A DNA stretch of 40,957 nucleotides from a virus, in IMG/VR virus record IMGVR_UViG_3300032215_000356, positions 1 to 40,957 of that record; one strand, given 5' to 3'. Positions within the stretch are counted from its first letter, which is position 1; every line of letters starts with the position of its first letter. Shown here in pieces: positions 1-40,957 of the stretch. Under the pieces are notes generated by a model. The model ran no database searches. It was not told the DNA's origin and was given only the letters and a program-made list of their open reading frames with translations. Both the position numbers and the translations under genes were made by a program.

Positions 1-127
1 CTGGATGAGCCGCCGCGATACCTCAATGTGGGGGGCGAGCATTGCCGTAATTGACTTGGTCCGCGACCCCTCACATCGGAATCGAGGCCGCCAATGGGAA
101 GCTCAGTTGATCCGAATGGACGCCTGA
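1..127 (+). CDS. 3-prime end of an unidentified upstream gene (partial)
   Basis: The window opens inside a gene. Frame 2 is open from base 2 to a TGA at 125-127 and would overlap the next gene by 34 nt, in keeping with the tight packing of the rightward genes. Frame 1 is also open, to a TGA at 52-54, and would leave a 39-nt gap without a Shine-Dalgarno. Neither tail can be assigned to a family. If the molecule were circular, frame 1 would continue the gene that runs off the right edge (which ends on a complete codon), adding 17 residues; that is a weak coincidence. Uncertain which frame is used. Confidence 0.35.
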   Translation, partial: WMSRRDTSMWGASIAVIDLVRDPSHRNRGRQWEAQLIRMDA

Positions 128-408
128 TCTACAAGGTCAAGATCAACGGTCGCCGTTGGCGGATCCGCCTCAACGAAGCAGCCGCCATGGGCAAGGACTG
201 GGGCCGATGCTGGGAACCCCACAAGCCGGGCCGGCATCCCCTCATTGAAATCCGACGCTCCCTTAGTGAGCCCAACCTTCTAGACACCGTGATTCACGAG
301 GTCTTGCACGCAGCTCGTCCGGAGCTAGAAGAGACTGCAGTGGATCAGACGGCAACATCAATTGCTAGGGCCCTTTACCAGATGGGATGGCGACGTAAAC
401 TGGACTAA
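94..408 (+). CDS. Small HExxH putative metallopeptidase-like protein
   Basis: A 104-aa basic protein. Residues 65-72 read TVIHEVLH, a textbook HExxH zinc motif (H68, E69, H72), and acidic residues E79/E80 shortly after could supply a third ligand. Short phage proteins with an isolated HExxH motif are common and usually annotated as putative metallopeptidases; substrate and role are unknown. The N-terminal half is rich in Arg, Trp and Gly. The start at 94 has no clear Shine-Dalgarno and is probably translationally coupled to the upstream gene. The gene is followed after 2 nt by the next ATG. Catalytic activity is inferred from the motif only. Confidence 0.7.
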   Translation: MGSSVDPNGRLIYKVKINGRRWRIRLNEAAAMGKDWGRCWEPHKPGRHPLIEIRRSLSEPNLLDTVIHEVLHAARPELEETAVDQTATSIARALYQMGWRRKLD

Positions 409-410
409 CC

Positions 411-863
411 ATGGCAGACATGAACGAAGAAAGCGGCGAGTACGACTCGGTCAACGACAACCCCCTGAACAAGCTGATGCCCAAGGGCCCAGCCAAGAGT
501 TCCGGTGGTAGCAAGTCGTTCCTTGCCAAGCTCATGGAGTGCCAGCAGTCCCTGGCAATCCTCCACTGGAAGACCACTTCGTACGCTGAGCACAAGGCTC
601 TGGGTAAGGCTTACGAGGGACTGGCAGAGAAGATTGACGGCTTCATTGAGAGCTTCATTGGTGTCAAGGGTCGTGAGATCCTCAACAGCGTCACCACCCT
701 GTCGATCATGAATGATGTGAAGTCCGTGCTGATGGCCGTTGAAAACGTGCTTCGCAAGGACATCCCCTCCGTTGTGGGCGAGAAGGAAACCTCGCTCCTG
801 AACCTCCGCGACGAGATGCTGGATCTCGTGCAACACACCCGTTACCTCCTTACCCTGAGCTGA
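411..863 (+). CDS. DUF5856-like (ferritin-like fold) protein
   Basis: 150 aa with a disordered, charged first 35 residues and a helical remainder. Residues 51-61 (LHWKTTSYAEH) and the following acidic helix resemble the helix signature of the DUF5856 family in phages and large viruses, which is thought to have a ferritin/Dps-like helical fold. Possible metal-ligand residues are H52, E60, H61, E69 and E80, but no full di-iron set can be proven by eye. It lies 2 nt behind the HExxH gene and 3 nt before the next gene, so it is part of the same transcript. Role unknown; family assignment is from memory of the motif. Confidence 0.65.
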   Translation: MADMNEESGEYDSVNDNPLNKLMPKGPAKSSGGSKSFLAKLMECQQSLAILHWKTTSYAEHKALGKAYEGLAEKIDGFIESFIGVKGREILNSVTTLSIMNDVKSVLMAVENVLRKDIPSVVGEKETSLLNLRDEMLDLVQHTRYLLTLS

Positions 864-866
864 TCT

Positions 867-1103
867 ATGCCCAATATGCCTAAGCCCAATCCGTACGCCT
901 CCGCCGGTATCAAGAAGCCCGGCCCCAAGAAGCCCATGGCCATGAGCCAGAGCGTTGGCATGGGCAGCATGGGTAGCAAGATCAAGCGCGCCATGTCCCC
1001 TGAGCAGCTGAAGGCCCTTGTGGGCATGCTGATCAAGGCTGGTGGCGCCCCTCGTGGTCAGTCTCCTATGCCGTACAGTCGCCTCGGCCAGCCCATGGAC
1101 TAA
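867..1103 (+). CDS. Small Met/Pro/Lys-rich protein, unknown
   Basis: 78 aa, very basic and methionine-rich, with no recognisable domain. Residues 16-22 (KKPGPKK) resemble the motif KKKGPKK in the 15-residue micro-gene at 14457. The second half (about 45-60) could form one helix. It sits between the DUF5856-like and DUF6321-like genes, 3 nt on each side, so it is co-transcribed with them. It could be a virion-associated or DNA-contacting peptide; this is a guess from composition. Confidence 0.65.
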   Translation: MPNMPKPNPYASAGIKKPGPKKPMAMSQSVGMGSMGSKIKRAMSPEQLKALVGMLIKAGGAPRGQSPMPYSRLGQPMD

Positions 1104-1106
1104 ACC

Positions 1107-1361
1107 GTGGCAAGCGCAAAGCCCAAGTTCCAGTTCAAGGCAAAGCACAAGAACCCTATGGGGGGACTTAGTGAACTTGGTCGCCGTGCCTACAACAAGG
1201 CCACGGGCGGCAACCTGAAGCGTCCTCAGCCCGAGGGTGGCTCACGCCGCAACTCCTTCTGTGCCCGCATGCGCGGCATGAAGAAGAAGCTGACGAGTGC
1301 CGAGACCGCGCGTGATCCTAACTCCCGCATCAACAAGAGCCTTCGGGCATGGAAGTGCTGA
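1107..1361 (+). CDS. DUF6321-like small basic phage protein
   Basis: 84 aa starting at GTG. The core with LSELGRRAYNKATGGNLK, followed by SRRNSFCARMRGMKKKLTSA and ending NSRINKSLRAWKC, is the signature of a small basic family (DUF6321) that recurs in environmental phage genomes among structural genes. Two cysteines (middle and C-terminal residue) are conserved in the family as I remember it. The function is unknown; the composition suggests contact with nucleic acid. Its TGA shares one base with the next ATG (1361), implying translational coupling. Confidence 0.8.
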   Translation: MASAKPKFQFKAKHKNPMGGLSELGRRAYNKATGGNLKRPQPEGGSRRNSFCARMRGMKKKLTSAETARDPNSRINKSLRAWKC

Positions 1362-1492
1362 TGAAACACAACCCACTGAATTCGCTGGTCGGAAACATCA
1401 ACAAGCGCAAGAAGGCTGGTACTAGCCGGCCTAAGTCAAAGTCCACTGTGGACCCAAAGCAGTACGCCAAGATGAAGCGAGGTTGGAAGTGA
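1361..1492 (+). CDS. 43-aa basic protein, unknown (small-protein cluster)
   Basis: Opens with an ATG overlapping the preceding TGA (ATGA-type junction at 1359-1363) and encodes 43 residues, MKHNPLNSLVGNI then a lysine-rich stretch containing KKAGTSRPKSKSTVD. Short proteins of this style often accompany DUF6321 genes in aquatic phages, supporting its reality despite its length. It has no cysteine or hydrophobic segment. Its stop overlaps the next gene's GTG (GTGA at 1489-1492). Function unknown. Confidence 0.7.
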   Translation: MKHNPLNSLVGNINKRKKAGTSRPKSKSTVDPKQYAKMKRGWK

Positions 1493-1659
1493 AAAAGTCT
1501 AAGAACTGGATTGGCAAAGTGGCGGCTGGTATTAAGAAGCGCGGCACCGAGGGCGTGTGCACCGGCGGAAAGTTTGGTAGTCCCTCCTGCCCACCCGGCT
1601 CAAAGCGCTACAATCTTGCTGTGACCTTCAAGAAGATGGCACGCAGCAGGAGCAAGTAA
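1489..1659 (+). CDS. 56-aa basic Cys-containing protein, unknown
   Basis: Starts at a GTG embedded in the previous TGA (GTGA). It encodes 56 residues with two cysteines around GTEGVCTGGKFGSPSCPPGS, then a helical basic tail ending in MARSRSK. The C-x(11)-C segment with Gly/Pro recalls small phage proteins that co-occur with DUF6321. Possible metal-binding or disulphide-bonded knuckle, unproven. Its TAA shares an A with the next ATG (1659). Four consecutive genes here are linked by 1-4 nt overlaps, so their products are probably made in fixed ratio. Confidence 0.7.
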   Translation: MKKSKNWIGKVAAGIKKRGTEGVCTGGKFGSPSCPPGSKRYNLAVTFKKMARSRSK

Positions 1660-2213
1660 TGAGCGAAGAGACCGCACCGCTTGACATTGAAATCATCTAC
1701 GACCCGGTTGCAGAGGCGCACCATGAGGGCCTTGTGCTGGATGCTAATCGCCATCGGGTTATGCCTGATAGTGAGTTTGTTTTATGGCTGCGACGGCACT
1801 ACAAGCGCCCGACACTTTTTGAGTATCACCACCTGGAAACCGACAACATCGTTCTGTGCGACTGGCTAATTCGTGGCAAGGTGGCCCAGGAACTGGAGGC
1901 GTACCCCCACGATGAGCGACCCAGCCGTGGGTTCTTGGATGCTCGCATTGTTCTGTGTGACAAGGGTGCCGAAGGCATTCGCCGGAAGATGCGCCGCGCT
2001 GCTGAAGAGCGCCAGGCTATCCGCGATGAGTCAATGGCTGAGCGTCAGAACTCGGCCAAGCATTTGAGGTTCAAGGGTCTGCACGCGGAAGCCAACGCCA
2101 TGGCAAGTGGACAAAGCTCTTTCCTTGGCACCCGAGAAGGTGGTGAGTCCCTGGCTATGGCCAAGGAGGAGTTGGCTAATCTGACACGTGGCCGTATCAT
2201 CACAAGCGGCTAA
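1659..2213 (+). CDS. Hypothetical structural-module protein (184 aa)
   Basis: 184 aa. The first ~95 residues look globular (acidic start, then WLRRHYKRPTLFEYHHLE and a CDWLIRGKV helix); residues 105-150 form a long charged helix rich in Arg/Glu/Ala. No catalytic motif or family was recognised. Its position directly before the connector-like gene suggests a head-tail joining or assembly role, which is inference from context only. The start is fixed by the TAATG overlap with the previous gene. Confidence 0.65.
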   Translation: MSEETAPLDIEIIYDPVAEAHHEGLVLDANRHRVMPDSEFVLWLRRHYKRPTLFEYHHLETDNIVLCDWLIRGKVAQELEAYPHDERPSRGFLDARIVLCDKGAEGIRRKMRRAAEERQAIRDESMAERQNSAKHLRFKGLHAEANAMASGQSSFLGTREGGESLAMAKEELANLTRGRIITSG

Positions 2214-2215
2214 CC

Positions 2216-3160
2216 ATGGACACCTCCCGCTCATTCATCAAGACAGTCCTTGCCCGTATTCGAGGCTACCTCGACGATCCGGACTTCGACTCGAAGTACA
2301 CAGACCAGTTCCTGCTTCAGCACGTGGTCATGCCGTCTTTGGTGGACGTGTGGAGTCGCTGCTCCCTGAGCGCTGACAACCCCGTCCTGTTGGACTACAA
2401 CATCACCTTCGTTGAGAATCAGGAGTGCTACGTTCTGCCTCCGTGTGTTGGTGAGATCCACGAGGTTGTTCAGTACACGGGCGCAAACGGTAACTTCATC
2501 AGCAACGGTCTTCCGACTGACGACATCCGCCCTGACCACGAACAAAGCCGTACTGGTCCTGGCTGGATGATTGAAGGCAACATGCTTTGCTTCCGGCCGT
2601 TCCCGCAGAACCTCTCGTCTGCAGGAACCAGCAACCTGACGTGGACCATTCGTTACACCACAAACGGCGATATGCTGCCACACTACTGCTCATCCAGCAA
2701 TCTGGGCACCCTAGACGCCGCAAAGACGGGATTCACGTTTAACTCGACCGCGGACCTGGGTCTTATTGACTACCGACCCAACGCCTACGCTGGTCAGTTC
2801 ATCCGTCTGCTTAGCTCTCCTGGTGGCAGCGGATTTGGCGTTACTGAGGAGCGAGTCATTGCTTCTTACGACCCATCTACCCGCATTGCCACACTGGCTC
2901 GCCCCTTCACGGTGTCCGCGGGCACTTATGCTTACGAGGTGTGCCCACCCCAGTCGCAGGGCATGGTCGAGGCCATTGCAATTGCATCTGCCCTCAAGCT
3001 TGGTGCGTGGCGCAAGATCTCGCAGGCCCAGAACCAACTCCTGACCCAGCAGTATCGCTCAGCCATCAAGACTATTGGTGACAACCTGGCGAACTTGAAC
3101 CTCCGCACTGGCAAGGGCTACGCGAAGGACACCCGCGACAACCCCAGGTGGCGTCCGTGA
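2216..3160 (+). CDS. Putative head-to-tail adaptor/connector protein
   Basis: 314 aa. The N-terminal helices (residues 1-55), a central beta-rich insertion (about 65-250) and a C-terminal helical bundle (about 250-300, including MVEAIAIASALKLGAWRK) match the architecture of podoviral adaptor proteins such as T7 gp11 and P22 gp4, which form a 12-mer ring under the portal. The sequence resemblance is by pattern only; no diagnostic motif exists for this fold. It follows the 184-aa gene by 2 nt, and its TGA overlaps the next GTG start. An alternative is a minor tail protein of similar topology. Confidence 0.5.
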   Translation: MDTSRSFIKTVLARIRGYLDDPDFDSKYTDQFLLQHVVMPSLVDVWSRCSLSADNPVLLDYNITFVENQECYVLPPCVGEIHEVVQYTGANGNFISNGLPTDDIRPDHEQSRTGPGWMIEGNMLCFRPFPQNLSSAGTSNLTWTIRYTTNGDMLPHYCSSSNLGTLDAAKTGFTFNSTADLGLIDYRPNAYAGQFIRLLSSPGGSGFGVTEERVIASYDPSTRIATLARPFTVSAGTYAYEVCPPQSQGMVEAIAIASALKLGAWRKISQAQNQLLTQQYRSAIKTIGDNLANLNLRTGKGYAKDTRDNPRWRP

Positions 3161-3699
3161 GCCTGTGGTATCAGGCCCCCCAGAGCACATTCGAGCCCCG
3201 GGACAGCCGTTCCATTGGCTGGTCACAAGTCCCCAACCGCCGCGCTGTCCTCCTCGACGACGACATCCAGAGCCCGCAGCACAGCACCGGTGGGGGGACC
3301 CAAATTGACCTGAGCAACACCATGTCTTTTGGTGGGCCCAAGATAAATAACAGCGTTAGTGTTAGTGTGGGCGGAGCTGGTGGGATGGGGATTCAACTAG
3401 ACCCCACAATTAACTTTGCACAGTTTGGCTTTCAAAACTTCCAAGACATGACGTTTGAGCAGTACCAGATGATTTCCAATCAGTTTTTTAGCGAAGTGCT
3501 GAACCAGGTGCAAAACATCTATACCATCGTTGGCTCTTTTAGCTCCGGCATCACAACCGCCGTTACCGTCATCACCGGCGCTGCGTTGGTTGGTAGCAAC
3601 CTGCAATTTAGCACCACGGTATTGAACTTCACTGGCGGTCTAATCACTTCTACCTCATCTGGTAGCGCAATCAACATCGCAACTACAACCTGCACCTAA
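3157..3699 (+). CDS. Gly/Ser-rich putative virion protein
   Basis: About 180 aa. I chose the GTG at 3157, which overlaps the upstream TGA (GTGA) as at 1489; an upstream GTG at 3148 would add three residues. The middle (GGAGGMGIQLDPTINFAQFG) and C-terminal part (ITTAVTVITGAALVGSNLQF, then repeated TST/GSAI stretches) are of the low-complexity, beta-strand type typical of phage surface or fibre proteins. A helix near residues 95-130 (QYQMISNQFFSEVLNQVQNI) may trimerise. No enzyme motif. It is followed after 3 nt by the cysteine-rich gene, so the two may form one structure. Confidence 0.65.
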   Translation: MSLWYQAPQSTFEPRDSRSIGWSQVPNRRAVLLDDDIQSPQHSTGGGTQIDLSNTMSFGGPKINNSVSVSVGGAGGMGIQLDPTINFAQFGFQNFQDMTFEQYQMISNQFFSEVLNQVQNIYTIVGSFSSGITTAVTVITGAALVGSNLQFSTTVLNFTGGLITSTSSGSAINIATTTCT

Positions 3700-3702
3700 G
3701 CC

Positions 3703-4782
3703 ATGCCCCTCTACATCAAGGCAGGAACATCTTCCCTCCTTCGAGTAGGAACTAGCCTGGCATCCGGCTCCGCTTGCTGCTGTGCTACAGGGGGTGCCTG
3801 CTGTACCGCGGCATATGGTTGTATTGGAGGTGTTACAGAAGCAGAGTGCACTGATGTTCTTAACGGTGTTTATAAAGGTAACGGCACATCAGCCAACTGT
3901 CTTAACCCGGAGTACTGTGAATGTACACTTACAGGCACGGTGACTTGTTGTCTTGGGGGGACGTGGCGGGTTGCAGGTATGAAAGCTTGTGACTGCAAGT
4001 ACCTTGGAGGGGCATCCATCCCACCAAGTTCTCCACCGGAAACCTGCAATGAAGCCTACTGCGGTGCAATTGGCTCTTGTTGTTTCCCAGACGGGGACTG
4101 CAATGACGACCTGGACATCTGCACATGTGAAGCTTTGGGCGGTAGTTTTAGTTCGACCACAGCGTGTGCAGGTAGAAGTTGCGTGGACCGGACTGGAAGT
4201 GGTCTTCTTGACAGCGACTGTGTTATTTGCAGCATCATTCACAACGGCATCTCTCAAGACGGTGGCTTAGTGACCTGTCTGAATAGTTCAAGTTGCAACA
4301 GTAATCCAGGAAGAAATTGCTCTGACACCCCAGCAGACATCTACTGTGCAGCTCTTAGCACCTGGGGGTGGAATGCTGGTTTTGCTCCATGTGCGGGCAC
4401 ACCAAACTGTGTCGACTGTGATGGTTACAGGTGTATTCTTCCAGGAATTGTGTCGTGCATGCAAAGAACCAGGTCAAGCGGCCAAATGATTACCACATGG
4501 GGTTACTGCAAGTTGCTAAGAGACTATGACATCAATTGGAATCAAGTTTCAGATATACAGTGTGGAGCCTCTTTCCCACATGTATTCATATCGCATGTAG
4601 ACACCACAACTACTTCTGGGGTCAAGGTTTGCACTTCTAATTGTGGCCCTGTTACCTTGGTTAGTGGCCAAAGCGTTCGAGTTACAAGTTGTTCAGGCCC
4701 GTGCAGCGGTAGTTACATATTCTCTAGCGTTGGGCCAACCACAACTATGGAAAGTTGCACTGGGTGTGGCAGTTGCCCCTAA
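3703..4782 (+). CDS. Cysteine-rich repeat protein (about 12 percent Cys)
   Basis: 359 aa with 43 cysteines by my count. Residues 31-160 hold three repeats of about 45 aa, each with a CC pair (33-34, 82-83, 126-127), spaced single cysteines, a Leu/Val-x-Gly-G turn and closing Cys pairs. Such CC...GGxxxGxxC repeats occur in extracellular proteins of Planctomycetes and some Bacteroidetes and in giant viruses. The remaining 200 residues carry further irregular cysteines (CxxC at 31-34, SCSGPC, CTGCGSC at the end). No signal peptide is seen, as expected for a virion component. Codon composition is AT-richer than in neighbours, suggesting separate acquisition. Probably disulphide-stabilised or metal-binding tail/surface protein; function unknown. 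Confidence 0.75.
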   Translation: MPLYIKAGTSSLLRVGTSLASGSACCCATGGACCTAAYGCIGGVTEAECTDVLNGVYKGNGTSANCLNPEYCECTLTGTVTCCLGGTWRVAGMKACDCKYLGGASIPPSSPPETCNEAYCGAIGSCCFPDGDCNDDLDICTCEALGGSFSSTTACAGRSCVDRTGSGLLDSDCVICSIIHNGISQDGGLVTCLNSSSCNSNPGRNCSDTPADIYCAALSTWGWNAGFAPCAGTPNCVDCDGYRCILPGIVSCMQRTRSSGQMITTWGYCKLLRDYDINWNQVSDIQCGASFPHVFISHVDTTTTSGVKVCTSNCGPVTLVSGQSVRVTSCSGPCSGSYIFSSVGPTTTMESCTGCGSCP

Positions 4783-4796
4783 AAGGATCCTAAATC

Positions 4797-5288
4797 GTGG
4801 AAACCGAACCTACCGATCAACCTGTGTCTCCAGAGCTTCTAGAGTTTGTCAAAGAGATCAACAACACGTTGACTGGTGTCTTTGTCAAGCACACCCCCGC
4901 AATCATTGAGGCTTACCAAAAAGCTGGAGGCCAGTTTCCAATTGAACTGCCAAAGAACAAGAAGGAGCAGTTCACAGTCATGTTTACCCTTCTTGCGTTG
5001 AACAAGGCTTTGATCTTCTCAGCCCAAAACAATGCACAAGTTGTCGACCCAGCAATGGCCCCACCAAGCCACAAACCAGTCGATCAAAATTCAATTATGC
5101 ACTACGCTAAGGGTGCCGTGAAAGCGGTAAAGGCCATGACCTACCCCGAGACCGAACAGTCCAAGGCCCGCCTTGAGGTGTGCGGTGGGTGCGAAAAGTG
5201 GGATGGCAAGAGCTGCAAGATGTGTGGCTGCTACACGGCTTTGAAGGTAAAGATCCCCGAAGAGAAGTGCCCCCTCGGGAAGTGGTGA
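4797..5288 (+). CDS. Protein with C-terminal zinc-knuckle (CxxC...CxxCGC...CPxGKW)
   Basis: 163 aa from a GTG preceded by AAGGA at a good distance. Residues 1-110 are helical. The last 35 residues contain VCGGCEKWDG, KMCGCY and KCPLGKW: a CxxC-x7-CxxCxC...C pattern that recurs at the C-terminus of many phage virion-region proteins and is presumably a zinc site. It follows the cysteine-rich gene, giving two metal- or disulphide-type proteins in a row. Function unknown. A G6/C6 hairpin lies directly after its stop. Confidence 0.7.
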   Translation: METEPTDQPVSPELLEFVKEINNTLTGVFVKHTPAIIEAYQKAGGQFPIELPKNKKEQFTVMFTLLALNKALIFSAQNNAQVVDPAMAPPSHKPVDQNSIMHYAKGAVKAVKAMTYPETEQSKARLEVCGGCEKWDGKSCKMCGCYTALKVKIPEEKCPLGKW

Positions 5289-5302
5289 TATACTTTGCGG
5301 GT

Positions 5303-5319
5303 CCCCCCACGTCGGGGGG
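5303..5319 (+). terminator. G/C hairpin between 4797 and 5333 genes
   Basis: CCCCCC (5303-5308), a five-base loop and GGGGGG (5314-5319) form a 6-bp pure G/C stem right after a stop codon, followed by only TT. It has no real U-tract, so it may be a processing or mRNA-stability hairpin. Its left arm is part of GTCCCCCCAC, the genome-wide repeated motif. The next gene's Shine-Dalgarno (AGGAGA) starts 3 nt later, so folding could also expose or hide that site. Confidence 0.45.
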
Positions 5320-5332
5320 TTAGGAGAAACAA

Positions 5333-5452
5333 ATGGACGCATTCATCGGTAGCATCTGGTTTGGTGTCATGCTCTTTGCCTTTGGTTACATCGGTGGCAA
5401 CATCCTGCCCCTTGGCAAGATCACGTCGTGGATTTCCGCCAAGCTTGGCTGA
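5333..5452 (+). CDS. 39-aa single-TM protein (holin-like)
   Basis: ATG with a strong AGGAGA 8 nt upstream, one of the few clear Shine-Dalgarno sites on this strand. It encodes 39 residues with a hydrophobic helix over residues 3-27 (Phe/Ile/Gly-rich) and a short amphipathic tail. Size and topology fit a small class III holin or a lysis-associated peptide, and the next gene looks spanin-like, but a tail-associated membrane peptide is equally possible. It overlaps the next gene by 25 nt. Confidence 0.55.
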   Translation: MDAFIGSIWFGVMLFAFGYIGGNILPLGKITSWISAKLG

Positions 5453-5961
5453 TCCTTTCGGTCACTCTGGTTCTAGGGTGTTCGGCCTCCCAGCACATCG
5501 CTGAGGAGGCCAACACCATTTCGGCCAGCGCTGAAAACATCGTCAAGCTAGCGGAGCAAATCCGCCATACTTCCAAAGAAGTAGAGTCGATTCGTACCGC
5601 CACCGACATTAAGAACGAAGCCCTGCAGATTCGTCAGGGCGTGGCGGAAATACATGCAACCCTTCCGGGGGTCCGGGATGTGACCCCTTGGTGGGCCTCC
5701 CTGATCCAGTGGGGTCTCATCGCTCTCGTGGGGGGATTCCTGGTATGGATCCTCTACTCGACCGGGGCCGTGACCGCTATCCGTATTGCCGTAGGGTGGC
5801 TTCCCCGCCGCAAGGTGCAGGAGGCCCAGATCGCTGTGGCCGCCCTTGACGACTCCCGACCTGAGACTGCCCGAGAATGGCTGGCTGCCCGCCGTGCGGC
5901 TGACCCAGAGTTCAACGCCGCATGGCTCAAAGCCAAGGAGAAGACTGATGGACACCAATGA
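5428..5961 (+). CDS. Lipoprotein with second TM segment (unimolecular-spanin-like)
   Basis: 177 aa from GTG. Residues 1-18 form a lipoprotein signal ending in LVLGC (predicted lipidated Cys18). Residues 20-85 are a helical, coiled-coil-prone periplasmic part, and residues 89-112 a hydrophobic TM. This outer-membrane anchor plus coil plus inner-membrane TM order is that of unimolecular spanins (T1 gp11 type), which fuse inner and outer membranes at lysis. Oddity: about 60 hydrophilic residues follow the TM (Arg/Ala/Glu-rich), longer than usual. The lysis role is inferred from topology; an infection-exclusion lipoprotein is an alternative. No endolysin was recognised nearby. Confidence 0.6.
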   Translation: MDFRQAWLILSVTLVLGCSASQHIAEEANTISASAENIVKLAEQIRHTSKEVESIRTATDIKNEALQIRQGVAEIHATLPGVRDVTPWWASLIQWGLIALVGGFLVWILYSTGAVTAIRIAVGWLPRRKVQEAQIAVAALDDSRPETAREWLAARRAADPEFNAAWLKAKEKTDGHQ

Positions 5962-6319
5962 CGTGCTAAAGATCCACGAGGACATCTGTGTACATGCCCA
6001 GTCTTTGATGCGTAAAAAGCAAGCTGATTACACAAGCGGTGACGACCAGCCTTTCCGCAACTTCCAACTGGGCCCCCTTCTGGGGGTGGGCAATGTGCAG
6101 CAGGGCATCTTCATCCGGTTCCTGGACAAGGTGAGCCGGCTGTCGACCTACATGACCCGGGGCAAGTTCCAGGTCAACGAGTCCCTGCAGGACACCATCG
6201 TGGACGCCATCAACTACTTGGTTCTTCTGAAGGCGTCGGTTATCCTCGAAGAGTCCAAGTCCGTGAATAATCCAGAGGAGATTCGTTGTGGATGCCCAGC
6301 CTGTTCAACTAAAGCCTAG
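5948..6319 (+). CDS. Nmad1/DUF1599 nucleotide-modification-associated protein
   Basis: 123 aa from the ATG at 5948, which overlaps the previous gene's end by 14 nt; upstream in-frame codons belong to the overlap. The conserved string is ICVHAQSLMRKKQADY (13-28), then PFRNF (35-39), GIFIRFLDKVSRLSTY (53-68) and ESLQDTIVDAINYLVLL (78-94). This matches the DUF1599 family, named nucleotide modification associated domain 1, found in many phages, often near base-modification genes. The biochemical activity of the family is not established. A Cys cluster (RCGCPAC) at the C-terminus is unusual. No hypermodification synthase is recognisable in this window. Confidence 0.8.
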   Translation: MDTNDVLKIHEDICVHAQSLMRKKQADYTSGDDQPFRNFQLGPLLGVGNVQQGIFIRFLDKVSRLSTYMTRGKFQVNESLQDTIVDAINYLVLLKASVILEESKSVNNPEEIRCGCPACSTKA

Positions 6320-6578
6320 CTTGTTTCAGTACGCGACTCTGGCATTTCAGGCGATCACGGCAGTGTCCGTGATCTATGGCTTGATTAGCATCCCCATTGA
6401 GATTGGCCGCAAGGACCAGATCCTCATGCAGCAGCAGAAGAGCACCGACGAACTACACTCCGTGGTCCAAGATCTGGTGAAGACCACCATCAACCTTACT
6501 GGTACTGACCGCGTCCATGACCGGGACTTGAACGATCTGCGCTCCCGGCTGGAACGGCTGGAGAGCAAGCGTGGCTGA
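6288..6578 (+). CDS. TM plus coiled-coil membrane protein
   Basis: 96 aa from a GTG inside the end of the Nmad1 gene (32-nt overlap). A TM helix spans residues 12-35, followed by RKDQ and a charged, heptad-like coil to the end (residues 41-96). The topology resembles inner-membrane spanins or XhlA-type lysis accessory proteins. With the two preceding membrane genes it makes a plausible lysis set, although virion entry functions cannot be excluded. Its stop overlaps the next gene's GTG region by 8 nt. Confidence 0.55.
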   Translation: MDAQPVQLKPSLFQYATLAFQAITAVSVIYGLISIPIEIGRKDQILMQQQKSTDELHSVVQDLVKTTINLTGTDRVHDRDLNDLRSRLERLESKRG

Positions 6579-9192
6579 CAACGACACTCAATGGACATGG
6601 AACTTCACTGGGCCAACGACCATGTCGAAGGCTCAGTCTCGCCCCTCCACACCTCGTGAGATCGCGTGGGAACTGACCGGCATTGACGGCAATACGCCCG
6701 GCTGCCTGCGCACGCACCCCGCCTTCAAAAACATTGCCACGTTCAGCGCTTCCGGTACGCTGGTCAACTTCTTCCCCATCACCCTGATCTTCAACGCAAG
6801 CACCTACTACGTGGGCTACGTTGTGGTGCGCGAGGTGACTGGAACACCAGATGTAACCCACTTTGATTTCTACCTAAGCTCCACCGGATCCAGTCCCACC
6901 GCGTTTACCAGTCAGCACACGGTAAACGCTATTGGCCTTGAGGTGGACATCCAGTGCTCTGGCAGGTACGCCTACATTTATATCCGGGGTTACCCAGCGC
7001 AGGTGGTGTACGTCGCTTCCGGAACTCCCACCCTGACCAAGCTGCCTGCTGGTCCTGGCCTTGTGCCTACGGTAGAAACCCAGCTTGACACAGGCACAGC
7101 AGCTGTTGTTGCAGCTCCCTGTGGTGTTGCCAGCGCAACTGTAACAGGCGGCGGAAGCAGCTACTCTTCAGCCCCTACCGTAACTTTTGATGCGCCCACA
7201 AATGTTCCTCCGGGTCGTACTGCACGTGGTTACGCAGTCATTTCCGCTGGAGTTGTCACCAGTATTGTGATCACAGACCAAGGTGCTGGTTACACTGCTG
7301 TGCCCAGTATCACGTTTGGTTCTGGCTCGGCCTCCGCTACCGCTGTTCTTAACCCTGGCGTGGCTACTGCATCCACCACAGGCCGCATGGCCGTCATGGT
7401 GGACAAGCGCACTACTACAGGCAAGACTCTGTACAAGTCGGGTAGCTACGGATTTGCAGTGCAGTTCCTTGATTCCACGACGGGCCGCAAGAGTCAGATC
7501 TCCGAGATTGTCTACTTAGAGGTACCCAAGAATGGTACTGCTGATCAGAACTTGCCCATCATGGTGCGAGTGTGGTTCCCCTCCTATTACAGCAGCAATG
7601 CATGGGTTCGTGGTGTGGGCAGCACCCCAGGCGTCTACGACAAGGCGCTGATTTATCGTACGGTGAACCAAGGTACGGGTGGTACGTTGTACGGAAGCGG
7701 TCCCATTCACTTGGACAGCATCATCACTGCCCCTGCCAGCACGGCTACGGTTAGTCCAGATGGTGTGAACATCCGCGTGAGCGATACCCAGCTGGTATAC
7801 CAGGACACGTTTGCTGGTCGCACCCGTTCAGATGACGTCCCCCCACAAGGTGGTGTTGCTCAGTTCCTAGGGTCTACCCTGTTTGTAAGTCGCGTGCTGG
7901 GAAATACGGCTACGACGCTGACCGACTCGGTCACGGGTGTCACGCCCCCCAATCCCCCGCCGGGTGTGGGCGATCTGCGGTGGAGCACGACCTTGGATAC
8001 CCAGCCGGAAAACTTTAGCCAGTTCAGTAGGTGGGTGCCCCAGACTCCAGGTAACGAAGTGATTGCCATGCGTCGCGTGGGCATGGCCATACTGGGCTTC
8101 TCGACGGATCGCATGTACAAGATCAGCCGCGCCGACTCTTTCATCAAGGTGGAAGAGATGCACCTAGGTTACGGCGTTGCAGGTAAGGATACCCTTGAGG
8201 CCATCGGCACCATGACCTACCTGGTCTCAGGTGCCGGGCTCAAGGCCATCTCCGCAGACGGCCAGTTGGAAGACGTGACCAGTCTGGACACCCTGTTAAA
8301 CGTAGACTGGGCCTCGGCCAAGTCTGATTTGAAGATGGCATTTGACGCTACCGGACAGTGCCTCACGATTCTGAAGCCCTCGGTTACGGGCCCGGACGGT
8401 GAGGCTGTTTGCATGTGGTTTGGTACCAACCGAATCACCATGCTCAAGGACTTGCCCTTCAAGCACATGCGCAGCGGCAACTGGATCGTGAGCGGCAAGA
8501 ACGTCCGCCGGTCCCTGTTCGTCAAACGCCATAATGCCTCTGGTACCTACGGCGTGTACATTGTGGATTACGAGCGCTCCCTGAACGGTACCAACCTCTG
8601 TGGGGGGACCGCCCAGAATGTGCAGTTCACTACCGGGTCCCCTCCGCCACTTACCCCCACCGCCAATGAGTTTGACTGTGCGGGCTACAAGTTGGACGGC
8701 ACCATGACCCGGACCACGGTAGCGGATATGGCTACCGCCGGTAGTTCGGCCACGTATGCAAACTCCAACTGGAGCGTAGCCCCCATCTTGGTACGTTGGA
8801 CAGGTGGCAACATTGGATTCCAGATGCAGCCTGACCAGCCGGAGTTCAAAGACTTCTTCCGCCAGAAGCAGGTCACCAACGCGGCTGCCTACGTGGAACT
8901 AATCAGCGGTACCTACTCGCCTACCTTTACGCAGTCGTGGTGTGCACAGGTCTACGAGGGAACTTCGGACACTCCGATCTACACGGCCACCCCGGTGAAC
9001 CAGAGTGGTACCAAGGTCAGCACGGTTAGCTATGTGGGCAATGAGGTGCCGCGAGCCCCGTTTGGGCAGCACGGTGTCATGGGGGCCTCGTTGAGCCCGT
9101 CGTTTGTGTTCCCCGTCTGTGGCGTGGATATCAAGCTGCTTGCATTCTCGCTGACTGGACGGATACTTGATACACAGAGGAGACGAGTCTAA
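6571..9192 (+). CDS. Large beta-rich tail protein, putative tail nozzle/stabilisation protein
   Basis: 873 aa from GTG, with GGAGAG upstream. The N-terminal part (1-185) and the long central part (350-640) are beta-rich; the segment ENFSQFSRWVPQTPGNEVIA followed by MRRVGMAILGFSTDRMYKIS resembles nozzle (T7 gp12-like) and stabilisation proteins of podoviruses in aquatic phages. Residues 188-265 hold two copies of a Gly-rich beta repeat (SSAPTVTFDAP and TAVPSITFGSG, each preceded by GGGSSY or GAGY), common in phage fibres and probably an inserted decoration. No enzymatic site seen. Its position before the internal-virion chain fits a tail-tube tip role. Confidence 0.6.
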   Translation: MADNDTQWTWNFTGPTTMSKAQSRPSTPREIAWELTGIDGNTPGCLRTHPAFKNIATFSASGTLVNFFPITLIFNASTYYVGYVVVREVTGTPDVTHFDFYLSSTGSSPTAFTSQHTVNAIGLEVDIQCSGRYAYIYIRGYPAQVVYVASGTPTLTKLPAGPGLVPTVETQLDTGTAAVVAAPCGVASATVTGGGSSYSSAPTVTFDAPTNVPPGRTARGYAVISAGVVTSIVITDQGAGYTAVPSITFGSGSASATAVLNPGVATASTTGRMAVMVDKRTTTGKTLYKSGSYGFAVQFLDSTTGRKSQISEIVYLEVPKNGTADQNLPIMVRVWFPSYYSSNAWVRGVGSTPGVYDKALIYRTVNQGTGGTLYGSGPIHLDSIITAPASTATVSPDGVNIRVSDTQLVYQDTFAGRTRSDDVPPQGGVAQFLGSTLFVSRVLGNTATTLTDSVTGVTPPNPPPGVGDLRWSTTLDTQPENFSQFSRWVPQTPGNEVIAMRRVGMAILGFSTDRMYKISRADSFIKVEEMHLGYGVAGKDTLEAIGTMTYLVSGAGLKAISADGQLEDVTSLDTLLNVDWASAKSDLKMAFDATGQCLTILKPSVTGPDGEAVCMWFGTNRITMLKDLPFKHMRSGNWIVSGKNVRRSLFVKRHNASGTYGVYIVDYERSLNGTNLCGGTAQNVQFTTGSPPPLTPTANEFDCAGYKLDGTMTRTTVADMATAGSSATYANSNWSVAPILVRWTGGNIGFQMQPDQPEFKDFFRQKQVTNAAAYVELISGTYSPTFTQSWCAQVYEGTSDTPIYTATPVNQSGTKVSTVSYVGNEVPRAPFGQHGVMGASLSPSFVFPVCGVDIKLLAFSLTGRILDTQRRRV

Positions 9193-10748
9193 TGCCCCCC
9201 ACCAACAAGCCTGCTAATCCTGGTGCCTTTGGCGGCTTCACGCCCATCTCCTCTTGGTCAAGCAAGAGTGGTACCCAACCACCTGCTGGCTTTAATATGA
9301 GCCAGTTCTTTGGTGGGTTTAATGTTCCTACTTCTGGCAACACCGCACAAGACCTGCAGAACATGATGCAGGGGACCAACTATAAAATTGGCTCGGCTCC
9401 ATCTCTGAACATGTACCAGCAGGGCACCCTATACGACACGATGAAGGGTGAGCAGGTTGCTAGGCAGACTCAGGACCGCAATACGCAGTTCTTTGATCAA
9501 GCCATGGCCAACATGCAGAAGGCCCAGCAGCAGTTGAATACTCCTAGCCCTGCGTGGGACAAGGCATACGGGTTCCAAAAGCAGTTGATGAACCAGACCA
9601 AGGCAGACCAGGCTGATATTGCAAAGCAGGGTAAGGCAGCTCAGGTTAAGTTCCAAGACCAGATGGGCCGAGTTGAAGGCACCTACAACCAAGCTTCGGG
9701 CAAGTTCCAAGATCAGATGGGTCGGGTTGAAAATACTTACGACCAAGCTTTAAGTGGATACAACAACACTATGGGCCGGGCCCTAGCTGAGGTTGATGAA
9801 GGTCGAGATAGAATTGCTTCTGAAATGGCTGCGGGTATGCGCCAGAACTTTGACTTGCAGCAGGAACAGCAGATGGGTGCCCTTATGTCTCAAGGCATTT
9901 CTGCTGACCAAATGGCTGAAGCTCAGCGTGAGAGCAAGTCTGAGATGGAACGTGGCGTCGGTGCCAACGTGTCCAACCTCCAGTTCCAGGGTGCACAGGC
10001 TAAGGCCGGCATTCTGCAAGCACAAGCTAGTGGCCAAGCTGGTATTCAACAGTCTAAGGCTGGAACAATGCAGCAAAATGCTGCTATCCAAGCCAATATT
10101 CTGCAGGCCAAGGCCGGAGCAATTCAGGGCATGGCTACTTCGCAGGCTAACCTTAGCACCACAATTGCTCAGATGGGCTTGCAGTCAATGGGTGCAAAGC
10201 AGGAAGCCATCAAGCTGGGTGCAAATATTGCGATGGCTAACGCAGCCGATGATCAGCAGCGCAACCAGTTGGTCGCCCAGTATGCACAGAACGTGGGACA
10301 GTTTGGCGTCAACTTCCTGCAAGCCAACCCAATCGTTGGCAGCCTCCTTGGGGGGACAATTGCGGCTCTTGGCAAGCAGGCTGGCATGGCGGGTCAGGGC
10401 TTTGTTTCTGATCCGACTGCAGGCATGAATGATCGTGCGTACCGCGAAGTGCAGGCAGCCCGCTCTGCACTAACCGGCGGTGGCATGGCTAACTACATGC
10501 AGAACTTTGACATCGAGCGCATGATTATGAACGGCATGAGCGTTCCGGGAGTTTCTCAGGAGACAGCCCGTTTCATTCGTGCTAACGGTATGCCCGGCCA
10601 GCAGATTCTCGGTGCCCTTGGAGGGGCAGGGCGCATGGGATATGAAGAAGGCATGGCTCCTCGTGGTGGATCTCAAGATCAAATGAGCGGAGATATGCAT
10701 ACTCGGTTTGGCTATATGAACGCACCCCCCGGACAGAAGAAGGCATAA
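9192..10748 (+). CDS. Gln/Ala-rich internal virion-like protein with 18-aa tandem repeat
   Basis: 518 aa; its ATG shares a base with the previous TAA, and GAGGAG lies at a suitable distance. Residues 75-340 are almost continuously helical and rich in Gln, Ala, Met. Residues 153-170 and 171-188 are an 18-aa (54-bp) tandem duplication beginning KFQDQMGRVE, with a third decayed copy after it. Residues 245-330 show looser QAKAG/QAQA repeats. A glycine/hydrophobic segment near 370-395 could insert in a membrane. The composition is that of ejection (internal virion) proteins. Assignment is by composition and order, not by a family match. Confidence 0.6.
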   Translation: MPPTNKPANPGAFGGFTPISSWSSKSGTQPPAGFNMSQFFGGFNVPTSGNTAQDLQNMMQGTNYKIGSAPSLNMYQQGTLYDTMKGEQVARQTQDRNTQFFDQAMANMQKAQQQLNTPSPAWDKAYGFQKQLMNQTKADQADIAKQGKAAQVKFQDQMGRVEGTYNQASGKFQDQMGRVENTYDQALSGYNNTMGRALAEVDEGRDRIASEMAAGMRQNFDLQQEQQMGALMSQGISADQMAEAQRESKSEMERGVGANVSNLQFQGAQAKAGILQAQASGQAGIQQSKAGTMQQNAAIQANILQAKAGAIQGMATSQANLSTTIAQMGLQSMGAKQEAIKLGANIAMANAADDQQRNQLVAQYAQNVGQFGVNFLQANPIVGSLLGGTIAALGKQAGMAGQGFVSDPTAGMNDRAYREVQAARSALTGGGMANYMQNFDIERMIMNGMSVPGVSQETARFIRANGMPGQQILGALGGAGRMGYEEGMAPRGGSQDQMSGDMHTRFGYMNAPPGQKKA

Positions 10749-10751
10749 CCC

Positions 10752-12413
10752 ATGGCAGACGGACCCTACGGCGGACTGATTGATCCAGGTGCGGCGAATG
10801 CTGCCTACGCAGACCAGATTCTTGCCATGCAGCAGGCTATGCAGGGCGGTGGTGGCGGTGGCGGGGGTGGTCAGTATGTCTCGGGTGGCGACTCGGGTGT
10901 TGACATTAACATGATGCGCGCTGTCAACAACGAGAACTTCCGCGCTTCCCGTGAGCAGGCCAACTACATGGCTGGTCTCCAGAACGAGCGCGAGGATCGC
11001 CAGCAGGCCCGTGAGATGCAGATGCTTCAGGCTCGGGACCAGATGGAAATGGCCCGCATGGACAAGCAGCAGCAGCTTGGCCAGGACATGTTGAAGTACC
11101 AGCTTCAGTCCATGACCCAGCTGGAACTGAAGAAGAAGGAGCTGGAGTTCCAGGCTGCTCAAGTTGACGAAGAAGCCCGTGGCCCTTTGCTTCAGCAGAT
11201 TGACGACATTGAAAACCAGATTACTGATGGTCAAGTCAAGCTCATGAAGGTGAAGAGCCGGACTGAGGGGATGAGTCAGGATACTCAGAAGCTTCTTGCA
11301 CAGCAGGCTTCTGAAATGGATCAGCGTTTGAAAGCACAGAATGATGTGGTAAAGACGTACGGTGCAGCGGCCAAAGCCACAATTCCAGGTCTGTTTCAGT
11401 CCAAACTAAACTCCTCTACTACTGGCCTTGGTGGCGGTGCTGGTCTGTTTCAGAAGACTGCAGGTCTTGCAGGTGGTGTAGGTGAAGGAGTTTTGGAGTT
11501 CTTTACTGGAGACAGGAATGCAGACCTCCGTAATATTCTGTCTTTGGGTGGCGGAGCTGGTGGATTTTCTGATGAAGCTATTGCTGCAGCAGCAGAGGCT
11601 AACCCAGAGATCAAGGCATATGTGTTGCACAACTATCAGAAGGTGATTGACCCAACAACGATCACGTCTGCAAGAGCACACGGCTTTACAAACAAAATGA
11701 TTACTGATGCATTGGTCCAAACGTTGGCTAATGGCAACTTGGCATTTGACCAGACAGCCGCTGCTCCCGCGATTAATGATTTGGTTTCCAGCCTGCAGAT
11801 GGTGAAGAACCTTCCCAACAATACGGACTCAACCAAGTACGGTAACATGGTCCGAAACTCGTTGAAAGAAGCTTCAATGGCTATCTATGGCAAGCCCGGC
11901 TATGAAGGTCAGCTGGCCGACGTGTTGGACGTAACCCTTGGCCAAGTTCAAGGAATGCGGGCTGACTATGCAACTGCCATGGCTGAACATGGCGGAGCTG
12001 TTACCCCAGAGTCAATTGCCCAAGCCGCTTTGCTTGGTGTTACAAATGACGCTTCCAACCTGCGGTTTGCCTTGGGCAGTGTGACCGACGGCCAGGTGCA
12101 TACGGTCAAGTCTTTGAGCAAGGCCCTTGGCATTCTTGAAGGAGCCAAGGTAGGCAACACTTATGAACTTGAACCGCTGGGTGCCATTCGTAGCATGTTT
12201 ACTCCTACTACAACTGGCCGTATTGATGAAACCACGGCTGCCATTAAGGACCTGGTTAGCCAGACTGCTGCCCAGTCTGAGCGAGAATTGACTCTGGGTC
12301 GCAAGGCCAAGAGTTTGGACAAGCTGGGAATTGCCAGAGCATCTCGTACCAAGAACGCAGCAATGTTGGATCTCATCCGCAAGGCTGAAGAAGCAGCTAA
12401 GCCGGGACGCTAA
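10752..12413 (+). CDS. Coiled-coil internal virion-like protein with poly-Gly
   Basis: 553 aa. It begins MADGPYGGLID; the motif GPYGGL(I/L)D is shared with residues 41-48 of the distant 38163 gene. A nine-glycine run follows at about 33-41. Residues 60-215 are a long, highly charged coiled coil (Gln/Met/Glu/Lys). A Gly/Ala-rich hydrophobic patch near 225-275 precedes a globular helical C-terminus. Such a layout fits a DNA-ejection channel component. No catalytic motif (no transglycosylase Glu site) was seen. It starts 3 nt after the previous gene without a clear Shine-Dalgarno. Confidence 0.6.
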   Translation: MADGPYGGLIDPGAANAAYADQILAMQQAMQGGGGGGGGGQYVSGGDSGVDINMMRAVNNENFRASREQANYMAGLQNEREDRQQAREMQMLQARDQMEMARMDKQQQLGQDMLKYQLQSMTQLELKKKELEFQAAQVDEEARGPLLQQIDDIENQITDGQVKLMKVKSRTEGMSQDTQKLLAQQASEMDQRLKAQNDVVKTYGAAAKATIPGLFQSKLNSSTTGLGGGAGLFQKTAGLAGGVGEGVLEFFTGDRNADLRNILSLGGGAGGFSDEAIAAAAEANPEIKAYVLHNYQKVIDPTTITSARAHGFTNKMITDALVQTLANGNLAFDQTAAAPAINDLVSSLQMVKNLPNNTDSTKYGNMVRNSLKEASMAIYGKPGYEGQLADVLDVTLGQVQGMRADYATAMAEHGGAVTPESIAQAALLGVTNDASNLRFALGSVTDGQVHTVKSLSKALGILEGAKVGNTYELEPLGAIRSMFTPTTTGRIDETTAAIKDLVSQTAAQSERELTLGRKAKSLDKLGIARASRTKNAAMLDLIRKAEEAAKPGR

Positions 12414-12422
12414 GCTACCGCC

Positions 12423-12791
12423 ATGTTCAACTGGCGACTTCTCAGTGCTGACCTGTGCCGAGACCACGCTACTGACGGCTTTGCCCGCCTAGCCCTTAGC
12501 CGGTCCTTTGACCTCGAGACCCGGCACGACCTGCCCATCCTCAACCTCACCCCCCTCCCCCTCGTCGTGGGGGGACCTTACCTGCGAGGGAAGCTTGTGC
12601 GGTCCTGGCTGTGGGAGATCCGCCACCTCCGGGCCATGAAGCGCCCGTGGTCCATGCTTGTCTCAAAGTACGATCCGATTGAGCGGGTATCGACTGTCCA
12701 CATTGGCACTGTTACACTGCCTGAAGTAGCAGAGCGATATGCCCGTGCGTGGCGTGGCTGCACTCTGCCCCACGAACCAATGGTGCTTTAG
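12423..12791 (+). CDS. Hypothetical 122-aa protein
   Basis: 122 aa, Arg/Leu/Trp-rich (for example RSWLWEIRHLRAMKRPWS), with no recognisable domain, signal or cysteine motif. Lies between two internal-virion-like genes with 9- and 2-nt gaps, so expressed with them. A GTGGGGGGAC element at 12567 encodes Val-Gly-Gly-Pro here. The compact, basic and tryptophan-rich sequence looks globular. It could be an assembly factor; that is only a guess. Confidence 0.6.
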   Translation: MFNWRLLSADLCRDHATDGFARLALSRSFDLETRHDLPILNLTPLPLVVGGPYLRGKLVRSWLWEIRHLRAMKRPWSMLVSKYDPIERVSTVHIGTVTLPEVAERYARAWRGCTLPHEPMVL

Positions 12792-12793
12792 CC

Positions 12794-13528
12794 ATGCCCC
12801 TCCCAGCAATTCCCGCCGTTGTATCTACTGCCGCTGAGTGGCTCTTGCCTCTTATCCTTTCAGAGGGCATTGGTGCAGTCAAAGGAACTGCTAAGAACCC
12901 ACTGCCCACTAAGGAAGTTGATGCTGAGCGTCTTGCCAAGTTGTTCAAGCGGGGGTCAAAAGGATGGCGTGGCGAAAAAGGTGCTCGTGAAAAGCTGCTT
13001 CAGTTCTATGGCGAGCGAGCGCTAAAGGGAAAGACAGCTAAGGGTGAAGCATTTGCAGCACTGAAGCCGGGTATGAGTACTGCCATGAAGGGTTGGGGCA
13101 AGATGGGTTTGGCCTCGCTTGCGGGTGCCGCACCATTTATTGTTCTGCCTGAAATTCTTGGTGCGCTGCACGGCGGGGGCGGAGAAGCGGGAATGGCGGG
13201 CGAAGGTGGGTCCCCCCAAGATCTGATGGCATTGCTGGGGGGACTCGAGGGCCAGGCATCGCAGTCGTTTGACGATACCAAGAGTGACTTCTATAAGATG
13301 CTGGGAGAGCAGCAGTCGCAGCGGGCACTTGAAGCTCGGGCTAGCCGATTGCCCATGGCTGGTATGCGTGAGGATCTGCAGTCGCTGACTCGTGGCTACG
13401 AAGACCAGCTGGCAAAGATTTCTTACAACCAACCCATGAGTCTGGCGCAGGCGTTTGCCATGGAAGGTATCTTCCCCAACAACCCGGCCATGATGGACTT
13501 TGGTTCAAACCGCATCAACTACCCTTAA
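12794..13528 (+). CDS. Hypothetical internal virion/membrane-interacting protein
   Basis: 244 aa from the ATG at 12794, two bases after the previous TAG; this stop-CC-ATG spacing recurs in the cluster, so I prefer it over an upstream GTG at 12749. N-terminal 1-25 is hydrophobic (AAEWLLPLILSEGIGAV), followed by a basic helical section with a Lys-rich stretch (65-95), a second hydrophobic Gly/Ala segment (about 110-135) and a Gln/Ser-rich helical tail. The pattern of amphipathic and hydrophobic segments matches ejection-type proteins. No family recognised. Confidence 0.6.
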   Translation: MPLPAIPAVVSTAAEWLLPLILSEGIGAVKGTAKNPLPTKEVDAERLAKLFKRGSKGWRGEKGAREKLLQFYGERALKGKTAKGEAFAALKPGMSTAMKGWGKMGLASLAGAAPFIVLPEILGALHGGGGEAGMAGEGGSPQDLMALLGGLEGQASQSFDDTKSDFYKMLGEQQSQRALEARASRLPMAGMREDLQSLTRGYEDQLAKISYNQPMSLAQAFAMEGIFPNNPAMMDFGSNRINYP

Positions 13529-13532
13529 TCCA

Positions 13533-13964
13533 ATGCCCCCCAAGATCTCCAGCATGCTGAGCAGTATCAAGAGTGCAGTCCCCTCTGCATTTGCTCCTAC
13601 TAAGGGAAACATTGCCCTTGCTGCTTTAGCGGGTATTGCCGGTACTCGAATGGCGCTGTACAAGGATCCGGACACCACGCAGATTGATCAGCTGGTGAAC
13701 AATGCAGTGGCCAAGTCAAAGGCAGAAAAGGTTGCCCGGTTGCTTGAGCAGTCGCGTATGGAGAAGGCGCTTGCCGAGAACCAGATGCGACTTGCACGAC
13801 AAGCACCCGACCTCTACACTTCTGTCATGGCTGGGCGACGTGTGCCCAAGGGTTCTGTGGTACTGGGCGGACGGCCCAGGCAGGATCTGATGAAAGAACT
13901 AGCTGCGTCTATGGACAGTGGACGCTACGCACAACCCGACCCACTGTCCGATTTGATGGGATAA
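13533..13964 (+). CDS. Hypothetical 143-aa helical protein
   Basis: Start at ATG 13533, four bases after the preceding TAA; a TTG at 13500 is in frame but would overlap that gene. Residues 18-38 form an Ala/Gly-rich hydrophobic helix, residues 50-95 a charged helix (KSKAEKVARLLEQSRMEKAL), then a Pro/Gly/Asp tail. Looks like another small component of the internal-virion set. No recognised family. Confidence 0.55.
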   Translation: MPPKISSMLSSIKSAVPSAFAPTKGNIALAALAGIAGTRMALYKDPDTTQIDQLVNNAVAKSKAEKVARLLEQSRMEKALAENQMRLARQAPDLYTSVMAGRRVPKGSVVLGGRPRQDLMKELAASMDSGRYAQPDPLSDLMG

Positions 13965-13970
13965 ACCAAA

Positions 13971-14453
13971 ATGCCTAACCCCCTTGTTACCCAGCACTAC
14001 CCAGACGACTTCGCTATTGCTTCCTTTGTCTTCACTGGCGCTCTGATCAATGACCCCAGTGCCATTCTGTACGCCGACCGCGCCCTCATTATTGACCAGA
14101 TCGTGGTGGGTGTCCATGCTGTGGGTGGTAGCAGTGGCGCTCTGAGCTTTGAGATCTCGAACACCTGCACCGGCACCTCTGGTAACGTGATTGGTGTGGT
14201 TACCGTGGATACCGCCAACGTGACCGCTGGTGATCATGTCATCCTCGATGGCGTTGGAACCACTGTGTACAAGTACACCGCTGGCGTGGCCGCTGCTTGC
14301 ACCGGTTGCACCCAGCTGAAGTGGATCAACCTGACCAACACCTCGATTGACAATGTCGTCCCGGCCGGTAGCTGGCTGGTGGTTGACTCGACGGGTACCA
14401 CGACTGGTGCTCGCGTGACGATCCAGGTTCGTTACCGCAGTCGTCAGGCCTAA
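13971..14453 (+). CDS. Small beta-rich putative virion/decoration protein
   Basis: 160 aa, almost entirely predicted beta-strand (alternating Val/Ile/Thr/Gly, such as GNVIGVVTVDTANVTAGDHV), with three cysteines including a CTGC pair. Size and composition are those of capsid decoration or fibre-head proteins. High use of preferred C-ending codons suggests strong expression. It ends just before a micro-gene and the strong terminator at 14524, so it may be the last highly expressed gene of the tail/virion operon. The exact role is not established. Confidence 0.6.
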   Translation: MPNPLVTQHYPDDFAIASFVFTGALINDPSAILYADRALIIDQIVVGVHAVGGSSGALSFEISNTCTGTSGNVIGVVTVDTANVTAGDHVILDGVGTTVYKYTAGVAAACTGCTQLKWINLTNTSIDNVVPAGSWLVVDSTGTTTGARVTIQVRYRSRQA

Positions 14454-14456
14454 GCC

Positions 14457-14504
14457 ATGAAGAAGAAAGGCCCCAAGAAGGGCGGTTGCGGTTGCGGCCG
14501 CTGA
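14457..14504 (+). CDS. 15-residue Lys/Gly/Cys micropeptide gene
   Basis: Three bases after the preceding TAA lies an ATG followed by 14 sense codons and TGA, reading MKKKGPKKGGCGCGR. The stop-GCC-ATG junction is the same as in real genes of this cluster (for example 3703). KKKGPKK echoes KKPGPKK in the 867 gene, and the CGCG tail could bind metal. It lies directly before the terminator. Too short for statistical proof; it could be chance. Confidence 0.4.
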   Translation: MKKKGPKKGGCGCGR

Positions 14505-14523
14505 GGTAAGATCCCCCGGAACG

Positions 14524-14559
14524 GGCCCCGGATGACGCGAAAGCTCTCCGGGGCCTTTT
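14524..14559 (+). terminator. Strong rho-independent terminator
   Basis: GGCCCCGGA (14524-14532) pairs perfectly with TCCGGGGCC (14547-14555) around a 14-nt loop, directly followed by TTTT (14556-14559). It closes the 1-14.5 kb rightward transcript. Unusually, the next gene's ATG (14563) starts only 3 nt after the T-run, so either read-through transcripts feed that gene with its initiation region in the hairpin, or it has a promoter inside the preceding genes. Confidence 0.85.
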
Positions 14560-14562
14560 CAT

Positions 14563-17500
14563 ATGACACCACAGCAGCAACAACTCGACGACAACGGATT
14601 CCCCGAGTTTGAACCGGTCCGCATCTACGATGCACCGGCCACAATTCTGACACAAATTTACGATGGGGAAGGCGACCTAGGTCGTGCAATCCGCACCATC
14701 ATGTCGCAGGAATCCCTGAGCCCTGCTGAGCGTGACTCCTATGCCCAGCGTTTGAAGAAGGCACATGGCGGCAACCCCGTCATGGACACCACCATTGACC
14801 TGGCAATGAACCCACTGGTGTGGTTGTTGTTCCTCACCAGCCCCATTGGCCGTGGCCAGTTCATCAAGACGGGCGGCAAACTCATTCAGGGTCTGGGTGA
14901 AATGGACAAGAGCAGTTTTGCTGGGAAGGCATTCGGCAAGGTGGCCGAGCTCTTCCGCCTTACCCCTCTTGCCTCCCTTGTAGGCATGCAGGAGACCACT
15001 GCACCCAGCGAGATCGTGCAGTCCGTTACGTCCCGCCTGCTCAAGCTCAAGCAGAAGCAGGCGGACACAGTAGGCTCAGCTCGCGGCAAGCTGATTGAGG
15101 CCATTAATGCAAAGCATGGAGTCACTGACTTTGACCCCACCCGCCCATCTAATCCCGAGACCCGCGCTTTCCTTGAAGAGCTAAACCTTCTTTCTCATAT
15201 GTGGGCCTCGGGCAGCCTCGAGGGGGGCACCACAAACTTCCCCAAGGTTGGCTTCACTCGGGTCGCCAAGATGAAAGTGGGGGGACGCGAGATTGCCCGC
15301 CCGCTTACGGAAGCTGAGTACCAGCAGATCAAAAGTCAGCCAGCAATCGGGGCCAAGATCACTGACGCTGCGGGCGTTGAGCACGAACTGCTGAGCGCCC
15401 CTATCACCATTGATGACCGGGACACGTTGCGCGAAGCACACAACTTGATCCGCAGCGTGCACGGACCCAAGGCTGAGTTGCCCAAGTACCGCACCATTGA
15501 AGACGATGTGCAAAACATCTTCAACGTGGAAGGCTTGGACAAAGAGTTTGCAATCAAGTGGGCCCGCAGGAATGGCATTGAGGACGAGTTTGTCAGCTAC
15601 ATGAACGCTGGAGATGAGTACCGGCGTGAGATGAAGAAGTACTTGTTTGGCAAGCTGGGCCCCAACAACGAACTGCCAGCCACTTTTGAGCTTGACCCTG
15701 AAAAGATCTCCCGCATCTGGATGCGGTGGCAACGTGGGAACAAGGAAAACCCCACGCTTGAAGAATGGACTCTTGACTCGCTTGTGGGTATGGAAACCAT
15801 TGACAGCATTCTTCCTGGGTGGGCTAAGGAAGCAATGCGTCGTGGTACTCCGGGTGTCAAACTGGATGATGCTTATGAGTTGATTCGTAAGACGCTGACT
15901 CCACAGATGGAAGCCGCGTACATGCCACGCAACACGTTCAACCTCTACGGCAAAGAAAATGGCGAGCTTATGCAAATTGGTCCTACTGACACGGATGCCA
16001 TGATCCGTGGACGTGGGGCAAGGGATGTGTTGAAGATTCCAGGTGTGGCTCTTCCCCGTAGCGGCAACAAGATGCCAATCGACCCTCGAGACTTGAAAAC
16101 AATTGAGCGTCTTATTGGCAACCGGGAGGCCAAGGTTGTTGTCCCTGGGTATGAGGATGCACCCTTGGTCCAGGTGATGGCTCGCACAAACAACGAGTTG
16201 CAGAATGTGTCTACCGGTCGTGTGGCAACACACACGTTCAATCACGAACTGTCGATGCGTAACTACGTGGGCGACATGCACTCGGCCATTGGCCTGCATG
16301 CCCTTGAAATCACGCCTGCACTCCGTGAAACCGTGCTTGGTGCGGTGCGACGTCCCCCCGCTCAGCAGCTTGCAGGTAGTCGTCTCGGTGCACTTGGGGA
16401 GCTGAGTGCCACGACCAAGCGCCGATTCCAGCAGATGGGCGTTGATCCCGAAAAGCTGACGGGCAGTGCGTACACCGCCCCTGAAACTCTGGAGACGCAC
16501 CCGCTTGCCCCGGAGTTGCGAAGTGATCTGCGGCAGGTACATCTCAAGCTCAAGCGCCTTGAGGCCCAGACCAACCCCACTGCAAAGCAAGTGTCTGCGA
16601 TCGAGCGGTTGAAGCAGGACCGCACACGCATCCAGAATGACTTGAAGATCATTGGCCGCACAAGCCTGCGTCCCGACGTTGCCCTTCTTGGGGAAGCCAC
16701 GCCCACTCGTTTGAGTATGGCGGATGCAATTGACGTGGTTATGAATCGCGAGTCTCCTGCTACCCGCGAGTACTTTGAGAAGGGCATCCTCCCCTCAATG
16801 TTCGGTGGCACCAAGCCCACCCAGATGTTTGGGTTGCAGATGAGTCAGCAGGCCCGCAACCTGGCACTTTCCACCGCCAACTCGGCCCCGATGAAGTGGG
16901 TCGAGAACAACGGTGGCTACTTGGGCAAGGCCATGGTCAAGCAGATGCGCGACTACGGCAACATGTCGGCATACGAACTGGACGCTGCCCATGCTGCCGG
17001 TGGCCTGACGGGTTACCTCTACGCCACTCACTTGGGTTTCAACGTGGCGTCTGCCGCGTGGAACATGCTGCAGCCCTTCCAGTGGGCAGCCACGTGGATG
17101 GGTTCGCCTGAGATCATCAAGGCATACGGCACCGCCCTCAAGCAGATGGGTGGTTACCTGGCGGAGCGTGCCAAGCACCCACTGCGTATTGACCCCCAGA
17201 CACAGATGGAGTTGTGGCAGAAGCACATCCGTCTTGCGGGCAAGGAGTCGTACGGCCGTGACCTCATCGGCATTACGCCCGGTGTGATGTCCACTTTTGA
17301 GTCTGCTGTGTACTCAAAGCCGCCGGAGGGCAGGCCCGGTCTTCTGAAGTTTTTAGCGATTGATGCCCCCCTGAAGTTGTTCCAGACCGCTGAAGCCCTC
17401 AACCGCATTGTGGTCGCCGAGGCTGGGTACAGCTGGTACAACAAGATGCAAAAGAGTGCGGGGATGAACTTGCCAACGAGCCGCGTCCTGGATCACATCC

Positions 17501-18555
17501 AGGAACTGCAGTCGATGGTGAACTTCTCTTACAGCCCTGCTACCCAGATGCGCATGTTCCAGAAGGGTGAGGCGCTGGGCAATCCCTTCCTCCGCATGTT
17601 CCTACAGTACCCCAGCCGCACCATCGGCAACTTCATGTTGTCGCAGCAGGTGGGTGGTGGCGTGCGTGAGTTCGGTCTGCAGAAGATTGGTGGCCCGGTG
17701 TTCGGCGAGATCCCCGCGCTGGCTGGTGATGCAATGCGCATCCTGGGTCTGAGCGCCGTGGGCTACGAGGTGGGCAAGAACCTTCTGGGCCTCGACCTCT
17801 CTCCCGGTTTGTCCGGTGCCGCCATCTCTCAGTTGCCCAACCAGTTCTTCACCAAGGGAATCCCTGTCCCCCCAGTGATCGACATCCCGGTACAACTTGT
17901 GGGGGGACTGCTCCAAGGTGATCAGGAGCAGATCCGACAGGCGGCGTTCCGACTGGTGCCGGGTGGCGTCACACTGCAGAAGGCGTTGGGTGCACTGCCC
18001 GCCGTCCCGGGTGGGGGGCCCTTCGGTCTGTTGCAGTCGCAGTACGCTGACTGGAACAACAAGACTCCCGATGGTCAAGTACCGGTGTACCGTGATGACG
18101 GCACGCTGCAGTCGTTTGACTCGCCGTTGAACCTGGTGATGCGTGGCATTGGTGCAGACTTCAAGAAGTTCCAGTCACCCATGGAGGCCACCAAGTTCCT
18201 GCTGGCCAACCGGGCGGAGATGGTGGACATGCGCCGGAAGTACAAGGACGCGGTGCTGGGCAACAACATGTCGGGTGCTGGCGTCATCGAGGCGGAATAC
18301 AAGAAGCGATATGGCGTGCCCATGACGGTGAAACCCAGTGAGTGGGATCGTGCCGTGCAGTTGCGCTCAGCCCCTCTCGCGGAGCGCATGCTTGACACGA
18401 TGCCGGCTGACATGCGTGAGCAGTATCAGCAGTCGCTGTCTGGAATGTCGCAGCAGTTTGGGTTGCCCCCAGGTGGGCTGGAGGATTCGGACACGGCGCG
18501 TCAGCGTCAGTCCATCCGCCAGTTCAATCCGTCATTCAACGTCCCCGGGCAGTGA
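14563..18555 (+). CDS. 1330-aa putative internal virion/ejection protein
   Basis: The largest gene, immediately behind the terminator and with no clear Shine-Dalgarno. The protein is mainly helical and hydrophilic to about residue 760 (with coiled-coil stretches near 590-700), then shows amphipathic and hydrophobic stretches (about 780-850 and 1060-1140), and a Gln/Met-rich tail. A short hydrophobic segment at 82-92 may be membrane-active. Size, position at the end of the virion operon and lack of enzyme motifs match giant internal virion proteins that thread into the host envelope with the DNA. No transglycosylase or polymerase motif was found. Its 3-prime end overlaps the convergent gene by 24 nt. 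Confidence 0.6.
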   Translation: MTPQQQQLDDNGFPEFEPVRIYDAPATILTQIYDGEGDLGRAIRTIMSQESLSPAERDSYAQRLKKAHGGNPVMDTTIDLAMNPLVWLLFLTSPIGRGQFIKTGGKLIQGLGEMDKSSFAGKAFGKVAELFRLTPLASLVGMQETTAPSEIVQSVTSRLLKLKQKQADTVGSARGKLIEAINAKHGVTDFDPTRPSNPETRAFLEELNLLSHMWASGSLEGGTTNFPKVGFTRVAKMKVGGREIARPLTEAEYQQIKSQPAIGAKITDAAGVEHELLSAPITIDDRDTLREAHNLIRSVHGPKAELPKYRTIEDDVQNIFNVEGLDKEFAIKWARRNGIEDEFVSYMNAGDEYRREMKKYLFGKLGPNNELPATFELDPEKISRIWMRWQRGNKENPTLEEWTLDSLVGMETIDSILPGWAKEAMRRGTPGVKLDDAYELIRKTLTPQMEAAYMPRNTFNLYGKENGELMQIGPTDTDAMIRGRGARDVLKIPGVALPRSGNKMPIDPRDLKTIERLIGNREAKVVVPGYEDAPLVQVMARTNNELQNVSTGRVATHTFNHELSMRNYVGDMHSAIGLHALEITPALRETVLGAVRRPPAQQLAGSRLGALGELSATTKRRFQQMGVDPEKLTGSAYTAPETLETHPLAPELRSDLRQVHLKLKRLEAQTNPTAKQVSAIERLKQDRTRIQNDLKIIGRTSLRPDVALLGEATPTRLSMADAIDVVMNRESPATREYFEKGILPSMFGGTKPTQMFGLQMSQQARNLALSTANSAPMKWVENNGGYLGKAMVKQMRDYGNMSAYELDAAHAAGGLTGYLYATHLGFNVASAAWNMLQPFQWAATWMGSPEIIKAYGTALKQMGGYLAERAKHPLRIDPQTQMELWQKHIRLAGKESYGRDLIGITPGVMSTFESAVYSKPPEGRPGLLKFLAIDAPLKLFQTAEALNRIVVAEAGYSWYNKMQKSAGMNLPTSRVLDHIQELQSMVNFSYSPATQMRMFQKGEALGNPFLRMFLQYPSRTIGNFMLSQQVGGGVREFGLQKIGGPVFGEIPALAGDAMRILGLSAVGYEVGKNLLGLDLSPGLSGAAISQLPNQFFTKGIPVPPVIDIPVQLVGGLLQGDQEQIRQAAFRLVPGGVTLQKALGALPAVPGGGPFGLLQSQYADWNNKTPDGQVPVYRDDGTLQSFDSPLNLVMRGIGADFKKFQSPMEATKFLLANRAEMVDMRRKYKDAVLGNNMSGAGVIEAEYKKRYGVPMTVKPSEWDRAVQLRSAPLAERMLDTMPADMREQYQQSLSGMSQQFGLPPGGLEDSDTARQRQSIRQFNPSFNVPGQ

Positions 18556-18912
18556 GTCCCACTTACCCATGGCGTATGAGACAACCTCTTCGGCGGTCAG
18601 TCGTTCCATCCACACCATGAAGGACTCGCCACGGTCTGGTTCGTCAGGGTGCTCATCGCGCCATCGCTGGTACAGCATGAACACGGACGAGATGATGAGG
18701 CCCGCCTCTTCCACACGCATGGTGTGCAGACCCTCGAGCACACGGATGCGCTCTGAGAACCGGGTGACCATGCGCTCGAGCATGTCGGCGTGAGCCTGCA
18801 GCTCAGACTTCTTGGACCCCATGTCGGAGCGTGGGGTCCGAGGTCCGCCATTGACTCGGTGCCGGTACTGGGGTTTCATCTCAGGGTCCGAGCCTAGCAG
18901 TATTTCGTTCAT
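18532..18912 (-). CDS. Hypothetical 126-aa coiled-coil protein, last gene of leftward operon
   Basis: Start at 18912 chosen because its ATG overlaps the TGA of the upstream gene (ATGA); upstream in-frame sequence is the shadow of that gene. Residues 33-75 form a helix with coiled-coil character (KKSELQAHADMLERMVTRFS), followed by a Trp-rich acidic region (YQRWRDEHPDEPDRGESF). No recognised family. Its last 24 nt overlap tail-to-tail with the 1330-aa gene, leaving no room for a separate terminator. Confidence 0.65.
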   Translation of the reverse strand: MNEILLGSDPEMKPQYRHRVNGGPRTPRSDMGSKKSELQAHADMLERMVTRFSERIRVLEGLHTMRVEEAGLIISSVFMLYQRWRDEHPDEPDRGESFMVWMERLTAEEVVSYAMGKWDSLPGDVE

Positions 18913-19520
18913 ATACGGTACCAGAACTGGAATTTTTTGGCGTCCGTGGTGGCACGTGCCGACCACTGGCAGGACTTGGGGGATAGCCGAACCGCAGACC
19001 CAAGGATGCCGTCCATGGCATCCCGGATCTGGGTTGGGATCTGAAAGGAGGCTACTCGCCAGCGCCCGCCTTCCAGAAAGGCCGTGAAGTCTAGGCTGTC
19101 CGCCAGACGCACCACGTTGCCCCGTACGGGCTCCGAGCGCTCCAGCCACTCCTTGACCCTCTCTAGGGCAGGGGCTGGCTCCTGGGCAGCCCAGGACGCC
19201 AAGAGCCACTGGGAGCGTCCCCCCAGCGGATGGGGGGTCTCCCACAAGTCTAGGGCACACCGGCTTCTGTGGAGGCTACGCCGGGGAGAGGTGGGGACTG
19301 GTGGGTAGGGGGTGCCGGAACCCTTGATCGTGGTCCAGAACCGCAGGGCTCGGGGGTTTCGGGCGTCAGGGCGGACTAACTGAATATGGGCCATGCCGTT
19401 TCCAGCATGGACCCACTTGCAAAAGGAAGCCCCCTGGACACCGGTCGGGTAATCCAGGGGGCGATCGTGGGGGGACGATTGTTCGCCATGGTAGTGACTG
19501 CTTCCCACAGGGCAAGTCAT
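18909..19520 (-). CDS. Hypothetical 203-aa protein
   Basis: The ATG at 19520 is the first after the upstream gene's stop (19531). A later ATG at 19394 would give 161 aa beginning MAHIQLVRPD and is a serious alternative, since the extra N-terminus is Cys/His/Pro-rich. The part from MAHIQLV onward looks globular, with WLLASWAAQE, a helix with LERVKEWLERSEPVRG, and a C-terminal aromatic end (KFQFWYRI). No family recognised. Coupled to the following gene by ATGA. Confidence 0.5.
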   Translation of the reverse strand: MTCPVGSSHYHGEQSSPHDRPLDYPTGVQGASFCKWVHAGNGMAHIQLVRPDARNPRALRFWTTIKGSGTPYPPVPTSPRRSLHRSRCALDLWETPHPLGGRSQWLLASWAAQEPAPALERVKEWLERSEPVRGNVVRLADSLDFTAFLEGGRWRVASFQIPTQIRDAMDGILGSAVRLSPKSCQWSARATTDAKKFQFWYRI

Positions 19521-19530
19521 GGCGTTGGAA

Positions 19531-20055
19531 TCAAGACAGCGACAGCGGGGCAACCAAGAACTCCTTGAAGTACTTGGTGCCGGGCTTGGCCTTGCTCTCG
19601 TCGTAACGCGCACGGAGCTTGACCGGAATCACGTTGCCGTTGTTGATGCGCTCCTGCACGGTCTGCATAGCCATCTGCAGATTCTCAGGACGACGGCCGA
19701 TCAGGGTGGTCAGGTGGCCCTTGATGCGCTCGAGCTCGATGCGAGCGCGGGTCTTGGCACCCTCGTCGGTCAGCTGAGTCGGGTCAGCGGGCATCTGGAA
19801 GCGGGCACCCGTAAAGCTGCGAGGCTCGGGGCTGCCCGGATCTTCGACCATCTGGTACTGAAACGTGATGTCGATGGACGGGAACAACTGGCCGTCCTTC
19901 TGCTTGAACTCTCCTTCCTCGATGGTCATGCCCGTGACGAGCACGGCATGGTCACCGGCATCGGGACGCCAGCCTGCGCCGGAGCCCTCGGTGTTGGCCT
20001 CGACCGAGGCGAAGGAGTTGTTGTACGCAGCGAACATGGTGGACTTGATAGTCAT
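19531..20055 (-). CDS. Putative single-stranded DNA-binding protein (DUF669-like)
   Basis: 174 aa with AAAGG upstream. After a short N-terminus with GAGWRPDAGDHAVLVTG, the order of beta strands (VTGMTIEEGEFKQKDG, then DITFQYQMVEDPG and RSFTGARFQMP) resembles OB-fold DUF669-type SSBs that phages encode next to Sak4-like recombinases; the RecA-like gene is indeed the next gene upstream. It has no acidic C-terminal tip typical of bacterial SSB. It has its own 154-nt leader containing hairpins and a 9-bp inverted repeat, suggesting separate regulation. Assignment is by context and strand pattern. Confidence 0.45.
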   Translation of the reverse strand: MTIKSTMFAAYNNSFASVEANTEGSGAGWRPDAGDHAVLVTGMTIEEGEFKQKDGQLFPSIDITFQYQMVEDPGSPEPRSFTGARFQMPADPTQLTDEGAKTRARIELERIKGHLTTLIGRRPENLQMAMQTVQERINNGNVIPVKLRARYDESKAKPGTKYFKEFLVAPLSLS

Positions 20056-20119
20056 GACAGTAAACCTTTCGTGAAAGGAGATGAAAATGGAAATGAGACA
20101 CGGAACGAAATCAACGAAA

Positions 20120-20150
20120 CAATCGACACGTTATACGGACTTGTCGATTG
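20120..20150. promoter_or_regulatory. 9-bp inverted repeat (operator- or promoter-like)
   Basis: CAATCGACA (20120-20128) and TGTCGATTG (20142-20150) form a perfect inverted repeat around 13 nt that read TATAAC on the leftward strand. It lies in the 154-bp leader upstream of the SSB-like gene. The symmetry and AT-rich centre suit a dimeric repressor site over a -10 element; a convincing -35 is not visible. Confidence 0.4.
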
Positions 20151-20164
20151 AGTAATCGGGAGGC

Positions 20165-20209
20165 GGGGGTGGGACACCGTCGAGGGCCCACCCCCAGCCC
20201 TTCCGGGGG
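20165..20209 (-). terminator. Leftward hairpin with alternative pairing after the RecA-like gene
   Basis: GGGGGTGGG (20165-20173) pairs with CCCACCCCC (20187-20195), a perfect 9-bp stem just after the stop of the RecA-like gene. The right arm can instead pair with GGGGG at 20205-20209, so the leftward RNA could form one of two exclusive structures, as in an attenuator. No U-tract follows. The same 9-bp stem occurs at 33818-33843. Confidence 0.45.
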
Positions 20210-21115
20210 TCAGGGAGTGTTGGCGGTCTTGTAGGCTTCTTCGAACAAGCCCCAAGGGTCAACTGCACTGGTCACGTCGATGTCTGACATCGGCTTGAGA
20301 GTGCGAGTACGGATGAGTCGCATGTAGCGCGGGTCACGGAACGAGATGGTACGCGTGATCGTCTGCTTGGTGACAGTACGATTCTGCGTAACCTGCTTCC
20401 CGGCCACGGTAACAACTGTTGGTTCCACGGTGGAGACTTCGCGCACTTCTGAGCGCATGGGTGCAATGATTTCTACCACCTTGGACAGTCGCTCCCGCAG
20501 GCCGGGAGGCAGGGACAGGTAGTGCTCCTCTACCTTGGATCCTTCGCCGATCTCCACCCAGTCGCGGGACAGGTGGGCGAGCAGCCAAACGCCGTAACCG
20601 TGTGAGCGCAGACGGTGAGCCACATCAATCACCGTGTCATACAGACGCTCCCACGCAGCAGGGCCATGTGCCTGCTCAAAGAGTTCCTTGCCCATCTGCC
20701 GTGCAACCCACGGCTTGAGCAGACGGATCATCGGGATCATGGTGTCAATGACGACCATTGAGGGACGCTCGTCTCCGTTCTTAGCCATATCACATAGCTG
20801 CTTGATCTTGGCTTCGACGTGGTCCCAGGTAATGATGAGCGGTTTTCCGTCGACGTCCATTGGACGACCATCAAGACCAATGCCGGGCCACACTGCACAC
20901 TTGGCGTGGGGGGACACGGTGCTTGAGAGATCGAGGTTGATGACGAAGGCGTCGGGGCAGGACTGGAACAAGTAAGACTTGCCAGAGTTCTGCTCACCCA
21001 CGACCATGCCAAAAAGATTACGGAGCGAATAGAGACCAGGTCCACCCTGAAATCCTAGCCCTTTGTAGGCCCGAACGGGGCCAGTGCCTGCTGCTGTTGT
21101 CTGATGAATGCTCAT
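20210..21115 (-). CDS. RecA-like P-loop ATPase (Sak4-type recombinase candidate)
   Basis: 301 aa. Walker A GEQNSGKS (40-47) follows FGMVV, and Walker B MVVIDT lies at 120-125; residues 176-182 (VWLLAHL) fit the following strand of a RecA core. This compact single-domain layout matches phage Sak4/RecA-like ATPases that act with a phage SSB in recombination; here an SSB-like gene follows and a PD-(D/E)XK nuclease gene precedes. The C-terminal 90 residues (repeated Thr/Val strands, then FRDPRYMRLIRTRTLK) are a family-specific tail. Its ATG overlaps the TGA of the gene upstream (ATGA). Sak4 versus another AAA-RecA subtype is not settled. Confidence 0.7.
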   Translation of the reverse strand: MSIHQTTAAGTGPVRAYKGLGFQGGPGLYSLRNLFGMVVGEQNSGKSYLFQSCPDAFVINLDLSSTVSPHAKCAVWPGIGLDGRPMDVDGKPLIITWDHVEAKIKQLCDMAKNGDERPSMVVIDTMIPMIRLLKPWVARQMGKELFEQAHGPAAWERLYDTVIDVAHRLRSHGYGVWLLAHLSRDWVEIGEGSKVEEHYLSLPPGLRERLSKVVEIIAPMRSEVREVSTVEPTVVTVAGKQVTQNRTVTKQTITRTISFRDPRYMRLIRTRTLKPMSDIDVTSAVDPWGLFEEAYKTANTP

Positions 21116-21525
21116 TGGAATCCTCCTGAGTTGCGTGCAATCTCACCGAAAGCGTCACCGAATCCCCGCGACGGGCGGAAATCAAAAGTTTCTTCGTTGT
21201 CAAACTTGACATCCTGTTCCCCTGCATCCGGGCGGGGGCCGGCCCCCCCGCCCGGGGCGGGGACTGGAGTAATACCTTCGATCTGCACAACCTTGCGGAA
21301 GGAAATGCCAAGTGCTTCAAGCCACGTGTTGAACGTGGAGAAAGACACGGTGCTCTGCGTGGACTTCTTGAATGCAGTGTGCAACGTGGACTTGTTGGTG
21401 ATCTCAGGGTCAGTGCGAATCAACTCTGCAAGTGAGGGCTTGATGATTTGCTGCAGCACAGAGGTGAGCAAAGTACCAAACTCACTGCGCTGCAGTTTGC
21501 TGGGCGGATACGGATCCGTTGTCAT
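21112..21525 (-). CDS. Hypothetical 137-aa protein between nuclease and RecA-like genes
   Basis: The start at 21525 has AGGAGA at the right distance; an upstream extension is non-coding-like. Residues 10-85 are helical (LLTSVLQQIIKPSLAELI, then TFNTWLEALGI) and could be a DNA-binding or protein-protein domain. Residues 95-125 are a Gly/Pro/Ala linker, and the C-terminus is acidic then Gly-rich. No family recognised. Context suggests an accessory recombination factor. The gene starts inside the last 44 nt of the nuclease gene and ends ATGA with the next. Confidence 0.6.
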   Translation of the reverse strand: MTTDPYPPSKLQRSEFGTLLTSVLQQIIKPSLAELIRTDPEITNKSTLHTAFKKSTQSTVSFSTFNTWLEALGISFRKVVQIEGITPVPAPGGGAGPRPDAGEQDVKFDNEETFDFRPSRGFGDAFGEIARNSGGFQ

Positions 21526-22777
21526 TGGTTGTCTCCTGTGGTGTATCCCGGTCCGAAACGAGGAACCCCTCCTGCAGTACAATGTCCGGCCATTCCGTGA
21601 CAGGTCGCAGGACGAAGGGGGCGTAGGTGTCCAGTGTACCAGATCCATGAACTTCTGTGGGCCACGGATACTCATGTGGTTCAATTGCGGCGATTCTCCA
21701 CTTATTCACCGCAGCCAACCGGGCCCGGTACTGGGCTGTCCAGTGGGGATCCATGAGGGCTGTACCGCTGGTGAAGGACAGGTCGATGACAGGGTCAGCA
21801 ACCCGGTCTCCCGACAGGTGGATGTAGTCCTTCTCGCCCCGGTACCACTGGCGGCAACGCTCAAGGTAGTTCTCCAGCCGGGGCTCGCCGGTGTACACCT
21901 TCTCATTGCGGGGCTCACCCTTGCGGGGTCCACTCTTGAAGGGGGTGGTGTCCAAGATGTAGTCCCGGTCGCCTTGGCCAAAGGAGATGGTGGGCTTGCG
22001 GATGATGGCGTGGAGCATGCCCCCCACGGTGACGTCTGAGGGCAGGTCGTACTTGGCTTGGAGCTGACCCGTCTTGATCATGTGGTCCAAGATGTGCATG
22101 TAGTGCTGGGTCTGTGGTTCGATGGGGCACGACGCGGCACGCATTCGGGGGCTGATGCCCGTGGTCTTGTAGTCCACGATCCACAGGGAGTTCTGGGTGT
22201 GGTGGTGGAGCAGAAGGTCAGGCTGCATGACGCAGTCGATGGGGGCCACACGCTTGTCGTCCACCTCCAGGTTGGTGCGGAGGATGCACTCCTGACAGAT
22301 GGGGGTAAAGTTGGGGTCCGAGAGGAACTCGTGCAGGGTGCGGCCGTTGGAGATGGCTCCGTTGATGGGCATGTCCTTGGTCGTGAGGGCCCAGACCCAG
22401 GCGCACGTGGCGTCCTGTTCCTCGGTGGCAAGGATCTCACGGATGCGTGCGTCACCCATGGCAAGGGTGGTGCACACATTACGGAGCTCGTCCATGCGGA
22501 TCTCGAGCTTGGCCTTGTACTGGGTATGTGCTTGGTCCCCAGTTATGCCCGGCTGCAGGAGGATCTCAAGGGCCGCGTGGAACCAGGTGCCCTGCGAGAG
22601 GGCCACGCTGTAGCGCAGCGCTGGGACCAGGCCCAGCTTGCGAGTGAGGTAGTAGTGGAACGGGGATCCGAGCGAACGGAAGTCGGACGAACGGACGGGG
22701 GGACGACGCTCAACCAGACCGTGCTGGGCGAGCAGATCACGCGACCCCACTGGGGTCGACCGGAACTCAGGTGGCAT
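21482..22777 (-). CDS. PD-(D/E)XK superfamily nuclease (Cas4/RecB-like)
   Basis: 431 aa with a clear AGGAG Shine-Dalgarno. The motifs are in order: H67 in GTWFH, D187 in MQPDLLL, D202-x-K204 in WIVDYKTTG, and Q222-x3-Y226 in EPQTQHY, which make up the RecB/Cas4-type PD-(D/E)XK active site. The C-terminal 200 residues (from KYDLPSDVTVGG) hold a further conserved-looking lobe and a Gln/Asn-rich tail. No cysteine cluster for an Fe-S site is obvious, unlike Cas4. Probably the exonuclease partner of the RecA-like protein, cutting ends for recombination or DNA degradation. Confidence 0.8.
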   Translation of the reverse strand: MPPEFRSTPVGSRDLLAQHGLVERRPPVRSSDFRSLGSPFHYYLTRKLGLVPALRYSVALSQGTWFHAALEILLQPGITGDQAHTQYKAKLEIRMDELRNVCTTLAMGDARIREILATEEQDATCAWVWALTTKDMPINGAISNGRTLHEFLSDPNFTPICQECILRTNLEVDDKRVAPIDCVMQPDLLLHHHTQNSLWIVDYKTTGISPRMRAASCPIEPQTQHYMHILDHMIKTGQLQAKYDLPSDVTVGGMLHAIIRKPTISFGQGDRDYILDTTPFKSGPRKGEPRNEKVYTGEPRLENYLERCRQWYRGEKDYIHLSGDRVADPVIDLSFTSGTALMDPHWTAQYRARLAAVNKWRIAAIEPHEYPWPTEVHGSGTLDTYAPFVLRPVTEWPDIVLQEGFLVSDRDTPQETTNDNGSVSAQQTAAQ

Positions 22778-22800
22778 GTTGTTCTCCTAAAAGGGCGGTG

Positions 22801-24279
22801 TCAGACTTGTGAAAGCAGTGTGACAAACTTGTTTGTTACAGCGTAGTAACCGGCTTGGCTCAAGTGGGCTTCGTTGTTTGTTCCTCCGCTTCCTGCCCCT
22901 GCATAGTAACCATTGGAGGTCATCTGCGAAGGGGTGTACAGCTGGGAAATATCAACGACCGTCGTGTTGGGTTGGGTAGCAGCCCACACATTGGCAGCAT
23001 TCCGTTGGGCCTGCAATGCAGTCTCGGTTGCAGCACCAAACGTATCAAGGGGGTGCGTGACGCTGACCACAAAAGCAAGGTTGTTTGCGGTGCCACCTGC
23101 GGCAGCCCACTGGCTTTGGATGAAGGTAATCACTCCACCCGTCTTGCTTGTCCACACGGAACCACTGTCAGGGCCAGATGCGGGATTGATTCCATAGTTG
23201 ATGGAGATGATCACCCGGCCCGTACCACCAGCCGCAACCTGACGAGCAATGATTTGCTTGAAGTACTCAAGCATGAACGTGCCGTCAGTGCTGTTTGATC
23301 CGGTGATGATGTCAGCGATTGTGCTAGGCGACTGGCCACTACCGTAGTGCAGGTTGTTTACGGCAACGCCCTTTGCTGTCTTGTACACGCAGTCCCAAAG
23401 CACACTGCAAGGACCATAAGCAAAGCCGATGTAGTTCCAACCAAAGATAACCGCCTGGTTGGCTGGGCTACTTGGCATGGTAAACGCCAAGTCAGTGGAG
23501 GTGATGGTTATGCCAGACGCGCTGTAGGTATCGACTGCCTTGGTGGCCAATGAGACGTAGTTGCCAGCATCAACCCGATACACGGTTGGATTGAACCGGG
23601 CCCTTGTGGAGGTTGAAGTCTGACCGTTCTGCGTTGCGTAAACCACACGGTACTTAACAGCAGTTCCTGGGGCGCACCAAGTTGGAAGCGCTGGGTCTGG
23701 GGTGTTACCACCGGGGTATGTGCCATTCAACTGACCAAAAGTTTGAGCGCTGGATCCGTTGGCAATGAAGGCGTAGTTCCAGTTGGTCAGGCCGTACGGC
23801 TTGAAGAGTGTAGCTGGAACAACACTTGTGGTCAGACCAGTTGGGCCATTCGTGCTGCCCAAGGTGACGCTGCCTGTAGGCGCGGTGATGTTGTTGAAGT
23901 ACCCAGCAAGTGGAGCAATGGTGGATCCATCGTCATCCTTGTAAAGTTGGGTCGACGTTGTCACGCTGTTGGTGACAGTCGTCGGCATGAAGGGGGTAGC
24001 GTAGGTTGGTGCTCCCAGGTTGTTGAGGGCTCGCAACCATCCTCGGGTGTAACCGCCACCGCATCCGCCGTAACCACCGTACGAAAAGCCTGTGTTTGAA
24101 TCTCCGATTGTCACAATATCCAGGGAGTCTTTGCCCTGAATTGCGTCCTTGATCAGAAGACTGGCTTGGGTTGAACCATAAAGACCCAAGGACATGTTGC
24201 CCTCGAGAGCCGAGGTAATGCGGTTACGCTGGTTGCGCAACCCAAAGCCGCTGACATCCGCAGCCCTTGTCCGATTCAT
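22801..24279 (-). CDS. SGNH/GDSL hydrolase tail-fibre or spike protein
   Basis: 492 aa. Residues 55-64 read IVTIGDSNTG, SGNH block I with nucleophile Ser61. Near the C-terminus NNEAHLSQAGYY is block V with His472, but the usual Asp three residues before it is Asn469. Between them lie Thr/Ser/Asn-rich beta segments. SGNH domains in phage fibres deacetylate capsular or O-antigen sugars. The first 50 residues could dock to the virion. The gene follows a beta-rich structural gene (TAATG junction) in the middle of a replication operon, an unusual place for a fibre. Lower GC than the neighbours suggests exchange. Hydrolase fold confident, substrate unknown. Confidence 0.75.
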   Translation of the reverse strand: MNRTRAADVSGFGLRNQRNRITSALEGNMSLGLYGSTQASLLIKDAIQGKDSLDIVTIGDSNTGFSYGGYGGCGGGYTRGWLRALNNLGAPTYATPFMPTTVTNSVTTSTQLYKDDDGSTIAPLAGYFNNITAPTGSVTLGSTNGPTGLTTSVVPATLFKPYGLTNWNYAFIANGSSAQTFGQLNGTYPGGNTPDPALPTWCAPGTAVKYRVVYATQNGQTSTSTRARFNPTVYRVDAGNYVSLATKAVDTYSASGITITSTDLAFTMPSSPANQAVIFGWNYIGFAYGPCSVLWDCVYKTAKGVAVNNLHYGSGQSPSTIADIITGSNSTDGTFMLEYFKQIIARQVAAGGTGRVIISINYGINPASGPDSGSVWTSKTGGVITFIQSQWAAAGGTANNLAFVVSVTHPLDTFGAATETALQAQRNAANVWAATQPNTTVVDISQLYTPSQMTSNGYYAGAGSGGTNNEAHLSQAGYYAVTNKFVTLLSQV

Positions 24280-24785
24280 TACATTTCCCCAACGTGGGCG
24301 TTCACCGCGATGCCAGTCGAGCCGGCATAGAAGTGCAGTTCAACCAGTTCAAAGCCCTGGGAATCCACAACGAAGTAAGCATCTGCATTGTCAGCCGAGG
24401 GGGCAAACAGCTTGGCGTCACCCGCACCCTTGGTCAGGGTTGCAGCAGCCTTCAGGGCGGTGCCATTGATGGTGGTCGTAGCCGAACGCAGCGAGGCCAT
24501 GGTGACTTCGGCAATCAGGTGGGGGATCCAAAGGCGCGTGTCGATGCAGAAGGCCCAACCGATGACTCGCACCGTGGGGGTACCCGATGCAGCCCACGGG
24601 TGGATCTTCATGTAGTTGCACGTCGAACCAAACACGATTGAACCCACGTTGCTTCCGGTGTCAGTGGCCGGGCGCGTGCTCGTAGCAACCTTCGAAGTAG
24701 CCGAGCTGGGGGTAGTTGCATTGGCAGTCTTACTACCGAGGTAGGTGTTGCGGACAATGGTGGCGAGCATCACGTGGTCGGACAT
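24279..24785 (-). CDS. Beta-rich putative virion protein preceding the SGNH fibre
   Basis: 168 aa with GAGGAA upstream. Sequence is Ala/Thr/Ser-rich and beta-patterned (SNVGSIVFGSTCNYMKIHPW, then TPTVRVIGWAFC and ELHFYAGSTGIAV), like small head, tail or receptor-adaptor proteins of phages. No enzyme motif. Linked to the SGNH gene by TAATG, so the two may assemble together. It starts inside the last 16 nt of the ERCC4-type nuclease gene, showing that structural genes were inserted tightly in the replication operon. Confidence 0.6.
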   Translation of the reverse strand: MSDHVMLATIVRNTYLGSKTANATTPSSATSKVATSTRPATDTGSNVGSIVFGSTCNYMKIHPWAASGTPTVRVIGWAFCIDTRLWIPHLIAEVTMASLRSATTTINGTALKAAATLTKGAGDAKLFAPSADNADAYFVVDSQGFELVELHFYAGSTGIAVNAHVGEM

Positions 24786-25327
24786 GGGGGTTCCTCAGTG
24801 GGGGTGATAGCAGGGAGTATAGGGCACAGGGCTGCGTTGACCAAGAGGCGTACTGCCCACTCGGCCACGGCACGGCGTGCACTCATGGAGGTGTTGGGTA
24901 GGAGGATGAGTCCAATGTTTCGTTCCAGCAAGATGCGATGCAGGGCGTCAATCGCATTCCAGGGATCAGGCAGATCCTTGGTGGGGTTCATGGTGTCGAG
25001 CAGGTTCCCCTCGAGCAGGAGGTAGGGGTAGAAGCAGGCTGCTTTGAGTCGGTCCATTGCCGCTGTGAATTTGCGGCGGCCGTCGGCGGTCAAGCAGTTC
25101 CCTGCCACCTCGGCTAGCGAACCCTTCCGCTCGATGAGACAGGCGGCTTCGTACCCCTTGAGTGCGTAGTCCCCGGTGACGAGCGTGACCTTCTCGGTCT
25201 TGAGGCGGTGGGTTCGTGAACTCCGGGAGAGAGCAGGCAGGTCCGACCGAAGCGACGGAAGGTGCTCCGGAAAGGGCAGCGGCTTCTTCTCCCTAGAGTC
25301 CACGAGGATCGTGAGTTCGTTGTTCAC
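24770..25327 (-). CDS. ERCC4/XPF-type nuclease
   Basis: 185 aa. N-terminal LVDSREKKPLPFP (8-20), then GDYAL (52-56) and LIERKGSLAEV (64-74) give the ERCC4 nuclease signature D10...GD53...ERK(66-68). The canonical final Asp of ERKxxxD is replaced (ERKGSLA). Residues 80-170 complete an alpha/beta nuclease fold. No helix-hairpin-helix tail is present, which is usual for stand-alone phage members; these probably cut branched DNA or flaps. It sits 9 nt downstream of the polymerase gene, supporting a role in replication or recombination. Confidence 0.75.
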   Translation of the reverse strand: MNNELTILVDSREKKPLPFPEHLPSLRSDLPALSRSSRTHRLKTEKVTLVTGDYALKGYEAACLIERKGSLAEVAGNCLTADGRRKFTAAMDRLKAACFYPYLLLEGNLLDTMNPTKDLPDPWNAIDALHRILLERNIGLILLPNTSMSARRAVAEWAVRLLVNAALCPILPAITPTEEPPCPTT

Positions 25328-25336
25328 CCTCGTAGC

Positions 25337-27337
25337 CTAGCTGAAGTCGTACTCCAAGGGAACAGTGTTGCCGTAGTGAGACTGGAGCTTGGCCCAGTAC
25401 CCGGTGTCACGGACCTCCTCAATGTGGGACTTGATCTTGGACTTGAGGGTGTCAAGGTCCACTGAGGGGTGGACGTCGAGGTAGACCGCGTCATAGATCT
25501 GAAGGAACATCTTGACGTGGGGGGACAGGAGGGGGGCGATGGCCCGCTGGATAGCGAGGAGGGTGTTGCCGGCCTGGGTCTGAATGGGGAAGTTTACGAT
25601 CTCGTTGAGGTGCTCGGCGCTTCCCCCCACGAAGGTACGGGACTGGCCGGTGAAGGGGAGGGCGAGGTGGCCGTAAGTGTCGACGCGTCGGAGGAGGTAC
25701 TGCTGCCAGGCATGGAGGCCGGGTCGGGCGTCGGGTCGGGTCTCGGCTACCTGCTCGAAGAAGGACAGGGGCATGAGCTGCCCGGTCATCTCGTGCACTG
25801 ACATCCGCATGCGGAAGGGAGAGGCGAGGAACAAGTCGGCGAAGTTCATGGTCTTGCCCACTTGACGCTCCAACTTCTTGAAGGTAGGTCGGGTGATAGA
25901 GTCCGCGCCGAACAACTGGACGGCTCGGTCTGTGTGCAGGTCGAGCCCATCGTTGAAGGCGGCAAGAAGGGACTCGTCGCCAGAGCACAGGGCAGCTACG
26001 CGAAGCTCGATCTGCGAGAGGTCGAGAGACAGGATCGTGCCACCATGGAAGCGGGACTTGATGCAGGCTTTGATCTCAGGCGGGAAGGTCTGGGCCGAGG
26101 GACTCTTGCAGGTGATGCGGCCCTGGATGGTGCCACCCTCGGAACCCGAGTTGTCCTTGGAGGCGGATGGCACGGGATACCAGACTGGGAAGGCGAGCCC
26201 GTCAGCCTCGCCGGGGTATGGGAGCGGAAGAACGGTGGACGACTTGTCCTCGGGCTTGTTGCGCTTGCCCTCGAGCAGGGGCCAGATGTAAGTGGAGAGC
26301 ATCTTCTGTGCGCGCTGATGAGCGGCTGCAGCTGTGAGTACGGCGATCTCCTTCTTGTCGGTGTCGAGGAGGAAGCCACGGATCAGGTTGCGGTTGGCGT
26401 CAGAGAATGAGAACGCGCGTGTCTTCTCCGTGAACTGGGCCAGGGGATGGGAGAGGACGTCTATGTTGCGAAGCGATAGCTTCTGAACGCACTCGTCTAG
26501 GAAAGCGGTCTTGCTCTTGGCAGAACCGGTGCCCTCCAGTTGGATACCGTGGTACTCAGCGGACTTCATGGCTAGGTCGGATGCGATGAGCATGGTCTCA
26601 CGCATGTCGGTCAGGTCCTCGCGGGACATGGGGATGCCGGCCTCGGACATGGTGATGATGGTCCACAGACAGTCGGAGTAATGCTGGATGCAGTAGGGGG
26701 AGAGCTTGTCCGTGTCGGGCCAGTCGATCAGGATGCGACGGGCCAACTCGGCTGAGGCAAGCAGGGTGTTGTGCGTGTCCTGCGCTGCGTAGTCAAGGAA
26801 CTGCGGATCGTGGGGGGACCTGAACTTTCCGTCCTTGATGGTACGCTTGTACGCATGGGTACCGAGGACAGGACCGAGAGACTTGAGGGATCGCTCTGGC
26901 CTGAGTTCCGAGTGCAGATAGTTAAGGATCGAGAGGTCATACAAAGTTTTGCTGTGTGGGGGCAGAGCGAACTGAAAGCGGTGATCGCATGTGCGAAGGA
27001 ACTGCAGATCAAAGGGCAGGTTCATGCCGAGGATCGTGTCGGCCCAGGTAAGCCAACGATGCAGGAGTACGCGATCCTTTTCTACATCCATGTGTAGGGT
27101 GAAGGTGCAGCATGGCTTGGCCTTGTCCATAGTGACATGAGCAAGGTAAGTCTTGGCGCACGGACACGAGTGGACCTCGGTGGTGATGGTGCAAGTGAGG
27201 ACCATGTTGTCCTTCGAGACGCCGTCGGTTTGCATGGCGCGCTGAGGATGGAACACGGACTGCGAGGGGAGGAATTGACCCTTGGCGTTGGCGACGCATG
27301 AGCCGTACGTCTCGATGTCAAGGGAGATCAGTTTCAT
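25337..27337 (-). CDS. polA: DNA polymerase I (family A) with 3-5 exonuclease
   Basis: 666 aa. Exo motifs: D7/E9 in SLDIET, N106-x3-D110 in GMNLPFDLQF, and Y183-x3-D187 in YAAQDTH, so proofreading is likely intact. Polymerase motif A is LSLDLSQIELR (D439); motif B is ERQVGKTMNFADLF (R491, K495, F499, F503); motif C is LQIYDAVYLD (D616). F499 aligns with E. coli Phe762. Motif C carries Tyr-Asp-Ala in place of the usual His-Asp-Glu, and the motif B Tyr-Gly is Phe-Leu: both are odd. No 5-3 exonuclease domain. ATGA junction with the upstream small gene. Replicative polymerase of the phage. Confidence 0.95.
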   Translation of the reverse strand: MKLISLDIETYGSCVANAKGQFLPSQSVFHPQRAMQTDGVSKDNMVLTCTITTEVHSCPCAKTYLAHVTMDKAKPCCTFTLHMDVEKDRVLLHRWLTWADTILGMNLPFDLQFLRTCDHRFQFALPPHSKTLYDLSILNYLHSELRPERSLKSLGPVLGTHAYKRTIKDGKFRSPHDPQFLDYAAQDTHNTLLASAELARRILIDWPDTDKLSPYCIQHYSDCLWTIITMSEAGIPMSREDLTDMRETMLIASDLAMKSAEYHGIQLEGTGSAKSKTAFLDECVQKLSLRNIDVLSHPLAQFTEKTRAFSFSDANRNLIRGFLLDTDKKEIAVLTAAAAHQRAQKMLSTYIWPLLEGKRNKPEDKSSTVLPLPYPGEADGLAFPVWYPVPSASKDNSGSEGGTIQGRITCKSPSAQTFPPEIKACIKSRFHGGTILSLDLSQIELRVAALCSGDESLLAAFNDGLDLHTDRAVQLFGADSITRPTFKKLERQVGKTMNFADLFLASPFRMRMSVHEMTGQLMPLSFFEQVAETRPDARPGLHAWQQYLLRRVDTYGHLALPFTGQSRTFVGGSAEHLNEIVNFPIQTQAGNTLLAIQRAIAPLLSPHVKMFLQIYDAVYLDVHPSVDLDTLKSKIKSHIEEVRDTGYWAKLQSHYGNTVPLEYDFS

Positions 27338-27504
27338 GGGGCAGCCTTTTGATTGAGGAAGTCGGTGAGGAAGGTGCGGGCTCGGTCGATTAGGTCGAAC
27401 GCGAGTTCCCAGTTGCCAAACTCGTCGAGGGTGTAGTCAAGGAATGCGTCGTCGAGATCCTCAAGGAGTTCAGTTGCTTCCTTGGTCATGTTCTTCTTCT
27501 TCAT
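27334..27504 (-). CDS. Small acidic 56-aa protein
   Basis: Too short to be seen in most scans, but bounded by ATGA overlaps on both sides: its ATG (27504) overlaps the TGA of the upstream gene and its TGA overlaps the polymerase ATG. After MKKKNMTKEA, the rest is acidic and helical (TELLEDLDDAFLDYTLDEFG) with a basic patch near RAR. Likely translated and coupled to polymerase. No family recognised. Confidence 0.7.
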   Translation of the reverse strand: MKKKNMTKEATELLEDLDDAFLDYTLDEFGNWELAFDLIDRARTFLTDFLNQKAAP

Positions 27505-27737
27505 TGCTCGCGGGCCTCAAGTTCCTGGATCTTGGAGAGGAGTTGGGTGTTGCGCTTGTTGAGATCACGGTTGCGCATGTAGCCGTCTTCGATCTGCTTG
27601 TGGCAGTAGTTGAAGATCTGCTCGAGGCAGTACTCAATTGTGTTGTATGCCTTGAGTGATGCGTCCTCGTTGGCGTGGCGATTGCGAAGGACACGCAGCG
27701 TGTCACGGATCTCGTCGATGTTGTTGTCAGCTTTCAT
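27501..27737 (-). CDS. 78-aa charged helical protein
   Basis: Start at 27737 (MKADNNIDEI). The whole protein is predicted helix with heptad-like spacing, especially residues 50-78 (NRDLNKRNTQLLSKIQELEA). Two cysteines. The upstream in-frame extension is the shadow of the next gene. Linked by ATGA to the 56-aa gene. Function unknown; one of four tiny genes between uracil-DNA glycosylase and polymerase. Confidence 0.65.
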   Translation of the reverse strand: MKADNNIDEIRDTLRVLRNRHANEDASLKAYNTIEYCLEQIFNYCHKQIEDGYMRNRDLNKRNTQLLSKIQELEAREQ

Positions 27738-27945
27738 CTGGTTCCTTTGGTCGGATCTGAAGTGTGTCGTTACGGACGACAGTGATCTGGTGATCCATGA
27801 AGTGTCGGATGCGTCCGTCGTCAAGGACCACTGCGTAGCAGGAGTTGGTGTACATACCTGGGTTGCATATGTACAGGAGGTACCCCTCACCGAGTGGGGT
27901 GTTGACTGGGATGAGTTGCTGGAACTCGTGTATCTGGTTGTGCAT
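27727..27945 (-). CDS. 72-aa hypothetical protein
   Basis: 72 aa, beta-patterned (GEGYLLYICNPG, then NSCYAVVLDDGRIRHF and HQITVVRNDTLQI), like a small SH3-like or OB barrel. GAAG lies upstream of the ATG at 27945. It overlaps both neighbours by short stretches (11 nt downstream, 59 nt upstream). Function unknown. Confidence 0.6.
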   Translation of the reverse strand: MHNQIHEFQQLIPVNTPLGEGYLLYICNPGMYTNSCYAVVLDDGRIRHFMDHQITVVRNDTLQIRPKEPDES

Positions 27946-28084
27946 GGATCTTCTCTAGCTCAAACAGTTTTCGCATGGCATGACGCAGCTTCATGATCTC
28001 CATGAGTGCTGACTTGCACGCTGGACATGACGAAGACTGTAACGTTTGAACCAACGTGTCAGTAGTTGGCGTTTGCTGGGTCAT
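27887..28084 (-). CDS. 65-aa protein with CxxC
   Basis: 65 aa with SSSCPACKSALMEIMKLRHA, a CxxC followed by a helix, then a His/Pro/Thr-rich tail. The single CxxC could bind zinc if dimeric. It starts inside the 3-prime end of the uracil-DNA glycosylase gene (26-nt overlap) and its last 59 nt overlap the next gene, the longest overlap in the operon, so the tail deserves checking. Function unknown. Confidence 0.5.
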   Translation of the reverse strand: MTQQTPTTDTLVQTLQSSSCPACKSALMEIMKLRHAMRKLFELEKIHAQPDTRVPATHPSQHPTR

Positions 28085-28748
28085 TGGGTGAGAAGGGGGT
28101 GACGATGCGGGGGCTGGATGCTACAGGCATCTGGCCGATGATGGCTGAGTGCACGAGGGTCATGTGGTCTGCTACTGGGTGGAGGAGGTTGCGTGAACGG
28201 AGCACGGCAGCAGGGTGGAACGTGGTGAAGAGTTGCCAGTCTCCCCATAGTCCGGTCGGTGTACCTTGTCGGTTGAATGCAGAGGTTAGCGACCAGGGCT
28301 TGGGCTGTGTGAACTTGGTGACAGTGGAGATGGCGTGGGCACCGACGCAGAGCAGGATCTTGGGAACGTGGGGGGCAATGAGTTGGCCAACGGCATTAAG
28401 ATCCTGAGCAGAGAAGGCAGGGAAACAAGTGCGGAAGTGACGGGGCTTGGGTGGTGCAGCGGCTGGCGTGTAGCAGCGTGCTGCGTTGAGGAGGATGACT
28501 GAGGCGTGAGGCAGGATGGATGGGAGATAGATCTCCTTGAGCATCTTGCCTGATGGCCCAACGAATGGCTCGTTGAAGCGGTCCTCTTGGAAGCCTGGGT
28601 TCATGCCGAGCACTGCGACCATGGGTGTGAGGGGTGAAGGTAGCAACGACTCAGAAAGAAAAACCCCGGGGACTCCAGGGTTCTTCGCGTGCTTGTGTAG
28701 TTCGCAGGCAGTGCAGGATGGGGCGGGGAGTAACAGTGGTAGGTTCAT
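28059..28748 (-). CDS. Uracil-DNA glycosylase, Fe-S family 4-like
   Basis: 229 aa from the ATG at 28748, which overlaps the upstream TGA (ATGA); longer in-frame sequence upstream is the shadow of that gene. Four cysteines (C12, C15, C92, C108) are placed as the 4Fe-4S ligands of family 4 enzymes. Motif 1 is GMNPGFQED (48-56) with PFVGPSG after it, and motif 3 is HPAAVLR (178-184). The family removes uracil from DNA. Usual family motif 1 is GExPG; here Met-Asn replaces Glu-x, so the water-activating position may differ. In phages this gene probably limits uracil in replicating DNA. Confidence 0.85.
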   Translation of the reverse strand: MNLPLLLPAPSCTACELHKHAKNPGVPGVFLSESLLPSPLTPMVAVLGMNPGFQEDRFNEPFVGPSGKMLKEIYLPSILPHASVILLNAARCYTPAAAPPKPRHFRTCFPAFSAQDLNAVGQLIAPHVPKILLCVGAHAISTVTKFTQPKPWSLTSAFNRQGTPTGLWGDWQLFTTFHPAAVLRSRNLLHPVADHMTLVHSAIIGQMPVASSPRIVTPFSPNDPANANY

Positions 28749-29026
28749 GCGGGCTCTTTCTGTGGGGGGATGCACCAATCCCAGATGGCTTCGTATTGAT
28801 CTGGGATGATGAGCTTTCGGCAAAGTTCGTGCTGATCGCGGTCGATCATGAAGGCGTAGGGGAAGAGCTTGTCACCGTCGGGGTGAGACTCGATGATGCA
28901 AAGGGTTGGGTAGCGGGCTCCTGTGTCCTCATGGCGCAGATCCACAAGTGTGATGGCGGGTATGGGTCGCTGCTTGAAAGCGTGCCACAGAGTACGCAGG
29001 TTAGTTCCGTTGGCTTCAGATGGCAT
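28745..29026 (-). CDS. 93-aa hypothetical protein
   Basis: Start MPSEANGTNL at 29026; the upstream in-frame sequence is antisense to the VWA gene. Contains a beta-alpha pattern (AITLVDLRHEDTGARYPTLC, then LFPYAFMIDRDQHELC) and three cysteines. Ends ATGA with the glycosylase gene and begins 13 nt after the VWA gene. It is in the right place to be an accessory of the AAA+/VWA pair. No family recognised. Confidence 0.6.
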   Translation of the reverse strand: MPSEANGTNLRTLWHAFKQRPIPAITLVDLRHEDTGARYPTLCIIESHPDGDKLFPYAFMIDRDQHELCRKLIIPDQYEAIWDWCIPPQKEPA

Positions 29027-29039
29027 AGTGCGGATCCTT

Positions 29040-31151
29040 CTACTGGTTGGCAAGACACTGACCAATTCCTGTGATGAGCTGGCATGCAACGGGCACGGCA
29101 TCCAGCGGGGACTCAACCTTGAACCACTTGTCGTGATTGTACTGCTGACGGAGAGTCTGTGCATCAATGCCGAAGCCGAATCCGACGGTGAACACGGGAA
29201 TGGGAATGTTGTCAACGATATGACGGACACTGGAGATGCCATCGTCGAAGGACTCCTGGTTGTGGTAAGGGTCTTCGACGCCACCGCAAGGTGCACCGTC
29301 AGTGAGATGGATGATGATCTTGGTTGCGTCGGGGTGATGAGCAAAGAGGTAATCGGACGCAGACTTGATCGCGGTTGCGGATGGAGTGCCACCGATGGGG
29401 TACGAGTAGAGCAGGGCTGAGTCAGTGTCGAGGCGACGCATGTTGCACACGGAGAGACTGCTGTCCGCAGATGGATCGGACTTGGTGTGCACGAAGTAGT
29501 CGCTGTCATCGGCAACGTGACCGCCGAAGTAGGCGAAGGAGGACAGCGAGACGTTGGATGCACGGGCCAGTCCGTCCTTAAGACCGGCAAGGAATGCAAG
29601 CGCTTCCTGCATCACGTTGTGACTGGCCTCGTACTTGTGGGTATCGGGGTCGATCTCATTGGGGTAGACGTTGAGGGACATGGACGAGGATGAGTCAAGC
29701 ACGACGGCGATGGCGATCTGTCCATGGCCTGCTTCGGGGGGGACGGAGAAGATACGCGGATCGTTGAAGGCTGCAAGGTTGAGCAGACTGCCCTCGTCGA
29801 GCACACCTTGGAGTTGGGCGTGGTCAGTGGGTGGTGGGGCAGGGACGTGCCACGCGGCAGCACTGATGGCCTCTGCGATGGGAGCACGGACCTTGTCTTG
29901 CAGGCGCTTGGACCTGACTGCGTACTCACGCAACTTGGGATTGCGTGCAAGGACGGGGGCCATCTGCTCCTCGGACATCATGTCGTAGAAGATGGATGGT
30001 GGGGGGATGCCCACACAGGGCGAGTCGGTGGGATTAGCGTCGGCCTCTTCCGTGGACGGCTCGATGAGGGAGTCACCGCTTGCGTGCTGCCTGCGGTGGA
30101 AGGACTCGTCCTTGTCAGGAGTACCGTCCATACCGAGTCCGCTGCTGCCACGACGAGGAGTGGTACTGCGCTTGGGCTTCTCCTCGTGGGGGGACAGGAC
30201 GCGGGTCAGGTAATCGACGAGTTCGCTGATGGCAAGGATGTGTTCTTCGTTGGTGCGACACTTGGAAAGGATGTTAGGCCATGCTTGGACGGCGAGATCG
30301 TAGGCAGACTTGAACTGCTTTGGGAACGGGATGCGCTGGTCGGGTGCAGCGTTGAGGTTCCATGCAAGGGCCATGCAGAAGCGACGGAGTTCCGAACGGT
30401 ACTTGCTCTTGGTCTTGACGGCCGAGGCAACCTCCTCCGTGGGGGGAAGGAGCACGGAGTCTTGGGCTTCGAAGATGGAGTGCCAGCCCGGCCATTGGGT
30501 AAGGATCTTGGTGCGGATGTCACGGACACAGGCTGCGTACCAGACGTCAAGCACGCAGTCAGCATGGACAGAAAGAATATCGCAGCAACCACTTGGCATA
30601 GGTGGAAGGTTGGTGTTCTTGAGCAGGTCGGCCACGAACATGAGACCGTGGTAACCGATGTTGAGGCATGCGTTGTCACGCTCCATGGACTCGAGGCCGT
30701 AGCCGGTGATGGCATCGGCCAGGGTGTAGATGTCGGGGACGTGGTCAAGCATGCGGTCAGAGATGAGACTGCCCGGGATATAGATGCCGGGTCCCTGCTC
30801 GTGTGGGTTATAGGGTGTGTTGGGGTTGTCCCAAATGTCACCGTGTCGATAGGCATTGATGAAGTTGTTGACGATGTCAATCTTCTCGTTGGCATTGGGC
30901 TGTCGCCTCCAGTCGGCCACGTAACGGTCCATGTGGCTGGCGAAGGCGTCGATGGCGGATGTGATGGAGAGACGCTCGATGGTCTCAAGGTGTACGTAGT
31001 TGACACGGACAGGGCGGCAGGCCCAGAGAGACCACACCTTGTTGGTGATCTCACTGGTGCGGGTGAGGAGGTTGCGCTTGGCAACCCCCTCGTCGGTGTC
31101 GAACCAACCGCTGGTGTCGATGTCGAAGTTGTCAAGGATGCGTTGAAACAT
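29040..31151 (-). CDS. CobT-like VWA-domain protein
   Basis: 703 aa. Residues 1-330 are helical with two cysteine/aromatic-rich patches. Residues 335-400 are a charged, low-complexity linker. Residues 478-700 are a VWA domain with a complete MIDAS: D486-x-S488-x-S490 (VVLDSSSSMS), T589 (IGGTPSAT) and D618 (LTDGAP). This helical-linker-VWA order is that of CobT, partner of CobS in cobaltochelatase, and of VWA partners of MoxR ATPases. The AAA+ partner is directly upstream with a one-base TAATG-type junction. Metal chelation, protein remodelling or anti-host activity are all possible; phage CobT-like proteins are little studied. Confidence 0.85.
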   Translation of the reverse strand: MFQRILDNFDIDTSGWFDTDEGVAKRNLLTRTSEITNKVWSLWACRPVRVNYVHLETIERLSITSAIDAFASHMDRYVADWRRQPNANEKIDIVNNFINAYRHGDIWDNPNTPYNPHEQGPGIYIPGSLISDRMLDHVPDIYTLADAITGYGLESMERDNACLNIGYHGLMFVADLLKNTNLPPMPSGCCDILSVHADCVLDVWYAACVRDIRTKILTQWPGWHSIFEAQDSVLLPPTEEVASAVKTKSKYRSELRRFCMALAWNLNAAPDQRIPFPKQFKSAYDLAVQAWPNILSKCRTNEEHILAISELVDYLTRVLSPHEEKPKRSTTPRRGSSGLGMDGTPDKDESFHRRQHASGDSLIEPSTEEADANPTDSPCVGIPPPSIFYDMMSEEQMAPVLARNPKLREYAVRSKRLQDKVRAPIAEAISAAAWHVPAPPPTDHAQLQGVLDEGSLLNLAAFNDPRIFSVPPEAGHGQIAIAVVLDSSSSMSLNVYPNEIDPDTHKYEASHNVMQEALAFLAGLKDGLARASNVSLSSFAYFGGHVADDSDYFVHTKSDPSADSSLSVCNMRRLDTDSALLYSYPIGGTPSATAIKSASDYLFAHHPDATKIIIHLTDGAPCGGVEDPYHNQESFDDGISSVRHIVDNIPIPVFTVGFGFGIDAQTLRQQYNHDKWFKVESPLDAVPVACQLITGIGQCLANQ

Positions 31152-32170
31152 TAGAAGGGCTCCGTGTTGGTGGTGGTGACGGTGTCAGACACGAGGCCGG
31201 GGAACTTGCCGGCGAGGAGAGTGGCCATCGCTGCGCGCTTTGAGTGGTCCTCGATCTTGGACAGGATGGTATAGCGCAGGGACTGCTGGCCGTACTTGGC
31301 GATGTCAGATGCGGCGGCGAGCAGTTCGCGGGTGGAGATGGGCTCGTGCGTGGAGTTCTTGCCACGAGTGTTGGAGGCGATGTGAGCGAGGGCAATGCAC
31401 GAGTCGATGTCAAGAGTGGTACGACGCTGGAGCAGCATGGCCTCCTTGGGGGTGGGCAGATAGGTGACTTCGACGACACGAGAGAAGCGATCACGGAGGG
31501 CCAGGTCAACGGGCGAGGCACCGAGATACTTGGCACCCATGTTGGTGGTGGCGACGAACGTGGTGTTGGGTCCGACGCGTACGGCAGCGCCGCGTTCCTC
31601 GATCCACGAGGCACGACGGTGGTCGAGCAGAGGCATGAGACCGTTGAGCACGGAGGCAGGTGCGCGGTTGAGTTCGTCGAGGACGATGACGCAGTTGCCG
31701 GAGGTCACGGCGCGCACGAACTCCGTGTCCTGCCAACGGATGCTGCCGTTGTGCACGGTGCGGAAGCCGAACCAGTCGCGTGGCTCACGGATCACGGAGC
31801 AGTCCATGATGAGCAAGCGCTTGTTGGTTTCCTGGGCGAGCCACTGACCGATGGAGGTCTTGCCGCAACCAGCGGGACCGATGAGTCGCAGGTTCTCGAT
31901 GCCGGCAGAGGTGCCGATGGACATGAGGAACGACTTGAGGTTGTCGTCGAGCTCGAGGTCGATGCGCTCAGTGGGGGTGGCAGGCGTGGTCCCGGTGACG
32001 GAGATGCCGTCGGGGCTGGTGGCGAAGAGGCCGTCATCGAAGGCGGGCTTGTGGGTCTCGGGCTCGATAGTGGGGGGCATGGTGTCCTTCCGTGTGGTGA
32101 TGGGGGTTGCGGCCTTGACGGCGTTGATGCGAGCGAGGATTGCGGCGCGTGCGGTGGGCGAGATGTTCAC
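31151..32170 (-). CDS. CobS/MoxR-type AAA+ ATPase
   Basis: 339 aa. Walker A LIGPAGCGKTS (K104), Walker B VIVLDELNRAP (D165, E166), sensor-1 Asn in VATTNMGAKYLG (N209), and DLALRDRFSR providing the arginine-finger region. ELNRAP after Walker B is characteristic of the MoxR/CobS clade. The N-terminal 75 residues are a Pro/Thr-rich low-complexity extension. The gene is followed immediately by the VWA gene, so the two likely form an ATPase ring plus VWA adaptor as in cobalt or magnesium chelatase. Some cyanophages carry CobS alone; a complete pair is less common. Substrate unknown. Confidence 0.9.
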   Translation of the reverse strand: MNISPTARAAILARINAVKAATPITTRKDTMPPTIEPETHKPAFDDGLFATSPDGISVTGTTPATPTERIDLELDDNLKSFLMSIGTSAGIENLRLIGPAGCGKTSIGQWLAQETNKRLLIMDCSVIREPRDWFGFRTVHNGSIRWQDTEFVRAVTSGNCVIVLDELNRAPASVLNGLMPLLDHRRASWIEERGAAVRVGPNTTFVATTNMGAKYLGASPVDLALRDRFSRVVEVTYLPTPKEAMLLQRRTTLDIDSCIALAHIASNTRGKNSTHEPISTRELLAAASDIAKYGQQSLRYTILSKIEDHSKRAAMATLLAGKFPGLVSDTVTTTNTEPF

Positions 32171-32361
32171 TTGGTGGTCTCCTGGTTGTCGGCGGTCATG
32201 AGGGCGTGAATCTTGATCAGCAGTTCGCGAGTGGCCTTGTCGGCCTCGTGCAGTGCATTGATTTGGTCTTGCTGGTTGTCGAAGATCTTGGTGACGGTGT
32301 CGATGATGAGGTTGTGTCTCTTCTCGAGTTCTAGAAGACGGGACATGATGGGGTCAGACAT
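32167..32361 (-). CDS. 64-aa coiled-coil protein
   Basis: 64 aa, nearly all one amphipathic helix (MSRLLELEKRHNLIIDTVTK and DQINALHEADKATRELL). Its TGA overlaps the ATG of the AAA+ gene (ATGA), so it is coupled to the ATPase/VWA pair and may oligomerise with it. The start has AAGGA upstream. No family recognised. Confidence 0.65.
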   Translation of the reverse strand: MSDPIMSRLLELEKRHNLIIDTVTKIFDNQQDQINALHEADKATRELLIKIHALMTADNQETTK

Positions 32362-32369
32362 GGTGTTCC

Positions 32370-32681
32370 TTAGTTGAGGGGTTTGATCTTCTTGATCTTG
32401 GAGAGTTTGAGAACGGGTGACTTGAGTGCAAGAGCCATGAGTTTCATCTCGCCCTTGAGGTCACGCAGTGCTTCAGTCTTGGCTGACTTAGTGTGCCAGG
32501 CATGGGCGAAGGATGTGCCCATTGGTTCTCGACCGAGTTCCGTGAAGTTAACGATCTTGTTCTTGCCGTTGTAGTACACCTCGTACAAGACGAGGCACTC
32601 TCCTTCCTCCGTGTCAACGACACGGTAGTTCCAGTGTGTCCAGATCAAATCATCAATGGTGTGTTTTGCAACCTTGGACAT
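32370..32681 (-). CDS. 103-aa hypothetical protein
   Basis: 103 aa with AAGGAG upstream of its ATG. The N-terminal half is beta-rich and aromatic (WTHWNYRVVDTEEGECLVLY then EVYYNGKNKIVNF), and the C-terminal half a basic helix ending KLSKIKKIKPLN. It resembles short uncharacterised proteins of T7-like and cyanophage early regions by size and pattern only. 8-nt gaps to neighbours place it in the AAA+/VWA operon. Confidence 0.65.
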   Translation of the reverse strand: MSKVAKHTIDDLIWTHWNYRVVDTEEGECLVLYEVYYNGKNKIVNFTELGREPMGTSFAHAWHTKSAKTEALRDLKGEMKLMALALKSPVLKLSKIKKIKPLN

Positions 32682-32689
32682 GGGGCTCC

Positions 32690-33253
32690 TTAGAAGGGGT
32701 ACTTGGGGTCAGAGGGCAGATCGTTGTAGTCGTCCGGGTAGGGCGAGTCCTTGTAGTGGGGGTCCCAGGTGGGGGACTGGGGCTTGAGGTGGGCAGCGGG
32801 GTTGGGGTTGAATCCCATGGACTTCAGGACTTCGGGCATGAGTTTGCCGTTGATGGAGACGTCGGACTCTTGGGCGTTCTTGGGCAGGCAGACGACGAGT
32901 CCGACACGGTCGGGCTGGTCGGGCAGGGAGATGGGACCAAGGTCGTCCTGGTCCTTGAGGATGGTGGTGCCACGCATGGCAGCCGACATCATGAGTTTCA
33001 TGCACAGGAGGTCGAAGAGTTCGACCCAGACGCGGTCGGGGGTGGAGTGGTCGGGTGATTGCTGGGTGATGATCTCGTGCTGAGCGCCAGCCTTGGAACC
33101 GAAGGGCGTGGTGGCGAAGCAGTCGTAGTCACAGGCTTCGACGCGGTCAGCAACGACGTTGTTGCCACGCGTGCGAGTGCGGGATACGGAGATGACGGTG
33201 CCGTCACCTGCTGCGGTGCTGATGGTGATGGAGTGGACCAGGGGGTTGGACAT
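32690..33253 (-). CDS. 187-aa hypothetical protein
   Basis: Start at 33253, whose ATG shares a base with the upstream TAA (TAATG). Residues 5-25 are Thr/Ser/Val beta (VHSITISTAAGDGTVISV), followed by a mixed alpha/beta part with VWVELFDLLCMKLMMSAAM, then a Pro/Asp/Tyr-rich disordered C-terminus (from HLKPQSP to the end). Three cysteines. No family recognised. Could be a nucleic-acid-binding or VWA-associated factor; no evidence beyond position. Confidence 0.65.
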   Translation of the reverse strand: MSNPLVHSITISTAAGDGTVISVSRTRTRGNNVVADRVEACDYDCFATTPFGSKAGAQHEIITQQSPDHSTPDRVWVELFDLLCMKLMMSAAMRGTTILKDQDDLGPISLPDQPDRVGLVVCLPKNAQESDVSINGKLMPEVLKSMGFNPNPAAHLKPQSPTWDPHYKDSPYPDDYNDLPSDPKYPF

Positions 33254-33795
33254 TAGATGATCTCCGAAGAGTGGCGAGAGGCAGGCCCGACCCACGATGA
33301 GTCGAGCAACTGCGGGTGCGAGTCACAGCGGCGATAGCGGCGATAGGAGCCAGAGCGGCGACGGAAGTCAGGGTCACCGGAGGTGGGAAGGAACGGGTTG
33401 GCGTTGCGGTCCCGGACACGTGGGGGGAGATTGGATGCGTCGATGTCGGCTGCGTTGAAGCGACCGAAGAACGCAGCCATGGAGCGGGACAGGGTGTCGT
33501 CCTGCTGGATGAAGGCCAGGGCCGTGCGGTGGCCAAGACGCTGGATGAGCAGCGTGTTGGCGGAGCGACGGGTGGCGTGGTTGAGGGAGCGGAGGCGCTC
33601 GGCGTGGGTCGAGTCGCAGGTGCGGAGCGAGAAGTTGGGCGTGTCGCAACCGTCGGGGTCGACGGCGGGCACGGCGTTGTTGGGGTCGACGAGTTCCATA
33701 CGGCCGGACTCGAGACGGATGGGGATGTTACCGAGCGAGAGCGTGTTACCGACAATGTCGGACTGGCGGATGTCGTTGATTCGATAGAAGGACAT
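33253..33795 (-). CDS. 180-aa Arg-rich hypothetical protein
   Basis: 180 aa with AAGGAGAAC upstream. N-terminal third (RINDIRQSDIVGNTLSLGNI) looks beta-rich; the middle is helical with RSLNHATRRSANTLLIQRLG; the C-terminal 50 residues are Arg/Ser/Asp-rich with RRRSGSYRRYRRC, a strongly basic tail that may bind nucleic acid. No family recognised. TAATG junction with the following gene. Confidence 0.65.
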   Translation of the reverse strand: MSFYRINDIRQSDIVGNTLSLGNIPIRLESGRMELVDPNNAVPAVDPDGCDTPNFSLRTCDSTHAERLRSLNHATRRSANTLLIQRLGHRTALAFIQQDDTLSRSMAAFFGRFNAADIDASNLPPRVRDRNANPFLPTSGDPDFRRRSGSYRRYRRCDSHPQLLDSSWVGPASRHSSEII

Positions 33796-33815
33796 GGCGA
33801 GTTCTCCTTGTGGTG

Positions 33816-33845
33816 ATGGGGGTGGGCCCAGGTACCCACCCCCAT
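33816..33845 (-). terminator. Leftward intergenic hairpin, 11-bp stem
   Basis: ATGGGGGTGGG (33816-33826) pairs perfectly with CCCACCCCCAT (33835-33845), with an 8-nt loop, within the 56-bp gap after the SSB-like gene and just before the Shine-Dalgarno of the next leftward gene. No U-tract. Its central nine pairs are identical to the hairpin at 20165-20195. It may reduce read-through, protect an mRNA 3-prime end, or control the next start. Confidence 0.5.
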
Positions 33846-33851
33846 TGCGGG

Positions 33852-34376
33852 TTAGATGAGTTGGCGGTCTTCATCGGGCGAGGACTGCTGATCGTTGATG
33901 CTGAACTTGGAGGGTTGAGCAGCAGCGTCAGTGTCGGAGTCGTGACGTTGAGCACGGGCCACGTGCTGGATCAGGTCCATGTCAGCGGGCTTGAGGGACT
34001 TGATGGCGTTGCGCGGTGCATAGCCAGCGGACTCCTCGATGGTGACAGTGATCTGGAAGCAGATGCCTTCGCTGCTGGCCTTGTTGAGTTCGGCAGCGAA
34101 CGAACGAGCAGTCAGGTCGAAGTCCGGGGCCAGGGTCAGGCCGAGGGCGTTGATGTACTGCTCGTAGCGGAAGAACACCTTGGGGTTCTTCTCGATATCG
34201 GGGAGCAGGTCCCACATCTTGACGGTGCGGCCCGAGTCGAGGATGACGTCGAGCGTGACGTTGATGTTGGTGGCGGTGGGATCCTTCTTGCCGGCCTGGC
34301 AGGTGGCGAGCGTCAGCATGGCGGGGAAGTTACCGGGAACGACGAGGAGAGTCTTCTGAGCGTCAGCGAGTTTCAT
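33852..34376 (-). CDS. Putative SSB-like protein (DUF669-type)
   Basis: 174 aa. KTLLVVPGNFPAMLTLATC, then ATNINVTLDVILDSGRTVKM and FFRYEQYINALGLTL follow the strand and helix pattern of DUF669-type single-strand-DNA binding proteins (PGN/PGxY start, GR turn, ALGL helix). The C-terminal 40 residues are acidic and Ser/Asp-rich (SINDQQSSPDEDRQ), as in SSB-type tails. It stands between a strong hairpin upstream and another downstream, so it probably forms its own abundant mRNA. Of the two SSB-like genes in the window this is the better candidate for the replication SSB. Confidence 0.5.
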   Translation of the reverse strand: MKLADAQKTLLVVPGNFPAMLTLATCQAGKKDPTATNINVTLDVILDSGRTVKMWDLLPDIEKNPKVFFRYEQYINALGLTLAPDFDLTARSFAAELNKASSEGICFQITVTIEESAGYAPRNAIKSLKPADMDLIQHVARAQRHDSDTDAAAQPSKFSINDQQSSPDEDRQLI

Positions 34377-34480
34377 GGCGAGTGATTCCTATGTAGGAGG
34401 ATGGGAGTAAGAGGCAACCAACATGGATGCCTGAAACGCACTGCACACCGTTAAGTGAGCAATGCGAAATATCTAATACG

Positions 34481-34515
34481 CCCCGCCGGGCGGGCCGTCC
34501 GGCTGCCCGGCGGGG
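34481..34515 (-). terminator. Very stable GC hairpin in leader of SSB-like gene
   Basis: CCCCGCCGGGC (34481-34491) pairs with GCCCGGCGGGG (34505-34515); the 13-nt loop can add a GCC/GGC stem. It lies in the 158-bp gap between the 65-aa gene and the SSB-like gene. On the leftward RNA it is followed by CGTATTAGATATTT, AT-rich but not a T-run. Probably a terminator or processing site for the early operon, with the SSB-like gene's promoter or 5-prime end after it. Confidence 0.55.
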
Positions 34516-34534
34516 AGTGCACAAGGAGTTATGG

Positions 34535-34732
34535 TTACTTGATCGCCTCTGCAACCAGGGTTGCTTGGATCTTGGACAGTTCGTTGATGGTGCCCATGAG
34601 GACATCCATGGTTGCGTGTCTGAAGTCATTGTTCACAATGTCTGGGCTTTGTGCCACGATGTTGTGATGCACGCCCAGCATCTTGCTGATCTGTCGCAAC
34701 TTCAGTTCGATGTCGTGGAGTAGTAGGTTCAT
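34535..34732 (-). CDS. 65-aa helical protein
   Basis: 65 aa, helical throughout (LLLHDIELKLRQISKMLGVH, then VLMGTINELSKIQATLVAEA). No membrane segment and no cysteine. ATGA junction with the upstream TM gene. Function unknown; a small early gene. Confidence 0.6.
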   Translation of the reverse strand: MNLLLHDIELKLRQISKMLGVHHNIVAQSPDIVNNDFRHATMDVLMGTINELSKIQATLVAEAIK

Positions 34733-34863
34733 TGGTCGTCCTCCGGGAGGTGGATGCCCATCTCCTTGCGGGAGGAGGGCTTGGCGATGGAGGCCAGGGT
34801 GAAGGCCATCAGCCAGAAGGCTGCGGCAACGGCCACGAGGAAGAACACTTCGGGGAGTGTCAT
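34729..34863 (-). CDS. 44-aa single-TM protein
   Basis: Encodes MTLPEVFFLVAVAAAFWLMA and 24 further residues: a TM helix over residues 6-26, then a basic/polar tail (KPSSRKEMGIHLPEDDQ). Its TGA overlaps the ATG of the next gene (ATGA), supporting translation. Could be an early membrane peptide, for example for superinfection exclusion or host takeover; this is a guess from topology. Confidence 0.6.
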   Translation of the reverse strand: MTLPEVFFLVAVAAAFWLMAFTLASIAKPSSRKEMGIHLPEDDQ

Positions 34864-34878
34864 GGTTGGGTCCTTGGG

Positions 34879-35286
34879 TTAGAGGGCGGGAGGGAAGAAC
34901 GGCTCGCGGTCACCGGGCTCCTCGTGATCTTCCATGCAGGCCCAGCCATGGGGGCTGATGCCTGAGATGAGGAACTCACGCTCGGAGGCGGACATGAAGC
35001 GCAGGGCGCACTGGGCCGTGCTGCCGAGAGCCCAGAAGCGCAGACCCGTGAACAACAGGTTCTGCGAGTAGGCATCGGTGCACCACGCCTTGCCGGTCAT
35101 GACGCAAATGCCTTCCACGCGGTACATCGGTTCGCCCGGCTCGTTAAGCACAGGCATGAGCCACTGGTTGTGGCGGAGTGCGGCTCGGGCACTGCTGATC
35201 GCCGAGGGCACACCGAGGGTGAGCAGTTCGGCGTCTGAGAGGCTGGCCAGTGCGTCGCTGATTTCGCTACGAAGTTCGTCGGACAT
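34879..35286 (-). CDS. 135-aa hypothetical early protein
   Basis: The start at 35286 (MSDELRSEISDALASLSDAE) has AGGAGA at the right distance; 16 upstream in-frame codons lie in a structured leader. After a helical N-terminus it reads as a globular alpha/beta protein with GKAWCTDAYSQNLLFTGLRF and four cysteines, ending in an acidic/Pro tail. No family recognised. Preceded by a leader with hairpins, so probably the first gene of a transcript or processed RNA. Confidence 0.65.
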   Translation of the reverse strand: MSDELRSEISDALASLSDAELLTLGVPSAISSARAALRHNQWLMPVLNEPGEPMYRVEGICVMTGKAWCTDAYSQNLLFTGLRFWALGSTAQCALRFMSASEREFLISGISPHGWACMEDHEEPGDREPFFPPAL

Positions 35287-35322
35287 GTGAGTGTCTCCTG
35301 TGCGAGTTGTGTGTGGAGTAGT

Positions 35323-35373
35323 GGAACTGAACACCAGTTCCGAGGGGGAGGCCCCCCTCCGTAGGGGGGGGCC
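35323..35373 (-). other. Two hairpins in leader of the 135-aa gene
   Basis: GGAACTG (35323-35329) / CAGTTCC (35335-35341) with a 5-nt loop, next to GGCCCCCC (35350-35357) / GGGGGGCC (35366-35373). Both lie between the 95-aa and 135-aa leftward genes. No U-tract. They may terminate the first transcript or protect the processed 5-prime end of the second. Confidence 0.45.
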
Positions 35374-35415
35374 GACCCCGTCTCAGTGATAAGAGTTCGG
35401 AAGGGCCCGGAAAGA

Positions 35416-35431
35416 GGGCCTCCGTAGGCCC
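35416..35431 (-). terminator. Short hairpin right after the 95-aa gene
   Basis: GGGCCT (35416-35421) and AGGCCC (35426-35431) form a 6-bp stem with a 4-nt loop, six bases downstream of the leftward 95-aa gene's stop. On that strand it is followed by TCTTTCC, a poor U-tract. Weak intrinsic terminator candidate. Confidence 0.45.
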
Positions 35432-35436
35432 AGGGG

Positions 35437-35724
35437 TTAGATCAACTCCTCTGTGGCCGCTGCCGGGGCGACCGGGGTATCCACGCGCACGGGCGAGGAA
35501 GAGGGGGAGACGCCGATGGAGGCGGCGAAACGCTTGAGGGACTGGCCAGCGACCTCGATGTAGGAGAGGAGCGAGCCGCCCTTCTGCTCGAAAGCCACAG
35601 CCTTGGCGGGAAGCCACAGATTGGTGCCCGGCACCTGCACTTCGATGACGGCCTTGAGGCCCCACTGCTCAGTCGAGGTGACAACGACGCGGGCCGGAAC
35701 GATGATGCTCTTGTTATCAGACAT
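35437..35724 (-). CDS. 95-aa hypothetical early protein
   Basis: 95 aa with AAGGAG upstream. The first 65 residues look like a compact beta protein (SIIVPARVVVTSTEQWGLKA then VIEVQVPGTNLW), the last 25 a Pro/Ser/Ala tail. It is the first gene after the 426-bp non-coding region, so the earliest expressed gene of this part of the leftward operon. No family recognised; a host-takeover role is only a positional guess. Confidence 0.6.
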   Translation of the reverse strand: MSDNKSIIVPARVVVTSTEQWGLKAVIEVQVPGTNLWLPAKAVAFEQKGGSLLSYIEVAGQSLKRFAASIGVSPSSSPVRVDTPVAPAAATEELI

Positions 35725-36150
35725 GGTAGTGACTCCTTGTGCAAGGAAGATGTGGAAGCAGGGTTACATCAAAGAGATGTAGGACACCCTGCCCCCTCCA
35801 TAGGGGGGCAGGGGGGCCAGGACCAAGAACCAGAAAGCAGTTCACTGTCCGTGCGCCCCACTGGGCGCTAGCGCCGAGGGCGAAGCCCGGCGCTACCGGG
35901 CGATACCCCCCTTGGCCCCTAGGCGGGACGGCGCTATGGAAAGGAAAGGGGACACCCGTCCCAAAATTTCCCTCCACATTCCGACCACACTGACCACACC
36001 GACCATGTCTCCAAAAAACCGTACACCCTATAGCCCAATCGCTCACTAGTTTTCCTATTTATATGGTCTCTCTGGTCAGAAGAGTATAAGTAAGGGAAAT
36101 ACAAGCACTTAGCCCGACCACCTGTGTGGTCATAACTTGGTCGGACGTGG
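35725..36150. other. 426-bp non-coding region: structured leader plus iteron array
   Basis: No credible gene. For leftward transcription the part nearest the 95-aa gene is a structured leader: TACATC/GATGTA (35765-35781); CCCTGCCCCC (35787-35796) / GGGGGCAGGG (35804-35813); and a stem in which TAGCGCC (35869-35875) pairs with GGCGCTA (35889-35895) around GGGC-GAA-GCCC, overlapping the palindrome GGCGCTAGCGCC (35864-35875). The distal part (about 35960-36150) is AT-richer with the repeats described separately. The leftward strand carries TATACT, TATAAAT and CTATAGGG, but no spaced -35/-10 pair convinced me. Likely a combined promoter, leader and replication region. Confidence 0.55.
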
Positions 36151-36152
36151 TC
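35983..36152. repeat. Iteron-like array of GACCA/TGGTC elements
   Basis: Nine copies of GACCA or its complement: GACCA at 35983, 35992 and 36001 (exact 9-bp steps, two reading GACCACAC); TGGTC at 36064 and 36073 (again 9 bp); a perfect inverted repeat GACCAC-CTGT-GTGGTC at 36116-36131; and TGGTC at 36138 and 36148, the last overlapping the methyltransferase stop. AT-rich sequence (TTTCCTATTTATATGG) lies between the groups. Such phased direct repeats next to a helicase gene are typical of replication origins; a multimeric operator is the alternative. Confidence 0.6.
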
Positions 36153-36723
36153 ATGTCCACTGCTGGGCCATAGCTTGGGCAACACCGTCGTAGGTCTTGC
36201 TTCGAAGTTTGCTGCGCTCAGGGCTTGGTGGCATCCTATGGATCCGAGCTCTCACCTTTGGGTCTGCACTCAACCCCACCACATTGGTAGGTACCAACAA
36301 AGGCAACCCCTTTAACCACAAACACGTTGCTTTGCTCTCAGGATGCCCAAACTGCCAAGGCTGAATAACTTGGTTAGGCTTTCGCCACTTTGTGCTCATA
36401 ATCCCAATTGGGTTCTCAATGGCAACCTTTGGACAGTCAAGGTTTGCAAACAACATGAAGAACTCAATGCTCTTCTGTTGTCGCCCATCAGCCTGTTTCT
36501 CCTTAAACCACCTTGCCCCACTCACTGCAAGGTCCGTGCAAGGAGGAAAGGCTAGCACCATATCCCAACTCTGATTCAAAACAGGAACTACATCCCCTTG
36601 AATGTGCCACTCTGGGTGTTCCCCACTACATGGCTCTAGGTCACAAGACCAAGCCTCCGCCCCAAGAGCTCTAAATGCCTTGGTGACGGCTTGACTTTCC
36701 TCACACGCTACTAGAACTCTCAC
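36151..36723 (-). CDS. Compact cytosine-C5 methyltransferase-like protein
   Basis: 190 aa. Motif I-like CEESQAVTKAF near the start, motif IV FPPCT with candidate nucleophile Cys62, motif VI IENP (E103-N104-P105), and a C-terminal TYDGVAQAMAQQW resembling motif X of Dcm enzymes. The target-recognition region is very short compared with normal C5 methyltransferases (over 300 aa), so specificity may be loose or need a partner. Phages often carry such mini-enzymes, probably to modify their DNA against restriction. It abuts the helicase gene with no gap. No cognate restriction gene is present. Confidence 0.7.
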   Translation of the reverse strand: MRVLVACEESQAVTKAFRALGAEAWSCDLEPCSGEHPEWHIQGDVVPVLNQSWDMVLAFPPCTDLAVSGARWFKEKQADGRQQKSIEFFMLFANLDCPKVAIENPIGIMSTKWRKPNQVIQPWQFGHPESKATCLWLKGLPLLVPTNVVGLSADPKVRARIHRMPPSPERSKLRSKTYDGVAQAMAQQWT

Positions 36724-38124
36724 TTAAAACTCCCCCTTCAAGACCAGTCCCTTGACGCCCCTAATGCGCTCATCCCCTAATCGACCCCTAACAAGCTTCC
36801 ATGTACTCTCCTCAACCATCCTATGAACGAGCTGAGCCTGCGACACCTCCTCCCTGTACCCCACTCGAGCCTTCCATTGCTTCCAGATCCCCCACAGATT
36901 GGTCGTACTGACGAATCCCCCTTCGCTTTCCACGAAATGGGACTCCAAGAAGTCCTGCACGGGGTTGTTCAGGGACTGGAAACGCCCCACAACTTCCTCT
37001 GCCGCCGCTGGAACTGGCCACAACTGACCCGAATCGGTCTCCTCAAGCAGTTCCTTAGCCCCCTGCAGCGCCCACGCCGCAATACCCGCAGTCTCACCCG
37101 CCAACTTTGACGCCAACTGCAGGTCCTCCCGGCCCAAAAAGCTATTGGTAAACGGCAGAACCAGCATCTTGCTGGCCAAACCCTGCCCCTTGTTGGGCAA
37201 CTTGGGGATCTCATTGCTCTGCACCACCAAGAAACCCGGTATCACCACATCCCGGATGGGCTCCATGTACTTCCTATCAATGCTTACGGGGTCCCCACCC
37301 ACGATGTTTTTCAGTGACGCGACCGCCAATTCACTTTCCCTAGAGTTCAACGCCCCAAATTCACTTACGCTCAGCACCCTTGCCGCCTCCGCACCCCACA
37401 ACCCGAACTGACTAGCCAACTGAGCCATGCTCAGGCCCCTGAAACCATCGCCCATCAGGTTCTTCACGACCCGCATGATCGTTCCCTTGCCGCCACGGAC
37501 CCGTCCCTGCATCAGAAGCCACCGCTGCCACCGTCTCCCGGGCATCAACATCGCGCCCATCGCCCTCTGCAGCAAACTCTTCCACTTCTCATCCCCGCCA
37601 CTCCACTGTTCCAAGCACGCCATCCACGTTGGACACACCGCCGTTGGGTCCCACGCGCACCCCACAACCACAGGCTCAAAGAACAGCTCGTCCCTCACCA
37701 CCGTCTTGCCCGTCAGCACATCCACAACCACATCTTCAAACGCCACGCACCGCTCGAGCTCTGGCGTATCAACCACATTGCCCAGCCACGCCGGCGCATA
37801 GCTCTGCTTCAACCGGATCAACGCCCTCAACGCCTGCTGCACGTTCATCACGGTCTGACTCGTCGGCCCCAATCGCCGCGTATTGATGCCCGTAGGCGTC
37901 GGCGTCTGGATATGCGCATCCTCCATTGCCAACCACAGCGCCTCTTCCAGCCATCGCTCATCCCTGCGCACCCACTTGCCCGCGTACCACTCCCACGGCT
38001 CTCCCCGCCACTCCCAAATACCCATGCGCCCTTGCGGTGTTGTCCACCTTGCCCTCAGAATAGCCCTAGCAATTGCCATGGGCTCTGCACTGTTCAGCGG
38101 GTTCCGTTGCGTCAAGACTTTCAT
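36724..38124 (-). CDS. D5-family (SF3-type) helicase/primase-like protein
   Basis: 466 aa with a perfect AGGAGG upstream. The ATPase core has Walker A QGRVRGGKGT (206-215), an acidic Walker B region SVSEF (251-255) and sensor region VVQSNEIPKLPNKGQGLASK (300-318), which are diagnostic of the D5/poxvirus-type helicases of phages. Residues 1-150 contain the D5_N-like part, Trp-rich (MGIWEWRGEPWEWY); no archaeo-eukaryotic primase catalytic triad is visible, so priming may be done elsewhere. Likely the replicative helicase. The gene lies next to the iteron array, and its strand carries few of the G6 motifs seen elsewhere. Confidence 0.85.
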   Translation of the reverse strand: MKVLTQRNPLNSAEPMAIARAILRARWTTPQGRMGIWEWRGEPWEWYAGKWVRRDERWLEEALWLAMEDAHIQTPTPTGINTRRLGPTSQTVMNVQQALRALIRLKQSYAPAWLGNVVDTPELERCVAFEDVVVDVLTGKTVVRDELFFEPVVVGCAWDPTAVCPTWMACLEQWSGGDEKWKSLLQRAMGAMLMPGRRWQRWLLMQGRVRGGKGTIMRVVKNLMGDGFRGLSMAQLASQFGLWGAEAARVLSVSEFGALNSRESELAVASLKNIVGGDPVSIDRKYMEPIRDVVIPGFLVVQSNEIPKLPNKGQGLASKMLVLPFTNSFLGREDLQLASKLAGETAGIAAWALQGAKELLEETDSGQLWPVPAAAEEVVGRFQSLNNPVQDFLESHFVESEGGFVSTTNLWGIWKQWKARVGYREEVSQAQLVHRMVEESTWKLVRGRLGDERIRGVKGLVLKGEF

Positions 38125-38162
38125 CGCGTATCCTCCTGTTGTTCAGCCCCTAAGGAGCCAGT
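38125..38162. promoter_or_regulatory. 38-bp divergent gap with two back-to-back ribosome-binding sites
   Basis: The gap holds AGGAGG (leftward) for the helicase and AAGGAG (rightward) for the Pro/Ala-rich gene and little else. Two full promoters cannot fit with their leaders, so promoters must lie inside the opposing genes, giving overlapping divergent transcripts, or the site is only a junction. Confidence 0.6.
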
Positions 38163-39593
38163 ATGTCGACCTATTCCAATCCAAGTTTCGATCCAGCATT
38201 CCGCAGGCAGAGCGCGCCGCCCTTCAACCCGCTCCCACCAGCCAACACACCGCTCTTTACCCAGCCGCAGACGAACCCAAACGGCCCGTACGGCGGCCTG
38301 CTTGATTACAAGTGGGAAGCACCAACTTTAAACTGGGGCGGCTCTACGACTTCGGGCTCGGGCAGTGGAGTCGGAGCTGCAAGTGGGGCTAGCACTGCTG
38401 CTAGCAAGCCGAACATTACACCAGGAACAACTCCGGGTCAAACCACAGACACAACAAAGCAGCAAAAGCCGGAAACTGTTTCCGTTGCCGAAATTGGTAA
38501 CGCAAACACCATCGCCGGACTAATCGACCTTGCAGCCAAGGTTGACCGCATGGGCGACGGTATGACCAGGCGTCACCTCCAGACAATGATCTCGGACAAG
38601 ATCAGCGAGATCCGGCGATCCGAAAAGTGGGACTTTGACCGCGCATACGAAACAAAGACTCGAGCTCACTGGGCAAACGTGAGGCAGAAGCAGGCAGCAG
38701 CCGCAAACCCCAAGAAGGACCTAGGTTGGGACGGTGACGGCACCGCAACGCCCAACACCCAACTTGCGCCCTCGACTCCCGCTCCCGCCGCTGCCCCTGC
38801 ACCCGCTGCAGCACCAGCTGCCGCTCCGGCTCAGCAGTTCAACAATGACCCGGCACTTGAGCAGAATTTTCAACAGCAGCAGAGCCAAAATGAAAACACT
38901 TTGCAACAGGCTCGAGGGATGCTCGAGCGTGGAGAGATCACTGTTGAGCAGTATCGCGCACTGACCGGCCGCGACGGCGCTTGGATCCTTAAGGAGAAGG
39001 CAAAGAAGACTGCTCCTGCTGCCCCCGCCCCGGCTCCTGCCGCACCAGCACCAGCCCCCGCAGCTCCAACCCGACAGATGGGACCCACCACCGCCGACCT
39101 TTACCCCAACGGCATGCCCGGCGACACCCCAAGCATGAGCGAACAATTTGGCAACACCGCAGTTGGTCAGGCAGTAGGTTCAACAGGTAGTTTCCTTGGC
39201 AATACTTTTGACACCTTGGATAATGCCAAGCTTGCTGTTGATCGGGCAATTGGCAATACCGTTGGCCCTGTAGTTGAGGGAATTGGAAGTGGTATTGGAA
39301 ACGCCGCAAGTTGGCTTTACGATCTAATTGGACAAGGCGCGGACTCCGCTGCGGCTGGAATTGACTCCGGCCTGAATGCAATTGATTCTGGTGTTAGCGC
39401 TGGTCTGGGTGCAGTTGGTTCTGCTTTTGAAACTGCTGACAATTTTAAGCTTGCCCAAGACAGGAAGGTAGGTCAGGCTCTTCAAGGTTTGTTGGACGAA
39501 TTGAGCTCGGGCCGGATTACTATGGAGCAGTACAACAAACTTCGGGAAGCGCTGCTTAAGCAGGAATACCGTTCACCTCGCGCCCCCAACTAA
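38163..39593 (+). CDS. Pro/Ala-rich virion-like protein with two SHOCT-like motifs
   Basis: 476 aa with AAGGAG upstream. N-terminal 100 residues are Pro/Asn/Thr-rich and disordered, with GPYGGLLD at 41-48 shared with the 10752 protein. Residues 105-180 are helical. Two Ala/Pro linkers (203-224 and 283-302) flank a motif RGEITVEQYRAL (256-267). Residues 330-440 hold Gly/Ala amphipathic repeats in which GNTFDTLDNAKLAVDRAIG resembles a later ETADNFKLAQDRKVG. The end, SGRITMEQYNKL (449-460), repeats the first motif; both resemble SHOCT (short C-terminal) oligomerisation motifs. Likely internal or scaffold-type virion protein; SHOCT assignment is by eye. Confidence 0.65.
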   Translation: MSTYSNPSFDPAFRRQSAPPFNPLPPANTPLFTQPQTNPNGPYGGLLDYKWEAPTLNWGGSTTSGSGSGVGAASGASTAASKPNITPGTTPGQTTDTTKQQKPETVSVAEIGNANTIAGLIDLAAKVDRMGDGMTRRHLQTMISDKISEIRRSEKWDFDRAYETKTRAHWANVRQKQAAAANPKKDLGWDGDGTATPNTQLAPSTPAPAAAPAPAAAPAAAPAQQFNNDPALEQNFQQQQSQNENTLQQARGMLERGEITVEQYRALTGRDGAWILKEKAKKTAPAAPAPAPAAPAPAPAAPTRQMGPTTADLYPNGMPGDTPSMSEQFGNTAVGQAVGSTGSFLGNTFDTLDNAKLAVDRAIGNTVGPVVEGIGSGIGNAASWLYDLIGQGADSAAAGIDSGLNAIDSGVSAGLGAVGSAFETADNFKLAQDRKVGQALQGLLDELSSGRITMEQYNKLREALLKQEYRSPRAPN

Positions 39594-40031
39594 ATGAGCA
39601 CGCAACCCAACCTGATGTACATCTCCTTCGGTGGGGGGATGCGCCTTGTCGGTGAGGACTACATCCTCCGCGAGCTGGCCGCTCTTGGCCTCACGAAGCG
39701 CGGACTACGCCAGCTCTTCCGCAAGCTGAACGTCCCTGTCATCCACGCACCCGGCGATCGCATCCTCGTCGACCTCATCGCATTCATGTTGGCGATGCGC
39801 ACCATCACCCGTCCCGGTGCACCCGACTTCTCCCTGCCCGGCTCCCAGCACCGGCCCAACACACGCACATCTGTCTCCCCGCAGGAGATCATCGACTCTA
39901 TCCCCGAGACCACTGAGCTCATGGAACGTGGTCGCAAGATGTTTGGCATAGTGCAACCTGGCACCTTAAGATCTGCAGCTGGCGAGGTCGTCTCGCGCCT
40001 CAAAGACACCCAAGCTCGGATCAAGAACTAA
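39594..40031 (+). CDS. 145-aa protein with putative HTH
   Basis: Starts immediately after the previous TAA. Residues 20-48 (DYILRELAALGLTKRGLRQL then FRKLNVPVI) look like a helix-turn-helix followed by a hydrophobic helix (LVDLIAFMLAMRTI), then a Pro-rich linker and a C-terminal helical segment. A small-terminase or DNA-binding morphogenesis protein is conceivable but there is no family match. Its TAA shares a base with the next ATG. Confidence 0.6.
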   Translation: MSTQPNLMYISFGGGMRLVGEDYILRELAALGLTKRGLRQLFRKLNVPVIHAPGDRILVDLIAFMLAMRTITRPGAPDFSLPGSQHRPNTRTSVSPQEIIDSIPETTELMERGRKMFGIVQPGTLRSAAGEVVSRLKDTQARIKN

Positions 40032-40957
40032 TGCCCCCCACTCCCCCTCGCCCTATGGGCACCAAGAAGTCCGGACCTACCCTCGCTAACTTCATTGAGA
40101 ACCCCCGTCTCTTGGTGAAGAAGGGCGAGATGCACGTTTCACTTCGTGGGGGGAAGGCCATGCCACTGGCCGACGCGATGGGCCTTGTTGACCAGGTGAT
40201 TGCAAAGGCCCAGGCATCTGGCAAGAGCGCCGACGTTACTCGCCTTCAGCAAGCGAAGCAGAAGCTTGAAGGCCTGACTAAGGTGCAGGCCATGTTGAAG
40301 CAACTCCCGCCCACCGAGGGTGTTATGGCGTCACCCGCTCAGGCCGCCGCGTTGCAGAGAGACAAGAAGGTGTACGAGGTCAATCCCAATGCGCCCTCGG
40401 GTCACTTTGTCAAGCGCTCCTCCGCCGACTATCAGGCTGAAGCCACACCGGCCGATGCCCGTGCAGCTCGCATGGCTGCCTACATGGCCGCCAAGGAAGC
40501 ACCCGCTGCCGCGGTGCCCGCCGAGATCCTTACGGCTATCCGTGAGAAACTAGGTGGCTCTAAGCTTGTAACGGGTTCTCAGATCCGTGCATCGGGAGCC
40601 GTGACCACACAGGGCACCAAGCCGCCCTCGGAGAAGGAGCGCATTGCCCTTAACCGAGCGCAGTACCTCGAAGACGTGGGGGGAAGTGGCTACAGCGGCG
40701 GGGTTCCGTCGCGTATTGAGAACATTGGATCCCCCACTGTGTCCGACATCCTTCGCCGGGGCCGTCGACTCATCGACACCCTAGGCAAGATGCCCACGAA
40801 GAAGGCCTCCAGCACCTTCAAGGCCCTCAAGGTCGAGATGGACCAGGCCGTGAAGGATGGGGCGGTGTCCCGCGAGGTGGCAGACTCGGCGCTGAACCGC
40901 ATTGTCGAGGGCATCATGACCTCCGGCTACGGTGACGCCCTGCTTTCCCGCATCAGC
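40031..40957 (+). CDS. Unidentified protein, truncated at window end (at least 309 aa)
   Basis: Open from the ATG at 40031 (TAATG junction) to the last base with no stop. After a Pro-rich start, residues 15-50 contain PTLANFIENPRLLVKKGEMH; residues 55-90 are a Gln/Lys helix, then an Ala-rich helical region (150-175), a Gly/Ser-rich turn, and a basic helical tail (TLGKMPTKKASSTFKALKVE). No signature of terminase, portal or protease was found. Probably a morphogenesis or structural gene of the block beginning at 38163. The missing 3-prime end is to the right of the window (or at its left end if circular). Confidence 0.65.
   Translation, partial: MPPTPPRPMGTKKSGPTLANFIENPRLLVKKGEMHVSLRGGKAMPLADAMGLVDQVIAKAQASGKSADVTRLQQAKQKLEGLTKVQAMLKQLPPTEGVMASPAQAAALQRDKKVYEVNPNAPSGHFVKRSSADYQAEATPADARAARMAAYMAAKEAPAAAVPAEILTAIREKLGGSKLVTGSQIRASGAVTTQGTKPPSEKERIALNRAQYLEDVGGSGYSGGVPSRIENIGSPTVSDILRRGRRLIDTLGKMPTKKASSTFKALKVEMDQAVKDGAVSREVADSALNRIVEGIMTSGYGDALLSRIS

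What the first reader, a model, noticed from the sequence alone, without database searches (positions are those of the whole stretch)
35983..36152. Candidate replication origin: nine GACCA/TGGTC iterons with 9-bp phasing
Three direct copies at exact 9-bp steps, two inverted copies again 9 bp apart, a perfect GACCAC-4-GTGGTC palindrome and two more copies lie within 170 bp of AT-richer non-coding DNA next to the helicase and methyltransferase genes. This density and phasing is not seen elsewhere in the window. TGGTC is also a known recognition pentamer of the T7 primase, although no T7-type primase is visible here.
Basis: partly seen in the sequence, partly recalled or inferred. Interest (0 to 1): 0.65.

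Follow-up and report, generated by a model that had tools for sequence, protein, structure and literature searches.

The report
Phage replication origin beside its helicase
The cluster of short GACCA repeats is very probably the docking site where this phage's own helicase starts copying the genome: it is kept beside the helicase gene in all 17 close relatives found, and in more distant relatives the repeat's first letter and one amino acid of the helicase have changed together.

Summary
Nine GACCA/TGGTC boxes lie in 35983-36152: two opposed sets flank a 58-bp AT-richer spacer, plus an outer group, in non-coding DNA. In 17 of 17 relatives of the neighbouring D5-type helicase (63-99% identity) the same array (7-9 boxes) follows the helicase gene, while spacers and downstream genes change. 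In a sister clade (43-47%) it sits in the same place with the same geometry, but some members use GACCA and others TACCA. On a helicase tree built without the C-terminal domain the letter changes at least three times, and wing residue Arg453 changes with it each time (Arg with GACCA, Gly with TACCA). The model's best PDB match is the SaPI5 primase-helicase; SaPI/PICI origins lie directly 3' of rep as two iteron sets flanking an AT-rich region. Best explanation: an initiator-helicase iteron origin of SaPI/PICI type in a ~50-kb tailed phage. The GC-skew flip at 36 kb is real but confined to the window's clade and has the sign opposite to bacterial origins, so it is weak support. Binding and replication were not testable. 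New member of a known kind; its main interest is a natural helicase-iteron specificity series.

The parts
35983..36152 (.). Whole iteron array (nine GACCA/TGGTC boxes), proposed replication origin
   Evidence: conserved in 17/17 close relatives
35983..36005 (+). Inner set A: three GACCA boxes at 9-bp steps (35983, 35992, 36001)
   Evidence: two or three of these boxes kept in relatives
36006..36063 (.). 58-bp AT-richer spacer between the two inner sets (60% AT vs 42%), candidate melting region
   Evidence: spacer 55-75 bp and AT-richer than its locus in own and sister clades
36064..36077 (-). Inner set B: two inverted boxes 9 bp apart (36064, 36073)
   Evidence: invariant in the alignment
36116..36152 (.). 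Outer group: one + box (36116) and three - boxes (36127, 36138, 36148) at 10-11 bp steps
35944..35969 (-). Conserved element just 3' of the array (AAATTTTGGGACGGGTGTCCCCTTTC on the helicase-sense strand); related sequence in the sister clade; function unknown
36724..38124 (-). D5/P4-type SF3 helicase (466 aa, no primase domain) with C-terminal winged helix; proposed initiator; Arg453 at the wing tip
36151..36723 (-). DNA methyltransferase (phrog_757) lying between helicase and array; absent there in most relatives
35437..35724 (-). 95-aa protein of unknown function downstream of the array; not kept there in most relatives

Best explanation
The array is the replication origin of a ~50-kb tailed phage, and the D5-type SF3 helicase encoded just upstream is its initiator. 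Inferred mechanism: the C-terminal winged helix of each helicase subunit reads one GACCA pentamer; boxes phased at 9-11 bp seat subunits along the DNA; the two oppositely oriented inner sets load two hexamers head to head on either side of the AT-richer 58-bp spacer, which melts; each hexamer then unwinds outward and the phage family-A DNA polymerase follows. The outer group would act as extra or regulatory binding sites. Shown here: anatomy, conservation, linkage to the helicase, co-change of iteron letter and wing residue, fold. Inferred: binding, melting, loading and replication.
For: (1) 17/17 loci with a 63-99% identical helicase carry the array (7-9 boxes) right after the helicase gene; boxes are invariant or nearly so while spacers vary. 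(2) The array stays with the helicase while the downstream gene changes: the 95-aa gene is there in only 3 of 14 own-clade loci tested. (3) The sister clade (43-47%) has the same geometry in the same place but GACCA or TACCA boxes. (4) On a tree from the helicase core without its C-terminus the letter changes at least three times and Arg453 changes with it in 3/3 independent pairs; a single origin of the sister GACCA rows is rejected (p-AU 0.007). The L283 clade lacks this Arg, and its recognisable arrays read TACC (5), GATCC (3) or AACC (1). (5) Arg453 lies at the wing tip of the modelled C-terminal winged helix. (6) Best PDB match of the model is the SaPI5 primase-helicase (TM 0.65), also found by sequence (E 1e-4). 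(7) Independent scan: of 37 non-coding arrays of this pattern in viral contigs, 25 have a primase-helicase gene directly upstream (16 of the window's D5 family, 9 of other D5, VapE or DUF927 families); arrays inside long ORFs of viral contigs have none. (8) Known systems: SaPI/PICI origins lie directly 3' of rep, two iteron sets flanking an AT-rich region (PMC6092414); [quoted passage not shown]
Against: No binding, melting or replication data. GC skew has the sign opposite to a bacterial origin and does not flip in two sister genomes. The Arg453 evidence is three changes, which cannot reach significance alone (sign test p 0.25), and wing plus array could have moved together as one recombined stretch. 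Some relatives have a different or no recognisable array (L311, L312, L318, L319, L321). No primase was identified for this phage. The spacer of L291 is not AT-rich.
Confidence: 0.85

Rival explanations
1. The boxes are operators: a repressor, or the helicase itself, binds them to control transcription of the downstream early operon, and replication starts elsewhere.
For: Array lies between same-strand genes, upstream of an operon; terminator-like hairpins lie within or next to it; in sister loci L275 and L282 a hairpin plus T-run sits inside the array.
Against: The downstream gene is not conserved while the helicase is; no sigma-70-like promoter was found in the array on the relevant strand; the letter co-changes with the helicase wing; the layout of two opposed sets around an AT-richer spacer is that of SaPI/PICI origins (PMC6092414). 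A dual role is not excluded.
Confidence: 0.1
2. The inverted boxes extrude a cruciform or stem-loop that is the origin structure, as proposed for plasmid pRN1 and phage BIP-1.
For: Inner arms could pair (17 nt, 82% complementary, 56-nt loop); pRN1's origin 3' of its primase-helicase gene is described as a 21-nt stem with 58-nt loop (PMC4234260).
Against: Across 20 loci, positions between and beside the boxes pair at only 33%, near chance, so pairing comes from the repeated box alone; single-strand folding z = -1.7; the outer group and 9-bp phasing are not explained.
Confidence: 0.03
3. The array is a packaging, partition or termination site, or marks where forks meet, as a literal reading of the skew sign would suggest.
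For: Cumulative GC skew has its maximum, not its minimum, at the array, which in bacteria marks a terminus.
Against: The skew flip is confined to one clade; coding-strand C excess is a genome-wide baseline here; the boxes follow the helicase, while the large terminase gene is kilobases away in relative G004 (array at 17.6 kb, terminase at 9.7-11.6 kb of L022).
Confidence: 0.02

Closest known systems
SaPI / PICI replication origins with Rep or Pri-Rep (PMC6092414; PMC7581432)
   Same: Position directly 3' of the initiator-helicase gene; [quoted passage not shown] helicase with C-terminal DNA-binding domain; best fold match is the SaPI5 primase-helicase.
   Different: Host element is a ~48-52 kb tailed phage with its own family-A polymerase and terminase, not a satellite; the helicase has no primase domain; an outer box group is present; a methyltransferase gene intervenes in the window. 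PMC6092414 stated in 2018 that this origin organisation was known in no other bacterial replicon.
SCCmec Cch2 helicase and its AAGTG iterons (PMC7581432)
   Same: D5-type helicase without fused primase, iterons just downstream, binding by the C-terminal domain, 5-nt iteron.
   Different: Only three AAGTG iterons in a 23-bp direct-repeat region there; here nine boxes in two orientations. Cch2 works with the CCPol-MP primase; no such pair was identified here.
pRN1 ORF904 and phage BIP-1 origin (PMC4234260)
   Same: Origin 3' of a primase-SF3 helicase-winged helix protein, about 100 bp long.
   Different: Described as a stem-loop; here pairing outside the boxes is near chance.
Phage P4 alpha with ori and crr; SV40 T antigen with GAGGC pentamers (from general knowledge)
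   Same: SF3 initiator helicase and clusters of short boxes in both orientations.
   Different: Different boxes; P4 alpha has a fused primase; SV40 T antigen binds with an N-terminal domain.

Membership tests
SaPI/PICI-type initiator-helicase origin | Array immediately 3' of the initiator-helicase gene | tested here: met
   First box within about 120 bp of the helicase end in 16 of 17 close relatives; the window and L012 have a methyltransferase gene in between
[quoted passage not shown]
   Opposed inner sets flank a 58-61 bp spacer of 52-60% AT, richer than its locus
SaPI/PICI-type initiator-helicase origin | Initiator of SaPI Rep type (AAA+ helicase with C-terminal DNA-binding domain) | tested here: met
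   DUF5906/Pox_D5; model matches 7ola with TM 0.65 and has a C-terminal winged helix
SaPI/PICI-type initiator-helicase origin | Initiator binds its cognate iterons | tested here: inconclusive
   Only indirect: co-change of box letter and Arg453 in 3/3 independent pairs
SaPI/PICI-type initiator-helicase origin | rep plus ori supports autonomous replication | not testable with these tools
   Needs a plasmid assay
PICI satellite (the element itself) | Small satellite dependent on a helper phage | tested here: not met
   Circular relatives of 48.1-51.6 kb; large terminase in relative G004
T7-type primase sites | T7-type primase encoded | tested here: not met
   No primase recognised among the proteins scanned; the helicase matches only the helicase half of primase families. 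The window is not the complete genome.
DnaA-dependent origin | DnaA boxes near the array | tested here: not met
   No TTWTNCACA within 1 kb; a single one in the window, at 15515
Stem-loop origin (pRN1 type) | Conserved base pairing beyond the repeats | tested here: not met
   33% pairing outside boxes

The most novel reading that the evidence does not exclude
The helicase C-terminal wing and the origin form a linked, swappable specificity cassette: Arg453 reads the first G of GACCA, its replacement by Gly goes with TACCA, and phages of this group repeatedly switched origin specificity, by mutation or by recombining wing plus array, possibly to escape cross-recognition by co-infecting relatives.
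Probability: 0.45. Interest if true: 0.65.

Novelty: new member of a known kind. Interest (0 to 1): 0.52.

Why it matters
To my knowledge the origins of most phages with D5/VapE-type helicases are not mapped. This one can be located from sequence alone, and its relatives offer a natural series in which box letter and one wing residue change together, so how a self-loading helicase recognises its origin becomes directly testable. It also extends the SaPI/PICI origin layout, described in 2018 as unique to those satellites (PMC6092414), to full-size tailed phages.

Tried and rejected
Coding-repeat artefact: many public hits to the box pattern are multiples-of-9 repeats inside long ORFs, but this array is non-coding and its spacings change out of frame. 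Hairpin origin. DnaA boxes. Rfam and tRNA hits: none. GC skew as proof: set aside because the flip is clade-specific and of inverse sign; the AT-skew change follows gene strand. Density statistics alone: insufficient. Near-identical named phages: none by megablast. D5 helicases of ten named phages: no dense GACCA arrays; Streptococcus 315.6 has a GTTACG cluster 3' of its primase-helicase and Alteromonas R9Y1 a TAACGT cluster 5' of it. A literature search for GACCA iterons found nothing relevant. Note: several window minus-strand protein references omit the start Met, so the model numbering is one lower than used in this report.

Full report
Observation. The window is a whole linear IMG/VR viral record. 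All nine boxes are at the stated places. In the helicase's reading direction the layout is > 10 > 11 > 11 < 43 > 9 > 63 < 9 < 9 <, where > is GACCA, < is TGGTC and numbers are start-to-start steps. GACCA is the most clustered of the 512 pentamers in the window. Density alone would not convince: in 60 simulations some pentamer reached nine in 170 bp in 11, although GACCA itself never did. Conservation is what decides.

Neighbours. The adjacent helicase (36724-38124, -) belongs to the D5/P4-type SF3 helicases (phrog_6088, DUF5906, Pox_D5) and lacks a primase half. Further along are a family-A DNA polymerase (25337-27337), a Sak4-like protein and nucleases. Three relatives close as circles of about 48.1, 50.5 and 51.6 kb by 123-127 nt end repeats, and one carries a large terminase, so this is a tailed phage; the window is most of one.

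Conservation in the own clade. A search with the helicase gave 17 loci at 63-99% identity. Every one has the array, 7 to 9 boxes, directly after the helicase, or after an intervening methyltransferase gene in L012 as in the window. Aligned, the boxes are almost invariant while the bases between them drift and indels of one to three bases occur. The downstream gene is not conserved: the 95-aa protein lies there in three of the fourteen own-clade loci tested. So the array belongs with the helicase.

Sister clades and letter switching. A profile search reached helicases of 24-47% identity. At 43-47% the array is at the same place with the same geometry, but L271-L274 and L289 use GACCA and L275-L282 use TACCA. 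More distant members keep opposed sets with other or the same letters (GGTCC in L302, CCTACG in L304, GACCA in L291 and L293). On a tree from helicase residues 1-400 the letter changes at least three times; forcing the sister GACCA rows into one clade is rejected (p-AU 0.007). Two columns separate GACCA from TACCA users in both clades: 453 (Arg against Gly) and 445 (Ser/Thr/Val/Gly against Lys/Arg/Gln). In the L283 clade, whose wing is GGKRG without this Arg, twelve added loci gave TACC arrays in five, GATCC in three, AACC in one, and no clear array in three (L311, L318, L321). Three independent pairs all go the same way, but three cannot be significant, and because wing codons and array are neighbours a single recombination could carry both.

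Structure. The model (pLDDT 88.5, pTM 0.81) has an N-terminal domain, an AAA+ core and a C-terminal winged helix: helices 406-420 and 428-438, strands 444-448 and 453-461 (model numbering is one lower than used here). Arg453 is at the tip of the wing. The best PDB match is the SaPI5 primase-helicase, followed by poxvirus D5/E5; sequence search gives the same first hit.

Independent scan. The inner-set pattern found 80 viral and at least 119 cellular stretches. Many are coding repeats. Of the 37 non-coding viral hits, 25 have a D5, VapE or DUF927 primase-helicase in the fetched stretch, always with the array at or beyond its 3' end; several of the other 12 are truncated pieces of loci already counted; arrays inside long ORFs of viral contigs had none. 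Because the scan asked for GACCA, it shows the link between such arrays and these helicases, not how common GACCA is.

Skew. GC skew flips at the array in the window's clade, also at fourfold sites: about +0.5 in the helicase gene and -0.3 to -0.6 in same-strand genes downstream, against a genome-wide coding-strand C excess of about 0.2. The sign is opposite to a bacterial origin, and two sister genomes with the same array show no flip. This is unexplained and is not used as main support.

Known systems. SaPI and PICI origins lie immediately 3' of rep and have two iteron sets flanking an AT-rich region; rep plus ori of EcCICFT073 supports plasmid maintenance (PMC6092414). [quoted passage not shown] pRN1 and phage BIP-1 were given a stem-loop origin 3' of their primase-helicase (PMC4234260); here pairing outside boxes is near chance.

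Conclusion. The anatomy, the linkage to the helicase, the co-change of letter and wing residue, and the fold all fit an initiator-helicase iteron origin of SaPI/PICI type. Shown: sequence anatomy, conservation, co-variation, predicted fold. Inferred: specific binding, melting of the spacer, loading of two hexamers, bidirectional replication. No experiment was available.

Noticed in passing
L085, L091, L101, L108, L157: VapE-type primase-helicase genes of other phages or prophages have a GACCA array whose matched core starts exactly 68 bp after the gene, suggesting the same origin type in another helicase family.
   Followed up: partly
window 35944-35969 and the matching place in L271-L282: A conserved element (AATTTTG..ACGGG...CTTTC) follows the array in both own and sister clades; function unknown.
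   Followed up: no
window 36151-36723; L012: Methyltransferase genes only 48% identical sit between helicase and array in two genomes, suggesting separate insertions at the same spot.
   Followed up: partly
window 20-38 kb and relatives G003-G017: Strong GC-skew flip at the array in one clade only, with sign opposite to bacterial origins and on top of a coding-strand C excess; unexplained.
   Followed up: partly
L275 and L282, between the outer and inner boxes: A GC-rich hairpin followed by a T run, like a terminator of the helicase transcript, lies inside the origin array.
   Followed up: no
window 29040-32170: An AAA_5 ATPase (best PHROG annotated as porphyrin biosynthesis, CobS-like) is followed by a 703-aa protein that looks VWA/CobT-like by eye; no Pfam hit for the latter.
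   Followed up: no
window 28059-28823: Uracil-DNA glycosylase superfamily protein (Pfam UDG, E 6e-16).
   Followed up: no
window 20-38 kb: No primase was recognised although the helicase lacks a primase half; the phage may use an unrecognised primase, perhaps a polymerase-based one as in SCCmec, or one encoded outside the window.
   Followed up: no
L302: Distant helicase locus with a nearly complete dyad: boxes of GGTCC at steps 10, 11, 12, 33, 9, then 75 bp, then close to the mirror image.
   Followed up: no
L249 (Streptococcus phage 315.6), L245 (Alteromonas phage R9Y1): Other short-repeat clusters next to D5 primase-helicases: GTTACG 3' of the gene in 315.6, TAACGT 5' of it in R9Y1.
   Followed up: no
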